From Acinetobacter larvae (GTDB lineage: Bacteria; Pseudomonadota; Gammaproteobacteria; Pseudomonadales; Moraxellaceae): DNA of 64,000 bases. The translations under genes were made by a program, and so were the position numbers. The notes under the pieces are model-generated. The model was not told the origin of the DNA. It worked only from the letters and a program-made list of their open reading frames with translations, and ran no database searches. The DNA lies in the NCBI RefSeq assembly GCF_001704115.1, contig NZ_CP016895.1:3224001-3288000 (forward strand). Direction: 5' to 3'. Below, one piece after another: positions 1 through 64,000 of this stretch; the first letter of the stretch is position 1; the number at the start of each line of letters is the position of its first letter.

Positions 1-1
1 T

Positions 2-529
2 GATTTGAGTCAGAAAATTGACCCTTATCTACGCCCACTGTATGACGCTTTATATGAAATGCTTGGCTTTGAAAAAGTCGCCAAACTGATTGAGCGCCAA
101 ATCATCGAAGTGGCACCGCTGGCCTATATGCGAGGTCGTACACTGAACCATTCTTTTGTCATTTTAGACGAAGCCCAGAATACCACCCCAGAACAAATGA
201 AAATGTTCTTAACCCGACTCGGTTTTGGTTCTCGCGCTGTTATTACTGGAGACATCACACAAGTCGACTTACCCCGCGGTCAACAATCTGGTCTCGCGCA
301 TGCTTTGCGTGTACTGGAGAAGGTCTCGGAAATTCATATTACCCGCTTTCATTCACGTGACGTAGTCCGTCACCAGCTGGTACAAAAAATTGTCGAAGCC
401 TATGAAGGTTGGGACAGTGAGCAACATCGACTTTCAGCTGAAGCCCGTGCCGAACGTAAAGCGCGTCAAGAGGCATTAGAAGCCGAAAATGATGCCGCTG
501 CAGATGCACAGCACCAAAGCCCAGTTTAG
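2..529 (+). CDS. PhoH-family ATPase, C-terminal part (5' truncated by window edge)
   Basis: The reading frame is open from the window edge, so the true start lies upstream. What remains is the second half of a PhoH/YbeZ P-loop ATPase: a Walker B-like stretch [15 protein letters not shown], then the conserved GDITQVDLP and the [10 protein letters not shown] segment. The tail (about residues 135-175) is rich in Ala, Glu, Arg and Gln and looks unstructured. In proteobacteria ybeZ sits directly upstream of ybeY, as here, and the pair is linked to rRNA and ribosome maturation. The exact RNA substrate of this family is not settled. Confidence 0.93.
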
Positions 530-545
530 TTTTAAAGGATTGATT

Positions 546-1031
546 TTGAAACTCAGCCTCTCTGTACAACAGCCCTTTCAAGCACCAAATTTGGTGCTGA
601 AACGGGGCTATCTCAAAAAAGTAATTTTAACTGCATTGCAACATCTAGATATTGAACAAGACTGTGAAATTGGCATTGCTTGTGTTGATGAACAGCAAAG
701 CCAAACATTAAACGCAACCTATCGTCAAAAAAACAAACCGACCAATGTGCTGTCTTTTCCAAGCGAAGTTCCTGAATCGGTACTGCCAATGCTTGCAGCC
801 AGACCTCTGGGTGATTTGGTGATTTGTATTCCCGTTGTTCTCGCTGAAGCGGAACAGCAGCAGAAAACAGCATTGGAGCATTTTAGCCATATGCTGGTAC
901 ATGGCACACTACATTTATTGGGCTATGATCATGAAACCAGTGAACAAGATGCCGAAGAAATGGAAGCGTTAGAAATCGCTATTTTACATAAACTTGGCTA
1001 TGACGATCCCTATACCGTAATAGAGCCTTAA
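546..1031 (+). CDS. ybeY: YbeY endoribonuclease / rRNA maturation factor
   Basis: This is a single-strand-specific metallo-endoribonuclease involved in 16S rRNA 3'-end maturation and ribosome quality control. The zinc-binding signature is visible as [11 protein letters not shown], the HGxxHxxGxDH pattern, and NVLSFP in the middle is also typical. I chose the TTG at 546 because AAAGGA lies at 533-538 with 7 nt spacing and it gives about 161 residues, the usual family length. An ATG at 489 in the same frame would overlap phoH by about 40 nt and add an atypical N-terminus. It is very probably co-transcribed with the upstream phoH-like gene. Confidence 0.95.
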
Positions 1032-1280
1032 CCTAAACAACATCACAGCCCAAACCATGCCTAACATTTCCACAGGGATTGCTTAGGCATCTCGCCAACA
1101 ACATCACATTTTATATTCAACAGCCCAAAACTAGTTTATACTGGGCAGCCTTTTGCTGGTGAAATGTTCTTCCTGGCAAGACTTCATAAAATAAACCTGT
1201 GCCAACTGACATGGCCTTGACAGCACCAGTATGTATGCTCGCTTGCTTGCGTCATACCACGATTTTGGGATTTACAGACG

Positions 1281-1946
1281 ATGTCAAATTTTATAAGTAA
1301 AATTGTTCAGCAAGTTCAAAGTGTTTATGAAAAAGCTGAAAACTTTATTGAAGAAGAAAGACGCTTCCCCATCTCGCAAGAATTCCTAAATGCCACACTA
1401 AAGCGTTATGTCACAGACAATGTCTCGTTTATTAAAGATTTACATGCCGACTTGCACGATGATTGGCTACGTCTCTATGCCACGATCGATATTGCAGGTT
1501 TATATACGGTGTTGTCTGTCGACCTCAAGTTACTGCAAATGCTAATGAATAAGGACCAGCAACTTATTGTCTTTGAACAAATAAGCCAAACTCAAGTGCT
1601 CGAAGCCAAATTCGAAAAACTCTGGTTAAAATGGGCATTTTATAGTGCCATCTTTGTTTATCATAAAATTTTAAAACGCGACCCTCTCGGTCCAATTCTA
1701 CAAAAATATGACATTGTGGAAGTCAAAGATGAACTCCTGCATCTCAGCCTAAACCGTTGGTTAGGTAAATCTGCTGCGATTATTGACACCCTCAATAAAG
1801 TCAATATCAATCACGCTACGGTTGCAGAAGAACAGCTCTACGTCTATGGCAATGTCAATATTGCTGCGCTATTCAATAAACTTGAGCAAAATACTGAAAA
1901 AACAGTTACATCTCCTATAGAAAACGATGAAATCGTGAGTGAATAA
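1281..1946 (+). CDS. Conserved hypothetical protein, 221 aa
   Basis: I do not recognise a named family. The protein is mixed alpha/beta, has no signal peptide and no clear membrane helix apart from a moderately hydrophobic patch near residues 118-130 (KWAFYSAIFVYHKIL). The N-terminus is charged and probably helical (QSVYEKAENFIEEERRF). Residues 55-110 could be an SCP2-like lipid-binding fold, but this is only a guess from the pattern of short hydrophobic strands. The ATG start follows a 249-nt gap after ybeY, so it is likely its own transcription unit. Composition and codon use resemble the neighbours. Confidence 0.8.
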   Translation: MSNFISKIVQQVQSVYEKAENFIEEERRFPISQEFLNATLKRYVTDNVSFIKDLHADLHDDWLRLYATIDIAGLYTVLSVDLKLLQMLMNKDQQLIVFEQISQTQVLEAKFEKLWLKWAFYSAIFVYHKILKRDPLGPILQKYDIVEVKDELLHLSLNRWLGKSAAIIDTLNKVNINHATVAEEQLYVYGNVNIAALFNKLEQNTEKTVTSPIENDEIVSE

Positions 1947-2101
1947 CAACTGTTCGATAATTGTTCTCCATCTATAAATGCTGTGTGCTTAACACCTTGA
2001 TCGGTGTATGATTATTTGCAGTATTTAATACATTGCTTTAATTTTTTATCCTTAATTCAATGTAATGATACATATTGCTCAAGCAAACAGGTGATATCGA
2101 G

Positions 2102-2815
2102 ATGACAACCCTATTGAAGAAACATTCTAAAAAATTTAAATCGTTTTTTGCTGTGGGCGCTTTCTTAGTATTCGGCAGCCTTTCTAGTAACAGTTATGCC
2201 TTAAGCCCATTTAATGCCACCTATCAATTTTCTTATAATGGCAAAAACATGGGAACAGCCACACGTAGTTTGAGTCAAAATGGCAATCAATGGGTATATA
2301 GCTTTAGTGCCAAAGCTGCCGCGATTGCCTCTGCCAATGAAACCAGCCGTTTTAGCCTCAATAATGGCAAAATCACCTCAAGTAGTTTTAGTCGTTCAAG
2401 TAAAATTCTAGTACATAACAATACTCTGAATATTCAATTTAACCCGACAGCCAAAACCATTAACACCAAAAAAGACAGCAAATCGCGTAGTTTTGCGTGG
2501 CGAGATGGCGTACTAGATGAACTCAATGCCGAATTACAAGTACGTGAAGATCTGAAAGGTTCTGGCTTAAAGGGCACCTATTATATTGCCGATGCCAAAA
2601 GTGTCGATGCACGCCAATTTGTAAATCAGGGTAAAGAAAATATCAAAACGCCTTATGGTACCTTTGAAACCATTAAAGTATTACTCAAACACAATAAGGC
2701 AGATAAAAATTCAGTGTTCTGGCTAGCCCCACAATTGGACTACCTTCCTGTCAAAATGAGTCACCAAGATGGCAAGACTTCTTATAGTTTATTACTGACT
2801 TCTTATAAGAAATAA
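2102..2815 (+). CDS. DUF3108 domain-containing secreted protein
   Basis: An exported protein of unknown function. From the ATG at 2102 there is a basic N-terminus (KKHSKKFK), a hydrophobic stretch (FFAVGAFLVFGSLSS) and a likely cleavage after SYA. The mature part starts PFNATYQFSYNGKNMGTATRSL, typical of the DUF3108 beta-rich fold, and continues with FxWRDGVLDELNAELQ and TPYGTFETIKV. AGGTGAT lies about 8 nt before this ATG. A TTG at 2075 is in frame but gives an odd extension ahead of the signal peptide. It probably works in the periplasm or at the envelope. Confidence 0.85.
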   Translation: MTTLLKKHSKKFKSFFAVGAFLVFGSLSSNSYALSPFNATYQFSYNGKNMGTATRSLSQNGNQWVYSFSAKAAAIASANETSRFSLNNGKITSSSFSRSSKILVHNNTLNIQFNPTAKTINTKKDSKSRSFAWRDGVLDELNAELQVREDLKGSGLKGTYYIADAKSVDARQFVNQGKENIKTPYGTFETIKVLLKHNKADKNSVFWLAPQLDYLPVKMSHQDGKTSYSLLLTSYKK

Positions 2816-2916
2816 GCCGAATTGCATAAATTCTCACAATTCTCTGTAATTTCGACTTGCATTTTTCCAGTTGCTTTTTAAAATACGCTTTTGCTTTAAA
2901 CAGCAACTGGCCATAG

Positions 2917-3507
<591 letters not shown>

Positions 3508-3529
3508 GTATCTTCAACCCACTTTAAAA

Positions 3530-3562
3530 AACGCCCTAATGAAAATTAAGGCGTTTTTTTTT
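3530..3562 (+). terminator. Rho-independent terminator of xpt
   Basis: An 11-bp stem with one mismatch (AACGCCCTAAT / ATTAAGGCGTT) and loop GAAA, followed by a run of T. It lies 23 nt after the xpt stop codon. Confidence 0.9.
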
Positions 3563-3619
3563 GCTGAGCTCAAAAACAGCATGCATATAGCACAGCAAAG
3601 ATACTGCTCAAGACATGCA

Positions 3620-4303
3620 CTATCTCATTTCAGCCTGTTTGGCATACTCTGGTGAACGCGGACCAAACAGTAAGCCCTGTCCTGGTCTCGTTGGCGTTGG
3701 TGTAAATAAAGCATGGCTCATACTGGTCGCCAAAGGATAAGCGCGATCTTGTAGATTATTGGCAATCTGATCGACCAATGCACCAATCAACGCCCCCAGC
3801 AGTCCAGAGTCGTTGTTATTCCCCGTATCAGTCACAGACTTTTTACCTTGCCATAAGACAGTACCGGTTTTTAAATCTACCAGTTTGGCTTCAACCGCAA
3901 CTTTCACCACACTCTGTATGACCTGATAGCTCGCACCATAGTCTTTAATACGGATATACAATGCTGCATCCGCACCAAAAATCTGCTGCAGTTTAGCAGG
4001 ATCAATCGACTGTGCTTCAGCGGGTAGATGTACGCCATTTTCCTGAAACATGCGATCAACCACAGCCATTGGAAAAACGTAATAACCTGCATTTGCGACA
4101 GGTACACTGACTGTAGACCAGACCGTATAACTTGCTTTGACATCTGGTGAATCATTTACCGGTGGCAATACCAAGATGGAGCGCGGCATATAAGCTTGAT
4201 AAGCACTAACATCCTTACTGGGTATCGTGCTACTCGGTAATTGACAGGCACTCAGTCCCAAACAGGTCACCACGACCGATAACAGCGCAAAAGTTTTGTT
4301 CAT
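3620..4303 (-). CDS. DUF799 family (GNA1162-like) lipoprotein
   Basis: Third gene of a three-lipoprotein operon. The N-terminus MNKTFALLSVVVTCLGLSAC ends in a lipobox (LSAC), so the mature protein is lipidated. The body carries SILVLPPVNDSPDVKASYTVWSTV and the AGYYVFPMAVVDRMFQENG block typical of DUF799, the family of the meningococcal surface lipoprotein GNA1162. It overlaps the upstream DUF4810 gene by 4 nt (ATGA), which implies translational coupling. Its role is unknown; the trio probably forms an outer-membrane-associated complex. Confidence 0.88.
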   Translation of the reverse strand: MNKTFALLSVVVTCLGLSACQLPSSTIPSKDVSAYQAYMPRSILVLPPVNDSPDVKASYTVWSTVSVPVANAGYYVFPMAVVDRMFQENGVHLPAEAQSIDPAKLQQIFGADAALYIRIKDYGASYQVIQSVVKVAVEAKLVDLKTGTVLWQGKKSVTDTGNNNDSGLLGALIGALVDQIANNLQDRAYPLATSMSHALFTPTPTRPGQGLLFGPRSPEYAKQAEMR

Positions 4304-4683
4304 GATTTTACGCCACCTTTACCAGCAACACCTTTACCAGCCATTTTATCTAGAAACTGTTTCATCAAGATTCTAGACTCGGGATAGCTTTGCGCTTCGA
4401 GCTCAAAATATGTCGCGGCTTTATCGGCATTGTTTAGCTCTAGATACATCAAACCCAAATGCGCATAAATACCGGGTGCCACCCCGATATTACCCGCTCT
4501 TGCTTTCTCTATATCGGCTTCTAAAACTGCAATTTGTGCGGCAGGCGTTGCTTTTTCTGACTTGTTATACATTAAATACGTCTGAGCTGGATAACTGCCC
4601 CAATAGTATTGAGGTTTAGTACTTTCCATCGTGCTACAACCAACAACAAAGCTAGTCAATAATAGCAATATTAAAATTCTCAT
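4300..4683 (-). CDS. DUF4810 family lipoprotein
   Basis: A short lipoprotein (127 aa) with the signal MRILILLLLTSFVVGC and a lipobox VVGC. The mature part has the YYWGSYPAQTYLMY stretch of DUF4810 and one TPR-like helical pair (YAHLGLMYLELNNADKAATYFELEAQSYP). It sits between the CsgG-like and DUF799 genes and overlaps the latter by 4 nt. A TPR-like fold suggests a protein-protein adaptor between the two partners, which is inference. Confidence 0.85.
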   Translation of the reverse strand: MRILILLLLTSFVVGCSTMESTKPQYYWGSYPAQTYLMYNKSEKATPAAQIAVLEADIEKARAGNIGVAPGIYAHLGLMYLELNNADKAATYFELEAQSYPESRILMKQFLDKMAGKGVAGKGGVKS

Positions 4684-4721
4684 GAATTTCTCTTTATTGA
4701 GTAATTATCGAAATTAAATAA

Positions 4722-5393
4722 TTATCGAATAACCCAGCGTTGATTCTGAATATCTGCAACCACATGATTTACCGCTTCACGTACCGCCAAATCCAATACC
4801 TTACCATTTAATGTCGAGTCATAAGATGCCGTGGTACCAAAACCAAGTACTTCACGTGCACTTAAAGCATATTCCCCTGCACCTTGTACCGAGTGCACAA
4901 CTTGTGAAGTCTGTACATCCAAAATATTGAGATTGACTTTGGCATATGCGACTTGTTGTTTTCCACGCCCTAAAATACCAAATAATTGCTGGTCACCAAC
5001 TTCTTTACGACCAAATTCAACTACATCCCCAGTAATCACATAACGTGCACCACGGATATTTTGTGCACTTTTATTGAAACCCGCTTCTTGCTGTAGTTCA
5101 GATAAATTATCGCGGTTTAATACCGCAAAATATCCACTCTGCTGTAAATGCGTTTCTAGAATTGTTTTCGCTTGCCCTCCTAGACGATCTACATTGTCGC
5201 TAAAAATGCCGCGCATATAACTGGAACGATTGTCAAATTTACCAATAGAAACCGGTGTTTTCGGACCTTGATATGCTGGTGCGGTTGCAGCTGTCACTTG
5301 TGGGCTTTGAATTGTACGTGAGGTCTCTGTTGTACTACAACCTGCTGCGACTAAGGCGCTGAACAGTACGCCACTCATTAAATATTTATTCAT
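4722..5393 (-). CDS. CsgG/HfaB-family lipoprotein
   Basis: First gene of the trio. The best start is the ATG at 5393, giving signal peptide MNKYLMSGVLFSALVAAGC with lipobox VAAGC; an upstream in-frame start would put 16 residues ahead of it. The mature body has the CsgG-type pattern: VSIGKFDNRSS, then ETHLQQSGYFAVLNRDNLSELQQEAG, ARYVITGDVVEFGRK, and a C-terminal AVREAVNHVVADI. CsgG makes a curli export channel in E. coli, but no curli genes are present here, so this is more likely a structural or LpoB-like relative. It lies 38 nt upstream of the DUF4810 gene. Confidence 0.87.
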   Translation of the reverse strand: MNKYLMSGVLFSALVAAGCSTTETSRTIQSPQVTAATAPAYQGPKTPVSIGKFDNRSSYMRGIFSDNVDRLGGQAKTILETHLQQSGYFAVLNRDNLSELQQEAGFNKSAQNIRGARYVITGDVVEFGRKEVGDQQLFGILGRGKQQVAYAKVNLNILDVQTSQVVHSVQGAGEYALSAREVLGFGTTASYDSTLNGKVLDLAVREAVNHVVADIQNQRWVIR

Positions 5394-5565
5394 AATAACT
5401 CTTATCGATTGATCAAACAGACCTGACATATCTTGAGGCAACGCACAAATGCTGTTGCCATCACAAATAATAACTTATTTTTCAATTCTTAAGCGTTACT
5501 AATGTTAAAAATAAATAATGTGATACATATCACTACATTATCAGCTTTAGCCTCTCTTCAAAGCA

Positions 5566-6156
5566 TTAAATAAGCTTTTTAGCTATTTCAGCTAAATATT
5601 TACCCTGCTCAAAACATAAGGATTTTTCATCAGCACTCAGACTTTGATCATGCCTTGGACCGCTCACATGACTAGCACCATAAGGCGTTCCGCCAGTTTT
5701 GGTATTGGATAATGCTGGATTGGCATTCTTGAGCCCCAGCAAAAGCATGCCGTGGTGAAACAAAGGTGGGAGCATGCTGAGTAAGGTGCTTTCTTGACCG
5801 CCATGCATTGAACCTGAGCTGGTAAAGACACAAGCAGGTTTCCCATGTAAGGCACCATTGAGCCATAAACTGGTGCTTTGATCCCAAAAATACTTCATTT
5901 CACTGGCCATATTGCCAAAACGAGTCGGTGAGCCCAAGGCTAAACCTGCACATCCGGCTAAATCATCTAAACTACAATAAATATCGCCATCTGCTGGAAT
6001 ACTTGCGGCGGCAATTTGTGTCTCGGTTGTTATATTCGGTACAGTACGTATTTTAACAGCCATGCCCGCAGCTTCTATGCCATCTGCAATTAAATGTGCC
6101 ATTTGTTTGGTTGCACCATATTTACTGTAATATAAAACCAAAATGTAAGTTTGCAT
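5566..6156 (-). CDS. WrbA-type NAD(P)H:quinone oxidoreductase
   Basis: A flavodoxin-fold FMN enzyme that reduces quinones by two electrons. The FMN phosphate loop is YYSKYGATKQMA near the N-terminus, and the second signature SPTRFGNMASEMKYFWDQ is at about residues 76-93; GGTPYGASHVSG near the C-terminus matches the WrbA family. Length (about 196 aa) is normal. Two ATG codons (6162 and 6156) are possible and differ by two residues. The gene is divergent from the yihY-like gene. Confidence 0.9.
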   Translation of the reverse strand: MQTYILVLYYSKYGATKQMAHLIADGIEAAGMAVKIRTVPNITTETQIAAASIPADGDIYCSLDDLAGCAGLALGSPTRFGNMASEMKYFWDQSTSLWLNGALHGKPACVFTSSGSMHGGQESTLLSMLPPLFHHGMLLLGLKNANPALSNTKTGGTPYGASHVSGPRHDQSLSADEKSLCFEQGKYLAEIAKKLI

Positions 6157-6265
6157 GATCATGTTAAATTAAGTCAAAATTGGAACTATACGATATTTTC
6201 ATGCTTTTTTAATCTGCGGACCGATTGGAAATGTAAAAATTTAATAGCGGCATTAAGGCAATGAC

Positions 6266-7510
6266 ATGCAAAACTATTTAAAAAAACTTCCCTTCTATAA
6301 CCAAACATGGTTGCAATTCATCATATTTGTGATTAAACGCTTTGAGGCAGATCGTTGCCGCGAACAAGCCGGATCACTTACCTATACCACCTTATTTGCG
6401 GTGGTACCCATGCTGACCGTTTTCTTGGTGATTATCTCTTCGATTAAAGCCTTAGAACCAGCACGCCAACAATTACAGCAATTAATTTATAGTAATTTCT
6501 TACCCAAAACGACCATTGCCTTTGATAAAGCTCTCAACGCTTTTACTGCAAAATCGAGTAACTTAACCATTATTGGTATTTTATTTCTGTTTTTCACCAC
6601 CGTCATGATGTTAATGAGCATTGAAACCGCATTTAATCGCATCTGGCGGGTGAGAGAAACACGTGGTGGTTTAATTGGTTTTATGCGTTATTGGACCATT
6701 ATTTCACTTGGTCCGATTTTATTAGGCAGTGCTTTTGTTATTTCTTCTACAGTTGCATCACTAAATCTACTCAGTAATAACTTTGTCGGTTATCAGGTAG
6801 ATGGCGCAATGTTATTTTGGTGTCTATCCTTTGCATTAACTACGCTTGGTTTTTTTATTTTATATTGGATGATTCCAAATTGTACCGTACCCGCAAAAGC
6901 TGCTTTTATTTCAGGCTTATTTAGCGCTACGGTATTTGAGTTGATTAAAAATTTATTTGGATTTTTAATGACGAATTTCACCAGCTATGAAATCGTTTAT
7001 GGTGCTTTTGCCGCTTTACCAATTTTCTTATTATGGATTTTCCTGTCTTGGAATATTATTTTATTGGGTGTTGAAATCTGTTATGCATTAACAGCATTTA
7101 GCTCAGATAAAATCCAAACACGCCATCCAACGCTGATGTTACTCGACTTATTAGAGCTATTTTATAATAAACAAAAACGCGGTGAGGCAGTCAGTGATCA
7201 AGAGGCTCTTGCTGTATTGGGACGTGAAGAAATTGGTCGTTGGCCGAGTTATGCGCTCATGCTACAAAAGCAAAACTTAATTAAAATTACTGATGACAAC
7301 CGTTATGTCTTGGTACGAAATTTATCACAGATCGATTTTTGGAGCTTTTGCAAAGCCTTACCTTATCCACTCCCCAGACGTAGTGATGTGGGGAATGTTC
7401 ATCCTGATGATGTTTGGATTCAACGCATTGGACCAGCATTGATTGATAGTGATGACTATCTTGCAGCCAAACTGTCCATTCCTTTAGCGACCATTTTTGA
7501 AAGCAAATAG
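6266..7510 (+). CDS. YihY/BrkB-family inner-membrane protein
   Basis: A polytopic membrane protein. The family signature QAGSLTYTTLFAVVPMLTVFL opens the membrane domain (about residues 30-50), followed by five further hydrophobic segments up to about residue 275. The last 130 residues are soluble and winged-helix-like (SDQEALAVLGREEIGRWPSYALMLQKQNLI). The family was once annotated as ribonuclease BN or virulence factor BrkB; neither label is secure. An envelope or lipid-transport role has been proposed for relatives. Confidence 0.9.
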   Translation: MQNYLKKLPFYNQTWLQFIIFVIKRFEADRCREQAGSLTYTTLFAVVPMLTVFLVIISSIKALEPARQQLQQLIYSNFLPKTTIAFDKALNAFTAKSSNLTIIGILFLFFTTVMMLMSIETAFNRIWRVRETRGGLIGFMRYWTIISLGPILLGSAFVISSTVASLNLLSNNFVGYQVDGAMLFWCLSFALTTLGFFILYWMIPNCTVPAKAAFISGLFSATVFELIKNLFGFLMTNFTSYEIVYGAFAALPIFLLWIFLSWNIILLGVEICYALTAFSSDKIQTRHPTLMLLDLLELFYNKQKRGEAVSDQEALAVLGREEIGRWPSYALMLQKQNLIKITDDNRYVLVRNLSQIDFWSFCKALPYPLPRRSDVGNVHPDDVWIQRIGPALIDSDDYLAAKLSIPLATIFESK

Positions 7511-7572
7511 TTTTTAAATGTGGCTTTTAAGAATAAATAGCCCTATTTGGCTTTAAGTTGATAAAAATATGG

Positions 7573-7605
7573 AAGCAAGCACAATGATATCGTGCTTGCT
7601 TTTGA
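7573..7605 (+). terminator. Likely terminator of the yihY-like gene
   Basis: A perfect 10-bp stem (AAGCAAGCAC / GTGCTTGCTT) with a 9-nt loop, followed by a short T-run. It is 60 nt after the stop codon. Confidence 0.7.
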
Positions 7606-7626
7606 TCAATGCGCCTGCATGATGAT

Positions 7627-7905
7627 TTAGCTAAAATAGCGAGGCTGCTCGTCTACAACTTGGGCTTGCCATTGATTGACTTGCTTTTCAAATAAGGCAA
7701 ACAAAGCAGCTTGGATCATATGTTGCGCCAATACCGGTGTCTGATCACCGAGCATTGCTTGAATGTCTTGATTAAATTGAATGGTTACCAATGGGTCTTG
7801 TTCAGAGCCTGCATTACGTAATGCCATTTCACCATTCTCGAGTTGAACCAACTCAAGAACCACTTCCTGATTGCCAAATAATTCTTTTAGCTGCTCTATT
7901 GTCAT
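7627..7905 (-). CDS. Small conserved hypothetical protein, 92 aa
   Basis: An acidic, soluble protein with no signal peptide or membrane helix. Short strand-like segments (EVVLELVQLENGEMALRN, PLVTIQFN) are followed by a helical region (ALFALFEKQVNQWQAQVV). I do not recognise a named domain. The ATG is preceded on the minus strand by GGAGGATTT, a strong ribosome binding site, which supports it being real. The next minus-strand gene upstream is more than 120 nt away, so it may be transcribed alone. Confidence 0.75.
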   Translation of the reverse strand: MTIEQLKELFGNQEVVLELVQLENGEMALRNAGSEQDPLVTIQFNQDIQAMLGDQTPVLAQHMIQAALFALFEKQVNQWQAQVVDEQPRYFS

Positions 7906-8026
7906 AAATCCTCCAAGCTCAACGTCGGTCGAGACAATACACCTGTGTCTTGAGTAGGTCGGGTTCTCGTTAAGATTAATATATCAGGACGCAACTTGCT
8001 AATTTCAAGTCATATCGTCATGAATA

Positions 8027-8530
8027 TCAAAACTCAACCATTTCATTGCGAAAACCATCGATCAATTGGCTTAACGCCTGATGCCAATCACGAATGATTT
8101 TGGTGTCTGGCAACCACGCTTGTGCGCTTTGCGTGACTTTAATAATTAAATGTGAAGATGTTTCTTGTTCTGGTTGTGGTGCACTGGGTTCTGGTGCATA
8201 CATACACATCCGATGTGCGTGTTGTAATTCAGCAATAAAGCCTTGTTGGGCTAAACGCTGCAAAATGGTAATTTCTGGTGAAACTTGTCCTTTTGCCTGT
8301 AATTGACTTTCTATCGACTTTAAACTCGGTGCACTATCTTGCAAACGATAATAGCGCACCAGCTCTTGTAAAAAAGCCTGTAAAGCCCCCTGCAAATGGA
8401 ATACGGCAGCCTCTTGATTGGCCTGCGCTTGCTGTTTATGTTCGAGTGTTTCAGCTTGTTGGCATGCGAGTCGAGCAAAATAAAGTTTCTGATTGGTTCG
8501 ATCAGCATGATAACGCGCAACACGAGACAT
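8027..8530 (-). CDS. DUF6586-type conserved hypothetical protein
   Basis: A 167-aa soluble, mainly helical protein. The N-terminus MSRVARYHADRTNQKLYFARLAC and the paired helices around HLQGALQAFLQELVRYYRL resemble the family annotated as DUF6586 in Pseudomonadales. The C-terminus (WHQALSQLIDGFRNEMVEF) is also conserved-looking. No catalytic motif is visible, and the function is unknown. Confidence 0.75.
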   Translation of the reverse strand: MSRVARYHADRTNQKLYFARLACQQAETLEHKQQAQANQEAAVFHLQGALQAFLQELVRYYRLQDSAPSLKSIESQLQAKGQVSPEITILQRLAQQGFIAELQHAHRMCMYAPEPSAPQPEQETSSHLIIKVTQSAQAWLPDTKIIRDWHQALSQLIDGFRNEMVEF

Positions 8531-8750
8531 AACATAATTCCAAGTAGTAGGATGAGCTGTACATTTAGCCTAATCACTCTGCTGCGAAAGTAAAAGTGTT
8601 TTTTCGATAGATTGAACAGCATTTGTGCGAAAAACAATGCTCAACCACAGTACTTTCATGACAGCACTTACTCAAACTGTAGCAGTGACACTGTGAGTAA
8701 TACTACAAAATATTGCATAAAGCACTTTTACACAACAGTTTAACTGCAAC

Positions 8751-8993
8751 TTATTTATCTTCTGCTGCCTTGACACGAATGCCTATACCTTTAACTTTTA
8801 AAGTATTTAGACCTTTAATTGCCTGAACGGCCTGACGAGGATCTGCCATTTCCACAAAACCAAAACCCTTGGACTTACCCGTTACTTGATCCAATACCAA
8901 GGCACACGATGTTACCTCACCATAGGGCTCAAATAATGCCAACAACTCTGCTTCGGTGATTGAACGCTCTAAATTACGAACTAAAATTTTCAT
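8751..8993 (-). CDS. RRM-domain RNA-binding protein, 80 aa
   Basis: The whole protein is one RNA recognition motif. RNP2 is KILVRNL at residues 2-8, and RNP1 is KSKGFGFVEM at about residues 41-50. The start is the ATG at 8993, which places RNP2 directly at the N-terminus as in other small bacterial RRM proteins; an upstream in-frame start would add 13 residues without homology-like character. Such proteins bind single-stranded RNA and are often cold-induced. Specific targets cannot be read from the sequence. Confidence 0.9.
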   Translation of the reverse strand: MKILVRNLERSITEAELLALFEPYGEVTSCALVLDQVTGKSKGFGFVEMADPRQAVQAIKGLNTLKVKGIGIRVKAAEDK

Positions 8994-9100
8994 GAACCTA
9001 CCTAATCGCTGCGAACAAACATGAACATACATGCTGATGCATTATAAAAAACAACTTAACATCCCATCAGATGCCAAGCCCAAACAACAAAGTGTTAAGT

Positions 9101-11089
9101 TTAGTCGAGATCAAGACCAAAATCTAAAGCTAATTTGTCAGATTGTCGAGCATGCGTAAATGACGGCTGCTGAGCGCGGTGAATAACACTGCCACAGAGC
9201 GCACGAGGTAAGTCATTGAGAAAATAGCTTGCCAATGGTCGACCATGTTCATCAAAGCGCTGTGTTGCCCAAACAGATAAATTTTGTTTGGTTAAAATCA
9301 ACTCATTTTGTGCCCGTGTCAGCGCAACATATAATACTCGACGCTCCTCCTCAATGGCAGCAAAATCCTCTTGGGCACGTGCATGCGGATAATGTCCTGG
9401 GCTAACATTTGCCACATAGCACACTTTTTGTTCCGCCCCCTTTGCCGAATGTACTGTAATGATCGTCAGTACATCTTGTTCTTCTAAACGCTCAACCTCA
9501 CTAATCGAGATCGGTTCCAGCACATATTCCTCTAAGAACTCACTAAGCTGTACATGCTTTCCTGCCAATTGCAACAATAAATCAAAGTCTTTCAAACGCT
9601 TAGACCAATCCTTCTTGGCATAATTCTCAGACAACTGTGCTTTTAACGCGTCTATAGCAAGCTGAACGCAAACCGCAACTTGCTGTTGTAAAACAGCCAT
9701 CTGCTTCATGATCAGAATGGTTTCAACAGGAATACGCCCAAAACTTTGCAAAATATCAGCCTGTGCCAACTGTTCGGGTTGCGCCAACAATTGCTGGGTT
9801 AATTTCCCTGCTCCCACATCGCCCACCCCATTCCATAGGGTTAGAAAACGCATCCACGCAATATCATCATTGGGATTGGCAATCACGCGTAATAAGCTCA
9901 TTAAATCTTTGACATGTGCCGTCTCCAGCAACTTCATACCACCGATAAACCGATAGGGTACATTGGCTTGTATGCAGGCAGCCTCGATATGACGTGCGGC
10001 AAAGGCAGAACGGACTAAGACCATATGTGCATGCCAAGGCGCAGCATCTTGCACATGACGTTGTTTGATATCCTGTACAATCCATGCCGCTTCCTCAAAC
10101 TCATTGGGGAAAATATGCAGTCTGGGCTTAATTCCTTCACCACGCTGTGCAACCAAGGCTTTGTCATATTGCACAGGGCTTTGAGCTAACAGCCAATTCG
10201 ACAAATCTAAAATTTCTTGGGTAGAGCGATAATTTTTTTCTAATTTATAAATTTCAGCATCTGGCACTCGATCTTTAAAATGATGAATATTTTCAAAGTC
10301 AGCACCACGGAAAGCATAAATAGACTGCGCATCATCTCCCACACAGAATAAACTCACATGTGCACTCAGTGGCGCTAAGATTGCCCATTGCAAAGGATTG
10401 GTATCCTGCATCTCATCGACCAGCATATAAGGAAATAAACGAGCAACTTCAGCCACTAAAGCAGGAGATTGCGCCAAAGCTGCTGCAACGACAGCCAAGA
10501 TATCGTCATAATCTAAAAAATTACGCTCACGTTTGCGTTGTTCATATTGCTGCATGACTGCGGCAATTTCTGTTTTATGTGCAAGGTAGTCGGGTAATTG
10601 TTTTTCCAGTGCAATACTGAGTTTTTGTCTGGTATTGCGTGCATAGGAATACAAATCACAAAGCTGCTGTGGCTTGGGCATTTGATTATTTTGACGATTG
10701 GAATCCTCTTTGCCCCGCAACAAACGAAAAATCATCAACTGATCATCACGATCTATAATCGAAAACTGCGTTAAACCAAACACCTTGGGCATACGGCGCA
10801 ATAAATACATACAAAAAGTATGGAATGTCGAAGCACGCAGACCTTTTGCAGCATCCCCCATGGTCAAATGCACCCGACTCACAATCTCGCTGGCTGCGCG
10901 TCGAGTAAATGTGAGTATCTGAATATTTTGTGCTGCGACGCCTTGCTCAATCAAATAGGCTGCCCGCGCCACAATGGTTTTGGTCTTACCGCATCCAGCA
11001 CCCGCCAAAATCAAACAATGCTTGGCAGAGGTCGTTGCTGCAATACGCTGCTGAGGATTTAACTGCTCAATCAGATTGTTTAGGCTCAT
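9101..11089 (-). CDS. UvrD/Rep-type superfamily 1 DNA helicase
   Basis: A 3'-5' SF1A helicase of about 662 aa. Visible motifs in order are the Q motif (LNPQQRIAA), Walker A AGAGCGKT, motif Ia (ILTFTRRAASEI), Walker B VDEMQDTN, motif III VGDDAQSIYAFRGA, motif IV LEKNYRST, motif V TVHSAKGAEQKVCYVAN and motif VI EEERRVLYVALTRAQNEL. Walker A has Cys where Ser or Thr is usual, and Walker B has DEMQ rather than DEFQ; both still look functional. The start at 11089 has AAGAG just upstream. It is shorter than UvrD or Rep, so I do not assign a symbol. Confidence 0.9.
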   Translation of the reverse strand: MSLNNLIEQLNPQQRIAATTSAKHCLILAGAGCGKTKTIVARAAYLIEQGVAAQNIQILTFTRRAASEIVSRVHLTMGDAAKGLRASTFHTFCMYLLRRMPKVFGLTQFSIIDRDDQLMIFRLLRGKEDSNRQNNQMPKPQQLCDLYSYARNTRQKLSIALEKQLPDYLAHKTEIAAVMQQYEQRKRERNFLDYDDILAVVAAALAQSPALVAEVARLFPYMLVDEMQDTNPLQWAILAPLSAHVSLFCVGDDAQSIYAFRGADFENIHHFKDRVPDAEIYKLEKNYRSTQEILDLSNWLLAQSPVQYDKALVAQRGEGIKPRLHIFPNEFEEAAWIVQDIKQRHVQDAAPWHAHMVLVRSAFAARHIEAACIQANVPYRFIGGMKLLETAHVKDLMSLLRVIANPNDDIAWMRFLTLWNGVGDVGAGKLTQQLLAQPEQLAQADILQSFGRIPVETILIMKQMAVLQQQVAVCVQLAIDALKAQLSENYAKKDWSKRLKDFDLLLQLAGKHVQLSEFLEEYVLEPISISEVERLEEQDVLTIITVHSAKGAEQKVCYVANVSPGHYPHARAQEDFAAIEEERRVLYVALTRAQNELILTKQNLSVWATQRFDEHGRPLASYFLNDLPRALCGSVIHRAQQPSFTHARQSDKLALDFGLDLD

Positions 11090-11336
11090 AGCGACTCTTA
11101 CTGTAAAACAAGCTGCTAGTGTAACCTTTATCACGGTAAAATTTCATCTAAACGCTGCATCGCTACCAGGTTATGACCCTGTTGCAAATTATGAGCAAGT
11201 TCAATGCACTGATGGTTTATTTAAAAATCGTGATGGATGCTACAGCACTCAGCTGATTTTAAAAACAAAGCTTAGTTTAAAGGCAGAACGTAAATACAAA
11301 ACTTTGCTTAAAAACAAAAAATAGCTGAAACATCAT

Positions 11337-11376
11337 AAAAAAAGAGCCGGGTAAACAGGGTCTACACGGCTCTTTT
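11337..11376 (-). terminator. Rho-independent terminator of clpX
   Basis: On the minus strand AAGAGCCG pairs with CGGCTCTT around a 17-nt loop, followed by a seven-T run. It begins about 16 nt after the clpX stop codon. Confidence 0.88.
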
Positions 11377-11391
11377 CTGCGGCTCAAGATA

Positions 11392-12705
11392 TTAAGCCGA
11401 CTTTGTACTCAATACCTTTAGATCCGTTTTGGATGGATCTTTTTCAGTATTTTTTTTCGGTTGACGTTCCGGCTGATAGGTCGGTGCGGCATGCTCGGTA
11501 ATCACTTGCTCATGAATAACAACAGTCCCAACATCATCACGCATCGGCAGATCATACATGGTTTCTAACAATACATTTTCTAAAATAGAGCGTAGACCAC
11601 GTGCGCCTGTATTACGTTCCAAAGCTTTTTGTGCGACAGCGCGTAATGCAGCATCTTCAAAAATAAGATCGACATCTTCCATTTCAAAAAGATATTGATA
11701 TTGACGTGTTAATGCATTTTTTGGCTCAGTCAAAATCTGCATTAAGGCGTCTTCATCAAGCTCATCTAAAATTGCCAACACGGGCAAACGACCAATGAAC
11801 TCAGGAATCAAACCAAATTTAACCAAATCGGTTGCTTCGACTTGACGGAATAATTCAGATGCTTTTTTAGTGTCATCTTTACTACTAATGTCTGCTGTAA
11901 AACCAATACCGCCTTTTTCTTGACGTTGTTGTACGATTTTTTCCAGCCCAGCAAAAGCGCCACCACAAATAAACAAGATATTTGCGGTATCAATTTGAAT
12001 GAATTCTTGCTGTGGATGCTTACGACCACCTTGCGGAGGAATAGATGCCACAGTCCCTTCAATCATTTTCAATAGCGCTTGTTGCACCCCTTCACCCGAC
12101 ACATCACGGGTAATCGATGGGTTTTCAGACTTACGTGTGATTTTATCAATCTCATCGATGTAAATAATACCTTTCTGGGCTTTTTCTACATCGTAGTCTG
12201 CTTTTTGCAATAGCTTCTGTACAATATTTTCAACATCTTCACCCACATAACCCGCTTCGGTCAATGTGGTGGCATCTGCCATGGCAAAGGGTACATCAAG
12301 CAAGCGTGCTAAAGTTTGTGCCAATAACGTCTTACCAGAACCTGTAGGTCCAATTAATAAGATATTACTTTTGGCAATCTCAACCACATCATCTTTTTTA
12401 TGTGTATTCACTGCTGCTTTTAAGCGCTTATAATGGTTATAAACAGCAACAGAAAGCGTTTTCTTGGCAACATCTTGGCCAATCACATATTGATCCAGTG
12501 AAGCACGAATTTCATGCGGTTTTGGTAATGGGCGCGTTGCCCAATCACCGTGGTCAACTTGTTGACTGGTTTGCACCAAATCCAAGCAAACATCCACACA
12601 TTCATTACAAATGTATGCATCCTCGCCTGCAATCAACTTGCCGACTTCAGACTGCGTCTTACCGCAAAATGAACAATGTTTTTGTCCTTTAGAATGCTCG
12701 GACAT
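11392..12705 (-). CDS. clpX: ClpX, ATP-dependent unfoldase subunit of ClpXP
   Basis: AAA+ unfoldase that recognises tagged proteins and feeds them to ClpP. The N-terminal zinc-binding domain uses Cys11, Cys14, Cys33 and Cys36. Walker A is GPTGSGKT at residues 119-126. The pore loop GYVG, the RKH loop (GGRKHP) and the ClpP-docking IGF tripeptide (GGIGFTAD) are all present, followed by sensor 2 ([10 protein letters not shown]). Length is normal. It is co-oriented with clpP, 36 nt downstream of it, so the two are probably one operon. Confidence 0.98.
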
Positions 12706-12741
12706 TTCTACTCCAAATCTGTATCTTGTATTTAAAGTTGA

Positions 12742-13350
12742 TTATTCTGGACGTTTGGATAATACGGCATCGACCAAACCATACTCTTTGGCTTGTTGTG
12801 CAGTCATAAAGTTATCACGATCCGTATCACGTGCAACCGTTTCATAGTCTTGACCACTGTGTTCAGCCATCAAGCGATTTAAACGTTCTTTAATAAATAG
12901 AATTTCACGTGCATGAATTTCAATATCAGAAGCTTGACCACGGAAACCACCCAAAGGTTGGTGAATCATGACACGCGCATTTTCTAAACAATAACGTTTA
13001 CCCGCAGCACCCGCATTGAGCAGAAACGCTCCCATCGATGCAGCCTGTCCCATACAATAGGTCACTACATCGGGTTTAATAAATTGCATGGTGTCATAAA
13101 TGGCCATCCCTGCAGTCACTGAACCACCAGGTGAATTGATATAAAGATGAATGTCTTTATCTGGGTTTTCTGCCTCTAAGAACAACATTTGTGCGACAAT
13201 CAAATTCGCCATGTTGTCTTCTACTTCACCCGTTAAAAAGATAACACGGTCCCGCAATAATCTTGAAAAAATATCAAAAGAACGCTCACCACGTGAGGAT
13301 TGCTCTACAACAACAGGTACTAAAGCATTTTCAATCATTGGAACATACAT
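12742..13350 (-). CDS. clpP: ClpP, serine peptidase subunit of ClpXP
   Basis: Forms the two-ring proteolytic chamber. The catalytic triad is visible as Ser105 in GQAASMGAF, His130 in ARVMIHQP and Asp179 in TDRDNF. The NSPGG oxyanion stretch is at about 72-76. The N-terminus ([21 protein letters not shown]) is a typical short propeptide region. Gene order tig-clpP-clpX is conserved, but a terminator (13498-13524) separates it from tig, so clpP has its own promoter in the 13351-13497 interval. Confidence 0.98.
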
Positions 13351-13497
13351 ACGCTATTTATTCCTGAATTTTTAATTCTCAAACTCATTGCCACAATATG
13401 CGTGAAAATAAAAGAAAATGCAAAATATTCACCCCGAATTCTCAAATATTTTTTCCTCACTTTTAAACAGATAACGCTTATGTAACAACACTATAAC

Positions 13498-13524
13498 AAA
13501 ATAGGCGCATATAGCGCCTATTTT
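13498..13524 (-). terminator. Rho-independent terminator of tig
   Basis: A near-perfect palindrome (AAAATAGGCGC / GCGCCTATTTT, loop of 5 nt) 16 nt past the tig stop codon. Its arms give A/T tracts on both strands. Confidence 0.88.
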
Positions 13525-13539
13525 GTACTATGGCTTTAA

Positions 13540-14874
13540 TTAGCCTTGTTGGCGAGCTTGTTGCTCTTTCAACAATTCGTCATAGCTTACCACGGTATCA
13601 GTCACTTTCGCTGTTGCTAAGATGTGATCAACAACTTGGTCTTCTAATACAACTGCTTCAATTTGCGCACGTTGCTGTTGGTCATTTTTGAAGTATTCAA
13701 TCACTTCCGTTGGATCTTCATAAGAAGAAGCCATATCTTCGATATATGCTTCAACGCGTGCAGCATCAACTTCTAAGTTGGCATCAGCCAAAACTTTGCT
13801 GACCAAAATACCCAATTTAACAGATTTTTCAGCTTGTTCTTTAAACAACTCATCTGGCAACATGCTGCTATCAAATGCTTTGGCACCTTGTGCACCAAAC
13901 TGTTGTGTGAACTGCTGAATCATTTGTTGACGTTGACGATCAATCTCTTGTGCCAACATTGCGTTTGGAACTTCAACCTCGTTTGCAGCAACCAATGCAT
14001 CAAACGCAGCGCCTTTCACTTGGTTACGTAAGCCATTTTTAACTTCACGTTCCATGTTCTTACGGACATCTGCTTTTAATTTATCAATTCCATCTTCTTC
14101 AGAAATACCAAAGATTTCTAAGAACTCAGCATCAATTTCCGGTAATTTTGGTTTTTCAACCAATTTTACATTGATTTTAAATTGAGCAGCTTTACCAGCA
14201 AGATTTTCAGCTTGATAGTCTTCAGGGAATGTTACATCGATAACTTTCTCTTCGCCTTTTTTCATGCCGATAATGCCATCTTCAAAGCCTGGAATCATGC
14301 GACCAGAACCCAATACCAATTGGAAATCTTGCGCAGAGCCACCTTCAAATTTTTCACCATCAATGCTCCCTTCAAAATCGAAAGTCACTTGCATGTCTTT
14401 TTTCGCCATACCTTTGGTTTCTACCCAAGTTTGACGTTGTTTTTGCAAGTTTTCGAGCATCGCATCTACGTCAGCATCTTTGATTTCGCTAGATTTACGT
14501 TCAATCTCTAGACCATCAAAAGCTTTCACTGCAACTTCTGGATAAACTTCAACAGTTGCTTCATAGACTAAAGCATCGTCTTTGTTTTCGACTTTCTCAA
14601 TGTTCGGCATGCCGACTGCATTGATTTTTTCTTGTTGGATTGCTTCAAAAACCGTATCACGAATCAAATCGTTTACGACTTCTTGGTAAATACCTGCACC
14701 ATATTCACGGCGAACAACGTTTAAAGGCACCTTACCTTTGCGAAAGCCATTGATCTTCGCAGTTTTGGCAGTGCGTTTTAAACGAGCCTCAAATTGCTCG
14801 TTGACACGGCTCGTCGGTACAGAAACATTTAAACGACGGGCAACGCCCGAAACCGCTTCAGAAGTTACTTGCAT
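13540..14874 (-). CDS. tig: Trigger factor, ribosome-associated chaperone and prolyl isomerase
   Basis: Binds at the ribosome exit tunnel and shields nascent chains. The start is the ATG at 14874, preceded by GAGGAAGCC and giving [17 protein letters not shown]; a longer in-frame start would add nine residues without support. The ribosome-docking loop is [13 protein letters not shown] (about residues 41-53; family signature GFRxGKxP). The central FKBP-type domain begins near residue 150 ([22 protein letters not shown]). The C-terminal helical arms end in a Gln-rich tail. Length (444 aa) is normal. Confidence 0.97.
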
Positions 14875-15272
14875 GGCTTCCTCTATATCTTTAGTCATCA
14901 AAACAGTTTTAAAAAAAGTGCTACATTATATGCCAACATTTATAGATATACAAAATAGTAAACCTGCTTTCAGCAACCAAGATAAAATATTATTTTATTT
15001 CAATAGATTACCAATCGGATCACTCACTATTCTTCTATAAGACTGTAATGTTCGCTGTAATTCTGTAGTCACTTCAGAAATTTGCATAGAATAGTCTTGT
15101 ATTTTAAATATATTTTCAAGCAAATCTGCAAATTTAAGCAACTTAAAATAAGATTTCCTCGAAAAACAACAGTCTTCTGTTGTTTTTCGCTTTATTGCAG
15201 ACGATATTTTCTGTGCGTTGTAGCACAACCAGAATGATCGCAAAAAATTTCATGATTCAAGGCATTTAGCAA
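14875..15272. other. Intergenic region between tig and the leuA leader
   Basis: AT-rich DNA between the divergent tig and leuA units. It should hold the tig promoter near 14880-14960. The one clear element is the 12-bp perfect hairpin at 15161-15188. An 82-codon minus-strand frame (14995-15243) has no recognisable domain or ribosome binding site, and I do not call it a gene. Confidence 0.6.
15161..15188. terminator. Perfect 12-bp hairpin with T-tract, orphan terminator-like element
   Basis: GAAAAACAACAG pairs perfectly with CTGTTGTTTTTC around the tetraloop TCTT. U-rich tracts occur on either strand. No gene ends nearby on either strand, so the transcript it would stop is unknown; a small RNA or a tig 5' leader are possibilities. 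Confidence 0.6.
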
Positions 15273-15301
15273 TTGACAGGACCTCAGCGATCACGTAATT
15301 T
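15273..15301 (+). promoter_or_regulatory. Predicted sigma-70 promoter of the leuA leader
   Basis: A consensus -35 box TTGACA (15273-15278) is followed after 17 nt by TAATTT (15296-15301), a weak -10 box. An alternative -10, CGTAAT, lies two nt further upstream. Either would start transcription within a few nt of the leader ATG at 15309. Confidence 0.6.
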
Positions 15302-15308
15302 TAGGGTC

Positions 15309-15398
15309 ATGAATACTATCCCAACTATTCTCGCCCTCCTCCCTTTATCAGATCTATCTTTGCATCTGATGCGTATGCTGCGCGTTGCGCGCATATAA
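15309..15398 (+). CDS. Leucine-rich leader peptide of leuA (29 codons)
   Basis: A short ORF with ATG at 15309 and TAA at 15396-15398. It encodes 29 residues, of which eight are Leu (codons 8, 10, 11, 13, 16, 18, 20 and 24), four Ile and one Val. The central run reads ILALLPLSDLSLHLM. Five different Leu codons are used (CTC, TTA, CTA, TTG, CTG). Such Leu density 140 nt before a leucine-biosynthesis gene fits a ribosome-stalling leader peptide that senses charged tRNA-Leu. The ribosome binding site is poor (AGGG only 2 nt before ATG), and the predicted transcription start is nearly at the ATG, so translation may be leaderless. Confidence 0.75.
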   Translation: MNTIPTILALLPLSDLSLHLMRMLRVARI

Positions 15399-15422
15399 TT
15401 TTTTTACAGCCAGTCCTTGGCT
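15374..15422 (+). promoter_or_regulatory. leuA attenuator: hairpin plus T-run overlapping the leader ORF end
   Basis: Codons 24-29 of the leader form a hairpin: TGCGCG (15379-15384) pairs with CGCGCA (15388-15393), or an alternative register uses TATGC/GCATA plus GCG/CGC with a bulged T. A run of seven T follows (15399-15405). Just downstream, AGCCA/TGGCT (15408-15422) forms a small hairpin whose loop region includes TCCTTG, the exact complement of CAAGGA in the leuA ribosome binding site (15521-15526). Both transcription termination and translational control are therefore possible. Confidence 0.55.
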
Positions 15423-15480
15423 ATCGCCCTAACAACAAATTGTATTTAACCGTATTGAAAATAGATAAAATCTAGTGCCA

Positions 15481-15517
15481 TACATTGCCTAAAGCAGTCC
15501 GATCTGTAGGTAATGTA
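15481..15517 (+). promoter_or_regulatory. Stem-loop immediately upstream of the leuA ribosome binding site
   Basis: TACATTGCCTA pairs with TAGGTAATGTA over 11 positions (one G-U). The 15-nt loop can add a CAG/CTG inner stem. It ends 4 nt before AAGGAG (15522-15527), so it lies next to the leuA initiation site. Confidence 0.5.
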
Positions 15518-15534
15518 AAGCAAGGAGTTCTGAA

Positions 15535-17232
15535 ATGATGTTGGCTGATCCAAGTAAAAAATACCGTCGCATGTACCAACGCGTCGATTTGCCCGACCGT
15601 CAATGGCCGAATAAAGAAATCGAGCAGGCACCACTTTGGATGAGCACAGATCTCCGTGACGGTAACCAAGCTATTTTTGAACCCATGAACATTGAGCAAA
15701 AATTTAAAATGTTTCAAATGTTGGTCAAAATTGGCTTTAAACATATCGAAATCGGCTTCCCGTCTGCATCACAAATTGATTTTGACTTTACCCGTAAACT
15801 CATTGAAGAAAACCATATTCCAGATGATGTTTATATTGAGGTATTGGTGCAGGCTCGTGATCACTTGATCGAACGAACTTTTGAAGCATTGGCTGGTGCA
15901 AAACGTGCAATCGTGCATATCTATAATGCCAACTCACCGACTTTTCGTAGCAAAGTATTAAATGTCGATATTGCTGGTGCCAAAGCATTGGCGGTAAATG
16001 CTGCCGAAAAAGTAAAACATTATGCGGCACAATATCCAGCAACAGAGTGGATCTTCCAATATAGCCCAGAATGTTTCAGTGCTACTGAGCTTGAAGTTGC
16101 CAAAGACGTCTGTGACGCCGTAACTGAAATTTGGGATGCACGCCCAGAGCATAAAGTCATTCTCAATTTACCTGCGACAGTCGAAGTCTCAACCCCAAAT
16201 GTTTATGCCGATCAAATCGAATGGATGCATCGTAATATTGCCCGTCGTGATGGCGTATTGATTTCGGTACATTGTCATAATGACCGTGGCTGTGGTATTG
16301 CAGCCTCTGAACTTGCCATTATGGCAGGCGCTGATCGGGTCGAAGGCTGTGTCTTTGGTAATGGTGAACGTACCGGTAACGTTGATATTGCAGCCATCGC
16401 CTTAAATATGTATAGCCAAGGGGTTGCACCGCTTTTAGATTTTTCGAACATCAATGAAATCATTGCCACCATTGAAGAATGCACCGGTTTACCCGTACAC
16501 CCGCGCCATCCTTATGCAGGGGACTTGGTCTTTACTGCCTTCTCTGGTTCACACCAAGATGCCATCAAAAAAGGGTTCGAGTTCCAAAAAGACCAAGACA
16601 TTTGGGATATGCCTTATTTACCGATTGATCCCAAAGATTTGGGACGCGACTATGATGCGGTGATTCGTGTCAACAGCCAATCTGGTAAAGGCGGCATTGC
16701 GTATCTCTTAGAATCGCATTATAACGTTTCCTTGCCGCGCCGCTTACAAATCGAGTTCTCACAAGTGGTACAGCAAGTAACCGATGAAGAAGGGACTGAA
16801 ATTACCGCCCAAGAAATTTGGAAACTCTTCAAAAAAACCTATGTCGAGAGTAAAGATGGCGCATACCGCACAGAAAGCTATAAACTTTCTGATCAAGATG
16901 GTAAACAAGTCATTGAATTACAGCTCAATATAGACGGTGAGTCGCGTCAGATTCGCGGTGAAGGTAATGGTCCAATCTCAGCCATTTTAGATGCACTTCA
17001 ACTACCGATTGATGTTCTCAATTATGAAGAACGCAGTATCAGTGCAGGTGCAAGTGCCAAAGCTTTGGCCTTGCTAGAAGTACAGATTAAAGGGACTGGA
17101 CGTTCAACATTTGGTGCGGGTGTACACGATAATATTGTCACCTCATCGATTGAAGCGATTATGTCTTGCATCAATCGCTTGATCGCCCAAGGCGTATTAG
17201 ACAAATCTCAACTCGGTGCGGCCGCGGTTTAG
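15535..17232 (+). CDS. leuA: 2-isopropylmalate synthase
   Basis: First committed step of leucine synthesis: condensation of acetyl-CoA with 2-oxoisovalerate. At 565 aa it belongs to the long LeuA2-type group. N-terminal TIM barrel motifs are [10 protein letters not shown] (about residues 37-46) and the metal-binding VHCHNDRG. The C-terminal region, from about residue 430, is the regulatory domain for leucine feedback ([30 protein letters not shown]). The start ATG has AAGGAG 7 nt upstream. Expression is probably controlled by the leader described just upstream. Confidence 0.97.
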
Positions 17233-17249
17233 CTGTCAGCCGAATAAAT

Positions 17250-17287
17250 ATTTTGACAGGATGAGACTATCGCCATCCTGTCAAAAT
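17250..17287 (+). terminator. Inverted repeat between leuA and metX, likely leuA terminator
   Basis: A 14-bp perfect stem (ATTTTGACAGGATG / CATCCTGTCAAAAT) with a 10-nt loop, 18 nt past the leuA stop and 33 nt before metX. The trailing T-run is short, so it might instead be a partial terminator or an operator for metX. Confidence 0.6.
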
Positions 17288-17319
17288 TCACTGTATGAAT
17301 ATAGGAACGTATTGATTCT

Positions 17320-18477
17320 GTGTCTTTTCCAGCTGACTCGGTGGGTATTGTTATCCCACAAAAAATTGTATTCGAAGAGCCCCTCGCCCTTGAATGTGGT
17401 CGTGTATTACCGCGCTTCGATATCATGATAGAGACTTATGGCACACTCAATGCAGATAAGTCCAATGCAATTCTAATTTGCCATGCGCTCTCTGGGCATC
17501 ATCATGCTGCGGGTTATCATCATGCCGATGATAAAAAAGCAGGTTGGTGGGACAGTTGTATTGGTCCCGGCAAAGCCATCGATACCAATCACTACTTTGT
17601 GGTTGCACTCAACAACATTGGTGGCTGTAGTGGCTCGACCGGTCCAACCTCCCCGAACCCAGAGAATGATAATCGCCCTTATGGTCCAGACTTTCCGCTC
17701 GTGACGGTACGTGACTGGGTCAAAACCCAAGCCATGTTGTCCGATCGTTTAGGAATCGAGGTCTGGTATGCCATTGTGGGAGGATCTTTAGGCGGCATGC
17801 AGGCATTACAATGGTCCATCGACTACCCAACACGGCTACAAAAATGCGTCGTGGTGGCCAGTGCGCCGAAGCTTTCGGCACAAAATATTGCCTTTAATGA
17901 AGTGGCACGACAGTCTATTTTATCCGACCCTGATTTTTATGACGGGCGTTATTTAGAACATGATAGCTATCCACGCCGTGGGCTGATCTTGGCACGCATG
18001 GTTGGACATATTACCTATTTATCCGAAGAAGCCATGAAACAAAAATTTGGTCGTGATTTAAAATCAGGTAAATTTATGTATGGTTTCGATGTGGAATTCC
18101 AAGTCGAAAGCTATCTACGTTATCAAGGTGAACAATTCAGCCGTAACTTTGATGCCAATACTTACCTGATTATGACCAAGGCTTTGGATTATTTTGATCC
18201 ATCACGAGAATTTCAACAATCTCTGACCCAAGCCATGGCACAAACCCAATGCCAGTTCCTGATAATTTCTTTTACTACAGATTGGCGGTTTAGCCCGCAA
18301 CGCTCACAAGAAATTGTGGATGCGCTGATTAGCAATCAAAAACCTGTGAGTTATTTAGATATAGACGCTGAACAAGGGCATGACTCTTTCTTGTTCCCCA
18401 TTCCCCTATATGTCAAGTCACTCCGAGCCTTTCTGAGCGCGGCTTCAGAGCGCACAACAGCACAGGAGTCCATATAA
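17320..18477 (+). CDS. metX: Homoserine O-acyltransferase (MetX)
   Basis: Alpha/beta-hydrolase enzyme that acylates homoserine at the entry to methionine synthesis. The nucleophile elbow is [12 protein letters not shown], and [12 protein letters not shown] is the conserved early block; the Asp and His of the triad lie near the C-terminus ([11 protein letters not shown]). Whether it prefers acetyl-CoA or succinyl-CoA cannot be read from general similarity, as MetX proteins of both types exist. The GTG start is weakly supported because AGGA is about 14 nt upstream. metW follows without a gap. Confidence 0.93.
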
Positions 18478-19071
18478 ATGCGTATTGATCATCAACTGGC
18501 AGAAAAATGGATTAAACCCAATGCAACGGTCTTGGATTTGGGCTGTGGTGATGGTGAACTGTTGGCACATATGAGTCAAAAACACAATATTCGTGCGTAT
18601 GGTCTAGAAATTGATCAGGAAAAGATTGCAATTGCTGTGAGCAGAGGGTTAAATATTATCCAGCAAGACCTGAATCTCGGTTTAAAACGTTTTGCAGATC
18701 AATCCTTCGACTATGTAGTCATGGCTCAAGCCTTGCAAGCAGTCGATGCACCTGATGTATTATTACGAGATATGGTCCGTGTGGGGAAACAAGCCATTAT
18801 TACTTTTCCTAACTTTGCCTATTGGAAGACACGTTCTTATTTGGCTCTGAAAGGAGAAATGCCTGTTTCTAAGGCTTTGCCTTATATGTGGTACAATACG
18901 CCCAATATCCATTTATGTACTTTTCGTGATTTTGAAGCTTTATGTGCTGAAAATCAGATTCAAATTATCAATAGACTCGCCGTGAATGGGAACCAACAAG
19001 GCAGTTTCTTAAGTAAACATTGCCCAAATTTGTTCGGTGAAGTCGCTATATATCGAGTGAGTGCTCTATGA
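18478..19071 (+). CDS. metW: MetW, methionine biosynthesis partner of MetX
   Basis: A methyltransferase-fold protein encoded with metX in many proteobacteria. The SAM-binding motif I is VLDLGCGDGELLAHM (about residues 19-33). TFPNFAYWKTR and LPYMWYNTPNIHLCTFRDFE are the MetW-specific blocks. Its ATG directly follows the metX stop, with AGGAG at 18464-18468. MetW is thought to support MetX activity in relatives. The next gene overlaps it by 4 nt. Confidence 0.95.
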   Translation: MRIDHQLAEKWIKPNATVLDLGCGDGELLAHMSQKHNIRAYGLEIDQEKIAIAVSRGLNIIQQDLNLGLKRFADQSFDYVVMAQALQAVDAPDVLLRDMVRVGKQAIITFPNFAYWKTRSYLALKGEMPVSKALPYMWYNTPNIHLCTFRDFEALCAENQIQIINRLAVNGNQQGSFLSKHCPNLFGEVAIYRVSAL

Positions 19072-19658
19072 AAAAATTAATACTTGGTAGTACCTTATTA
19101 TTTGGTATGCTGCAAATGCATGCCCATGCAGAATATATTCCACAACAACAATCTACTTCTGCATTAGCCGCACAATATTCCCACATGCCAACCGATGCAC
19201 TCTATAAGGCCGCAAAATCAGGTCAAGCCGCAGCGCAATTTTATTTGGCAACACGTTTACAATCTGGTCAAGGCATCAAACAAGATGTACAGCAAGCTTT
19301 TACTTGGTATAAAGCTGCAGCAGATCAAGGTATTTCTTCGGCACAACTCAATGTCGGACGTATGTATGCCGATGGTATTGGTATAGGCAAAAATGAAACC
19401 TTAGCACGCCAATACTTTGAAAAAGCAGCCAGTCATGGTGATAACCGCGCCAGTTTCAACCTTGCGGTTATGGAAGAACAAAAGAAAAACTATGTCGGTG
19501 CTTATCAGTGGTATGAACTGTCTACCCGTGATGGCATGCTCGACAACAAAGTCATCAATATGTCTGAGACCAAAAAAGTGGCTTTGGCCGCCAACCTCAC
19601 CCAAGAACAAATTCGTGCAGCACGTGAACGCGCTGACAAATGGATTCAAGCACAGTAA
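19068..19658 (+). CDS. Secreted Sel1-repeat protein
   Basis: The N-terminus MKKLILGSTLLFGMLQMHAHAE is a signal peptide with cleavage after AHA. Three to four Sel1-like repeats follow (ALYKAAKSGQAAAQFYLATRLQSGQG; AFTWYKAAADQGISSAQLNVGRMYADG; ARQYFEKAASHGDNRASFNLAVMEE). Sel1 repeats are protein-interaction helical hairpins. The ATGA overlap with metW places it in the metX-metW operon, but a periplasmic repeat protein has no obvious link to methionine. Confidence 0.88.
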   Translation: MKKLILGSTLLFGMLQMHAHAEYIPQQQSTSALAAQYSHMPTDALYKAAKSGQAAAQFYLATRLQSGQGIKQDVQQAFTWYKAAADQGISSAQLNVGRMYADGIGIGKNETLARQYFEKAASHGDNRASFNLAVMEEQKKNYVGAYQWYELSTRDGMLDNKVINMSETKKVALAANLTQEQIRAARERADKWIQAQ

Positions 19659-19676
19659 TTTAACTTGATCCTCTCT

Positions 19677-19698
19677 AGCACCTTCGGGTGCTTTTTTT
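19677..19698 (+). terminator. Rho-independent terminator of the metX-metW-Sel1 operon
   Basis: AGCACC / GGTGCT stem with a TTCG tetraloop and six further T, 19 nt past the stop codon. Confidence 0.92.
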
Positions 19699-19754
19699 AG
19701 GTCATTGCTTTAGACTAAAGCCGCGCAATATTTCGTAAACAAGAGATCCGTTCT

Positions 19755-20381
19755 ATGCAAGCAACGCATTGGCTACAACATGATAGCTTGGTATTGGCCA
19801 GTAATAACCAAGGAAAAATCGCCGAATTTGAAAATTTATTTGCCCAATTAAAATTGCCAATTCAAGTCATTCCGCAAGGTCGCCTCAATATCGCCGATGC
19901 CATTGAGGATGGCTTGAGTTTTGTAGAAAATGCCATTATCAAAGCACGTCATGCTGCTGCGCATGCTGCTAAGCCCGCGATTGCCGATGATTCCGGTTTG
20001 GTGGTGCCCATCTTAGGCGGTGCCCCTGGCATATATTCCGCGCGTTATGCCGGTGAACATGGCGATGATCAAGCCAATAACGCCTTATTATTAGAGCGTT
20101 TAAAGCCCTATCGCCAAGCCGATCAAGCCATTGATGCAATGTTTATTTGCGTGCTGGCTCTGGTTGAACATGCTGAAGACCCATTACCACAAATTTTCCA
20201 AGGGGTCTGGCACGGCGAAGTATTGACTGAAGCACGAGGTGAACATGGCTTTGGCTATGATCCCTTGTTTTGGATTCCAGCATTACAGTGCTCTAGTGCC
20301 GAACTGAACAAAGAACAAAAAAATAAAATCAGCCATCGTGGTCAAGCGATGCGCTTATTTGCAGCCAGTCTAACTGCTTAA
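19755..20381 (+). CDS. rdgB: RdgB/HAM1 non-canonical purine NTP pyrophosphatase
   Basis: House-cleaning enzyme that hydrolyses dITP, ITP and XTP. The signature LASNNQGKIAEFENLF (about residues 14-29) and ADDSGLVVPILGGAPGIYSARYAG (from about 76) bind nucleotide and metal, and the C-terminal HGFGYDPLFWIP and KISHRGQA are conserved. At 208 aa it is slightly longer than E. coli RdgB. Its stop codon lies inside the first unit of a 14-nt tandem repeat (20370-20453). Confidence 0.95.
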   Translation: MQATHWLQHDSLVLASNNQGKIAEFENLFAQLKLPIQVIPQGRLNIADAIEDGLSFVENAIIKARHAAAHAAKPAIADDSGLVVPILGGAPGIYSARYAGEHGDDQANNALLLERLKPYRQADQAIDAMFICVLALVEHAEDPLPQIFQGVWHGEVLTEARGEHGFGYDPLFWIPALQCSSAELNKEQKNKISHRGQAMRLFAASLTA

Positions 20382-20453
20382 AGTTAACTGCTTACAATTA
20401 AGTGTTTACAACCAACTGTTTACAATTAACTTTTTATAATTAATGGTTTAAGG
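20370..20453 (+). repeat. Degenerate 14-nt tandem repeat, six units
   Basis: Six 14-nt units follow one another exactly: CTAACTGCTTAAAG, TTAACTGCTTACAA, TTAAGTGTTTACAA, CCAACTGTTTACAA, TTAACTTTTTATAA and TTAATGGTTTAAGG. The first contains the last codons and stop of rdgB, so the array seems to have grown from the gene end. Confidence 0.85.
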
Positions 20454-20489
20454 TGCTAAGCGATGCTTGGGTTGAGGTCAATTGCTGAC

Positions 20490-21395
20490 CTAGACCCAGG
20501 CTTTGAGCCAACTGGCATCTTGAAAAATATAAAGTGCAAGTGCATAAAACGCACAGCCCACCATACTCACCATCGTGCCTGCGGCAATATATTTGGCAGA
20601 TACTCCGGTTCCCTGATAGTGTGTTTCTAATGCAACAATATTCGCAGCAGGTGGCAAGCAAAAAATCAGAAAAATAACTGCAATATGCTGTTGAATAAAC
20701 GCTACATTTAAAAAGCGATACGCCAAACTACAAATCACCACACCACACAACATTTTAAAGGCTAAAGTCTTAGCGGCACGCTGTAAGTCATGATACTGCA
20801 CCCGTGTTGGCGCCAACCACATCCCCAATACACACATTCCAGCAAAGCTCATCGCCGTTTTAGCAAGGCTATAGAGCAAATTGACCCATTGCAGATGAGC
20901 CCAATGCTGAAACTGTACAACATATAATAAGAGCGCGATGAGTAATGCCAATAGCGGTGGGGAACATAAAACTTTTTGCACGCTTTGTTTAAAATCGGGC
21001 TTTTGATGGCTTACCGCACTGACCGACCAAATATTGCCAAAAATAGACCCACCGATATAAAGCGCAATCATTGCAGCACTAACTTCTGCACCAAACATTG
21101 CTATCGCCAAGGGAAAGCCCAACCAACCAATATTGGTATAGCTAAAACACAGTGCTTGTAAACGATCACCACGTAACAGCCGAAAGCTGATATAAAGCAG
21201 CACAGCCGTGGCAATACTAAACAGCATTAGGCTCAGACTACCAGGCTGATAAAACACCACATTATAAATAATCACCACAGGGATCAAACAACGTGCCAGC
21301 ACTTTTGCCAAAACGCTACGCAACCACATGGCAGCAGGCATGTGTGCCAGCACTAAACCAATCAATAAAGATGCAATCGGAAATAAAAATGACAC
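20490..21395 (-). CDS. AEC-family transporter
   Basis: A membrane protein of 301 aa with about ten hydrophobic segments and the general layout of the auxin efflux carrier (AEC) family, including FSYTNIGWLGFPLAIAMFG in the first half and FLIFCLPPAANIVALETHYQG in the second. AEC members in bacteria export small organic acids or related compounds; the substrate here is unknown. It is convergent with rdgB across the 14-nt repeat. Confidence 0.85.
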   Translation of the reverse strand: MSFLFPIASLLIGLVLAHMPAAMWLRSVLAKVLARCLIPVVIIYNVVFYQPGSLSLMLFSIATAVLLYISFRLLRGDRLQALCFSYTNIGWLGFPLAIAMFGAEVSAAMIALYIGGSIFGNIWSVSAVSHQKPDFKQSVQKVLCSPPLLALLIALLLYVVQFQHWAHLQWVNLLYSLAKTAMSFAGMCVLGMWLAPTRVQYHDLQRAAKTLAFKMLCGVVICSLAYRFLNVAFIQQHIAVIFLIFCLPPAANIVALETHYQGTGVSAKYIAAGTMVSMVGCAFYALALYIFQDASWLKAWV

Positions 21396-21438
21396 GTTAT
21401 TTACTCAGACCATGCTAGAAGATTAAATTCAAATAAAA

Positions 21439-22356
21439 TCATACGCATTTATGACCGGCAACACATGCATTGAATACGATATTTTGTTGCTTAATCTGCC
21501 CCTGACACTCGCCCTGCTGTTGTTTTTCCAACCAAAAACCCTGCCTATGCCCCAACAAGAGTAAGTTAGAACAACGGGTACCATAAACCGGACTGCGTAT
21601 AAAAATTGCCGATAATAACTGCTCCATGTCGCGCGCAATCCCAGTATCAGGCAAGCATTGCAGCTCAGTCTGTCGTTGATCTTGCAAGATATCCCAGCTT
21701 GTACTGAGCACATCAACATCTGAACCAAGCGCGTGTACTAAGGACAACTGTTGTGTACTTAAAAGACTTCTGCTGCCTTGCCAAAGTGCTAATGGCTTTG
21801 CTTCGTATGCACGAGGGACTCGCAACCTGTATTGCTGTATTTTTTGTTGCAACAAAGGCAATAGCTCTTGGGTAAAGCGTTTACGCAACCGTGCAGTTTT
21901 ATCCCAGTACTCATACAATCCCGTATTGGACAACACATAGGCACCGGCTGCCAGCAAAGTGGGTGCATCACCACGATTATTCATATAAACCGCTTGTTCA
22001 CGCGTCCCGAGTAAAAGATTAAAACCGGCATAATCACACTGCCGTTGTTGCAATGCGCGCGCATAGTGTAAAGGTGAGTCCTCACCTTGCAAATAATCTG
22101 CAATAATCTGCCCACGCGATGTTAAATAAGACTGTTGCTCACGTCCATCACGATAATTGGTGAGTATCGCCCAGCGTCCTGTCTGGCTCACCCCCATCCA
22201 ACTGCCACCAGACTGCAAATCTTTCCCAGCAAAAATTGGAGAATCTGCCCATGCCATCAATGCCCTGCTTGGACGTTGATAAAACTCATCACGATTGGAA
22301 ATCAAAGCTAAAGGCATATCATCGAACAACTGCCAAGCCAATGCCAAAATACACAT
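21439..22356 (-). CDS. NRDE-family (TANGO2-like) protein
   Basis: The N-terminus MCILALAWQLFDDMPLALISNRDEFYQRP carries the Cys2 and NRDE motifs that define the family; Cys2 is the potential N-terminal nucleophile. FAGKDLQSGGSWMGVSQTGRWAILTNYRD and YAGFNLLLG are further conserved blocks. The eukaryotic relative TANGO2 is linked to Golgi and haem handling, and the bacterial role is unclear. Length is normal. It lies divergent from lgt with about 95 nt between them. Confidence 0.88.
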   Translation of the reverse strand: MCILALAWQLFDDMPLALISNRDEFYQRPSRALMAWADSPIFAGKDLQSGGSWMGVSQTGRWAILTNYRDGREQQSYLTSRGQIIADYLQGEDSPLHYARALQQRQCDYAGFNLLLGTREQAVYMNNRGDAPTLLAAGAYVLSNTGLYEYWDKTARLRKRFTQELLPLLQQKIQQYRLRVPRAYEAKPLALWQGSRSLLSTQQLSLVHALGSDVDVLSTSWDILQDQRQTELQCLPDTGIARDMEQLLSAIFIRSPVYGTRCSNLLLLGHRQGFWLEKQQQGECQGQIKQQNIVFNACVAGHKCV

Positions 22357-22450
22357 AATACGTCACTTGCTAATATTACACATTGAATGTACAACATTTT
22401 TAGTCACATTCAGCTAAAATCTATGCAAAATTTTGCTACGAGGAACAGCA

Positions 22451-23272
22451 ATGCTGACCTATCCCAATATAGATCCTGTTGCTTTGTCTTTGGGGCCCGT
22501 CAATGTGCATTGGTACGGCATCATGTATCTGCTCGCCTTTTTAGGGGCGTGGGGGCTTGCCAATTATCGTGCTAAACAACGCGGGAACTGGAATGCCGAA
22601 ATGGTGTCCGATCTGGTCTTCTACGGTGCCATGGGGGTGGTTATCGGTGGTCGACTCGGCTATGTTTTTTTCTATGAATTCAGTAAATTCCTCAGTGATC
22701 CACTCTGGCTATTCCAAGTCTGGACTGGAGGAATGAGCTTCCATGGCGGCTTCCTCGGTGTGATGTGTGCCATGCTATTTTGGTGTCATAAATACAAAAA
22801 AACTTGGTTCGAAACCTTGGACTTCATTGCGCCTTGTGTCCCTACTGGCTTGATGTTTGGTCGTTTTGGTAACTTTATTGGTGGTGAGCTGTATGGTCGT
22901 GCCGTCAGTGACCCCAATTTTGCACTGGGTATGATCTTCCCAACAGATCCATTACAACTGGTCCGTCATCCATCTCAACTGTATCAAGCATTCGGCGAAG
23001 GCTTATTATTATTCATTGTACTGTGGTGGTTCAGCAGCAAACCGCGCCCACGCATGGCCGTGTCTGCCGTGTTCTTAATTGGCTATGGTATCGCCCGTTT
23101 TGTGGTTGAATTCTTCCGTGAACCCGATGTTGACCAAGGCTTTATTTTATTCGGCTGGGTTACCAAAGGACAACTCCTGTCTTTCCCCATGATTCTTATC
23201 GGTATTTGGATGATTTACTATGCTTACCAAAAGAAAATTTTTGACTGGGGTCCACAGCAGCAAAAATCATAA
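22451..23272 (+). CDS. lgt: Prolipoprotein diacylglyceryl transferase
   Basis: Inner-membrane enzyme that moves a diacylglyceryl group from phosphatidylglycerol to the lipobox Cys, the first step in maturing all lipoproteins, including the several in this window. The signature GLMFGRFGNFIGGELYGR contains the key Arg and Gly residues, and SFHGGFLG contains the conserved HGG. Seven membrane segments are predicted. I use the ATG at 22451 with GAGGAA upstream, as in the family; an in-frame ATT/ATG-like extension six residues longer lacks support. Confidence 0.97.
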   Translation: MLTYPNIDPVALSLGPVNVHWYGIMYLLAFLGAWGLANYRAKQRGNWNAEMVSDLVFYGAMGVVIGGRLGYVFFYEFSKFLSDPLWLFQVWTGGMSFHGGFLGVMCAMLFWCHKYKKTWFETLDFIAPCVPTGLMFGRFGNFIGGELYGRAVSDPNFALGMIFPTDPLQLVRHPSQLYQAFGEGLLLFIVLWWFSSKPRPRMAVSAVFLIGYGIARFVVEFFREPDVDQGFILFGWVTKGQLLSFPMILIGIWMIYYAYQKKIFDWGPQQQKS

Positions 23273-23319
23273 ATACAGCATTGTATTGTGGCGAATTGCC
23301 TGAGTATTGAAGACAATAC

Positions 23320-23354
23320 ATGCCGAGCAACACCACATTGCTCGGCATAATTTT
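23320..23354 (+). terminator. Rho-independent terminator of lgt
   Basis: Perfect 11-bp stem (ATGCCGAGCAA / TTGCTCGGCAT) with a 7-nt loop and AATTTT tail, about 50 nt past lgt. Confidence 0.85.
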
Positions 23355-23442
23355 GCAAAGTTTTTTTAAATTGATGTGGATTAGACTTTTTTAAATTTGT
23401 GTTAAAGTAAAGTCCATTTTACAGGCTGTTCTACTGCTTATC

Positions 23443-23811
23443 ATGCTTGATCTCTGGTTCGATAAAACAATTGCGACACTGCATAAATTCATCGTATTTA
23501 TTGCCTTAATTGCTGTCATTGCTGTGCTGTATTTACGCCAACCCTTAGCACTCGACAGTATTGGGCTATTTATGGCAACGGCTCTGCTCTATGTGATCTG
23601 TCGCTATGCCAAACAACAATTCATTCAACGCCACAGCCCCATGTTATTGCAACGCTTATGTACCTGGGTTCCGATCGCCTTACTGTTAAGTTTGATCTTT
23701 ATCAAAGCACAAGCAGCACTATTAATCCTTGGTGTACAAGGCATTGCGATCTTTGTTGCCAGCATTGCTCCTCTGTCTGTGCTTTACAACCGTCTATTAG
23801 CCAGCCACTAG
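23443..23811 (+). CDS. Small hydrophobic membrane protein, 122 aa
   Basis: Unrecognised family. Three to four hydrophobic segments are visible (FIVFIALIAVIAVLYL near residue 16-31; SIGLFMATALLYVIC about 39-53; WVPIALLLSLIFI about 74-86; ILGVQGIAIFVASIAPLSVL about 94-113). No charged motif suggests catalysis. It begins with a clear ATG and has its own upstream AT-rich promoter-like region. The function is unknown. Confidence 0.75.
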   Translation: MLDLWFDKTIATLHKFIVFIALIAVIAVLYLRQPLALDSIGLFMATALLYVICRYAKQQFIQRHSPMLLQRLCTWVPIALLLSLIFIKAQAALLILGVQGIAIFVASIAPLSVLYNRLLASH

Positions 23812-23890
23812 CTGGTTTCTAAATCGTATTGGGTCTATTTGATGTAACATAGATCTGTCATCAATCCACATCAACAGCTTGAATGACTGA

Positions 23891-23920
23891 TTTAAAGATT
23901 CTGTTTTTAAAGATTCTGTT
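23891..23920 (+). repeat. Perfect 15-nt tandem duplication
   Basis: Two adjacent copies of TTTAAAGATTCTGTT immediately upstream of the esterase gene start. Confidence 0.9.
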
Positions 23921-23943
23921 CTTTGGGTATTTTGGAGTTTTTT

Positions 23944-24930
23944 GTGATCGCACGCCTCGTCCTCTGTTCTGTGCTACTGAGCGCATTCACCACAGCAATT
24001 AGCCACGCCCAAACGACTAGCTCTCCTGCAAAACCTATGCATAGCGGTCCACAAATCCCACAACAATTACCCAGCACCAGTCAATTTCAACTGCATTCCC
24101 AATACACACAACAAGACTACCTTATTCAAGTGGCTCAACCGAGCACGCCGGCACCGGCGCAAGGCTATGCTGTACTGTATGTACTGGATGGTAATGCAAC
24201 TTTTGATGCGGCACGTGCAATGGGCGCGTCTTTTGCACAAGGCTCGGCACGGATGGGACTTGTACCGACCGTTATTGTCAGTATTGGTTATCCCAATACG
24301 GCACTTTTCAATGTAGCAGCGCGCGCCAAAGACTATACCCCGCAACCCAAACATCCCATCGAACGTAATCCGGAACGTGAATATGGCGGCGCACAACAAT
24401 TTGCACAATTTATTGAACAAGAATTAAAACCTAAAATTCAAAGTGATTTTCATATCAACCCACAACAACAAAGTCTTTATGGACATTCTTTTGGTGGGCT
24501 CTTTGTCTTGGAGCAGTTTTTTCAAGAGCAACAACACTTTCAACGCTATATTGCTGCGAGTCCATCACTCTGGTTCGATCAATACGCCTTAACATACAGC
24601 CAACAGCAGTGGCTACAAAAATCGACCAAAGCACATCAAACACCAGCCATGCTCATGATCACCTATGGCAGCAGTGAGTTAAGAACTGATCAAGATCTTG
24701 CACAGAAACAACAGAATGAAAAACAGTTTATAGAGACATTCCAGCAGCTCCCCACACAAGGTTTGCAATTTTGGTCTTTTGTCCATCCACAAGAACAGCA
24801 TGTCAGTAATCTTTATGCGAGCTTGCCCAAAGCACTGTATCTTGCAGCATGTCAGGATGTGAACAGTTGTCAAAATATCTTAGGCAAGCCACACGCTGTG
24901 GCGACGCCTACGCTGTCTACCGGTCAGTAA
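23944..24930 (+). CDS. Secreted alpha/beta-hydrolase, esterase D / IroE-BesA-like
   Basis: Related to enterochelin-esterase-type hydrolases. The GTG at 23944 with GGAG 7 nt upstream gives a signal peptide (ARLVLCSVLLSAFTTAISHAQ). The central block YAVLYVLDGNATFDAARAM is typical, the nucleophile motif is GHSFGGLFVLEQFF, and a His near the C-terminus (QEQHVSNLYASLP) likely completes the triad. Family members hydrolyse siderophore esters such as ferri-enterobactin, but no siderophore genes are near, so the substrate is open. Confidence 0.85.
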   Translation: MIARLVLCSVLLSAFTTAISHAQTTSSPAKPMHSGPQIPQQLPSTSQFQLHSQYTQQDYLIQVAQPSTPAPAQGYAVLYVLDGNATFDAARAMGASFAQGSARMGLVPTVIVSIGYPNTALFNVAARAKDYTPQPKHPIERNPEREYGGAQQFAQFIEQELKPKIQSDFHINPQQQSLYGHSFGGLFVLEQFFQEQQHFQRYIAASPSLWFDQYALTYSQQQWLQKSTKAHQTPAMLMITYGSSELRTDQDLAQKQQNEKQFIETFQQLPTQGLQFWSFVHPQEQHVSNLYASLPKALYLAACQDVNSCQNILGKPHAVATPTLSTGQ

Positions 24931-25257
24931 AATGCTGCATTGTTGGTATTCACCACGCTGTTCACGCCCTGTACAAATGATATGCGGCATCGCGATCTTG
25001 GCGGTATTTTAGCTGTAGTGCGATTGTACATGCCGCCTCACTGTGCTCTTTTAGCGATACAACTGCTATGCCTCTACCTATTATTGGGCTTTTTGTTATT
25101 CTCTATTTATAGCCAACGCAGCCGAAGCGTGCAAAAATGAGATTAAACGATATTCTTGGCTTCATTCTCTGAGCTATAGCCTGTAAAAATCGATTGCGTC
25201 ATACCAATTTAGCGCTATGCTGAGCATTAAGATTATTTTTCTTTGAGAGCCTAGGAC
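24931..25257. other. Intergenic region with a doubtful small ORF
   Basis: No firm gene. A plus-strand frame ending at 25140 could give a 52-aa single-membrane-segment protein from the ATG at 24982 (core LLAIQLLCLYLLLGFLLFSI followed by basic residues). It lacks a ribosome binding site, so I leave it uncalled. The ddl promoter should lie at the distal end. Confidence 0.5.
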
Positions 25258-26316
25258 GTGAGCAAACTCAATATTGGTATTATCTTCGGTGGCAAATCCT
25301 CAGAACATGAAGTATCCCTCCAATCTGCTAAAAATATTATTCAAGCAATTGATCGGGATCGTTTTGATCTCAGCTTAATCAGTATCGACAAACAAGGCAT
25401 TTGGTATCTTAGTGATCCGGCACATTATCTTGAACATGAGAATGACCCCAAACTGATTCAACTTTCAACAGATAAAAAAGTCTTAACACTACACCCTGGT
25501 CGCCGTGATTTTTTGAGTCTAGATGGACAAGCACTTCCGATCATCGATGTCATCTTTCCAATTGTTCATGGACGTAATGGTGAAGATGGTAGCCTACAAG
25601 GTCTATTAGAACTGTTAAACATTCCTTATGTTGGAAGTAGTGTATTGGGCTCTAGCCTCTGTATGGACAAAGACATCACCAAACGACTCTTACAACATGC
25701 TGGTATTGCTGTCGCACCCTATCTCTTAGCCTCAGCCCAAGATGATGTCGATACGCTATTTGCGCAAGCCCAGCAACAACTAGGACTCCCAGTCTTTATC
25801 AAACCGGCCAATGAAGGTTCCTCGGTGGGTGTGGGTAAAGCCAATACTGCTGAAGAGTTTAGCCAAGCGCTCAAGGAAGCTTTGACATACGATGAGAAAG
25901 TCCTGATTGAAACAGCGATTATTGGACGTGAAATCGAATGTGCTGTATTGGGTAATATCACAGCTGAAGCAAGTGTTTGCGGTGAAGTCATTACCCAAGA
26001 CCAGTTTTATAGCTACGATGCCAAATATATCAACAACCATTCTAAAACCTGCATTCCCGCAGAAATATCGGCAACAGCACAAGCTGAAATTCAAGACATT
26101 GCCCGCCGTGCCTTTAAAGCCTTGGCATGTTTTGGTTTAGCACGGGTTGATGTTTTTCTAACCGAAGATCAAAAAGTTCTAGTTAATGAAATTAATACCT
26201 TACCAGGATTTACCAATATCAGCATGTACCCACAACTGTGGCAAGCCAGCGGCTTAAGCTATCAAGCGCTGATTAGCCGTCTTATTGAATTAGCTTTGCA
26301 GCGTCATCAGGCTTAA
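25258..26316 (+). CDS. ddlA: D-alanine--D-alanine ligase, DdlA-like
   Basis: ATP-grasp ligase that makes the D-Ala-D-Ala dipeptide for peptidoglycan. Family blocks in order are FGGKSSEHEVSLQSAKNI at the N-terminus, FPIVHGRNGEDGSLQGLLELL, FIKPANEGSSVGVGK and EINTLPGFTNISMYPQLW. At 352 aa and with the long VFPIVHG-preceding insert, it resembles the longer DdlA form. In Acinetobacter a DdlB is usually encoded with murC and ftsQ, outside this window, so this is probably a second ligase. The GTG start has AGGA nearby. Confidence 0.9.
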   Translation: MSKLNIGIIFGGKSSEHEVSLQSAKNIIQAIDRDRFDLSLISIDKQGIWYLSDPAHYLEHENDPKLIQLSTDKKVLTLHPGRRDFLSLDGQALPIIDVIFPIVHGRNGEDGSLQGLLELLNIPYVGSSVLGSSLCMDKDITKRLLQHAGIAVAPYLLASAQDDVDTLFAQAQQQLGLPVFIKPANEGSSVGVGKANTAEEFSQALKEALTYDEKVLIETAIIGREIECAVLGNITAEASVCGEVITQDQFYSYDAKYINNHSKTCIPAEISATAQAEIQDIARRAFKALACFGLARVDVFLTEDQKVLVNEINTLPGFTNISMYPQLWQASGLSYQALISRLIELALQRHQA

Positions 26317-26547
26317 AGGTATGCTACGCCCCCAAAAGTATTCGCAATCACTTGCTTATAACCGAAAGACCGATGGCAACACGGCGATGCCAGCGGTCTT
26401 GGCTGAATATTATTTTAGTCGATGCTTTTTTTAATTCTTGCGCGCAATAGTTTAGTATAAACTGCTCTCTTCAACAGTTATATGCGTACGCGCACTTGCG
26501 GCGTTACTTTTTGTCGCACAAAAACACAGCGGAGTTTGGAATTTACT

Positions 26548-27390
26548 ATGCAAACGTATCTTGACCTTTTACAACATATTCTCGACCACGGTGGTGACAA
26601 AGGAGACCGAACTGGAACGGGAACACGTTCGGTATTTGGACATCAAATGCGTTTTGACTTAGCGCAAGGTTTTCCACTCCTTACCACCAAAAAAGTACAT
26701 TTTCGTTCGATTGTGATTGAATTACTGTGGTTCTTAAAAGGCGATACCAACGTCAAATACCTGCAAGATCACAAGGTGAGTATCTGGGATGAATGGTCAA
26801 CAGCTGAGCAAACTGCGCGTTTTGGTCGTCCTGCGGGTGAACTGGGTCCAGTATATGGGCATCAATGGCGTAATTTTGCTGCGAGCAAAGATGAATCGGG
26901 GACATACCGTCAAGATGGCTTTGACCAAATTACTTGGTTAGTCAATGAAATCAAAAACAATCCTAACTCTCGTCGTTTGATCGTTTCTGGCTGGAATCCA
27001 CAAGAAGCAGGTCAAGTCGCTTTACCGCCTTGCCATACCTTGTTCCAATTTTTTGTACAAGACCAAAAACTCTCTTGCCAGCTCTATCAACGCAGCGCTG
27101 ATGTCTTTTTAGGCGTGCCATTTAACATTGCCAGTTATGCATTATTGACCCATATGATTGCTCAAGTCTGCGGCTTGGCAGTCGGCGATTTTGTCTGGAC
27201 TGGGGGGGATACACACTTGTATGCCAACCATTTTGAACAAGCCAAATTACAACTGAGTCGTACACCGATGCCACTCTGTCAGCTCAAGCTCAATCCTGCC
27301 ATCGATAATATTTTTGATTTTAAATTTGAAGATATTGAAATCATCAACTATCAATCCCACCCAGCAATTAAAGCAGCGGTGGCGGTATGA
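26548..27390 (+). CDS. thyA: Thymidylate synthase
   Basis: Converts dUMP to dTMP with methylene-tetrahydrofolate. The catalytic Cys is in [12 protein letters not shown]; the dUMP-binding Arg residues are in [13 protein letters not shown] and [14 protein letters not shown]; the folate site includes [11 protein letters not shown] use the ATG at 26548, giving [15 protein letters not shown] (280 aa), the family start; earlier in-frame starts add an unlikely basic stretch. It overlaps folA by 4 nt, which couples dTMP synthesis to the recycling of dihydrofolate. Confidence 0.97.
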
Positions 27391-27905
27391 GTTTTCAGTC
27401 CATAGAAGTGGTTCACGTTGTCGCGATGGACCGTCAAGGTTGTATTGGCAAAGACAATCAATTGCCATGGCATATTTCTGCCGACTTACAACACTTTAAA
27501 GCCATTACGCAAGGTGGTGTGGTGGTGATGGGACGTAAAACCTTAGAATCGATGGGACGCACCCTGCCCAATCGCGTCAACTGGGTGATTACGCGTGATC
27601 CGAACTGGCAATTCAATGGCGCCAAAGTTGCACATAGTATTGAACAAGCTTTGCAACAGGCACTTGCAGATGTGCAAGCCTCAAGTAAAAACAGCAGTAT
27701 TTTTATCATTGGTGGTGGTGAAATCTTTCAGCAAACTATGCCCTTGGCTGATCGTTTAGAGCTCACCCACATTGACTTAGATGTACAGGGCGATGCCTAT
27801 TATCCAGAAATACCCGCAGCATTTAGTAAAACCCACAGTGAATCACAACAAGATCCAAAATCTGGTATTTGCTTCGAATTTGCCTGCTATCAACGTCAGC
27901 GCTAA
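27387..27905 (+). CDS. folA: Dihydrofolate reductase
   Basis: Reduces dihydrofolate, the product of ThyA, with NADPH and is the trimethoprim target. Visible sites are [21 protein letters not shown] (Met20-type loop and the region with the substrate-binding acid), [13 protein letters not shown] for NADPH, and [11 protein letters not shown]. Length (172 aa) is slightly more than E. coli FolA. Translationally coupled to thyA through an ATGA overlap. A strong terminator follows at 27978. Confidence 0.96.
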
Positions 27906-27977
27906 TACCATCAATCGGGTCATCTTACGTGATTTCAGCGCATTAGAATGTGCCTAGCAGCATGCGAAATCTGCCTA

Positions 27978-28013
27978 AACAATGCCAATTCACCACGAAT
28001 TGGCATTGTTTTT
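27978..28013 (+). terminator. Rho-independent terminator of thyA-folA
   Basis: Perfect 14-bp stem (AACAATGCCAATTC / GAATTGGCATTGTT), 5-nt loop, short T-run. Confidence 0.92.
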
Positions 28014-28197
28014 ACTGTATAGCTCACCTATTCTGTTTAAACGCGTAGCTCAATCTCTTTACACAACCGCAAGGGCTTACAATCTAGTTTTACAATATCT
28101 AGTTTTATGCGCGCTATTTTTTAATAATTGATCTATTGAATAAAGATTTAAACACTTAAGTACAACACCATAACGAGATCATTGCTGGGAGTGACCG

Positions 28198-29259
28198 ATG
28201 CATCAAATTGGAAAAAGTCGATTTCTGCTGGGACTAACACAATGGCTATGGCATCTAAGCTTCACGCTATTTGTCATCGGCTCTTCAATCTGGCTTAGCT
28301 TTGCCTTATGGATTCAACAACCCATCGGTTATTGGCCAAGCATAATCCTCATCGTGTTATGGGTGATTTTTAGCCTGAGTGTTTTGGGCATTTATGTGCA
28401 ACAAAGGCTGCTCAGTCGCAACAAAGATATGCTGCTTTATAGCATGCTTTTTGCCTTGAGTTTGTTATGGTACTTCAATATTCCTGCCCAACAAGACCGT
28501 GATTGGAACCCAGAAGTCGCGCGCGTTCTACACTATGAACGGCAAGACAATCAAGTGACTATCCATAATATCCGGAATTTTGCTTGGACCAGCGAACAGC
28601 AATATCAGCAGCGCTGGGAAACACGGCACTATGACCTCAACAAAATCAGTGGCATCAATATCATTACCTCCTACTGGATGGGACCGCAAATTGCCCATAC
28701 GCTGGTCAGTTTTGACTTTGCGGATCAGAGCCCTTTGGTCTTCTCAATAGAAATTCGTAAAGAAAAAAATGAAAGTTTTTCTGCCATAGGTGGTTTCTTT
28801 CGACAATTTGAACTCAGCCTTGTTGCAGCGGATGAAAAGGATATTTTGTATACCCGCAGTAATATCCGCAAAGAAGATGTCTATTTCTATCCAATTAAAG
28901 CACCGAAAATTGCCATGCAGGAACTGTTCTTAGAATATCTGGCTGCAGCAGATGAACTTGCACAACGCCCCAAATGGTACAACACCGTCAGCAGTAACTG
29001 CACCACACTTATTTTTGACATGGCACGTGTCATTGAACCTGATGTTTTTCCAAAGGATTATCGTTTATTGCTGTCCGGTTATTTACCCAATTATCTATAT
29101 GACATCGGCGCACTGGACCAGCACTGGAGCATTCAGCAATGGTATCAGCATGCGCACGTCAATCCGCGTGTTGCAAATTTTGAACAGCTTGCCGATCAGA
29201 GTAGTGAACATTATTCCAAACTGATTCGTACAGGATTACCCATAGCTTCAATTGAGTAA
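28198..29259 (+). CDS. DUF4105-domain membrane-anchored protein
   Basis: Three membrane segments occupy the first 95 residues (WHLSFTLFVIGSSIWLSFALW; WPSIILIVLWVIFSLSVLGIYV; MLLYSMLFALSLLWYF). The remainder is periplasmic and matches the DUF4105 pattern, including the KISGINIITSYWMGPQIAHTLVSFDF strand region and the invariant-looking NCTTLIFDM motif (Cys at about residue 270). The Cys-containing motif and surrounding His residues have led others to view DUF4105 as a papain-like peptidase fold, but no activity is established to my knowledge. Confidence 0.85.
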   Translation: MHQIGKSRFLLGLTQWLWHLSFTLFVIGSSIWLSFALWIQQPIGYWPSIILIVLWVIFSLSVLGIYVQQRLLSRNKDMLLYSMLFALSLLWYFNIPAQQDRDWNPEVARVLHYERQDNQVTIHNIRNFAWTSEQQYQQRWETRHYDLNKISGINIITSYWMGPQIAHTLVSFDFADQSPLVFSIEIRKEKNESFSAIGGFFRQFELSLVAADEKDILYTRSNIRKEDVYFYPIKAPKIAMQELFLEYLAAADELAQRPKWYNTVSSNCTTLIFDMARVIEPDVFPKDYRLLLSGYLPNYLYDIGALDQHWSIQQWYQHAHVNPRVANFEQLADQSSEHYSKLIRTGLPIASIE

Positions 29260-29384
29260 CAACAGAGCTCAGCAATGCTTATCGATTTAGCTTAATCATC
29301 AACTGAATGCTATACATTATAGGGCTTACTGGTTACGATATTTTTTGTTTATATATCACACTAAATTTAAACCAGAGCAATGCT

Positions 29385-29831
29385 ATGTTAAAAACCATCT
29401 TATACAGCAGCCTATGTGGCACGCTACTCCTCATGGCAGGTTGTAATAGTCTGCCAAGCAAGCAACAATTGCAAAATATCGAGCAATTGCAAAATAAAGA
29501 CTGGGTATTGAGTTATCTGGGAAATACTGAGTTTAAAGCCACTCCCGATGCACACAGTGTCCCGAGCCTACGTTTTGAGCCGACACAGCAATTGACCGGT
29601 AGTGATGGTTGTAATCGTCTATTAGGCGGTTATGTGGTACAAGGTCAAACCCTACAACTCTCTGTGGCAAGCACTAAAATCTTTTGTGAAGACCCACAAC
29701 AAACAACGCAAAACTTCAATCAACGCTTAGCCAAAGTCACGGGTTATCAAGTCCACAACCAAAACTTAAGACTATTGGACCCACATGGTAATGTGTTACT
29801 TCAGTTTCAGACAAACTCTCCCAATCCATAA
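29385..29831 (+). CDS. META-domain lipoprotein (HslJ-like)
   Basis: From the ATG at 29385 there is a lipoprotein signal (MLKTILYSSLCGTLLLMAGC, lipobox LMAGC). The mature part is a META/HslJ fold with WVLSYLGNTEF, LRFEPTQQLTGSDGCNRLLGGY and LSVASTKIFCEDP, where GSDGCNRLLGGY is the diagnostic block. HslJ-like proteins are heat-inducible outer-membrane lipoproteins linked to novobiocin tolerance in E. coli; a similar role here is inference. An upstream in-frame start at 29307 would put 26 unrelated residues before the signal. Confidence 0.87.
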   Translation: MLKTILYSSLCGTLLLMAGCNSLPSKQQLQNIEQLQNKDWVLSYLGNTEFKATPDAHSVPSLRFEPTQQLTGSDGCNRLLGGYVVQGQTLQLSVASTKIFCEDPQQTTQNFNQRLAKVTGYQVHNQNLRLLDPHGNVLLQFQTNSPNP

Positions 29832-30004
29832 GTGATCGCGATATAATACTATTTATTGATAATCAGCATTTATCTTTAAGTAAAACAGGCTGCAAGTAAA
29901 AGCTGATTATCTCGGGTTTGATGTTTCAATAGGTATTTTGCTTGAAACAACATTTATTTTCGCGTGAATAGCTACGTTAATAGCTAAGCAATGGATTCTC
30001 AAAC

Positions 30005-30535
30005 ATGCAACAAGCTCTTTTTGGTGGCGGCTGTTTCTGGTGTGTCGAAGCAATATTTTTGCAACTCAAAGGTGTAGAAAAAGTCACCAGTGGTTATGCA
30101 GGTGGTACAACCGTTAATCCAACCTATGAAGATGTATGTAAAGGTGATACCAACCATGCTGAAGTGATTCTGATCGACTTTGACGAAACACAAATCAGCT
30201 ACCCTCAACTATTGGGCGTATTTTTTGCAACACATGATCCAACCACACTCAATCGCCAAGGCAATGATGTCGGCACACAATATCGCTCGGTAATCTACTA
30301 TTACAACGCGGTACAGCAACAACAAGCCGCAGACTACATCGCAGATCTTAAAGCACAGGATTTAGACATTGTCACTGAGCTAAGCCCAGTACCGACTTTC
30401 TATGCTGCTGAACACTATCATCAAGATTTTTATAATCAAAATCCAGAACAAGCGTTCTGTAATTTTGCGATCCCTCCCAAACTCATGAAGTTACGTAGTA
30501 AATTCAAAGAGCTTATGAAAGAAGATGCACAGTAA
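30005..30535 (+). CDS. msrA: Peptide methionine sulfoxide reductase A
   Basis: Repairs the S-epimer of methionine sulfoxide in proteins. The catalytic motif GGCFWCVEA lies at residues 8-16, with the active Cys10. Conserved blocks [52 protein letters not shown] and AEHYHQDFY follow. Length (176 aa) is normal for the short cytosolic form. It is probably monocistronic and ends before a bidirectional terminator shared with exbD. Confidence 0.97.
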
Positions 30536-30622
30536 GTCGCTTTAACAGCACCGCTCACATCGGCTTAAGCAAATTCTTGCAATTGTCTAGTCCTAAAATA
30601 AGTTGACACTTATTTCAACAAA

Positions 30623-30649
30623 AAAAACCCCATCTAAAATGGGGTTTTT
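30623..30649. terminator. Bidirectional terminator between msrA and exbD
   Basis: Perfect 11-bp stem (AAAAACCCCAT / ATGGGGTTTTT) with loop CTAAA, between two convergent genes; it serves both. Confidence 0.93.
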
Positions 30650-30685
30650 AATACTTAAAGTATTGATCAGATCAGCATTTTGACA

Positions 30686-31090
30686 TCAGTTTTCGCTAAC
30701 AAAAGCAATATCATTTAAACCAGCAGTACTGGCAAATGCCATAACCTTAGCAACGGTTTCATAACGTGCGTCTTTATCGGCACGTAATTGAATCGCAGGC
30801 TTAGTCTCTGACTTACCTTCTTCTATAAAGCGTTGTTGTACTGTTTCTAGGCTAATGGGTTCTGCATTCCAAGCGACATCACCATCAGCATTAATACTAA
30901 TGGACACTTCTTTTTCTGGTGGTTTGACAATTTCTGCCGTGGTTTTAGGAAGTGTTAATGGTACTGATGGGTTAGCAACGGTCGCTGTGACCAAGAAGAT
31001 GATCATCAATACCAACATAATGTCGATCAAGGGAATGAGGTTCATCTCATTCATGCCTGAATCGTTGTCTTCACCCAATTGAAATGCCAT
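30686..31090 (-). CDS. exbD: ExbD, proton channel subunit of the TonB system
   Basis: Single-pass inner-membrane protein with a periplasmic domain. The membrane segment IPLIDIMLVLMIIFLVTATVA (about residues 19-39) contains the essential Asp (PLIDIML). The rest is the ExbD/TolR periplasmic domain, with VSISINADGDVAW and IQLRADKDARYETVAKVMAFAS. It overlaps exbB by one nt (TAATG), indicating tight coupling and a fixed subunit ratio. Confidence 0.95.
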   Translation of the reverse strand: MAFQLGEDNDSGMNEMNLIPLIDIMLVLMIIFLVTATVANPSVPLTLPKTTAEIVKPPEKEVSISINADGDVAWNAEPISLETVQQRFIEEGKSETKPAIQLRADKDARYETVAKVMAFASTAGLNDIAFVSEN

Positions 31091-31713
31091 TAAGCTTGAC
31101 CTCCAACCAATTGCTCTGCACTTTTGCTTGCAGCAGCAGGTTGTTGTTTAGAATCTTGCTGCAACAAAGTGTCAATGAGCAAACCGTGTGCTTGATCTTG
31201 TAAGTTATTTGTCAGGGTACGATTAAATCGAATGCAAATGTTATACGCCACAACCGCAGGAATCGCAACCGCCAAACCTAGACCAGTCATGATCAAAGCT
31301 TCACCAACTGGTGTTGCCACTTGTGCCAAACCAGCTTGACCGCTTTTGCCCACAGCAACAAGGGCATGGAAAATCCCCCAGACTGTACCGAACAAACCGA
31401 CGAATGGAGCCAATGATGCGATCGTTCCTAAAACAGAAACACCACGTTCGGCACTGGCTTTTTCAAGTGCCATTTGACGAAGTAACGCTTGTTCAGCAAC
31501 GGCTTTACGCTGTTCAAACCCTAAAGGCGCTAATTTAGATTTTAATTGATTGATTGCTTGCGCCAGATGTGCTTGTGTCACTTGTTTCAGTTGACGTGTG
31601 CCAATAATACGCAAAATGAGAATGGTCCATGTTGCGATAGACATAGCCAATAGCACGAAATACAGTGTTTTACTTACTGCATCAGCATGCTGCCAATAAA
31701 CTGAAAAGTTCAT
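31090..31713 (-). CDS. exbB: ExbB, proton channel subunit of the TonB system
   Basis: MotA/TolQ/ExbB family proton channel. Membrane segments occur at about residues 16-36 (LYFVLLAMSIATWTILILRII), about 95-120 (LGTIASLAPFVGLFGTVWGIFHAL) and about 140-160 (IMTGLGLAVAIPAVVAYNI). The signature LAPFVGLFGTVWGI and ALIMTGLGLAVAIPA are visible. It lies 34 nt after tonB and directly before exbD, so the three form one operon that powers TonB-dependent outer-membrane receptors. Confidence 0.96.
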   Translation of the reverse strand: MNFSVYWQHADAVSKTLYFVLLAMSIATWTILILRIIGTRQLKQVTQAHLAQAINQLKSKLAPLGFEQRKAVAEQALLRQMALEKASAERGVSVLGTIASLAPFVGLFGTVWGIFHALVAVGKSGQAGLAQVATPVGEALIMTGLGLAVAIPAVVAYNICIRFNRTLTNNLQDQAHGLLIDTLLQQDSKQQPAAASKSAEQLVGGQA

Positions 31714-31747
31714 AGATGAACTCCTAAAATGTTAGCGTCTAGGGTTA

Positions 31748-32491
31748 TTACGGCTTTAAAGCAAAGGGTTGCGATACGATAATCGGGGTAGCAACGCCAT
31801 CTACTTTATAAGGTTTAAATGAAGCTCGGTTAATAGCATTCACTGCTTTCTTGGTGATGTTGGCATCACAAGTACTGTTGGTCACTCTTGCATTGGTAAT
31901 TTTACCTTTTTCATTGGCATTGATCGTGAACGAAACAGTACAACCACCAGCAGGAATTTCCTTATTACCAAAACTAAAATTCGGTTTAAAGCGCCACGCT
32001 ACGCCATCACTGCCCACGCTGACACTGACTGGACCAGGAGGTGCAGCTGGTGCGGGTGGAGAAGAAATTTGAGGGGCTGGAGCGGGTCTTGGTGCCGGCG
32101 TTGGCGCGGGTGTTGCTACGACAGGTGCCGGCGTTGGTGCAGTCACTGGAATTTCAACTTGTTTAGGGGTTTCAGCCTTGGTTGCTTTGACCTTTTCCAC
32201 TTTCTTCGGTGGCGTAGGCTTCGGCTTTTCTACAATTTTAACTTCTTTAGGCGGTTGTGGTTTGGCTTTTTTGGGTGGTTCTTTCGGTTTGGGCGGAAGA
32301 TCTGGTTTTTTTTCTGTGATTAAACGCACTTTAACAGGCGGTTTATCTGGTGTGACTAACTCACGAATCTTCATGTGGCTTATGCCCCACAACACACCAA
32401 TATGGCCGACCACGACGGCTGCAATTGCAAGCGCTATAACTGTTTTGTTCGGTGATTGAATCTGGAAGCTTGTGGCGGACGACTGACTCAT
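31748..32491 (-). CDS. tonB: TonB energy transducer
   Basis: Links the ExbB-ExbD motor to outer-membrane receptors. The start is the ATG at 32491 (MSQSSATSFQIQSPNK), placing the membrane anchor (TVIALAIAAVVVGHIGVLWGIS) at about residues 17-38; an in-frame upstream start adds 25 unlikely residues. A Pro-Lys-rich spacer (KPPVKVRLITEKKPDLPPKP onward) and then a Pro-Ala stretch follow. The C-terminal domain from about residue 165 has GGCTVSFTINANEKGKITNARV and AINRASFKPY. First gene of tonB-exbB-exbD, with a Fur-like site about 95 nt upstream. Confidence 0.95.
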   Translation of the reverse strand: MSQSSATSFQIQSPNKTVIALAIAAVVVGHIGVLWGISHMKIRELVTPDKPPVKVRLITEKKPDLPPKPKEPPKKAKPQPPKEVKIVEKPKPTPPKKVEKVKATKAETPKQVEIPVTAPTPAPVVATPAPTPAPRPAPAPQISSPPAPAAPPGPVSVSVGSDGVAWRFKPNFSFGNKEIPAGGCTVSFTINANEKGKITNARVTNSTCDANITKKAVNAINRASFKPYKVDGVATPIIVSQPFALKP

Positions 32492-32584
32492 ACGAATTCG
32501 AGTACCCAAAATCAGAGTGAATCTGCAACACTGTGGATGTGCAAATAAGACTCTTCGGTTAGACAATTAAAGCATAATGATAAA

Positions 32585-32599
32585 TGAGAAGTGTTTTCA
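32585..32599. promoter_or_regulatory. Fur-like operator upstream of tonB
   Basis: TGAGAAGTGTTTTCA fits the 7-1-7 Fur pattern TGATAAT-N-ATTATCA at 10 of 14 positions and sits in a larger 21-nt inverted repeat (AAATGA / TCATTT ends). Its position about 95 nt before the tonB start codon suits iron-dependent repression. Confidence 0.5.
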
Positions 32600-32638
32600 T
32601 TTGCAACTGTTATTTATATCTTTTTTGTATTTCTCCCA

Positions 32639-32665
32639 TAAAAAAAAGGATCTTAGCAGATCCTT
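32639..32665 (-). terminator. Rho-independent terminator of purU
   Basis: AAGGATCT / AGATCCTT stem with a 4-nt loop, followed on the minus strand by a run of T. About 25 nt past the purU stop codon. Confidence 0.9.
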
Positions 32666-32690
32666 CTTATGAATTAAAACAACAAAAAGG

Positions 32691-33557
32691 TTATTGGAAC
32701 ACGACGGTTTTATGACCATCAACAATGATACGGTCTTCCAAATGCCACTTCACCGCACGTGCCAATACGTTACGCTCAACATCCTGACCGAGATCACGTA
32801 ACTGCTCTACGGTAAAGTCGTGACTGACTCGTTCAACATCTTGTTCAATAATCGGACCTTGATCAAGCTCGGTGGTGACGTAGTGCGCTGTAGCACCAAT
32901 CAGTTTCACCCCTTTTTCATAGGCTTGTTTATAAGGATTTGCCCCAACAAATGCTGGCAAGAAAGAATGATGAATATTGATCACTTGCATGGGCCATTTA
33001 CTGACAAAATCTTCTGTCAAAATTTGCATATAACGCGCCAGAACCAATAGATCATTGCCTTGCATCAACTCATCAATTTTGGCATAGGCTTCTGCTTTAT
33101 TGTCTTTATTGACAGGCACAACCTCAAAAGGAATACCAAAATTTTCTACAGACTCGCGTAAATCTTCATGATTAGAAATGACTTTTGTGATTTCACATGG
33201 TAGCCCACCACGCGCATGGCGCCATAATAACTCAAGCAAAGCATGATCGACTTTAGAAACCAAAATACCGACTTTTTTGATGTCGCTCACCAAAGTCAAA
33301 CGCCACTGCATTGCATAACGTTCCGCAACATTCGCGGCAAAAGTTTGTAATAAACTTTCTTTCCGGCTTTGCAAATGCTCTAGCTCAAATTCGACACGCA
33401 TAAAATAGCGCCCGCCTTGAGCTTCTGTTGCATATTGATCAAGAGCAGTAATATTGGCTCCTTGATGATACAAAAAGCTCGATACAGCTTGCACGATCCC
33501 AGGTTTATCTTCGCAGGTAATCAAGAGACGTGCTGTGTTGGCAGTCGTCATATTCAT
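32691..33557 (-). CDS. purU: Formyltetrahydrofolate deformylase
   Basis: Hydrolyses 10-formyl-THF to formate and THF, balancing the one-carbon pool and supplying formate for PurT. The N-terminal ACT domain covers about residues 10-85 (RLLITCEDKPGIVQAVSSFLY). The formyltransferase domain has the catalytic region INIHHSFLPAFVGANPYKQAY and GATAHYVTTELDQGPII. Length (288 aa) is normal. Two ATG codons (33557 and 33551) are possible; neither has a strong ribosome binding site. Confidence 0.95.
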   Translation of the reverse strand: MNMTTANTARLLITCEDKPGIVQAVSSFLYHQGANITALDQYATEAQGGRYFMRVEFELEHLQSRKESLLQTFAANVAERYAMQWRLTLVSDIKKVGILVSKVDHALLELLWRHARGGLPCEITKVISNHEDLRESVENFGIPFEVVPVNKDNKAEAYAKIDELMQGNDLLVLARYMQILTEDFVSKWPMQVINIHHSFLPAFVGANPYKQAYEKGVKLIGATAHYVTTELDQGPIIEQDVERVSHDFTVEQLRDLGQDVERNVLARAVKWHLEDRIIVDGHKTVVFQ

Positions 33558-33669
33558 GGTAATTTGTAATCACTATATTGGTTAAAAAACAGCAGAGTAT
33601 TCTATAGGGTTTTTCTAAGCTTGAGAATCATTGCAGCAATGTTTGCTGCTTTTGTGATTAAAAAGTCAG

Positions 33670-34353
33670 TTAACGTGCCGATAAGCTAGCAAATAATTCA
33701 GAATGACCAAAGCTTTCCAATAAGCGCTCATAGGTGGCACGACTTTCTCCACGTAAATACGGACCTTCCAAAAACACCATTTGTCTTAAAGCCTGCCAAA
33801 CCCACTTTTCATCTAAATGGTTCGAATCACTCAGATGGCCTGACATATATAAAAAGTTAGTCCAATTGGTCAGTACAATCCAAATATTGATAATCAAAGC
33901 TTCAATCTCTGACGCGGTCATATACATCAGACCAGCATCAACAAAAGCATGATAAATTTTTTGCCCTTGTTGCATCACCTGCCCAGCAAAGCGCGGATAT
34001 ATCTTTCTAAAATTATCATTATTTTCAATAAGATGATAAACATCTCGATGTAAAAAACGATACTGCCACAATTGCCCACTCAGCACTTGAAAGTAGCGAA
34101 TTTTATCATTGGCGTTGACAGGACGATCATCTGGCAATGCCAACATTGCCAAGGTTTCTTTTTGGTACTGCTGCATCAGTTCTTGAATAATTTCTTGTTT
34201 ATTCCGAAAGTGATAGTAAAGATTACCCGGGCTAATCCCCAACTCTGCAGCGATATGATTGGTGGTTACTGCACGCTCACCACGCTCATTGAACAGTTTT
34301 AAACTGACCAATAAAATTCGATCTCTGGTTTTTACAACTTTTGTACCTGCCAT
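33670..34353 (-). CDS. TetR-family transcriptional regulator
   Basis: The N-terminal helix-turn-helix is visible in FNERGERAVTTNHIAAELGISPGNLYYHFRNKQEI (about residues 17-51). The long C-terminal domain contains IENNDNFRKIYPRFAGQVMQQGQKIYHAF and an Ile/Trp-rich ligand pocket region (IINIWIVLTNWTNFLYMSG). It is transcribed divergently from the aldehyde dehydrogenase gene, with a 20-bp palindrome in the shared 109-nt intergenic region, so it very likely represses that gene. The ligand is unknown; an aldehyde or fatty compound is a reasonable guess. Confidence 0.93.
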   Translation of the reverse strand: MAGTKVVKTRDRILLVSLKLFNERGERAVTTNHIAAELGISPGNLYYHFRNKQEIIQELMQQYQKETLAMLALPDDRPVNANDKIRYFQVLSGQLWQYRFLHRDVYHLIENNDNFRKIYPRFAGQVMQQGQKIYHAFVDAGLMYMTASEIEALIINIWIVLTNWTNFLYMSGHLSDSNHLDEKWVWQALRQMVFLEGPYLRGESRATYERLLESFGHSELFASLSAR

Positions 34354-34399
34354 CGTCCTACCATTTCAAACCGTTGCCACACATATCACACGAAGTGAC

Positions 34400-34428
34400 T
34401 TGACTATTTAGAGTATTTACTCTAAAAA
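34400..34428 (+). promoter_or_regulatory. Promoter and palindromic operator of the aldehyde dehydrogenase gene
   Basis: A -35 box TTGACT (34400-34405) is followed after 17 nt by TAAAAA (34423-34428). Across the spacer lies the 20-bp palindrome at 34407-34426, arms TTTAGAGTA and TACTCTAAA around TT. A repressor bound there would block RNA polymerase directly. Confidence 0.7.
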
Positions 34429-34462
34429 ATAAATTATTAACTTTAACCCTATCGGGCTGATC

Positions 34463-35911
34463 ATGAATACACATTCAAATAATAATCCTATCCCCGCAAC
34501 TCCTCCCGAAGTGCAGCGGTTACAGCACTTACTCCAATTACAAAAAGAGGCCTATCAGCGTCAACCGTGCGCCAGTGCCAAAGTTCGACTAGAACGTTTA
34601 GCACAACTAAAACAGGTGCTGGTACAGTATCAGGATGATATTGCCAAAGCGATTCATCACGACTACGGCAATCGTTCAATTGCTGAAACCAAAATTGGTG
34701 AACTACTCTCATGCTTAGAGCATATTAAGTACTATAGCAAACATTTAAGTCAATGGATGAAACCCTCCAAACGTCACGTCGGACTGATCCATCAACCCGC
34801 CAAGGCTTGGGTACGGTATCAACCGCTGGGGGTTATTGGTATTATTGCGCCATGGAACTATCCGCTGTTTTTATCGATTGGACCACTCATTTGCGCCTTG
34901 GCAGCAGGCAATCATGCCATGATCAAAATTTCCAGTGCATCGACACACTTTGGTCATCTCTTAGCAAAAATATTAGCAGAAGCTTTTCCTGAAGAGTTGG
35001 TTGCTGTGGTCACAGATGGAGGGCCGATTTCTGATGCTTTTAGCCATTTAGCATTTGATAAAATTATTTTTACGGGCTCAACCACTGTGGGTAAAACCGT
35101 TATGGCTGCGGCAGCACAAAACTTAGTCCCTGTACTGTTAGAGCTGGGCGGTAAGTCCCCTGCTATTGTACATAGCTCAACAGATTTATCGGATGTGGCT
35201 GAACGGCTGGCTTTTGGAAAATTATGGAATGCTGGGCAAACCTGTGTTGCACCAGATTATTTATTTTTACCGCGTGGTCGTGTGAACGATTTTGTCTCTG
35301 CCTACCAAGAGATGGTTGAACAAATGTACCCGAACCTCGCCAACAATCCAGACTATACCGCCATTATCAATAACAAACAGTATCAGAGAATCCAAGGCTA
35401 TTTAGAAGATGCTCTAGCAAAAGGCGCCAAGGTTATAGAGATTAACCCCGAACATGAAGACTTAGCTGCACATCGCAAGATCGCGCCAACATTACTGTTG
35501 CATGTCACCGCCGATATGCAAATCATGCAGGAAGAAATTTTTGCACCAGTTCTTCCCATCTTAGAATATGATCAAATTGATGAAGTTATCGAGTTTATTA
35601 ATCAAAGACCGCGACCACTTGCGTTATACTATTTCGACTTTGATCAAACGCGTGCTGACTACGTCGCACAGCATACCCACTCAGGCCACTTTGGTCTCAA
35701 TGCCGTTTTGACTCATGCTGCACAAGATGATCTCCCCTTTGGAGGAGTCGGTGCGTCAGGTATGGGTAAATATCACGGTCCAGAAGGTTTCTTTAGCTTC
35801 TCTCACGCGCGTTCGATGATGTCTATTCCCAAAGTGTTCTTTCTAAAGTTTATCTTCCCGCCTTATCATGAGTCGCTGTATAAATTTTTAGAAAAAACCT
35901 TTATGCGTTAA
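34463..35911 (+). CDS. Aldehyde dehydrogenase, coniferyl-aldehyde-dehydrogenase type
   Basis: NAD(P)-dependent aldehyde oxidation. The catalytic Cys is in GQTCVAPDYLF and the general base Glu in LLELGGKSPAIV. The cofactor region has PWNYPLFLSIGPL and FTGSTTVGKTVM. The C-terminus ends in a hydrophobic and basic segment (VFFLKFIFPPYHESLYKFLEKTFMR), as in coniferyl aldehyde and fatty-aldehyde dehydrogenases that associate with membranes. At 482 aa it is normal. Whether the natural substrate is coniferyl aldehyde or a long-chain aldehyde is uncertain. Likely controlled by the divergent TetR protein. Confidence 0.9.
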   Translation: MNTHSNNNPIPATPPEVQRLQHLLQLQKEAYQRQPCASAKVRLERLAQLKQVLVQYQDDIAKAIHHDYGNRSIAETKIGELLSCLEHIKYYSKHLSQWMKPSKRHVGLIHQPAKAWVRYQPLGVIGIIAPWNYPLFLSIGPLICALAAGNHAMIKISSASTHFGHLLAKILAEAFPEELVAVVTDGGPISDAFSHLAFDKIIFTGSTTVGKTVMAAAAQNLVPVLLELGGKSPAIVHSSTDLSDVAERLAFGKLWNAGQTCVAPDYLFLPRGRVNDFVSAYQEMVEQMYPNLANNPDYTAIINNKQYQRIQGYLEDALAKGAKVIEINPEHEDLAAHRKIAPTLLLHVTADMQIMQEEIFAPVLPILEYDQIDEVIEFINQRPRPLALYYFDFDQTRADYVAQHTHSGHFGLNAVLTHAAQDDLPFGGVGASGMGKYHGPEGFFSFSHARSMMSIPKVFFLKFIFPPYHESLYKFLEKTFMR

Positions 35912-35966
35912 CTTGATCAAGGCATGAGCTATTACACGGTTTCATGTCTTTTTTCACCGATTCCGC

Positions 35967-35995
35967 TTGTCTTTTAAGCGTATTTTTGGTATAAA
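35967..35995 (+). promoter_or_regulatory. Sigma-70 promoter of rpmB-rpmG
   Basis: TTGTCT (-35, 35967-35972), 17-nt spacer, TATAAA (-10, 35990-35995). The predicted start near 36002 leaves a 5' leader of about 70 nt that contains a hairpin (GCCAAACAG / CTGTTGGC, about 36033-36054), a possible site for ribosomal-protein feedback. Confidence 0.65.
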
Positions 35996-36074
35996 ACGCC
36001 CCTAAAATGAAATCATCGTTTATTTTTGACTGGCCAAACAGGTTTGCTGTTGGCTAAATCAATGGAGTTACACC

Positions 36075-36311
36075 ATGTCTAAGGTTTGCCAAGTTACCGG
36101 CAAGCGTCCAGTCGTTGGTAACAACGTCTCACACGCCAACAACAAAACTAAGCGCCGGTTCGAGCCGAACCTGCACCACCACCGTTTCTGGTTAGAAAGC
36201 GAAAAACGTTTTGTACGTCTTCGTCTAACCACTAAAGGTATGCGTATTATCGACAAATTGGGCATTGAAAAGGTTGTTGCTGACCTTCGCGCTCAAGGTC
36301 AAAAGATCTAA
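36075..36311 (+). CDS. rpmB: Ribosomal protein L28
   Basis: Large-subunit protein of 78 aa. The N-terminal [33 protein letters not shown] is the L28 signature. Only the first Cys (CQVTGKRP) remains; the second Cys pair of zinc-binding L28 forms is absent, as in the E. coli-type (C-minus) version. Followed 12 nt later by rpmG, the standard arrangement. Confidence 0.98.
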
Positions 36312-36323
36312 GGAGTCAGTACA

Positions 36324-36479
36324 ATGCGTGATAAGATTCGTCTAGTTTCTTCTGCTGGTACAGGTTATTTTTACACTACTACCAAGAACAAACGCACTAT
36401 GCCGGAAAAAATGGAAATCAAAAAATTTGATCCAAAAATCCGCCAACACGTTATTTTCAAAGAAGCTAAAATCAAATAA
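36324..36479 (+). CDS. rpmG: Ribosomal protein L33
   Basis: A 51-aa basic protein: [20 protein letters not shown] then [20 protein letters not shown] and a [10 protein letters not shown] end. Zinc-binding Cys pairs are absent, so it is the C-minus paralogue. AAGGAG precedes the ATG. It forms a two-gene unit with rpmB and is closed by a strong terminator. Confidence 0.98.
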
Positions 36480-36496
36480 TTTTAGCGCTTTAAAAA

Positions 36497-36527
36497 AAAA
36501 CGACTTCTCCAAAAGTCGTTTTTTTTT
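36497..36527 (+). terminator. Rho-independent terminator of rpmB-rpmG
   Basis: AAAACGACTT / AAGTCGTTTT stem (10 bp) with a 6-nt loop and a long T-run, 18 nt after rpmG. Confidence 0.93.
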
Positions 36528-36625
36528 GCCAATTATTTAGAGAACTTGCTAAAATTTAGCCATTCCTATTGGCACTATTTGTGCATATCCGTGCGATGAA
36601 TGCCTCAATCACCAAGGAGAATTGA

Positions 36626-38341
36626 GTGCCACATGATGTAAATCTAATTATCTTACTTGCGGTTGGTTTCGGCCTCGCGCTTGTTTTCGGCTATATTGCT
36701 GCTCGCCTACGTCTCCCTCCCCTGATCGGCTATCTCATCGCCGGCATACTGATTAGCCCCAACACCCCTGGTGTAGTCGCAGACCTCACACTGGCCAATC
36801 AATTGGCTGAACTGGGCGTGATGTTCCTGATGTTTGGGGTCGGAATGCACTTTTCACTCAAAGATCTATTTGAAGTTAGGCGCATCGCACTACCTGGTGC
36901 AATCTTACAAATTACCGTTGCAACTATTTTAGGTATGCTCGTTGCCCTATATTGGGGCTGGTCTGTCGGCGCTGCACTGGTCTTTGGGCTCAGTTTATCC
37001 TGTGCCAGTACGGTGGTCTTACTCAAAGCCTTGGGCGATCGCGGCTTACTCGACTCGATTAACGGCAAAATTGCAGTAGGCTGGCTCTTGGTCGAAGATC
37101 TGGTCATGGTTTTAGTCTTGGTGCTGCTACCTGCTGTAGCCATGCTACTGGGAGGGCATGCTCCCGAAGGGCACGATGCCTCACAAAATGTTTGGCTCAC
37201 ACTCGGTCTGACACTGATTAAAGTCGGTGGTTTCATTGCCTTTATGCTCATTATTGGCAAACGCCTCGTCCCCATGATTATGCAGTTTGTGGCACGACTA
37301 GGCTCACGTGAACTCTTTACCCTAACGGTTGTTGCGGCAGCAGTGTCTATTGCCTACGGCTCTTATGCCATCTTCGGTGTCTCTATGGCACTGGGCGCAT
37401 TCTTTGCTGGTATGGTGGTCAAAGAATCCGATTTCAGCCATCGCGCAGAAGCGGAAACCCTGCCGCTCAGAGAAATTTTCTCAATCCTATTTTTTGTATC
37501 TGTCGGCATGCTATTTGATCCGCGGATTATCGTGGAACAACCGCTACACATTTTAGCCGTGATTGCCATCATTATGGTGGGTAAAACCATTGCTGCCATG
37601 GCCTTGGTGCTATTTTTCCGCTATCCGATCAACACTGCCTTAACCGTTGGCGCCAGTCTTGCCCAAATTGGTGAATTCTCTTTTATTTTGGCAACCCTCG
37701 GACTCTCATTAGGTTTACTCGACTTAGAAGCACAAAATCTGATTTTAGCGGGTGCACTGTTTTCTATCTCACTTAACTCCTTCTTATTTTCTGCTGTTGA
37801 GCCTGTACAAAAATGGATTCGTGAACGTTCACACTTGGCACGACTATTAGAACGTAGCAATGACCCGCTTGCCATGCTCCCCGATGAAGTCGATCAAGAC
37901 TACTTACGTGATCAAGTGGTGATTGTCGGGCATGGTGAAGTCGGCAGTCGCCTCACACGCAGTCTCATGGCACAAGGCATTAAGGTGGTGATTGCGGAGG
38001 AAAATCGAGAAATCGTAGAAAATTTACGTGCCCAAGATATTCCTGCAGTTTCAGGCAGCGCGACCGAACCCAGTGTTTTGATACAAGCACATATCCAACA
38101 TGCCCGTTTATTGATTTTATCGCCAATGGACTTGATTGATATTCATAAAATTGTCGATACCGCCAAATTACTCAATCCTAAAATCGAGGTTTTGGTCTGT
38201 GCAGAAAGCAAACAAGAAGCCGAGCTGATTCGTCAGGATGATGTTGGTAAAGTGTATTATGCCAAAGAAGAAATGGCGCATAATATGAGCGATTATATTC
38301 TCAATCAAATTGAGCTAGCTCATCATCAACACCCTCATTAG
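36626..38341 (+). CDS. Kef/YbaL-type monovalent cation:proton antiporter
   Basis: CPA2-family transporter of 571 aa. About twelve membrane segments cover residues 5-395, with LPPLIGYLIAGILISP and the GSASTVVLLKALGDRG-like segment (here CASTVVLLKALGDRG). The C-terminal TrkA-N (RCK) domain starts near residue 428 with VVIVGHGEVGSRL, an NAD-binding GxGxxG motif, which lets nucleotides or glutathione adducts gate transport in relatives. Closest in layout to E. coli YbaL. GTG start with AAGGAG 6-7 nt upstream. Ion specificity (K+ or Na+) is not readable. Confidence 0.92.
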   Translation: MPHDVNLIILLAVGFGLALVFGYIAARLRLPPLIGYLIAGILISPNTPGVVADLTLANQLAELGVMFLMFGVGMHFSLKDLFEVRRIALPGAILQITVATILGMLVALYWGWSVGAALVFGLSLSCASTVVLLKALGDRGLLDSINGKIAVGWLLVEDLVMVLVLVLLPAVAMLLGGHAPEGHDASQNVWLTLGLTLIKVGGFIAFMLIIGKRLVPMIMQFVARLGSRELFTLTVVAAAVSIAYGSYAIFGVSMALGAFFAGMVVKESDFSHRAEAETLPLREIFSILFFVSVGMLFDPRIIVEQPLHILAVIAIIMVGKTIAAMALVLFFRYPINTALTVGASLAQIGEFSFILATLGLSLGLLDLEAQNLILAGALFSISLNSFLFSAVEPVQKWIRERSHLARLLERSNDPLAMLPDEVDQDYLRDQVVIVGHGEVGSRLTRSLMAQGIKVVIAEENREIVENLRAQDIPAVSGSATEPSVLIQAHIQHARLLILSPMDLIDIHKIVDTAKLLNPKIEVLVCAESKQEAELIRQDDVGKVYYAKEEMAHNMSDYILNQIELAHHQHPH

Positions 38342-38405
38342 CCGCGCCACCATCGGCAATGCCGCACAACACCCCCCCAACAGTACCATCGCTAGGCTTT
38401 AAAAC

Positions 38406-38446
38406 AAAAATACGATCTGCTGCGCCATGCAACAGATCGTATTTTT
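38406..38446. terminator. Bidirectional terminator between the antiporter and SRPBCC genes
   Basis: Perfect 14-bp stem (AAAAATACGATCTG / CAGATCGTATTTTT) with a 13-nt loop between convergent genes. Confidence 0.9.
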
Positions 38447-38468
38447 ACTAAAACAGCTCTTATCTGGC

Positions 38469-38915
38469 TTAACGTGCCGCAATTGCCTCTGCCTTATCTT
38501 TTAAAGCCAAATTCATACGGGCAAAATTTTGCTCAGTAATGCCTTCCAACTCTTCTATAAAATATTTTACCAATAAACCCGAGAATTGCTCACTCTGCTT
38601 AAATATAGTGGCATTATCTGCGATCGCTTCCAGTTTAAATTGATGCAAACCATCAAATAAACCACGAAATAAAAATTTACCCTGCCACGACAATTCTTGA
38701 TTTTCTCGACAGGATAATACTTTTGCTTTAAATGAGGTTTGACGATGTACAGTATGCTGTATGGTAACGCGTAAATTACCATTCACCCAAGGATCACCTT
38801 CAATCTGACGAATAAAGGGATTCCACTGATTATAATTTTGAAAATCCATTAAAAGTTGCCAAACACATTGCACTGGAGCATTAATAGCGATCTCGGTATT
38901 TAGTTGATGAAGCAT
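38469..38915 (-). CDS. SRPBCC-family (START-like) protein
   Basis: A 148-aa protein with the polyketide cyclase/START-like pattern: EIAINAPVQCVWQLLMDFQNYNQWNPFIRQIEG at the N-terminus and a long C-terminal helix. The fold forms a hydrophobic cavity that binds lipids or other hydrophobic ligands. No catalytic residues are evident. The gene is isolated; its promoter should be in the AT-rich 38916-39000 stretch. Confidence 0.85.
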   Translation of the reverse strand: MLHQLNTEIAINAPVQCVWQLLMDFQNYNQWNPFIRQIEGDPWVNGNLRVTIQHTVHRQTSFKAKVLSCRENQELSWQGKFLFRGLFDGLHQFKLEAIADNATIFKQSEQFSGLLVKYFIEELEGITEQNFARMNLALKDKAEAIAAR

Positions 38916-39101
38916 TGTAATGAAAACCTTTTTGTTAATTTTAGGCGAATATTTTTAAATGAAAATTACAACAATATACTAAGAATTTTATCCAAGTGAT
39001 TAAGTAGGATATTCATATTCTTTTTATTAAGATTTAGTAATCAACTCGTATAAGGATATTAAATATTTTTAAGTCAACACATAAAACAACCCATAGCTCA
39101 T

Positions 39102-39134
39102 AAAAAAATTGCCCAGCAAAGCGATGAGCAATTT
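39102..39134 (-). terminator. Rho-independent terminator of the FAH-family gene
   Basis: On the minus strand AAATTGC pairs with GCAATTT, with further CA/TG pairing past a mismatch, then a seven-T run. About 37 nt after the gene end. Confidence 0.75.
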
Positions 39135-39170
39135 AAATAGCTTATAGAATAGATAGGCTTCATAAACCCA

Positions 39171-39809
39171 CTATGCCAGCACAAAAGTATTCCATACAAA
39201 ATCCTGAGATTTAGCCTTTAAGCGCATCTGTAGCTGATCACCACGTTGCAGTGCTCCCACGCCAGCAGGTGTGCCTGTCATGATGACATCACCTACTTCT
39301 AAGGAAAAAACTTGGTTAATTTCAACCAATAAAGTTGCAATATCAAAAATCATATCAGCAGTTAAACCATGCTGACGGCGCACACCATTCACAGCAAAAT
39401 CATATTCAACATTTGACCAGTCAACAATCTCATCCGCAGCAATCCAATCTGCCAGCACACACGACCCATCAAAGGCTTTGGCGCGCTCCCATGGCTGCCC
39501 CTTGGCTTTCAGTTGATCTTGCACATCACGTAAAGTTAAATCTAAACCTAAAGTTACCGCACCAATTGCCGCCAATGCTTGCTCTGGATCAATAACTTGC
39601 GACAAGGGGCGGTCTATACGCAAACACAATTCACATTCATAATGACAGTCTCCCCAGACAGGATTCCATTGAATCCCGCGCTGTAAGTCAATCACACTGC
39701 TGGGTGGCTTCATAAACAGCACCGCTTGATCTGGAATCGCATTTCCCAGCTCTTTGGCGTGATCCGCATAGTTTCGACCAACACAAATAATTTTCGATGG
39801 ACTCGTCAT
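39171..39809 (-). CDS. Fumarylacetoacetate hydrolase-family protein
   Basis: Metal-dependent hydrolase or oxaloacetate-decarboxylase-type enzyme of 212 aa. Conserved blocks are ICVGRNYADHAKELGN, FMKPPSSVI, the metal ligand pattern in YECELCLRID (Glu-x-Glu), DLTLRDVQDQLKAKGQPWERAKAFDGS and MTGTPAGVGAL. It resembles the YcgM/FAHD1 subgroup more than true fumarylacetoacetase. The substrate could be acylpyruvates or oxaloacetate; not decided. Confidence 0.9.
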   Translation of the reverse strand: MTSPSKIICVGRNYADHAKELGNAIPDQAVLFMKPPSSVIDLQRGIQWNPVWGDCHYECELCLRIDRPLSQVIDPEQALAAIGAVTLGLDLTLRDVQDQLKAKGQPWERAKAFDGSCVLADWIAADEIVDWSNVEYDFAVNGVRRQHGLTADMIFDIATLLVEINQVFSLEVGDVIMTGTPAGVGALQRGDQLQMRLKAKSQDFVWNTFVLA

Positions 39810-39840
39810 TGTTATTTCTCCCTGATCTGCATGACTATAC

Positions 39841-39936
39841 TGTTTGCTATAACTCGATTTGTACTGCTAGATTTGTACTATTAGATTTGTACTATTAGAT
39901 TTGTACAACGAGACTGTTTCGCTAGACTGTTATTTA
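39841..39936 (-). repeat. Degenerate 13-14-nt tandem repeat, about seven units
   Basis: Units include TGTTTGCTATAACT, CGATTTGTACTGCT, AGATTTGTACTATT (twice exact, 39869-39896), AGATTTGTACAACG, AGACTGTTTCGCT and AGACTGTTATTTA. Located just upstream of the FAH-family gene. Confidence 0.85.
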
Positions 39937-39970
39937 ATGGCTAAATTTATTGAATAGCTAAATTTGATAG

Positions 39971-40480
39971 CTAAACAGTGGCAAAGCGATGCTTAAATAA
40001 ATCCTGCTGTTCAGAGGATGCAAAAGCACGTTTCGGTACCACGACAACCGTGCGATTATTCAGCTCCAGCATATAGGTCAGTTTACCTTCAGCGAACTTT
40101 TTGACCTCATGATAATGCACGACTTTTTTGGCACGACCACTATTATAGAGCTCAGCATGGTGCTGATATAAATCGATGCCTTGTTCGCTTTTGCCAAACT
40201 GATATTTTACAAACTGCCGCTTAAATAACATGGGCAATAACCAATAGCGCATTAACAGTTGTAATAATAAAAAGAATGCCCCCAAGGCAACATAATAGCG
40301 CCCAACACCTTCTATACCGAGGGAAATCCCCCAAATAATAATACCGATACTAATTGCGGGGGTAATAAAACGCGTCAACTGCTTTTTACCAAAAGTCGCC
40401 AAGGCAAAACCATCCTGCGACTCTTCTAAATTTAAATAATAACGTAATGATAATGCGGCTTTCTTGTCGGTCATAACCAT
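39971..40480 (-). CDS. YcxB-like membrane protein
   Basis: 169 aa with two adjacent membrane segments (ITPAISIGIIIWGISLGI and YYVALGAFFLLLQLLMRYWLLPMLF, about residues 37-90) followed by a cytosolic beta-rich domain (GIDLYQHHAELYNSGRAKKVVHYHEV; NRTVVVVPKRAF). This layout and the VPKRAF end match the YcxB family. Function unknown. Confidence 0.8.
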   Translation of the reverse strand: MVMTDKKAALSLRYYLNLEESQDGFALATFGKKQLTRFITPAISIGIIIWGISLGIEGVGRYYVALGAFFLLLQLLMRYWLLPMLFKRQFVKYQFGKSEQGIDLYQHHAELYNSGRAKKVVHYHEVKKFAEGKLTYMLELNNRTVVVVPKRAFASSEQQDLFKHRFATV

Positions 40481-40550
40481 CTACAGCAATGAAATTTAAC
40501 TGTAGATTATCTTACACGACTTTAGCACTTTTGCCCTCAACCCAGAGTGA

Positions 40551-40586
40551 CTATTTCCATCTCGAGTTCCATTTCTATTTCCATCT
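40551..40586 (+). repeat. 12-nt imperfect tandem repeat, three units
   Basis: CTATTTCCATCT, CGAGTTCCATTT, CTATTTCCATCT in a row, between the YcxB-like gene promoter region and the tRNA terminator. Confidence 0.8.
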
Positions 40587-40621
40587 CTGGTAGTCAATCG
40601 CAAAAGCTGAAATTTAGACAC

Positions 40622-40646
40622 AAAAAAACCGCATTGTGATGCGGTT
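40622..40646 (-). terminator. Terminator of the last tRNA-Arg
   Basis: AACCGCAT / ATGCGGTT stem with loop CACA on the minus strand and a T-run, 13 nt past the tRNA. Confidence 0.92.
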
Positions 40647-40658
40647 CATTCTTCAAGT

Positions 40659-40735
40659 TGGTGCGCTCAGAGAGATTCGAACTCCCGACCCCTTAGTTCG
40701 TAGCCAAGTGCTCTATCCAGCTGAGCTATGAGCGC
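40659..40735 (-). tRNA. tRNA-Arg (ACG), copy 1
   Basis: A 77-nt cloverleaf on the minus strand, acceptor GCGCTCA/TGAGCGC, anticodon loop CTACGAA with anticodon ACG, T arm GGGAGTTCGAATCTC and an encoded CCA end. Identical to the two copies upstream. It has its own promoter: a perfect TATAAT at 40754-40759 (minus strand) about 19 nt before the tRNA, and it lies behind a terminator that closes the preceding tRNA unit. Confidence 0.97.
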
Positions 40736-41015
40736 GTAAACTTGATGCAGCGCATTATACGTACTTTCGCAGCGTTGTAACGTTTTTTTTGCAAGAAAAC
40801 CGATTGAATGCTGGTGTTTTAAGCAAATCTATTGAGAATGGATAATTAAACAACAAAATCCTCCTACACTACACAACCTGATGTATGCGATGAGATCACA
40901 TACATCAATTTAGATAAAGTGAATAAATTTAGATTTAGATAAAGTCCATAAATAGAGTCAAGCAATCTATGCCGATGTCCAAGCCATCTACTTTTTTCAG
41001 GTTTTTTTCAGGCAC
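40736..41015. other. Spacer between tRNA-Arg copies 1 and 2
   Basis: No gene. It holds the promoter of copy 1 (minus-strand -10 TATAAT, 40754-40759, followed by a GC-rich discriminator) and a direct repeat of TTTAGATAAAGT at 40909-40920 and 40934-40945. Confidence 0.7.
40754..40759 (-). promoter_or_regulatory. -10 box of tRNA-Arg copy 1
   Basis: Perfect TATAAT on the minus strand followed by GCGCTGC, a discriminator typical of growth-rate-controlled stable-RNA promoters. The -35 match is weak (CGTTAC at 17 nt or TTACAA at 15 nt). Confidence 0.65.
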
Positions 41016-41039
41016 AAAAAAACCGCAATCAATGCGGTT
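41016..41039 (-). terminator. Terminator of the Ser-Arg-Arg tRNA unit
   Basis: AACCGCA / TGCGGTT stem on the minus strand with a 5-nt loop and seven T; almost the same sequence as the terminator at 40622. Confidence 0.9.
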
Positions 41040-41051
41040 AATTTTCAAAGT

Positions 41052-41128
41052 TGGTGCGCTCAGAGAGATTCGAACTCCCGACCCCTTAGTTCGTAGCCAA
41101 GTGCTCTATCCAGCTGAGCTATGAGCGC
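41052..41128 (-). tRNA. tRNA-Arg (ACG), copy 2
   Basis: Identical in sequence to the other two copies, anticodon ACG, encoded CCA. Last gene of the tRNA-Ser/tRNA-Arg/tRNA-Arg transcription unit. Confidence 0.97.
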
Positions 41129-41185
41129 GTTACTTTGTTGCCTAAGTTACCTAATGGCATGCGTTATGTTCACAGTTCTTTAGAT

Positions 41186-41262
41186 TGGTGCGCTCAGAGA
41201 GATTCGAACTCCCGACCCCTTAGTTCGTAGCCAAGTGCTCTATCCAGCTGAGCTATGAGCGC
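41186..41262 (-). tRNA. tRNA-Arg (ACG), copy 3
   Basis: Identical in sequence to copies 1 and 2, anticodon ACG, encoded CCA. Only 57 nt from copy 2 and 13 nt downstream of tRNA-Ser, so processed from one transcript. Confidence 0.97.
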
Positions 41263-41275
41263 ATCATAAAAGAAG

Positions 41276-41365
41276 TGGCGGTGAGAGAGGGATTCGAACC
41301 CTCGATACAGTTACCCGTATGCGTCCTTAGCAGGGACGTGGTTTCAGCCACTCACCCATCTCACC
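41276..41365 (-). tRNA. tRNA-Ser (GCT)
   Basis: A 90-nt class II tRNA with acceptor GGTGAGA/TCTCACC, long variable arm (CATACGGGTAACTGTATCG), anticodon GCT in CCTGCTAAGG, and encoded CCA. Reads AGC and AGU codons. First gene of the tRNA unit. Confidence 0.97.
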
Positions 41366-41378
41366 GTAACGAGCCGCC

Positions 41379-41407
41379 ATAATACAAAGTTAAGTCCAAC
41401 ACTGCAA
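41379..41407 (-). promoter_or_regulatory. Promoter of the tRNA-Ser/Arg/Arg unit
   Basis: Minus strand: TTGCAG (-35), 17-nt spacer, TATTAT (-10), then GGCGGC, a GC-rich discriminator as in stringently controlled tRNA promoters. Confidence 0.7.
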
Positions 41408-41641
41408 GCCATGGACTCAAAAAAATCATGCTTTTTGATTCAATTTAATATTTTTTAAGCGATTTCTGATCTATTGTGCTTTTTTTGCGTATTTTTTATG
41501 CAAAAAAACAACCAAATCAGTCGAATGTATCTGAAGTGCGAGATTACTTGCGAAATTTAGACAGATTCATGCAATCATTTACGTGCAGTATCGCGCCGCA
41601 TGACTTATGCTAGTGGCAACTTATAGAAATAGTTTTTAGAC

Positions 41642-44134
<2,493 letters not shown>

Positions 44135-44183
44135 CACGGCGTTTTGCTTGAAAATTTAGTTTCTTTGTTTAAGAGTTTAAGCG

Positions 44184-44217
44184 CAAGTAGCAGCAATACA
44201 GGTTGCTGCTACTTGCA
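44184..44217 (+). terminator. Long hairpin downstream of rnr
   Basis: Perfect 14-bp stem (GCAAGTAGCAGCAA / TTGCTGCTACTTGC) with a 6-nt loop, 50 nt after rnr. No T-run follows, so it may protect the 3' end rather than terminate. Confidence 0.55.
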
Positions 44218-44280
44218 ATCATCCAACTACGGCATATAGCATACTTCTACTGAAAGATTCATAGCCACAAATAATAAGAT

Positions 44281-45174
44281 ATGTCCTTTAAAACACGACG
44301 TTTATTTGCAAAACCCCTCAGCCAATATCATCCCTTGCTGTACTGGCTCATCACACGTGGCCGGCAACTTCATCGTTGCTGGCAATGGCGACATGATGGG
44401 CGTGATTATGCACAGCAATTACACGCTGAAAAATTACCCTATCGTATTAAGAAACATCAATCTGTTCTTGTGCGTAAGCTCGGAGACAGTGATCTGCAAT
44501 GGCAATACAACAAAATCATTAATTTAAAATTAGCCAGCGCTAAAATAAATAACATCATTATCCACCCGCAACAGGTTTTTTCTTTTTGCCAGCTGGTCGG
44601 ACGCCCGACCACAGCACAAGGCTATGTGGAAGGTATGGAACTGAGTTTTGGGCAAGCACGCGGCGGTATAGGCGGTGGTATTTGTCAAATTGCCAATCTG
44701 ATTCATTGGCTGGTTTTGCATAGTCCTTTACAGGTTATACAACGTGCACAGCATTCCTTCGATCCCTTTCCAGACCAAGGGCGTGTTTTACCCTTTGGTA
44801 GTGGCGCTGCGATTTTTTACAACTATATTGACTACCAGTTTTATAATCCAACCGATCACGATTTCCAAATTCGGCTATGGTTTAGTGAAAAATGTTTAGA
44901 AGGTGAATTACGCTGTACAACAGACTTAGGCTATGTTTATAAAGTCTTTGAGAAAAATCATCAATTTATTCAAATTGCAGATGAGTATTATCGAAGTAAT
45001 GAAATCTGGCGTCACCAAAAAGAAAAGTATAAAAGTGGTGAAATCATCGCGACTGAATGCATGACCAAGAACTTTGCCAAAGTGCTTTATGTTCCAGCAC
45101 ATGTGGATGCTTATTATGCAACACAGGCAGATTATCACAATCGGAATCTAGGCAAGCCGAGCAACAGCCCTTAA
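44281..45174 (+). CDS. VanW-family protein
   Basis: 297 aa. The VanW domain is clear in the middle: NNIIIHPQQVFSFCQLVGRPTTAQGYVEGMELSFGQARGGIGGGICQIANLIHWLVLHSPLQVIQRAQHS is spread over about residues 96-165, with the diagnostic GGGICQ and HS stretches. VanW accompanies VanB-type glycopeptide-resistance operons in Gram-positives but its activity is unknown; here there are no van genes and no signal peptide, so resistance should not be inferred. The gene follows rnr in the same direction but after a strong hairpin. Confidence 0.88.
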   Translation: MSFKTRRLFAKPLSQYHPLLYWLITRGRQLHRCWQWRHDGRDYAQQLHAEKLPYRIKKHQSVLVRKLGDSDLQWQYNKIINLKLASAKINNIIIHPQQVFSFCQLVGRPTTAQGYVEGMELSFGQARGGIGGGICQIANLIHWLVLHSPLQVIQRAQHSFDPFPDQGRVLPFGSGAAIFYNYIDYQFYNPTDHDFQIRLWFSEKCLEGELRCTTDLGYVYKVFEKNHQFIQIADEYYRSNEIWRHQKEKYKSGEIIATECMTKNFAKVLYVPAHVDAYYATQADYHNRNLGKPSNSP

Positions 45175-45363
45175 ACTCTGGATTAATCTTGTCAAAGCTG
45201 AACCCAATATGAAATACTCTTGCTCAGGCACAGTTTATCTATTGCAGCGTGCTCTTATTTTTCCCAAGCCCAAATTAAATTTGGTGCAATGCCCCAACAA
45301 AATGCACAACAAGATACGAGCAATGCCGAACCATCAACCCAAGTCACTGTATAACGCTGCACG

Positions 45364-45717
45364 ATGAATCTGCTAAAAGTCCTATACGCTGTGCTTATCC
45401 TCGCACTATGTGCTTATTTTTGGTGGCGTTTCTTTCTGCGTGATATGGTTTATCGCATCAAAAATCACAGAAATGGGCGCAGTACTACGGCAGAGATCAT
45501 TGCGCGACAAGACATGCTGCTAAAAATACAACATCGTCCAATGTATCTCATCACTTTAAGATTCAAAGATTGTGATGACCACATACAGCAAGTCCAACTC
45601 AAAGTTTTGCTCCGCAAACAACAACTGGTAGATTTTAACTTAGGGCAATCTGTACCAATCCGCTATCACCCAGAGCATCTTGAGAATATTCAAATACCTG
45701 GTGTCATCGTGTTATAA
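45364..45717 (+). CDS. Small membrane-anchored protein, DUF3592-like
   Basis: 117 aa with one N-terminal membrane segment (LLKVLYAVLILALCAYFWWRFFL) followed by a small beta-rich domain: TTAEIIARQDMLLKIQHRPMYLITLRF and VPIRYHPEHLENIQIPGV. The last motif (PIRYxPxNP-like) is reminiscent of DUF3592 proteins. Function unknown. Start at ATG 45364. Confidence 0.7.
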   Translation: MNLLKVLYAVLILALCAYFWWRFFLRDMVYRIKNHRNGRSTTAEIIARQDMLLKIQHRPMYLITLRFKDCDDHIQQVQLKVLLRKQQLVDFNLGQSVPIRYHPEHLENIQIPGVIVL

Positions 45718-45739
45718 GCGACTGTGCTAGGCTACTTTC

Positions 45740-45777
45740 CATTGAGCGTAAATCATCCCATTGAGCGTAAATCATCC
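45740..45777 (+). repeat. Perfect 19-nt tandem duplication
   Basis: Two adjacent copies of CATTGAGCGTAAATCATCC, just after the DUF3592-like gene. Confidence 0.95.
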
Positions 45778-45875
45778 ATAGGAAAGACCATCCCCATCAA
45801 CCTGAACTAAATATGCTTCAGAATCAAGCTCAGATCCTTAGAATACTTGATTGATAGCGCATCGCCCATAAAGCA

Positions 45876-46700
45876 CTAAGGTGTATTGGCTCGACTTGTT
45901 TCAGGTGTAGACGCCTCTCTACTCCGTTCAACAGCTTTAGGGGCGCTATTTTGCGACTTTTGTACATCAACTACATTGCCCTCGGCATCCCGACGGGTAA
46001 TGGTTGTGGTGGTTAAACTGTTTTCTACTGCTTTGGTCACTGGTTTTAATGCCGCCAAAACAGACTCATCAATGACCGGTAAAGCTGTTGGTTTTAGCTG
46101 AACAGCACGCAATTGTTGTGTACTTTGCAGCTCTTCACTACCTAAGTCATTGATCAAATCTTTGTAATCTGCCAAGGCTTTACTATAAGGCTGTACTGAG
46201 GCGGGCAAATTCATTTTCAAACGTTGTTGCTGTGCCTCTGCACTGCTTTTGTATACCCCATATGCCAATACATAGCGGTCGGGTTGATTCTTGGCATTTA
46301 AACGAAAATAAATAAAGTCTTTACGCGACGGTTGCTGACGTAAAAAGTTTTGAATGACTTCTTCTTTACTAGCTTGAAAAATAACAATGGTCCAGCGGTT
46401 GGCATGGTCTTGAAAGAATTTAGTCCCACGAAATTCTGGTCCATGTGTTCCTGTTGCCACAATACGTGTGGTGGTTTCTAAGGGACGGACTGCTGTGGTT
46501 AAACTGCCTAAATTGACTGTTGCTGCGACTTTTTCAGGCTGAATAGTGACTTGTTGCTCTTCGACGGGATTCTCAACATAGACCAGTTCTTTTTTATCTG
46601 TGATTGCCCAAAAAATCAGTGCGGCCAGCAAACACAATAAGCCTATGATCAGCCATATATACTGTTGAATCTGTTGCCAACGGCTTGTGCTTGCAGTCAT
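45876..46700 (-). CDS. SPOR-domain membrane protein (DamX-like position)
   Basis: One membrane segment near the N-terminus (YIWLIIGLLCLLAALIFWAI, about 14-33). The periplasmic part carries a SPOR-type domain at about residues 105-170 (RWTIVIFQASKEEVIQNFLRQQPSRKDFIYFRLNAKNQPDRYVLAYG), which binds denuded glycan strands at the septum. The tail is rich in Thr, Ala and Glu. It lies downstream of aroK-aroB, where DamX sits in enteric bacteria, so a division-linked role is likely. Confidence 0.85.
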   Translation of the reverse strand: MTASTSRWQQIQQYIWLIIGLLCLLAALIFWAITDKKELVYVENPVEEQQVTIQPEKVAATVNLGSLTTAVRPLETTTRIVATGTHGPEFRGTKFFQDHANRWTIVIFQASKEEVIQNFLRQQPSRKDFIYFRLNAKNQPDRYVLAYGVYKSSAEAQQQRLKMNLPASVQPYSKALADYKDLINDLGSEELQSTQQLRAVQLKPTALPVIDESVLAALKPVTKAVENSLTTTTITRRDAEGNVVDVQKSQNSAPKAVERSREASTPETSRANTP

Positions 46701-46820
46701 GAAAACTCACCTATTGATAGATCAAAAGCAAGACCGTGTCATTATGCTGTCACGATCTTGCCGCGCTATTATAACGTGGCTTTGTTGAGTTTTCATTGCT
46801 CACCCAGCAAAGCCTGATGC

Positions 46821-47915
46821 TTAAACAGTTAGCGTTGCATCCTGATGGGCGAGAATCGCTTGTTGCATCGCCTCTACATCAAAATCTTTCGTAATGACGG
46901 CTTGCCCCAATTGCTGCAATAAAACCAAGCGTAGCTGCCCATTCAGAACTTTTTTGTCATGTGACATATAGGCTAAAAATTTCTCTAATGGAATCTTTGG
47001 ACAAGCAACCGGAAGCTGTGCACGTAATAAAATGTTTTTACAACGTTCTACATCTGCCGAGCTAATCCAGCCCAGCCGTTGCGATAAATCTGCAGCCATC
47101 ACCATACCCGTGGCAATGGCTTCTCCATGGAGCCAGACCCCATAGCCCAAATAAGATTCAATCGCATGACCAAAAGTATGACCGAGATTCAGCAAAGCAC
47201 GTTCACCTTGTTCCTTCTCATCACTGGCAACAATACGCGCTTTGTGTGCACAAGAACGATAAACCGCCTCAGCCAATAATTGCCGATCACCCGCCACCAA
47301 CTGTTCCATATGCTGTTCAAGCCAACATAAGAAATCTAGATCGCCCAGCAATGCATATTTGATCACTTCAGCCAAACCAGCGGAGAGCTCACGTGGTGGC
47401 AAGCTCGCCAAATGTGACATATCGGCGAGTACCACCTGCGGTTGCTGAAAGGCACCAATCATATTTTTGCCCAAGGGATGGTTAATGCCAGTTTTGCCAC
47501 CCACACTTGAGTCAACCTGAGACAATAATGTGGTCGGCACTTGTACAAAGTACACACCACGCTGGAAACATGCCGAAGCAAAACCCGCCATATCGCCAAT
47601 CACACCGCCGCCTAAAGCCAAGACGGTACAATCACGGTTAAAGCCAGCTTCTAATAGCGCATCAAAGATGAGATTGAGATGTTCAATATCTTTATAACGC
47701 TCACCATCGGGCAATACACAACTGGCGACTATTTTATCATTGGCTGCCAAGGCATCGAGATAGTGCTGTAAATACAGTGGTTGCACGGTATTGTTGGTCA
47801 CAACCATCACTTGCTTGCCTTTAAGATAGGGCGCCAACAAATGACTGGTATCTAAATCACTCCCAATAAAAATAGGATAACGACGATCGCCAAGTTCTAC
47901 GTGTAAAGTCTGCAT
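46821..47915 (-). CDS. aroB: 3-dehydroquinate synthase
   Basis: Second step of the shikimate pathway. NAD-binding and catalytic blocks are visible: [72 protein letters not shown] and [12 protein letters not shown] with zinc-binding His residues. Length (364 aa) is normal. It follows aroK by 30 nt in the pilus-aro operon. Confidence 0.97.
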
Positions 47916-47945
47916 GATATTTAATGAACATCCTCAGTGTTAACG

Positions 47946-48500
47946 CTAATTTTTTAAAGCTTGAATTTCTTTTGCAATAATCAGCTGCAAAATATGATAA
48001 GCCAAATCGCGGGCAGCACCCTGATTGGTCTCAATAATATGATGTGCTACCTCGCGATACAGTGGATCTCTCACCTCAAGCAAATCCTGCAATTTTTTTT
48101 CAGGATTTTCAACTTGTAATAATGGTCTGTTTTTATCACGATAGGTTCGCTGTAGCTGAATCTCAACAGGCGTATACAGATAAATCACGATACCACGTTG
48201 TTTTAAATAACCACGATTGACCTCTTGGGTCACTGCGCCACCACCCGTTGCCAACACCAAATGCTGTTGTTGGGTCAGCTGATCAATGACTGTGGACTCA
48301 CGGGCTCGAAATCCTTGTTCACCTTCTTTTTCAAAAATCCAAGGAATATTGGCACCGGTTTTTCGTTCTATTTCATGATCACTATCCACGAACTCACGTC
48401 CAAGGAAATCGGCTAAATGCCGCCCCACTGTGGTTTTTCCGGCCCCCATTGGGCCAACCAGATAGATATTGGGTAAGCGATCAAACTCTTTGCTTGGCAA
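47946..48500 (-). CDS. aroK: Shikimate kinase
   Basis: Phosphorylates shikimate with ATP. Walker A is GPMGAGKTTVGR (about residues 16-27); DSDHEIERKTGANIPWIFEKEGEQGFRARE holds the shikimate-binding Asp and Arg; ATGGGAVTQ is the conserved GGG block. Length (184 aa) is normal. Its start is 36 nt after the pilQ stop, matching the pilMNOPQ-aroK-aroB order of pseudomonads. Confidence 0.97.
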   Translation of the reverse strand: MPSKEFDRLPNIYLVGPMGAGKTTVGRHLADFLGREFVDSDHEIERKTGANIPWIFEKEGEQGFRARESTVIDQLTQQQHLVLATGGGAVTQEVNRGYLKQRGIVIYLYTPVEIQLQRTYRDKNRPLLQVENPEKKLQDLLEVRDPLYREVAHHIIETNQGAARDLAYHILQLIIAKEIQALKN

Positions 48501-48536
48501 GGAGTCACCTATACTATTGCTTTCATTAGAAACATA

Positions 48537-50480
48537 TTAATGATTTATCAATGAGCTGTCATTAACAATTCTTGGTGTGACAAAAATCAACAACTCACTT
48601 TTCTTGTCTGCGCTTTCATCTTTTCGGAATAAACGCCCCAAGGCTGGCAAATCACCCAGGATGGGCACCTTGGTTTTACGGTTTAAACGTTCTTGTTCAA
48701 AGATGCCACCCAGTACGACGGTTTCGCCACTTCGAACCAAGACATTGGTATCAATTTCATTTTTATTTAAGATGATTTCACCATTCGGTGCCAGTCCTGC
48801 AGGAGAGTCACTGGTAATGTGCAATTGCATTTGTACTTTGCCATCCGGCGTAATACTTGGTGTTACATCTAAGCTGAGTAAAGCATCTTTGTAGCTGGTG
48901 CTATGCTGACTGGTGTTATTGTATTGTTGTTGTGTTTGATACGGCACTTGCTGACCTGAAGCCACTTTGGCTTTTTGTTTATCTGCGGTCATGACTTTGG
49001 GGGTTGAAATAACTTCACCATGACCATCTGCCTGCAAAGCTGACAGCTCTAAATCCAGCAAAAAATCTGATAAATTGATTAAGCCAAATGCAATCTGACT
49101 GCGACCTGCTGCGGTTACACCTAAATCGACATTTAAATGATTGGACTGTTGTGTATTTTCACCGCTCTTCTCTCGGGTTAAATTTTGTAATGCCGCCTCA
49201 CTTCCGGCGACAATCAGGTCATTCCCAGTCGCTAAAATTCCCCACTTCACCCCCATCTCCTGACTAAAATCTGTATTGGCACGGACGATTCTAGCCTCAA
49301 CCATGACTTGCCGAATCGGCACATCTAATAAATCCACCAGTTGTAAAATTTTCTGCACATGATAGGCACTGTCATGAATAATTAAGGTATTGGTGCGTTG
49401 GTCTACCGACAAAGAACCGCGCTCACTCATTAAATTCAGTCCTGTTGCAAAGCGATTCTGTTGCTGAGCATGACTACGCTGATCCTCTGTAGCCACGCCC
49501 TGCTGACGATTGCGCTCTGTAGTTCTGCTTGCTTGTTGACGAATTAACTTTTCGATATCACTGGCTTTGGCATAGTTCAACTGGCGATAACGCGTCTGTA
49601 ATACATCTAGTTGAGTATTTTGCTGGATCGCCTTGGCCTCATTCTCCTCGGCTTGAATCAACTCTGTGGTCGGAGCAATCCATAAAGTTTGACCGATCTG
49701 TCTTTTGGCTAAATTTTTAGTTTTTAAAATCGTTTCTAATGCATGCTCCCAAGCTACCTCTTTCAAATTTAGGCTAATACGCCCCTGTACACTGTCCGAC
49801 AGCACCATATTGACTGCACTAAACTGTGCCAGCAACTGCAACACCCGACGCAACTCTATATCTTGAAAATCTAAAGAGATATTTTGTTGCTGTGGTTTTT
49901 TAGAGGCTATGTGCTGAGCGGTTTTAAGCGCATGACCATGCTCTACATGTAAAATAAAAACATCTTGTTCCCGTGCCACTTGATACGCCACAGGTCGCGC
50001 AGTCTGTATGACCAATACGGCATTGCCAGCATGGTTATAAATGCGTAATGCCTGAAAGTCATGCTGAAGCGATGGCGTTTGATACTTTTTGACCAGAGCA
50101 GCAGACCATTGCGCATTGAGCACTTGTAGTATCAGCTGCCTATGCTGCTGACGCACATCGATCTTAAGATCAGGCTGAGGCAAAGCAAATTGCAACCGGC
50201 TTTTCCCAGCCTGACTACGATAGATCTGTAAATCGTTAAGTTCTAAGGTCTTGGGTGCTAATAAGGGGATAGCTGTGGCGATGCTGGCATTGGATTGTTG
50301 AACTTGATTGTCTACAGCAACAGGGTCTGTTACAGCCAGCGCTTTGCTGGGACGGGTATCTGCGGCATGTAGCAAGCTCATCGCACATAAATAGATTGCA
50401 ACCACATAAACACCATCTGCTCGAAAGCGCCCAATACCGTGTCTATAGCGTCTATAGTGTCTATATCGATAAATCCGCAT
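48537..50480 (-). CDS. pilQ: Type IV pilus secretin PilQ
   Basis: Outer-membrane channel for the pilus and for DNA uptake. After a signal peptide (VYVVAIYLCAMSLLHAAD) one AMIN domain is seen (about 75-185), then an STN domain (ISLDFQDIELRRVLQLLAQFSAVNMVLSD, about 205-255), an N1 domain and the secretin core (VMVEARIVRANTDFSQEMGVKWG; GEVISTPKVMTADKQKAKVASGQQVPYQ; VLGGIFEQERLNRKTKVPILGDLPALGRLF). At 647 aa it is shorter than many PilQ proteins, perhaps lacking one AMIN repeat. The ATG has GGAGG 9 nt upstream. The Arg/Tyr-rich start is coded by a 9-nt repeat. Confidence 0.95.
   Translation of the reverse strand: MRIYRYRHYRRYRHGIGRFRADGVYVVAIYLCAMSLLHAADTRPSKALAVTDPVAVDNQVQQSNASIATAIPLLAPKTLELNDLQIYRSQAGKSRLQFALPQPDLKIDVRQQHRQLILQVLNAQWSAALVKKYQTPSLQHDFQALRIYNHAGNAVLVIQTARPVAYQVAREQDVFILHVEHGHALKTAQHIASKKPQQQNISLDFQDIELRRVLQLLAQFSAVNMVLSDSVQGRISLNLKEVAWEHALETILKTKNLAKRQIGQTLWIAPTTELIQAEENEAKAIQQNTQLDVLQTRYRQLNYAKASDIEKLIRQQASRTTERNRQQGVATEDQRSHAQQQNRFATGLNLMSERGSLSVDQRTNTLIIHDSAYHVQKILQLVDLLDVPIRQVMVEARIVRANTDFSQEMGVKWGILATGNDLIVAGSEAALQNLTREKSGENTQQSNHLNVDLGVTAAGRSQIAFGLINLSDFLLDLELSALQADGHGEVISTPKVMTADKQKAKVASGQQVPYQTQQQYNNTSQHSTSYKDALLSLDVTPSITPDGKVQMQLHITSDSPAGLAPNGEIILNKNEIDTNVLVRSGETVVLGGIFEQERLNRKTKVPILGDLPALGRLFRKDESADKKSELLIFVTPRIVNDSSLINH
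50442..50468 (-). repeat. 9-nt repeat coding the PilQ N-terminus
   Basis: Three units GTCTATAGC, GTCTATAGT and GTCTATATC read on the plus strand (approximate limits), giving the Tyr-Arg-His-like repeats at the start of PilQ. In frame, so copy changes would alter only the signal-peptide n-region. Confidence 0.7.
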
Positions 50481-50540
50481 GATTTTTTGCCTCCAGCTTA
50501 TTATTTTGACTTTATTCTTTAATTTTTTGAGCGGATTTCG

Positions 50541-50616
50541 CCCTATTTCTATTCTTTATTCTTTATTCGCTATTTGCTATTTGCTATTTGCTATTTGCTA
50601 TTTGCTATTTGCTATT
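50541..50616 (-). repeat. Heptanucleotide repeat array upstream of pilQ
   Basis: Six exact copies of TGCTATT (50575-50616) preceded by CGCTATT, two CTTTATT units and further degenerate 7-nt units back to about 50541. Read toward pilQ the unit is AATAGCA. The array ends about 60 nt before the pilQ start codon. Confidence 0.92.
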
Positions 50617-50801
50617 TTCCAGCTGTATCTGATCAACGCTACAGCCTCAACTCTTCTTCAGCCTTTCGCTTGTTTGACCTACTATTGTTTGAGATTTCGC
50701 AGCCTATTGCGATGGTTTTTAGATCATCCACAAAATATCAGACCAATGCCTAACAACTAGGGCAATCAAATGATCAACACATGTTCTTGGGGGCAGAACC
50801 T

Positions 50802-50890
50802 GCTTGATAAGAACCTGTTTGATAAGAATTTACTTGATGGGAAGTTTCTTGATGAGAGTTTCTTGATAAGAATTTACCTGATGAAGCAAT
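50802..50890 (-). repeat. Degenerate 15-nt tandem repeat, six units
   Basis: Units GCTTGATAAGAACCT, GTTTGATAAGAATTT, ACTTGATGGGAAGTT, TCTTGATGAGAGTT, TCTTGATAAGAATTT and ACCTGATGAAGCAAT follow one another, sharing the core TTGAT. About 60 nt past the end of pilP. Confidence 0.88.
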
Positions 50891-50951
50891 GCTCTAGGCT
50901 GGGCTAAATTCTTCTATGGGGTACAACCGTGTTTAACTTGCGCGGGTCTGT

Positions 50952-51605
50952 TCACTGCTCCTCAAGGCGCTCTGGCATTGCGGGCTGTAAAGGCATAACA
51001 CTTTTTGAGATTTCACTGGGCTGTGAAGCGTTGGGTGCAGCCTGTTCTGTGCCTTGTTGCGGTGGCTTGATGCTCGGCTTGGTCTGCGACTCTACGGATA
51101 AAACAGAGTTGGGCTGGCGATGAATATATTGAATTATTGGACTATTTTTGCTCATCTCAACAATTTCAACTTTGTCTTCATCGATATGACGCACTCGACC
51201 CTGATTGGGTCCCACTAGACTACCTAAACCCACCAAATCGAGTTCACCATCTGGACTTTGTAATAAGGCCATGCGCTGGCCTGATTTTGCGATTACACCT
51301 TTCATATGTAAGTGTTGCAGCTCGATATCCTGTAAAGAGTGTGTTAATGCACGATTTTGCTGAGTATCGCTCGATGTCGTGCTGGTCCGCCAAGTCGATG
51401 GGATAAACGGATCTCGTGGCGGTGCGGTATAACGAAATTGTGGTGCTTTGTGTAAATTTACTGTGTCTTGAATTGCTTTTTGATCTCTGGCTTGAATCTC
51501 GGTCATTTTTTGATTGACCACATCAACCCGTGATTCACAAGCCACCAATCCCAATACACTCAAGCCCAAAAGTGTTTTTAAGGCGATGTCAGACCAAGCT
51601 TTCAT
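50952..51605 (-). CDS. pilP: Type IV pilus lipoprotein PilP
   Basis: Inner-membrane lipoprotein that links PilNO to the secretin. The signal (LKTLLGLSVLGLVACES) has a lipobox LVAC. The periplasmic part contains PRDPFIPS and the C-terminal HR-type domain (LQDIELQHLHMKGVIAKSGQRMALLQSPDGELDLVGLGSLVG) typical of PilP. The last 55 residues are Pro/Ser/Gln-rich. Overlaps pilO by 4 nt. At 217 aa it is somewhat longer than usual because of this tail. Confidence 0.95.
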   Translation of the reverse strand: MKAWSDIALKTLLGLSVLGLVACESRVDVVNQKMTEIQARDQKAIQDTVNLHKAPQFRYTAPPRDPFIPSTWRTSTTSSDTQQNRALTHSLQDIELQHLHMKGVIAKSGQRMALLQSPDGELDLVGLGSLVGPNQGRVRHIDEDKVEIVEMSKNSPIIQYIHRQPNSVLSVESQTKPSIKPPQQGTEQAAPNASQPSEISKSVMPLQPAMPERLEEQ

Positions 51606-52333
51606 TGCAAATGCTCCGTAGTCTGTTGACGATGTACAGCCCCATCGGAATGTGCCGACAATGCCTGTTCTGCCACAGTTTTTGTTGGCTGCTCGGCATC
51701 GATATAACGATAACTCAATAGTTTAAACTGGGTGTTAATCCGTGGATGTTGACTCTGCACGATGTCATTTTGCATAACAAAATCCTGTATCACCATTAAA
51801 TCATCCAAGGCAGCAAGCTGTGTAGAAAACAGCGCCAGTGCATGATAATCACCCACAACCGTCAATGAAATCGGTTGTTCTATAAAATAGGGCTGTACCT
51901 GCTCTGCTTCAATCTGTATGTCTTGCAAGACCACCTTGGAGTGCTTCGCTGCTTGCTGTAAGCGGCTGATTAAAGCTGGCATTTGGCTAGCCGACAACGA
52001 TGCCGCACTCAGCTGTTGAATTTTCTTTTGTAATGCTTGATCGCCCTGCCGTGATTGTTGTAATTGTTGCAGCTGGAGATACTGTTCTGAAAACTGCTGC
52101 AATAACTGCCGTTCTTCGAGTCGAGCCTGCTGTAAAGCCCTGTGTTGCGGTTGAATCGCTAGCACAAAACCAATCGCAAAGACCAATAGAAAAATCAATA
52201 ACCAACTACATAGCTTAACGGTCAAGGGCCAGGTGGCAAATTGGTTGAGCTGCAAATTTTGGAACTGGGCAATAAACGTCTGCCAACTGGCTTGTTTCAG
52301 ACGGCGCCATCTCTCAATCTGTGGCAATTTCAT
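51602..52333 (-). CDS. pilO: Type IV pilus inner-membrane protein PilO
   Basis: Partner of PilN in the alignment complex. One membrane segment (LCSWLLIFLLVFAIGFVLAI, about 41-60), then a coiled coil rich in Gln and Leu (ALQQARLEERQLLQQFSEQYLQLQQLQQ, about 68-95) and a ferredoxin-like domain (YFIEQPISLTVVGDYHALALFSTQLAAL). Overlaps pilP by 4 nt and pilN by 1 nt. Confidence 0.95.
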   Translation of the reverse strand: MKLPQIERWRRLKQASWQTFIAQFQNLQLNQFATWPLTVKLCSWLLIFLLVFAIGFVLAIQPQHRALQQARLEERQLLQQFSEQYLQLQQLQQSRQGDQALQKKIQQLSAASLSASQMPALISRLQQAAKHSKVVLQDIQIEAEQVQPYFIEQPISLTVVGDYHALALFSTQLAALDDLMVIQDFVMQNDIVQSQHPRINTQFKLLSYRYIDAEQPTKTVAEQALSAHSDGAVHRQQTTEHLQ

Positions 52334-52944
52334 TATTGCTCCTTGCCAGCCGTAGCGGGACGCAAAGCATAAGCCAGCTCACTCAATGCAACATCTACCA
52401 CAAAATCGCCATAGTCCGCTGTTGGATGTGCCGCACTGGCGCGCTGGGTCTGCTCCGTCGCAGGGCTTTGATAGCTGTGCATGACCCCAGCTTGAAACCA
52501 TTGACTTGCCGCCAAGGCATTGAGCAATTGTGTCACCGCATCTGGATTTTCTGCGCGGCCTTGTAGCGTCATTTTTTGCCCTTGGCGATTCAGTTTAATC
52601 AGATATAAATTGGCTGGGGTAAGTGTAGCAATCTCTTGTAAAATTCTTGCAGTCAATGGACGCTGCGCCTCTATATTTTGTAATACTGCGATTTGCTGTA
52701 AAAGCTGTTGATGCTGCTGTTGTTGTTGTGAAGAGCCTTTTAATTGTACCTGAATATTTTGATTGCTATTTTTAATTAATTGATTGGCTTGTTGTTGGTC
52801 ATTCAACTGATGCACCACATAAAACCAAGACAAGATCAACAGCAGTAATGCCAGCATGACCATACAAATGCACATCATCATAAACTGCTGGCGTTTAAAT
52901 TCGCGTTGTTGTTGCCGCCAAGGCAGTAAATTAATACGTGTCAT
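52333..52944 (-). CDS. pilN: Type IV pilus inner-membrane protein PilN
   Basis: The start ATG at 52944 gives MTRINLLPWRQQQREFKRQQ, the conserved cytoplasmic INLLPWR motif that docks into PilM; it overlaps pilM by 4 nt (ATGA). A membrane segment follows (FMMMCICMVMLALLLLILSWFYVV, about 22-45), then a coiled coil and a ferredoxin-like periplasmic domain (NLYLIKLNRQGQKMTLQGRAENPDAVTQLLNAL). Confidence 0.95.
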   Translation of the reverse strand: MTRINLLPWRQQQREFKRQQFMMMCICMVMLALLLLILSWFYVVHQLNDQQQANQLIKNSNQNIQVQLKGSSQQQQQHQQLLQQIAVLQNIEAQRPLTARILQEIATLTPANLYLIKLNRQGQKMTLQGRAENPDAVTQLLNALAASQWFQAGVMHSYQSPATEQTQRASAAHPTADYGDFVVDVALSELAYALRPATAGKEQ

Positions 52945-54002
52945 GGATCGAAGCTCCTCAATGCCAAACCACATGCAGTTAATAAAGATGGCGCATCATT
53001 TTTAAGTTTCTTTTGATCAATTTGTGGCGAAAGCCCCATATGTAGAAATGGATTGGCAATAGAGACTGGACAGCCTATTTTACGCTGTAAGCGTGCAGCC
53101 AGCCCGTCAATATTGGCATTGCCACCCGCCAACAAAACATGATCCAGTGCATGATACGCCGTACTCGAATAAAAAAACTGTAAGGACTTGATGACGTGTT
53201 GCACCACATTTTCTAAAAAAGGTGTGAGCACTTGTGTTTCATAATCATCAGGTAAAAGTTTAGTCTTTTTAGCACGTCCTGCTTCTTCAAAGGACAATCC
53301 ATAATAGTCCTGAATCTGTTGTGTGAGCTGTTGCCCACCAAAAACATGTTCTCGCGTATAAATAATTTTGCGCTGTTCCAAGACCGACAAAGTGGTCAGG
53401 GTATGTCCAATATCTAGAATTGCCACCAGCCGTGTCCCGATGGGTAATAAATCGGAGAAGACTTCTGACGCACGCTCAATCGCATAACGCTCTACGTCAG
53501 CGATAGTAACGCTTAATCCAGCCAATTCCAAGGCTTTAACACGTGTTTGAATATGTTCAGTCCGTGCCGCAACAAGAAGCACGTTCACTTGATCGGCAGC
53601 ATGTGAACTGGGTCCTAGTACTTCAAAATCTAAACTCACTTCTTCTAATGGAAAAGGAATGTGTTGATCTGCTTGGAGACGAATTTGCATTTCACGGCTG
53701 TCATCATCGAGTTCGGCATCCATTTCAATGATTTTTTCGATTGCCATCCGACTCGGAATCGCAATAGCCGCCTGATGTGCGTAGGGATTGGCAATATGAA
53801 TTGCATCGACCAAGGCATTGGCGATCACATCGGGATCATCACTATTTTTGTCGGCATCATGGCAATTTTTCAAAGGGCTTAAACCATAGCTTTCTACCCA
53901 GTAGCGACCATTTTTTATAGAAAGCTCTAGGACTTTCACAGAAGTCGAACTAATATCGACACCGATCAGATGGTGACGCTGTTTTTGAAAAACTTTGAAC
54001 AC
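52941..54002 (-). CDS. pilM: Type IV pilus assembly ATPase-like protein PilM
   Basis: Actin-like cytoplasmic protein that binds PilN. Nucleotide-site blocks are LIGVDISSTSVKVLELS at the N-terminus, ILDIGHTLTTLSVL in the middle and HVLLAGGNANIDGLAARL toward the end. Length (353 aa) is normal. First gene of pilMNOPQ and divergent from ponA, with about 160 nt between them that must hold both promoters. Confidence 0.96.
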   Translation of the reverse strand: MFKVFQKQRHHLIGVDISSTSVKVLELSIKNGRYWVESYGLSPLKNCHDADKNSDDPDVIANALVDAIHIANPYAHQAAIAIPSRMAIEKIIEMDAELDDDSREMQIRLQADQHIPFPLEEVSLDFEVLGPSSHAADQVNVLLVAARTEHIQTRVKALELAGLSVTIADVERYAIERASEVFSDLLPIGTRLVAILDIGHTLTTLSVLEQRKIIYTREHVFGGQQLTQQIQDYYGLSFEEAGRAKKTKLLPDDYETQVLTPFLENVVQHVIKSLQFFYSSTAYHALDHVLLAGGNANIDGLAARLQRKIGCPVSIANPFLHMGLSPQIDQKKLKNDAPSLLTACGLALRSFDP

Positions 54003-54160
54003 AGTGATAATCCATTTTTCTTATAAATAACAATAGCTGATATTATACGCTTGGTTTATTTTTTTCTGCAGATACTCTAACGCATCTAACAATCCTTTAA
54101 ACGAAAAGTTATACTGACGTCAATTTAATGGCTAAGCGCTCATATTAAAACTTACTTGTT

Positions 54161-56698
54161 ATGAAAAAGCTATCTCGTTCGGGTTCTATTCATCCAATAT
54201 TTTTACTGCTTGTGATACTGCTCACCGCTGTACCTATGGGCTTTTATGGGATGTATCTTTATATCGCCCCGTCTTTACCTGAAATGAGCTCATTAAAAAA
54301 AGCGCCACTACTCAAACCATTACAAGTGTATAGCGCAGACCAAGAACTCATCGCAGAATATGGTGGCAAACTTTCTGTCCCTGTGACCTATGCACAAATT
54401 CCAACGCACTTTACCTATGCGTTCTTAGCCGCAGAAGACTCTTCTTTCTTTGAACATAGCGGTATTAGTTTTAAGAGTTTGGGACGAGCCCTCAGTGAAA
54501 CCATTATGGGCTCAAATCAAACTGGTGGTTCAACCATCACCATGCAGGTTGCCAAAAACTACTATTTATCGCCTGAACGCACGCTCAAACGCAAACTTAC
54601 AGAAGTATTCTTGGCGCGACGTATCGAGCAAAAGCTTTCTAAAGAAGATATTTTGACCCTTTATGTCAATAAAATTTTCTTAGGAAAAAATGCCTATGGT
54701 ATTGCAGCAGCAGCAAAAATTTACTACAACAAAAATCTCGATGAACTCAGTATTGCCCAAATGGCAATGATTGCCGGACTGCCCAAAGCACCATCCAAAT
54801 ACAATCCAGTGGTCAACCCTGACCGAGCATTAGAACGCCGTAATTGGATTTTAGGACGTATGTTACAGCTGGGGCGTATTACTGAAAACGAATATAAAAC
54901 CGCAGTCAGTGAGCCGATTAATCTCGATATGCCTGATCGCGGTATTGCCAATAAATACCCCTATGTTGGGGAAATGGTTCGTGCTGAATTGGTCGATAAG
55001 TTTGGTGAGCAAGCCATCGATTCAGGTTATAAAGTCTATACCACCATCGACAGCAAGCGTCAGCAATATGCCGAAGAAGCAGTACAAAGTGGGCTAGAAG
55101 CATATGACCGTCGTCATGGCTGGCGTGGTGCAGAGGCCAATGGCAAACCGCTTTCTGACTTTATTGCCTATGCCAATACCTACCCTGCCGAAGTGATCAA
55201 AGTCAATCAGAATAGCTTTGAAGCCAAAATGCAAGATGGTAAAACCGTGAGCGTCCCTTGGTCGGGTATGTCGTGGGCACGGCGTTATATCAATGCCAAT
55301 AGTGTCGGTGGCGCACCGAGTAATGCGGCACAAATTGTAAAATTACATGATATTGTCCGATTGCGCCCCAATGCTGAAAAAACCGTATGGAACTTAACTC
55401 AGGTTCCCAATGTACAAGGACAGCTGATCTCAATAGACCCCAATGACGGCGCAATTATTGCCATTGTCGGTGGATATAACTTTTATCAATCCACCTTTAA
55501 CCGTGCCATCCAAGGCTGGCGGCAACCCGGTTCTACCATTAAACCCTTTGTCTATGCTTTGGCGCTCGAACGTGGCATGACCCCTTTTACCATGGTTGAA
55601 GATAACCCAATCACGATTGGTCGTTGGTCACCTCGTAATGCCGATGGTCGTTATCTGGGGATGATTCCACTGCGTCGCGCCCTGTATTTGTCACGTAATA
55701 CCGTCTCAGTACGCTTATTACAAAGTGTCGGACTAGAGCGTGCCAGACAGTTGTTTATGGACTTTGGCCTACAAGACAATCAAATTCCACGCAACTACAC
55801 CATCGCCTTAGGGACACCACAAGTTCTGCCTATTCAGATGGCAACAGGCTATGCCACCTTTGCCAATGGCGGTTATCGCGTGCAGCCTTATTTTATTAGT
55901 CGTATCGAAGATGCCTATGGCAAAGTCATTTACGAAGCTAATCCTGAATATGCTTGTATTCCGTGTATTAACAAAAACAAAAATACGGCACAACAAGCAG
56001 CAGAAACCCCTGATGATGAAATCATTGCCGATGTAAAAGCGACCAATACCGTCAAAGCTCAAGCACTGAGCAAAGAAGAACAAAGCCAATACCGTCAAGC
56101 GCAGCGCATTATCAAATCAAGTTCTGCATATGACATGGCAAATATTCTACAAGACGTGATTGTACATGGTACGGGACGTGCTGCACTGCGTACAGGGCGC
56201 GATGATATTGGCGGAAAAACCGGAACCACCAACGATGCCAAAGATGCTTGGTTCGCAGGCTTCAACGGCCGTCTAGTTACTATTACGTGGGTGGGCTTTG
56301 ACCGTCCAACCACTTTAGGTCGTCGTGAATACGGCGGCATTGCTGCACTGCCTATCTGGAGTGACTATATGGGCAAGGCCTTAAAAGGCACGCCATCTGC
56401 TTGGGTGGAGTACGACAAAGAAGCACAAGCGCCTTTATCTCGTGATGAACGCAGTCAGCCACAAACAGAGATCATTAAAGAGGAATATCGCACCTCACCG
56501 CCATTGCCTCGACCGATTTATCGTCCAGCACCGAAGGTGGTAGAGCGTAATCCATCTCATGACTTTGATGATTTACCGGGTGAAAAACAAGGGATTAGCC
56601 CAACGAGTAGCAATACTGAACCGGTGGCTAAGCCCAAAGCAGCAAAACGTGAAGCCCCTAAGGATAATCTCGAGAGTCTTATTCAGATGATTGATTAA
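54161..56698 (+). CDS. ponA: Penicillin-binding protein 1A
   Basis: Bifunctional glycosyltransferase and transpeptidase. A membrane anchor (FLLLVILLTAVPMGFYGMYLYIA) opens it. The glycosyltransferase has EDSSFFEHSGI and GGSTITMQVAKNYYL. The transpeptidase has GSTIKPFVYA (Ser-x-x-Lys), SRNTVSVRLLQ and KTGTTNDAKDAWFAGF. The C-terminal 90 residues are Pro/Arg/Glu-rich and probably disordered. Length (845 aa) is typical of Acinetobacter PBP1a. Divergent from pilM, as in Pseudomonas. Confidence 0.97.
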   Translation: MKKLSRSGSIHPIFLLLVILLTAVPMGFYGMYLYIAPSLPEMSSLKKAPLLKPLQVYSADQELIAEYGGKLSVPVTYAQIPTHFTYAFLAAEDSSFFEHSGISFKSLGRALSETIMGSNQTGGSTITMQVAKNYYLSPERTLKRKLTEVFLARRIEQKLSKEDILTLYVNKIFLGKNAYGIAAAAKIYYNKNLDELSIAQMAMIAGLPKAPSKYNPVVNPDRALERRNWILGRMLQLGRITENEYKTAVSEPINLDMPDRGIANKYPYVGEMVRAELVDKFGEQAIDSGYKVYTTIDSKRQQYAEEAVQSGLEAYDRRHGWRGAEANGKPLSDFIAYANTYPAEVIKVNQNSFEAKMQDGKTVSVPWSGMSWARRYINANSVGGAPSNAAQIVKLHDIVRLRPNAEKTVWNLTQVPNVQGQLISIDPNDGAIIAIVGGYNFYQSTFNRAIQGWRQPGSTIKPFVYALALERGMTPFTMVEDNPITIGRWSPRNADGRYLGMIPLRRALYLSRNTVSVRLLQSVGLERARQLFMDFGLQDNQIPRNYTIALGTPQVLPIQMATGYATFANGGYRVQPYFISRIEDAYGKVIYEANPEYACIPCINKNKNTAQQAAETPDDEIIADVKATNTVKAQALSKEEQSQYRQAQRIIKSSSAYDMANILQDVIVHGTGRAALRTGRDDIGGKTGTTNDAKDAWFAGFNGRLVTITWVGFDRPTTLGRREYGGIAALPIWSDYMGKALKGTPSAWVEYDKEAQAPLSRDERSQPQTEIIKEEYRTSPPLPRPIYRPAPKVVERNPSHDFDDLPGEKQGISPTSSNTEPVAKPKAAKREAPKDNLESLIQMID

Positions 56699-56791
56699 CC
56701 TGCTACACCGGTTTTAGATGTGCAGTAATGCACTGACTTGGCACTTAAATCCTTGCTGGGCAAAGTCGAAGACCAAAGCCAAGTAATAAAC

Positions 56792-56837
56792 CCGCGCATA
56801 AAAAAACCGATACGAAGATCGGTTTTTTTATGCGCGG
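56792..56837. terminator. 20-bp bidirectional terminator between ponA and rlmA
   Basis: A perfect 20-bp stem (CCGCGCATAAAAAAACCGAT and its complement at 56818-56837) with a 6-nt loop; internal A and T tracts supply the U-rich half for both directions. Confidence 0.93.
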
Positions 56838-56845
56838 CTAACTGC

Positions 56846-57664
56846 TTACAATTTTTGCAATATGTAAATTTGAAAACATGCAGTTAGGGCAAAGCTCGAC
56901 ATGCTTTCCAGTGCTGCGCGGCGCTCTGCTTTGGCTTTATAAGCATAAGGGGTCATGGCAATCAGATCTTTGAGTTGCTGTTGATTTAACAGCAAGTCGG
57001 CACGAATTTCACGTTGTTGACACAATGCAAAATCTGCAGCTAATGGCGCGATGATCTTGTCAGGCTCATGCAAATTCACCATCTCAAATAGCGCCTCACG
57101 CATGGCATATAAATGTTCTGCAGCTGGACGAACCACCAACAAATAGCCCTTGGGTTTGAGCACACGAACGATTTCATCTACTGGGATCGGGCTAAATAAA
57201 CTGCTACATAGATCTAAGCTATGATCTAATACCGGTAGTGTTGCGCCTGTGCCCACCACCCAAGTCACATCCTGACGTGTTTTGGCGGCAACCTGTACTG
57301 CACGTTTGGCAATATCAACACCGATACAGTGTTGAACTACATCACGCATCGCTGCGGTATAGTACCCCTCGCCACAGCCAATATCTAAGATACGCGTTAC
57401 ACCATTGCCCTCAGTCTGCAAATCTTGTATTGCCGCGAGTACAGCCTGTTGCAAGGGTTGATAACACCCGGTTGCCAAAAATGCCCGACGTGCTTGTACT
57501 GCCTCACTGGTATCCCCAGGTTGTTTACTATGTTTATGCTGTACCACATGTAAGTTGATATAGCCTTGTTTGGCAACATCATAGCTATGGTTTTGGCTAC
57601 AACGCCAGCTTTGACCTTGTTGTTGCAAGGTCGCTTTACATACTGGGCAACTCAATATGCTCAT
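56846..57664 (-). CDS. rlmA: 23S rRNA (guanine-N1)-methyltransferase RlmA
   Basis: SAM-dependent modification of helix 35 of 23S rRNA (RlmA-I type in Gram-negatives). The N-terminal zinc finger has Cys pairs in LSCPVCKATL and SWRCSQNHSYDVAKQGYINL. The SAM site is ILDIGCGEGYYTAAM (about residues 92-106), and SLFSPIPVDEIVRVLKPKGYLLVV is the later Rossmann block. Length (272 aa) is normal. It sits after a terminator behind mraY, so it is a separate unit. Confidence 0.93.
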   Translation of the reverse strand: MSILSCPVCKATLQQQGQSWRCSQNHSYDVAKQGYINLHVVQHKHSKQPGDTSEAVQARRAFLATGCYQPLQQAVLAAIQDLQTEGNGVTRILDIGCGEGYYTAAMRDVVQHCIGVDIAKRAVQVAAKTRQDVTWVVGTGATLPVLDHSLDLCSSLFSPIPVDEIVRVLKPKGYLLVVRPAAEHLYAMREALFEMVNLHEPDKIIAPLAADFALCQQREIRADLLLNQQQLKDLIAMTPYAYKAKAERRAALESMSSFALTACFQIYILQKL

Positions 57665-57681
57665 GTCTAAAAACTCCCAAC

Positions 57682-57707
57682 AAAAAAGTCGGCGCTTGCC
57701 GACTTTT
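57682..57707 (-). terminator. Rho-independent terminator of the cell-wall cluster
   Basis: AAAAGTCGGC / GCCGACTTTT stem with a 4-nt loop and a T-run on the minus strand, 45 nt past mraY. It marks the end of the local dcw operon. Confidence 0.92.
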
Positions 57708-57752
57708 CAAGCATTTCCCTGTCAGAGACTGGGAAATATATGATTGAATTGC

Positions 57753-58871
57753 TTAACGTAATTTTAAGGTCATCAAACCTAATACCACCAAAATAATGGT
57801 GATAATCCAGAAACGAATCACCACTTGGGTTTCACGCCAGCCTTTTTTCTCATAATGGTGATGCAACGGTGCCATCAAGAATACCCGTTTATTGCGCATA
57901 CGCAATGAACCGATTTGTAAGAATACCGAAATGGCTTCAACCACAAAAACACCACCCATGATCGCAAATACAATTTCCTGACGGACCATCACGGCAATCG
58001 TACCCAGCATTGCCCCCAGTGCCAAAGCTCCGACATCACCCATGAAGACTTGTGCAGGGTGTGCGTTATACCATAAAAAGGCCAGACCAGCACCGACCAT
58101 GGCCGCACAGATCACCACCAATTCGGATGAGTATTTTACATAAGGAATATGCAGATAATCTGCAAAACGCACATCACCGGCTAAATAAGCAAATACCCCT
58201 AAACCAGCGGCCACCAGCACCACAGGCATAATTGCTAAACCATCTAAACCATCGGTCAAGTTCACCGCATTGGAAGCACCATTAATCACCAAATAAGTAA
58301 AGGCAATAAAAGCGATGCCCAAAGGTACAGCCGATAAAGGAATGCTTAAGTTTTTAAAGAACGGAATCAGCAAGTCCAGCATATTTGCGGTGTGGACCGG
58401 ATTGGCTTGTTGGGTGGCAATCACATATAACGCGATCCCGGCACCAAGAGAACCTACAGAAGTCCAAAAGAACTTCTTACGCGCAGGCAAACCGGCATTG
58501 TCTTTATAACGTACTTTAATCCAGTCATCCGCCCACCCCACGGCACCGAAAATCACCATCACCGCCAGTACAATCCAGACATAAGGGTTACTCAGGTCTG
58601 CCCAGAGCAAGGTACTCACACCTATAGACAACAACACCAAGACCCCACCCATGGTCGGGGTACCCATTTTTTTGGCATGGTTTTCTGGTGCATAGGAACT
58701 TACCGCTTGCCCGTATTTGAGCGCATGTAATTTACGGATCATGACCGGACCGAGGACCAGACCAAAAATCAGTGCGGTTAATACACTCAATAAGGCTCTG
58801 AGTGTTAAATAACGGACCACTTGGAACGAGCTGTTATAGCCCGCCAGGTGTTCAAATAACCATAACAGCAT
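57753..58871 (-). CDS. mraY: Phospho-N-acetylmuramoyl-pentapeptide transferase MraY
   Basis: Polytopic membrane enzyme that makes lipid I. About ten membrane segments. Catalytic Asp residues sit in [17 protein letters not shown] and [28 protein letters not shown] and [20 protein letters not shown] are family signatures. Shares TAATG with murF (1-nt overlap). Confidence 0.97.
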
Positions 58872-60265
58872 TAATTTTTCTCCATCAATTCAGTCATTAG
58901 GGTTTCCATATGGCTAGAACGCGAACCTTTAAAGAGTAAACTCATCGACTGTGGTTGATGGGTTTCTATTAAACGCTGCAACGCAGTGAAAGCCTCAGCT
59001 TGTGTGTCATAAGCCGTTACGGTATCGCTTGCTGCCCCTGCGGCAACAGCATGGGCAAATTGTCCAACCGCAACAATATGATCGAGTTGGTAGTGCAATA
59101 AAGCATGCCCTAAATCATGGTGTTGTTGCCATGCTTCTGCTCCCAACTCACCAATATCCCCCATGACCATCACTTTTAAACCCGCTTGTTGTTGTAACAC
59201 AGCTGCGGCAGCACGCATGGAATTGGGATTGGCATTATACGTATCATCAATCCACAATAGATTGTTTTTTTGAATAAAATTTAAGCGCCCTTGCACGGAT
59301 GCCGCTGTGGCTAAACCGGCAACGATATGCTCTAGTGCGATCCCCATGGCCAGCGCAAAGGCAGCCGCCGCTTCAGCATTGTGGACATTATGCAAGCCAG
59401 CAAAAGGCAAGTTAATCTGAGCTTCGCCTGCTGGGCTATGCAAGACAAAACGGGTGCTTTGTGCTGCTAGCTCGATATCACTTGCATAAACATCACCTTG
59501 CTGCCCAAAAGCCAAGACTTGATGCCCTTGCGCAGCCTGTTGAATCTGCTCATGATAGTCATCTTCAGCAGGAATAACCGCCACACCTGCCGCAGCAATA
59601 TGTGAATAAATCTCAGATTTTGCACGGCAAATACCATCACGCCCACCAAACTCGCCCAAATGGGCAGTGCCGATATTGAGAATACCTGCCACCTGTGGTG
59701 CCACCAATGCTGCGGTATAGTCAATTTCACCTTGATGATTGGCACCCAATTCAAATACCGCATAGCGATGTTCTGGACCTAATTCTAATAACATCATGGG
59801 TACACCCAAGTCATTATTGAGGTTGCCACGGGTGACCAAGGTTGCCGCCACAGGCGATAAAATACTGTTGAGCATTTCTTTAACCGTGGTTTTACCACTA
59901 CTGCCCGTTAACGCCATCACTTTTAAATCTGGATATTGCGCACGGCGAAAAGCGCCTAACTGCGCCAATGCCAAGCGGGTGTCTTCAACCACTAACTGAC
60001 AAATATCTACAGGGAGTGCTTGACTCACAATGGCAATATCACAGCCAGCTTGCGCAACATGTGGCACAAAGTGATGTGCATCGAAGCGTTCACCCTGTAA
60101 GGCCAAAAAAGCATCTCCAGCTTCAGCATGACGTGAATCTGTGACAATACGTTTAATCGCTTGTGTCGGTTGGCGATCTTGATACCAATACCCTTGCGTA
60201 GCCTGTTGTAATTGTTGCGCAGTCCACGGTTCTAGGGCACGGGTACTGGTGGTTGAGGTATGCAT
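58871..60265 (-). CDS. murF: UDP-MurNAc-tripeptide--D-Ala-D-Ala ligase MurF
   Basis: Adds D-Ala-D-Ala to the UDP-MurNAc-tripeptide, consuming the product of Ddl. The ATP loop is [15 protein letters not shown] (about residues 118-132); [14 protein letters not shown] and [14 protein letters not shown] are Mur-ligase blocks. Length (464 aa) is normal. Eight nt downstream of murE. Confidence 0.97.
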
Positions 60266-60273
60266 AATGATTC

Positions 60274-61782
60274 CTAGTTGGCAGGATAAGCAGTTGGATG
60301 ACTATGTTGCGCTTGAATTGCAGCACGCACTTCAACAACATCATCAAACCAGTGCCGCACGCCATTTACTTCTTGATAATTTTCATGACCTTTCCCAGCA
60401 ATCACCACAATATCACCCGCTTCAGCATGGTTTAATACGTAGCTGATTGCCTCACGGCGGTCAGGTATTTGTTGTATATGCTGGATTTCTAGATCCAGCC
60501 CGTGTTTCATATCGGCAAATATCTGCGCAGGATCTTCACTACGCGGATTATCTGAGGTCAACAGCACTTGATCGGCCAAGGCCAAGGCAGCTTGTGTCAT
60601 TAAAGGGCGTTTACCACGATCGCGATCACCGCCACAACCAAAGACTGCCCATAAGCGGTGTTTGACATGACGTTTTAGGGTTGCCAAAACTTGTGTTAGG
60701 GCATCGGGCGTGTGGGCATAGTCGACCACAAAGAGTCTCTCACCATCACGCAGCACTTGCATACGTCCCGGAGCACCTTGTAACTGAGGCACTAAATCAA
60801 TTAACTCGGCCAAATCAAAACCGAGCTGCTCCACCACGATTAAACTGGCAAGCAAATTTTCGATATTAAAATGACCCAATAATGGGCTATGCACAGCATA
60901 TTCGGCTTGCTTGGTTTTTAAATGGAAATGTACACCATCGATAGCATATTGAATGGCAAAGACTTGATAGTCTGCGCCTTGGCGTGTCGAGTACGTCAAT
61001 ACTTTGGGGTGGGCTGGATTATTACTGGCCGCCTGTAACATCACCGCGGCATAAGGATCATCGCGGTTAATCACCGCAACCTCTAAACGACTAAACTGAA
61101 AAAGTTTTGCTTTGGCATCGGCATAAGCATCTAAGCTGCCATGATAGTCCAAATGATCACGGCTTAAATTGCTATAAGCCGCAATTTTAATATCACAACC
61201 ATTGAGACGACCTTGTTGCAAACCATGTGAACTGGCTTCTAAGGCTGCATACTGTGCGCCTTGTTGTGCAAACTTAAACATAAGGTTTTGCAGCTGTACT
61301 GGATCTAAAGTGGTATGGCTCGAAGCTTCTAAACTTGGCAAAATCCCATTGCCGGTTGTCCCAAAGACCGCACAGCGTTGCGCCTTAAGGCTGATGAATT
61401 CTGCGATCAAACGAACAATTGTGGTCTTACCATTGGTTCCTGTTACCGCCAGTACCGGTAACGGCGCTAAACCTGTAGATCCTGTCAAATACGCTTGTTG
61501 CCACAGACCAATCTGGGCATTGACATCTGGGCAAACCCAAGCTTGTTCAAGCCCTGCATCGATTTGACTAATCACGCCCAATGCACCTTGCGCCAAAGCA
61601 TCCGCTGCATATTGTTGAATTTTTTCAACCTGTTCGGCAGCACTCAGATGATAGCTATTCCGTGCAATAAAAATCTGCCCGGCTTTAACCTGTCGACTAT
61701 CTAAGCTAAAACCTTGAAAAGCTTCTGTCATCCAGTCTAAAGGATCGTTGACTGGATGGATGTCTTGAAAACTAATACACAT
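60274..61782 (-). CDS. murE: UDP-MurNAc-dipeptide--meso-diaminopimelate ligase MurE
   Basis: The start is the ATG at 61782 (MCISFQDIHPV), 7 nt after ftsI; a longer frame would run 141 nt into ftsI. The ATP loop is VTGTNGKTTIVRLI. The meso-DAP specificity motif is DNPRSEDP, so the cell wall contains meso-diaminopimelate. EASSHGLQQGRLNGCDI and YAHTPDAL are other family blocks. Length 502 aa. Confidence 0.97.
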   Translation of the reverse strand: MCISFQDIHPVNDPLDWMTEAFQGFSLDSRQVKAGQIFIARNSYHLSAAEQVEKIQQYAADALAQGALGVISQIDAGLEQAWVCPDVNAQIGLWQQAYLTGSTGLAPLPVLAVTGTNGKTTIVRLIAEFISLKAQRCAVFGTTGNGILPSLEASSHTTLDPVQLQNLMFKFAQQGAQYAALEASSHGLQQGRLNGCDIKIAAYSNLSRDHLDYHGSLDAYADAKAKLFQFSRLEVAVINRDDPYAAVMLQAASNNPAHPKVLTYSTRQGADYQVFAIQYAIDGVHFHLKTKQAEYAVHSPLLGHFNIENLLASLIVVEQLGFDLAELIDLVPQLQGAPGRMQVLRDGERLFVVDYAHTPDALTQVLATLKRHVKHRLWAVFGCGGDRDRGKRPLMTQAALALADQVLLTSDNPRSEDPAQIFADMKHGLDLEIQHIQQIPDRREAISYVLNHAEAGDIVVIAGKGHENYQEVNGVRHWFDDVVEVRAAIQAQHSHPTAYPAN

Positions 61783-61789
61783 ATCAAAC

Positions 61790-63619
61790 TCATTTGGCAA
61801 TCGTTGTCGTGTCCAATGGTTTATCCAGTGGAACATTGAGCAAACGCAAAGATTCTTGCATGATGCGGGCAAAGACCGGAGCGGCAACAAGCCCTCCATA
61901 GTATTGTCCACGCGGATTTTCAACCACTACAATAATGGCCAGACGCGGATCACTAATTGGTGCAACACCAGCAAATAATGCACGGTATTCACTTTTCGAA
62001 TAACCACGACGATCGGCATTGAGCTTATGTGCTGTACCGGTTTTACCGCCAACACGATAACCCGGAATCACCGCACGTTTCGCTGTCCCACCCGGTAACG
62101 TCACTTGCTCTAACATTGCCAAAACTTGATCGGCAATTTTAGCATCGAGCACTTGGGTACCTTTGGGTTTTTCGGTGAGTTTATACAGGCTTAATGGATG
62201 CTGAACGCCATGATTGGCCAGCATGGCGTAGCCTTGTGCCAGTTGTAGCATGGTGGCATTTAAGCCATAACCATAGGCCATGGTACCCACTTCCGAAACA
62301 TTCCATTTGCTAGGCGGTAAAATCAAGCCGGCACTTTCACCGGGGAATTTCACAGCGGAGCGCTGACCAAAGCCAATCCGTTTAAAGAAAGTTGGCAGAG
62401 TCGAATAGGGCATCGATAACGCAATCTTGGCTGACCCGACGTTAGACGACTTAATAATGACACCACTCACTGTCAGTGAATTATAGTTATGAGTATCACG
62501 AATAGTGTGATTGCCAATGCGCATACTGCCCGGGCTGACATTAATCACAGTATTGGGCGTGTATTTCCCACTTTCCAATGCGGCTGCAACCGTAAAGGGT
62601 TTCATGGTTGAGCCTGGCTCAAACATATCAATCGCACCACGGTTACGCATGGCATCTTTGTTGTGTAAGCCGTCTTTGTCATTGGGGTTGTACGATGGCC
62701 AACTACTCAATGCCAAGATTTCGCCAGTTTTGACATCGACCGCAATGGCAGAGGCTGAACGGGCATTATTGGCAACCCCTACCGCAGTAAGCTCACGGTA
62801 CATAATATATTGCAAACGTGAGTCTATACTGAGGGTAATATCTTCACCCGCTTTCACCTCTTTCATGACTTCAGGTTCTTTGACCCGATTACCATGCTTA
62901 TCACGGACAATACGCTGCTCACCGTCTGCACCAGCCAAACGCTGATTGAGCTTCATTTCCAGACCTTCAATCCCAACGCCTTCGCTATTGGTTAACCCGA
63001 TAATCTGTGCATTGGGCTGCGGTTGCGGATAATAACGCTTGTAGCTTTTTTCAGCATATACCCCAGCAAAATTACGCTGTATGATCAGCTCAGCCTGTGC
63101 GGGTGGGACTTCTTTTTTCAAGACCAGATAACGTGATTTAGGATTGGCATTAACTTTTTTCTTCAGATCGCCACCGTCAATACCCACAGCATCGGCAAGT
63201 TCGTCTAGGCTCAAGTTTTTGGTCGGTAATTGACGTTTTAATTTGCGGCTATTGGGCTGTTTTTTCAGCTCTGCGCTAATGTTTTCAAAATCTGCTTTGG
63301 TTTCCAAATAATCCCGCGGATCGATCGCGATTTTCATGATACTGGTACTGATTGCCAAAGGAACGTCGTTACGATCTGAAATAATGCCGCGCATGGCTTT
63401 GAGCTTTTCCACACGTAAAATTTTGGCATTGGCTTTGTTTTGCAAAAAGTCTTTATTGATCACTTGTACATAAAAGGCACGCCCAACCAGCCCAATAAAG
63501 CACAACAAGACCACTCCCCACAGCAGATAGTAGCGCCACATATCCATCGCCAAAGTGGGCTTTTCGGTAATGGACTGTTTTGTTTTTTTTCGAGGAGATT
63601 TTACGCGTTGCTCAACCAT
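61790..63619 (-). CDS. ftsI: FtsI (PBP3), septal transpeptidase
   Basis: Division-specific penicillin-binding protein. A membrane anchor follows the basic N-terminus (YYLLWGVVLLCFIGLVGRAFYVQVI, about 29-53). The dimerisation domain has RGIISDRNDVPLAIS. The transpeptidase has EPGSTMKPFTVA (active Ser), SSNVG and KTGTAHK. Length (609 aa) is normal. It lies 9 nt after ftsL, in the order ftsL-ftsI-murE-murF-mraY. Confidence 0.97.
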   Translation of the reverse strand: MVEQRVKSPRKKTKQSITEKPTLAMDMWRYYLLWGVVLLCFIGLVGRAFYVQVINKDFLQNKANAKILRVEKLKAMRGIISDRNDVPLAISTSIMKIAIDPRDYLETKADFENISAELKKQPNSRKLKRQLPTKNLSLDELADAVGIDGGDLKKKVNANPKSRYLVLKKEVPPAQAELIIQRNFAGVYAEKSYKRYYPQPQPNAQIIGLTNSEGVGIEGLEMKLNQRLAGADGEQRIVRDKHGNRVKEPEVMKEVKAGEDITLSIDSRLQYIMYRELTAVGVANNARSASAIAVDVKTGEILALSSWPSYNPNDKDGLHNKDAMRNRGAIDMFEPGSTMKPFTVAAALESGKYTPNTVINVSPGSMRIGNHTIRDTHNYNSLTVSGVIIKSSNVGSAKIALSMPYSTLPTFFKRIGFGQRSAVKFPGESAGLILPPSKWNVSEVGTMAYGYGLNATMLQLAQGYAMLANHGVQHPLSLYKLTEKPKGTQVLDAKIADQVLAMLEQVTLPGGTAKRAVIPGYRVGGKTGTAHKLNADRRGYSKSEYRALFAGVAPISDPRLAIIVVVENPRGQYYGGLVAAPVFARIMQESLRLLNVPLDKPLDTTTIAK

Positions 63620-63628
63620 GCCATTGCC

Positions 63629-63961
63629 TTATTTATTGTGCTCAGATTTTGCCGGTAAAGACACCACCACGGTTTCTCTTGCAGGCGGAGAATACATACG
63701 GAGCTGGGTTACCGCACGCGTTCCAATCTGAGCCGTTGCACCAAATGTTTGTTTTTCAATTAATAGTCGACCTTTTTCAGCTTTTAAATCTTCACGCTCA
63801 CGTATATATGCGTTGTATTCACGGTAATCATGCCGGTAGGTAAAGACTTGTAGAACCACCATGAATGCACTGATCATAATGGCAAGGATCATCACCGCAT
63901 AAGCTGCAACGCGTTTTAAATTCACCGTTGTGGGTACGACTAATTTGGTCTGTGCTTTCAT
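63629..63961 (-). CDS. ftsL: Cell division protein FtsL
   Basis: Small bitopic division protein. Short cytosolic N-terminus, membrane segment (AAYAVMILAIMISAFMVVLQVFTY, about 19-42) and a periplasmic leucine-zipper-like coil (YNAYIREREDLKAEKGRLLIEKQTFG). Position between rsmH and ftsI identifies it despite the weak sequence conservation of the family. Confidence 0.9.
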   Translation of the reverse strand: MKAQTKLVVPTTVNLKRVAAYAVMILAIMISAFMVVLQVFTYRHDYREYNAYIREREDLKAEKGRLLIEKQTFGATAQIGTRAVTQLRMYSPPARETVVVSLPAKSEHNK

Positions 63962-63976
63962 CTTCAGCCTGTTGTT

Positions 63977-64000
63977 CTAATCTAAGCGTTCGGCAACACG
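63977..64000 (-). CDS. rsmH: RsmH, C-terminal end only (truncated by window edge)
   Basis: The last seven codons of a minus-strand frame (RVAERLD then TAG) enter from the window end, 15 nt before ftsL. The 16S rRNA m4C1402 methyltransferase RsmH commonly ends in a VLRVAER-type tail and lies directly upstream of ftsL. Confidence 0.7.
   Translation of the reverse strand, partial: RVAERLD

Follow-up and report, generated by a model that had tools for sequence, protein, structure and literature searches.

Upstream of leuA, Acinetobacter larvae carries a short, leucine-rich reading frame that runs into a GC-rich, terminator-like hairpin followed by seven T, and the best overall explanation of this arrangement, the proposed mechanism included, is probably that of a leader-peptide transcription attenuator of leuA. 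That the element is a leucine-related leader attenuator appears highly likely from the sequences compared; the specific step by which a ribosome at the Leu codons would itself block the hairpin comes from modelled folds and is put forward tentatively. Such a design would be simpler than classical attenuation and suggests a way to probe how tightly ribosome and polymerase are coupled, besides providing a concrete hypothesis of leucine control for leuA in Acinetobacter.

All coordinates refer to the window, i.e., the whole stretch of 64,000 nucleotides of contig NZ_CP016895.1 that was analysed, and the features of the leader region are collected in Table 1. The long ORF at its downstream end, which we take to be leuA, encoding 2-isopropylmalate synthase, has a product that is 83–87% identical to proteins of named Acinetobacter genomes.

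Table 1. Features of the leuA leader region, in window coordinates
Feature	Position	Strand	Remarks
-35 box TTGACA of the leader promoter	15273..15278	+	read from the sequence
Proposed -10 box TAATTT	15296..15301	+	17 bp after TTGACA; 3/6 matches to TATAAT
Leader peptide ORF	15309..15398	+	ATG to TAA, 29 codons, 8 Leu
Hairpin P1, possible RNA-polymerase pause hairpin	15346..15371	+	inside the leader ORF
Terminator-like hairpin T	15373..15396	+	GC-rich, 10 pairs, one bulge
T7 run	15399..15405	+	directly after hairpin T
Hairpin P3	15408..15422	+	just past the T run
Shine-Dalgarno AAGGAG of leuA	15522..15527	+	read from the sequence
leuA	15535..17232	+	ORF, 565 aa

The leader and its predicted 5′ end

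The product of the leader ORF is MNTIPTILALLPLSDLSLHLMRMLRVARI*, and its Leu codons are, in order, CTC, CTC, CTC, TTA, CTA, TTG, CTG and CTG. The original prediction had described a 29-codon frame in which Leu is encoded eight times by five different codons, and a TTGACA box just upstream, and reading the sequence bears out both. It had also placed a hairpin and seven T between the frame and leuA. Both are present, but the hairpin overlaps the ORF rather than following it: hairpin T covers codons 22–29 plus the first base of the stop, and the TAA (15396–15398) starts at its foot. Taken from the ATG, the 117-nt leader RNA has a folding z of -3.04. A scan for terminator-like sites in 15150–15560 found three, where 50 shuffles gave 0.4 on average; two are registers of hairpin T and the third lies at 15160–15189.

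A promoter consensus scan of 15150–15560 listed no promoter, because the proposed -10 box matches TATAAT at half of its positions. The sequence CGTAATTTTA and the 17-bp spacing are also found in four related species (genomes G140, G101, G125 and G138). Judged from the boxes, the transcription start is predicted at about 15307–15309, 6–8 nt past TAATTT, and 15309 is also the first base of the leader ORF. The distance from TTGAC to ATG, 30 nt in the window, recurs elsewhere: in 101 leuA upstream regions (87 from outside the family and 14 from Moraxellaceae), 43 of the 59 Leu-rich ATG/TTGAC pairs have a spacing of 28–33 nt, the remaining ones being scattered from 8 to 60 nt, and non-Leu-rich ORFs of the same regions have 3 of 9 pairs at 28–33 nt. 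The MKTN-type leaders of Acinetobacter have no TTGAC at the corresponding place. From the recurring spacing, the 5′ end is predicted to fall no more than a few nucleotides from the AUG, and we infer that the leader mRNA is leaderless or nearly so; a start of this kind would be a case that links start-site choice with the translation of a leader.

Conservation in Acinetobacter, the family and beyond

Among 149 genomes sampled from the genus, a leuA match was obtained in 146 (three were without), and the upstream stretch was fetched for all 146. The pattern CTGCG[CT]N3-5[GA]CGC[GA] occurs in 66 of these, with an ATG-started frame running through the hairpin in each, and two further genomes (G032 and G077) have a frame of this kind as well, their hairpin reading GTGCC..GGCAC instead, which brings the total to 68/146. 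A looser scan, for any ATG ORF of 12–45 codons that ends on a GC hairpin, recovers 63 of these 68 leaders as well as all seven from the genera g10 and g12 (see below), and it found no leader in the other 78 Acinetobacter genomes, all of which it covered. As a check on the original prediction, the conservation of ORF and hairpin thus gives a mixed outcome, with both kept in 68 Acinetobacter and not found in 78. An exact MKTN-type core pattern was found in 48/148 genus genomes with one match each, shortly before the leuA match as judged by eye. Named Acinetobacter loci share leaders with the relatives sampled from the genus, as in the case of A. baylyi (L036; MKYVFAFSSKTPSMMALLMLRQARV) and G121.

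Outside the genus, 89 family genomes had some match, and the upstream regions of 24 were read, with one g12 genome (G183) left out. The leader is present in 4/4 genomes of g10, two of whose leaders are identical to those of Alkanindiges (L050 and L051), and in the 3/3 that were read of g12. It was found in none of the remaining 17 family genomes read, whose LeuA is only 49–62% identical over the compared part; the looser scan flagged two of the 17, with ORFs unlike this leader. In all 75 leaders the stop is TAA and the reading frame passes through the core hairpin, and the TAA lies 5 nt past the hairpin in 67, 3 nt in three, 8 nt in one and 20 nt in four.

Hairpin T has compensated changes, GCGU:ACGC in G055 and GUGCC:GGCAC in G077 and G032, and the peptide end varies where the hairpin stays (ELRYTRI, LLCLRHG, LLCLWHA, MLRFLRA, ALLRLAHI). 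That the hairpin is kept with paired changes while the peptide end varies points to selection at the RNA level, and it seems from these comparisons that the hairpin, more than the peptide, is what is kept. The reading of the recurring end LRxAR as an arrest peptide was rejected since the peptide end changes while the hairpin stays. For covariation, an alignment of 34 segments was used, 41 of the 75 leaders being left out as near-duplicates. In the register UGCGC:GCGCA, 98.8% of 170 cells are paired and two cells are changed on both sides; two of 500 shuffles reach three of the five measures, and 92 and 500 reach the others. In the bulged register, 90.8% of 272 cells are paired with two both-side changes, and between 28 and 196 of 500 shuffles reach the five measures. 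Controls slid by +2 or -2 are nearly as well paired, the arms of T pairing in two registers owing to their GCGC repeats. Covariation thus lends hairpin T a support that is real but slight.

In 60 of the 68 genus leaders, a run of at least four T is located within 16 nt behind the core stem, versus 858 of the 3700 16-mers sampled along these regions. The U run is weak or missing in some leader-bearing relatives (G138, G140, G144 and G036), and likewise in the betaproteobacterial leaders that were read. The folding of P1 and P3 covered 39 of the 75 leaders, the other 36 being left out. P1 is present in the window group, g10, g12, G077 and G032, and its arms differ across the relatives yet stay complementary (AUCAGAU:AUCUGAU, ACAAGC:GCUUGU, GCAAGC:GCUUGC, CAGGCU:AGCCUG, CAGGCC:GGCCUG); its z ranges from -0.1 to -4.1, and in G101 (-0.3) and G125 (-0.1) it folds no better than shuffles. 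MKTN-type leaders, among them the one from A. nosocomialis, showed no P1. P3 also recurs, its arms differing from relative to relative (GCC:GGC, GCCUA:UAGGC, GUCUGC:GCAGAC), and is weak or missing in G014, G077 and G032.

The 61 distinct leader peptides all have CTG as the codon that opens the hairpin, a Leu codon that is itself part of the stem. Counting back from it, position -2 holds a Leu codon in 54 of the 61 (CTG in 45) and position -3 in 46 (CTC in 37). The window species is unusual in having Arg and Met at these two positions (CTG ATG CGT ATG CTG CGC). Taken together, CTG and CTC make up 72% of the 346 Leu codons in the 61 leaders (CTG 42%, CTC 30%) versus 26% in 27 long ORFs of the window (CTG 15%, CTC 12%). 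The variety of Leu codons in the window had been taken earlier to mean that several tRNA-Leu isoacceptors are sensed; this is unsupported, as the mix of five codons is not conserved and the conserved positions are CTG and CTC.

Leaders of similar make-up are found farther away. The leuA upstream regions taken from outside the family number 87, with 59 named loci, mostly betaproteobacterial, and 28 from a class-wide draw. Because the named loci were picked by LeuA similarity, the following fractions do not estimate natural frequencies: in 29/87 (25/59 named, 4/28 class-wide) a TTGAC box within the searched range accompanies a Leu-rich ORF, and in 29/29 of these the ATG stands 29–32 nt past the box. 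Examples are the leaders of Methylobacillus gramineus (MKIQQTTFVSFLQALFGLGLLLRLARI), Paraburkholderia ultramafica (MYRAQTTLSLLLARSTGLGLLLRASI) and Parvibaculum sedimenti (MDRKRPATLALLRALLLERGLLCA). The likeness of the leader ends (GLLLRLARI) may have been shaped by the hairpin. In nine of the non-family leaders a long stem forms in the folds between the ORF start and the segment before T, and these may work differently. A wider reading is that of an old, Proteobacteria-wide family of leuA attenuators to which the window element and the beta- and alphaproteobacterial leaders would all belong, in which a message starting at its AUG carries an ORF that ends inside its own terminator and the leucine-starved ribosome acts as antiterminator; this we regard as conceivable, with the balance tilted against it.

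A further GC-rich hairpin between leader and leuA, like CTGCGACTGC..CGGTTGCCGGGCC..GTGGCAGCCCGGCA, was seen by eye at about 1390–1450 of locus L107, and also in L059, L065, L067, L068, L074, L274, L280, L281 and L284; it is perhaps a second leader or an RNA element.

Proposed attenuation and its alternatives

In the proposed mechanism, ribosomes would start on the leaderless or near-leaderless message, and a hairpin T that is free would, together with the U run, end transcription. When charged tRNA-Leu is short, a ribosome would be held at the Leu codons beside or inside the 5′ arm of T; by covering this arm it would keep T from folding, and the polymerase would continue into leuA. The antiterminator would then be the ribosome itself, rather than an alternative RNA fold, and P1 may hold the polymerase until the ribosome arrives.

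This was followed in 75 leaders by constrained folding with a 27-nt ribosome footprint placed at each codon, a treatment of equilibrium folding only in which the pairs of T were counted independently of register. T mostly forms while the ribosome occupies codons farther upstream, and a ribosome just before or in T abolishes it. With the invariant stem codon excluded, 102 of 183 blocking codons in the 61 distinct peptides are Leu versus 137 of 1070 permissive ones, and the bias of Leu toward blocking codons is seen in 53 of the 61, the sequences being related and the Fisher P ignoring that relatedness. On the window leader, a full block of T comes only from the invariant stem codon L24; a ribosome at L20 cuts T to 5.7 of its 9.8 pairs, and none of the three other blocking codons is Leu versus 7 of the 19 permissive codons. 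Because the permissive codons hold its Leu, a starved ribosome on the window leader would halt first at codons 8–11 with T intact, and the window species fits a direct covering of T poorly in these models. Moreover, a fast ribosome close behind the polymerase would also cover T, the ORF running through it, so that termination when leucine is plentiful would need the polymerase to be ahead of the ribosome. If a stalled ribosome blocks the hairpin and a moving one does not, something must set the timing, perhaps P1. On account of the poorly fitting window codons and of the cover by a moving ribosome, we place the direct-cover step at slightly less than an even chance.

The usual picture of attenuation has three hairpins in competition, and its leader ORF ends before the terminator. 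In a classical scheme of this kind, stalling at the upstream Leu codons would set free a stretch of RNA that acts as a separate antiterminator by pairing with the 5′ arm of T. P1 would be placed for this, since in the window group as well as in g10 and g12 it recurs immediately 5′ of T; the G125 sequence is able to form GCAGC:GCUGC across the 5′ arm, and the non-family leaders with a long stem beside T (e.g., CAGACC:GGUCUG) fit as well. Against this, a ribosome on the Leu codons 8–18 of the window leader leaves T with 9.6–9.9 pairs in equilibrium folding (9.8 when free), so that no mutually exclusive antiterminator of the leuL type appears there, the comparison showed no rival fold kept across the family, and the leader ORF does not end ahead of T. 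We consider the classical scheme unlikely.

The same low probability is given to control by Rho or polarity, in which the leader and a C-rich stretch would set the loading of Rho, T being a pause or a spacer and not an intrinsic terminator. It would agree with the lack of a U run in the betaproteobacterial leaders that were read and in several from Acinetobacter, and with the C-rich TCGCCCC or CCCCCTCCTGTTG that was seen by eye after the leader in a number of these; it is opposed by the T runs behind most genus stems and by the T7 of the window itself. As an observation on the window, a C-rich TCGCCC stretch follows P3 in 15408–15445 and recurs in relatives.

In E. coli pyrBI, the leader ORF runs through the terminator, the ribosome can block it, and UTP is sensed via the speed of the polymerase. 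The leuA leader shares the ORF that passes through the terminator and differs in that pyrBI senses UTP without amino acid codons. By analogy, the leader could sense the general coupling of translation and transcription rather than leucine, with its Leu codons being incidental. The frame that passes through the core hairpin in every leader speaks for this, as do the position of most window Leu codons outside the blocking zone and the A. brisouii-type leaders, which have few Leu (MPMLFAIASALWFELRFART). The enrichment of Leu beside T in most of the distinct peptides and the finding of the exact core pattern only at leuA speak against it, and such a pyrBI-like sensor seems somewhat less probable still than either the classical scheme or Rho.

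Finally, an equally Leu-rich ATG ORF of 15–40 codons was present in 49 of 2000 dinucleotide shuffles of 15180–15534 (about 2.5%), which makes the window ORF on its own weak evidence; its status as a leader is supported by its conservation in 68/146 Acinetobacter and in 7/7 genomes from two other genera, and a chance ORF within an AT-rich gap, contradicted by the conserved frame, stop position, TTGAC spacing and hairpin of the relatives, is extremely improbable.

Known systems and the neighbouring sequence

The leader of the enterobacterial leu operon (leuL) is an attenuator of the leu genes, and the original prediction had leuA of the window regulated in the same way. Attenuation by leader translation does stand as the best reading, given the conserved ORF and the compensated hairpin, and the leader resembles leuL in having a Leu-rich ORF and a terminator-like hairpin with a U run before leuA. 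The likeness to enterics does not extend further: no strong antiterminator fold was found, the stop is at the foot of the terminator, the start is predicted to be nearly leaderless, and there is no match to an Rfam leader. In the search of 14000–17500, none of 4227 Rfam families gave a leader at E up to 1, two matches inside leuA being rejected as chance, far below their gathering scores, and ten related loci gave no match at E up to 0.05.

Parallels to the single features have been published. Attenuation of leu in Salmonella is mentioned in a passage of PMC7298713, where the leader RNA rnTrpL of Sinorhizobium meliloti is described as beginning with the ATG of the leader ORF. This ATG-start is shared with the present leader, for which it is predicted from promoter spacing only; S. 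meliloti trpL differs in being a Trp leader of an alphaproteobacterium with a described antiterminator. Leader peptides before ilvBNC and leuA of Corynebacterium glutamicum are named in a passage of PMC4046766, with the same list in PMC3890552; the former cites a title on leader peptide formation without a ribosome binding site (ilvBNC), and the putative leuA leader has four consecutive Leu codons. By these descriptions, they are likewise leader peptides of branched-chain amino acid genes, the difference being that C. glutamicum is an actinobacterium. For candidate actinobacterial ilvB leaders, PMC1262725 describes runs of Ile, Val and Leu codons that overlap a candidate terminator hairpin, and the same source notes that codon changes were without effect in Streptomyces coelicolor ilvB and calls the mode of regulation unclear; such leaders share with ours the codon runs overlapping a hairpin and differ in gene and phylum. 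The words leuA and leucine do not occur in the main text of PMC2965389. No report of this Acinetobacter leuA leader was found among the open-licence papers searched, a scope outside which most subscription papers fall. Each feature thus has a precedent elsewhere, and their combination before a proteobacterial leuA was not found described in that literature.

Between the leader and leuA, 15453–15527 is a possible second control region with a promoter-like AATAGAyAmmATmTA element and, just before the leuA Shine-Dalgarno, a stem-loop (TACATTGCCT..AGGTAATGTA, structure by eye). Likenesses of both were seen in many Acinetobacter, also in those without the leader (GTAG..GTTGC..GCAAC..CTAC); RNAalifold gave essentially nothing for the stem-loop in two automatic alignments (0.0 and -0.29 kcal/mol). 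The idea, formed by eye, that CTCCT in the leader might pair with the Shine-Dalgarno of leuA was dropped, as the g10 and g12 leaders are without CTCCT.

A second LeuA-like gene, 49% identical, lies 52 kb before the window (G000, contig C1, 3172017–3173693), and no leader of this type was found in the 601 bases examined there. On the upstream side of the leader, the terminator-like site at 15160–15189 is a symmetric hairpin of 13 pairs between leuA and the divergent ORF 13540–14901, presumably trigger factor, with no evident gene end at the hairpin. The gap beside this ORF matches in 19 of the 37 other relatives searched only over about the first 50 bases next to its start, with one further 28-base match elsewhere. 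In A. nosocomialis and relatives, an inverted repeat, TTTAGATGTGATATATCTAAA, stands upstream of the leader (L014, L015, L016, L019 and L034, and with one change L032), and is a possible regulator site.
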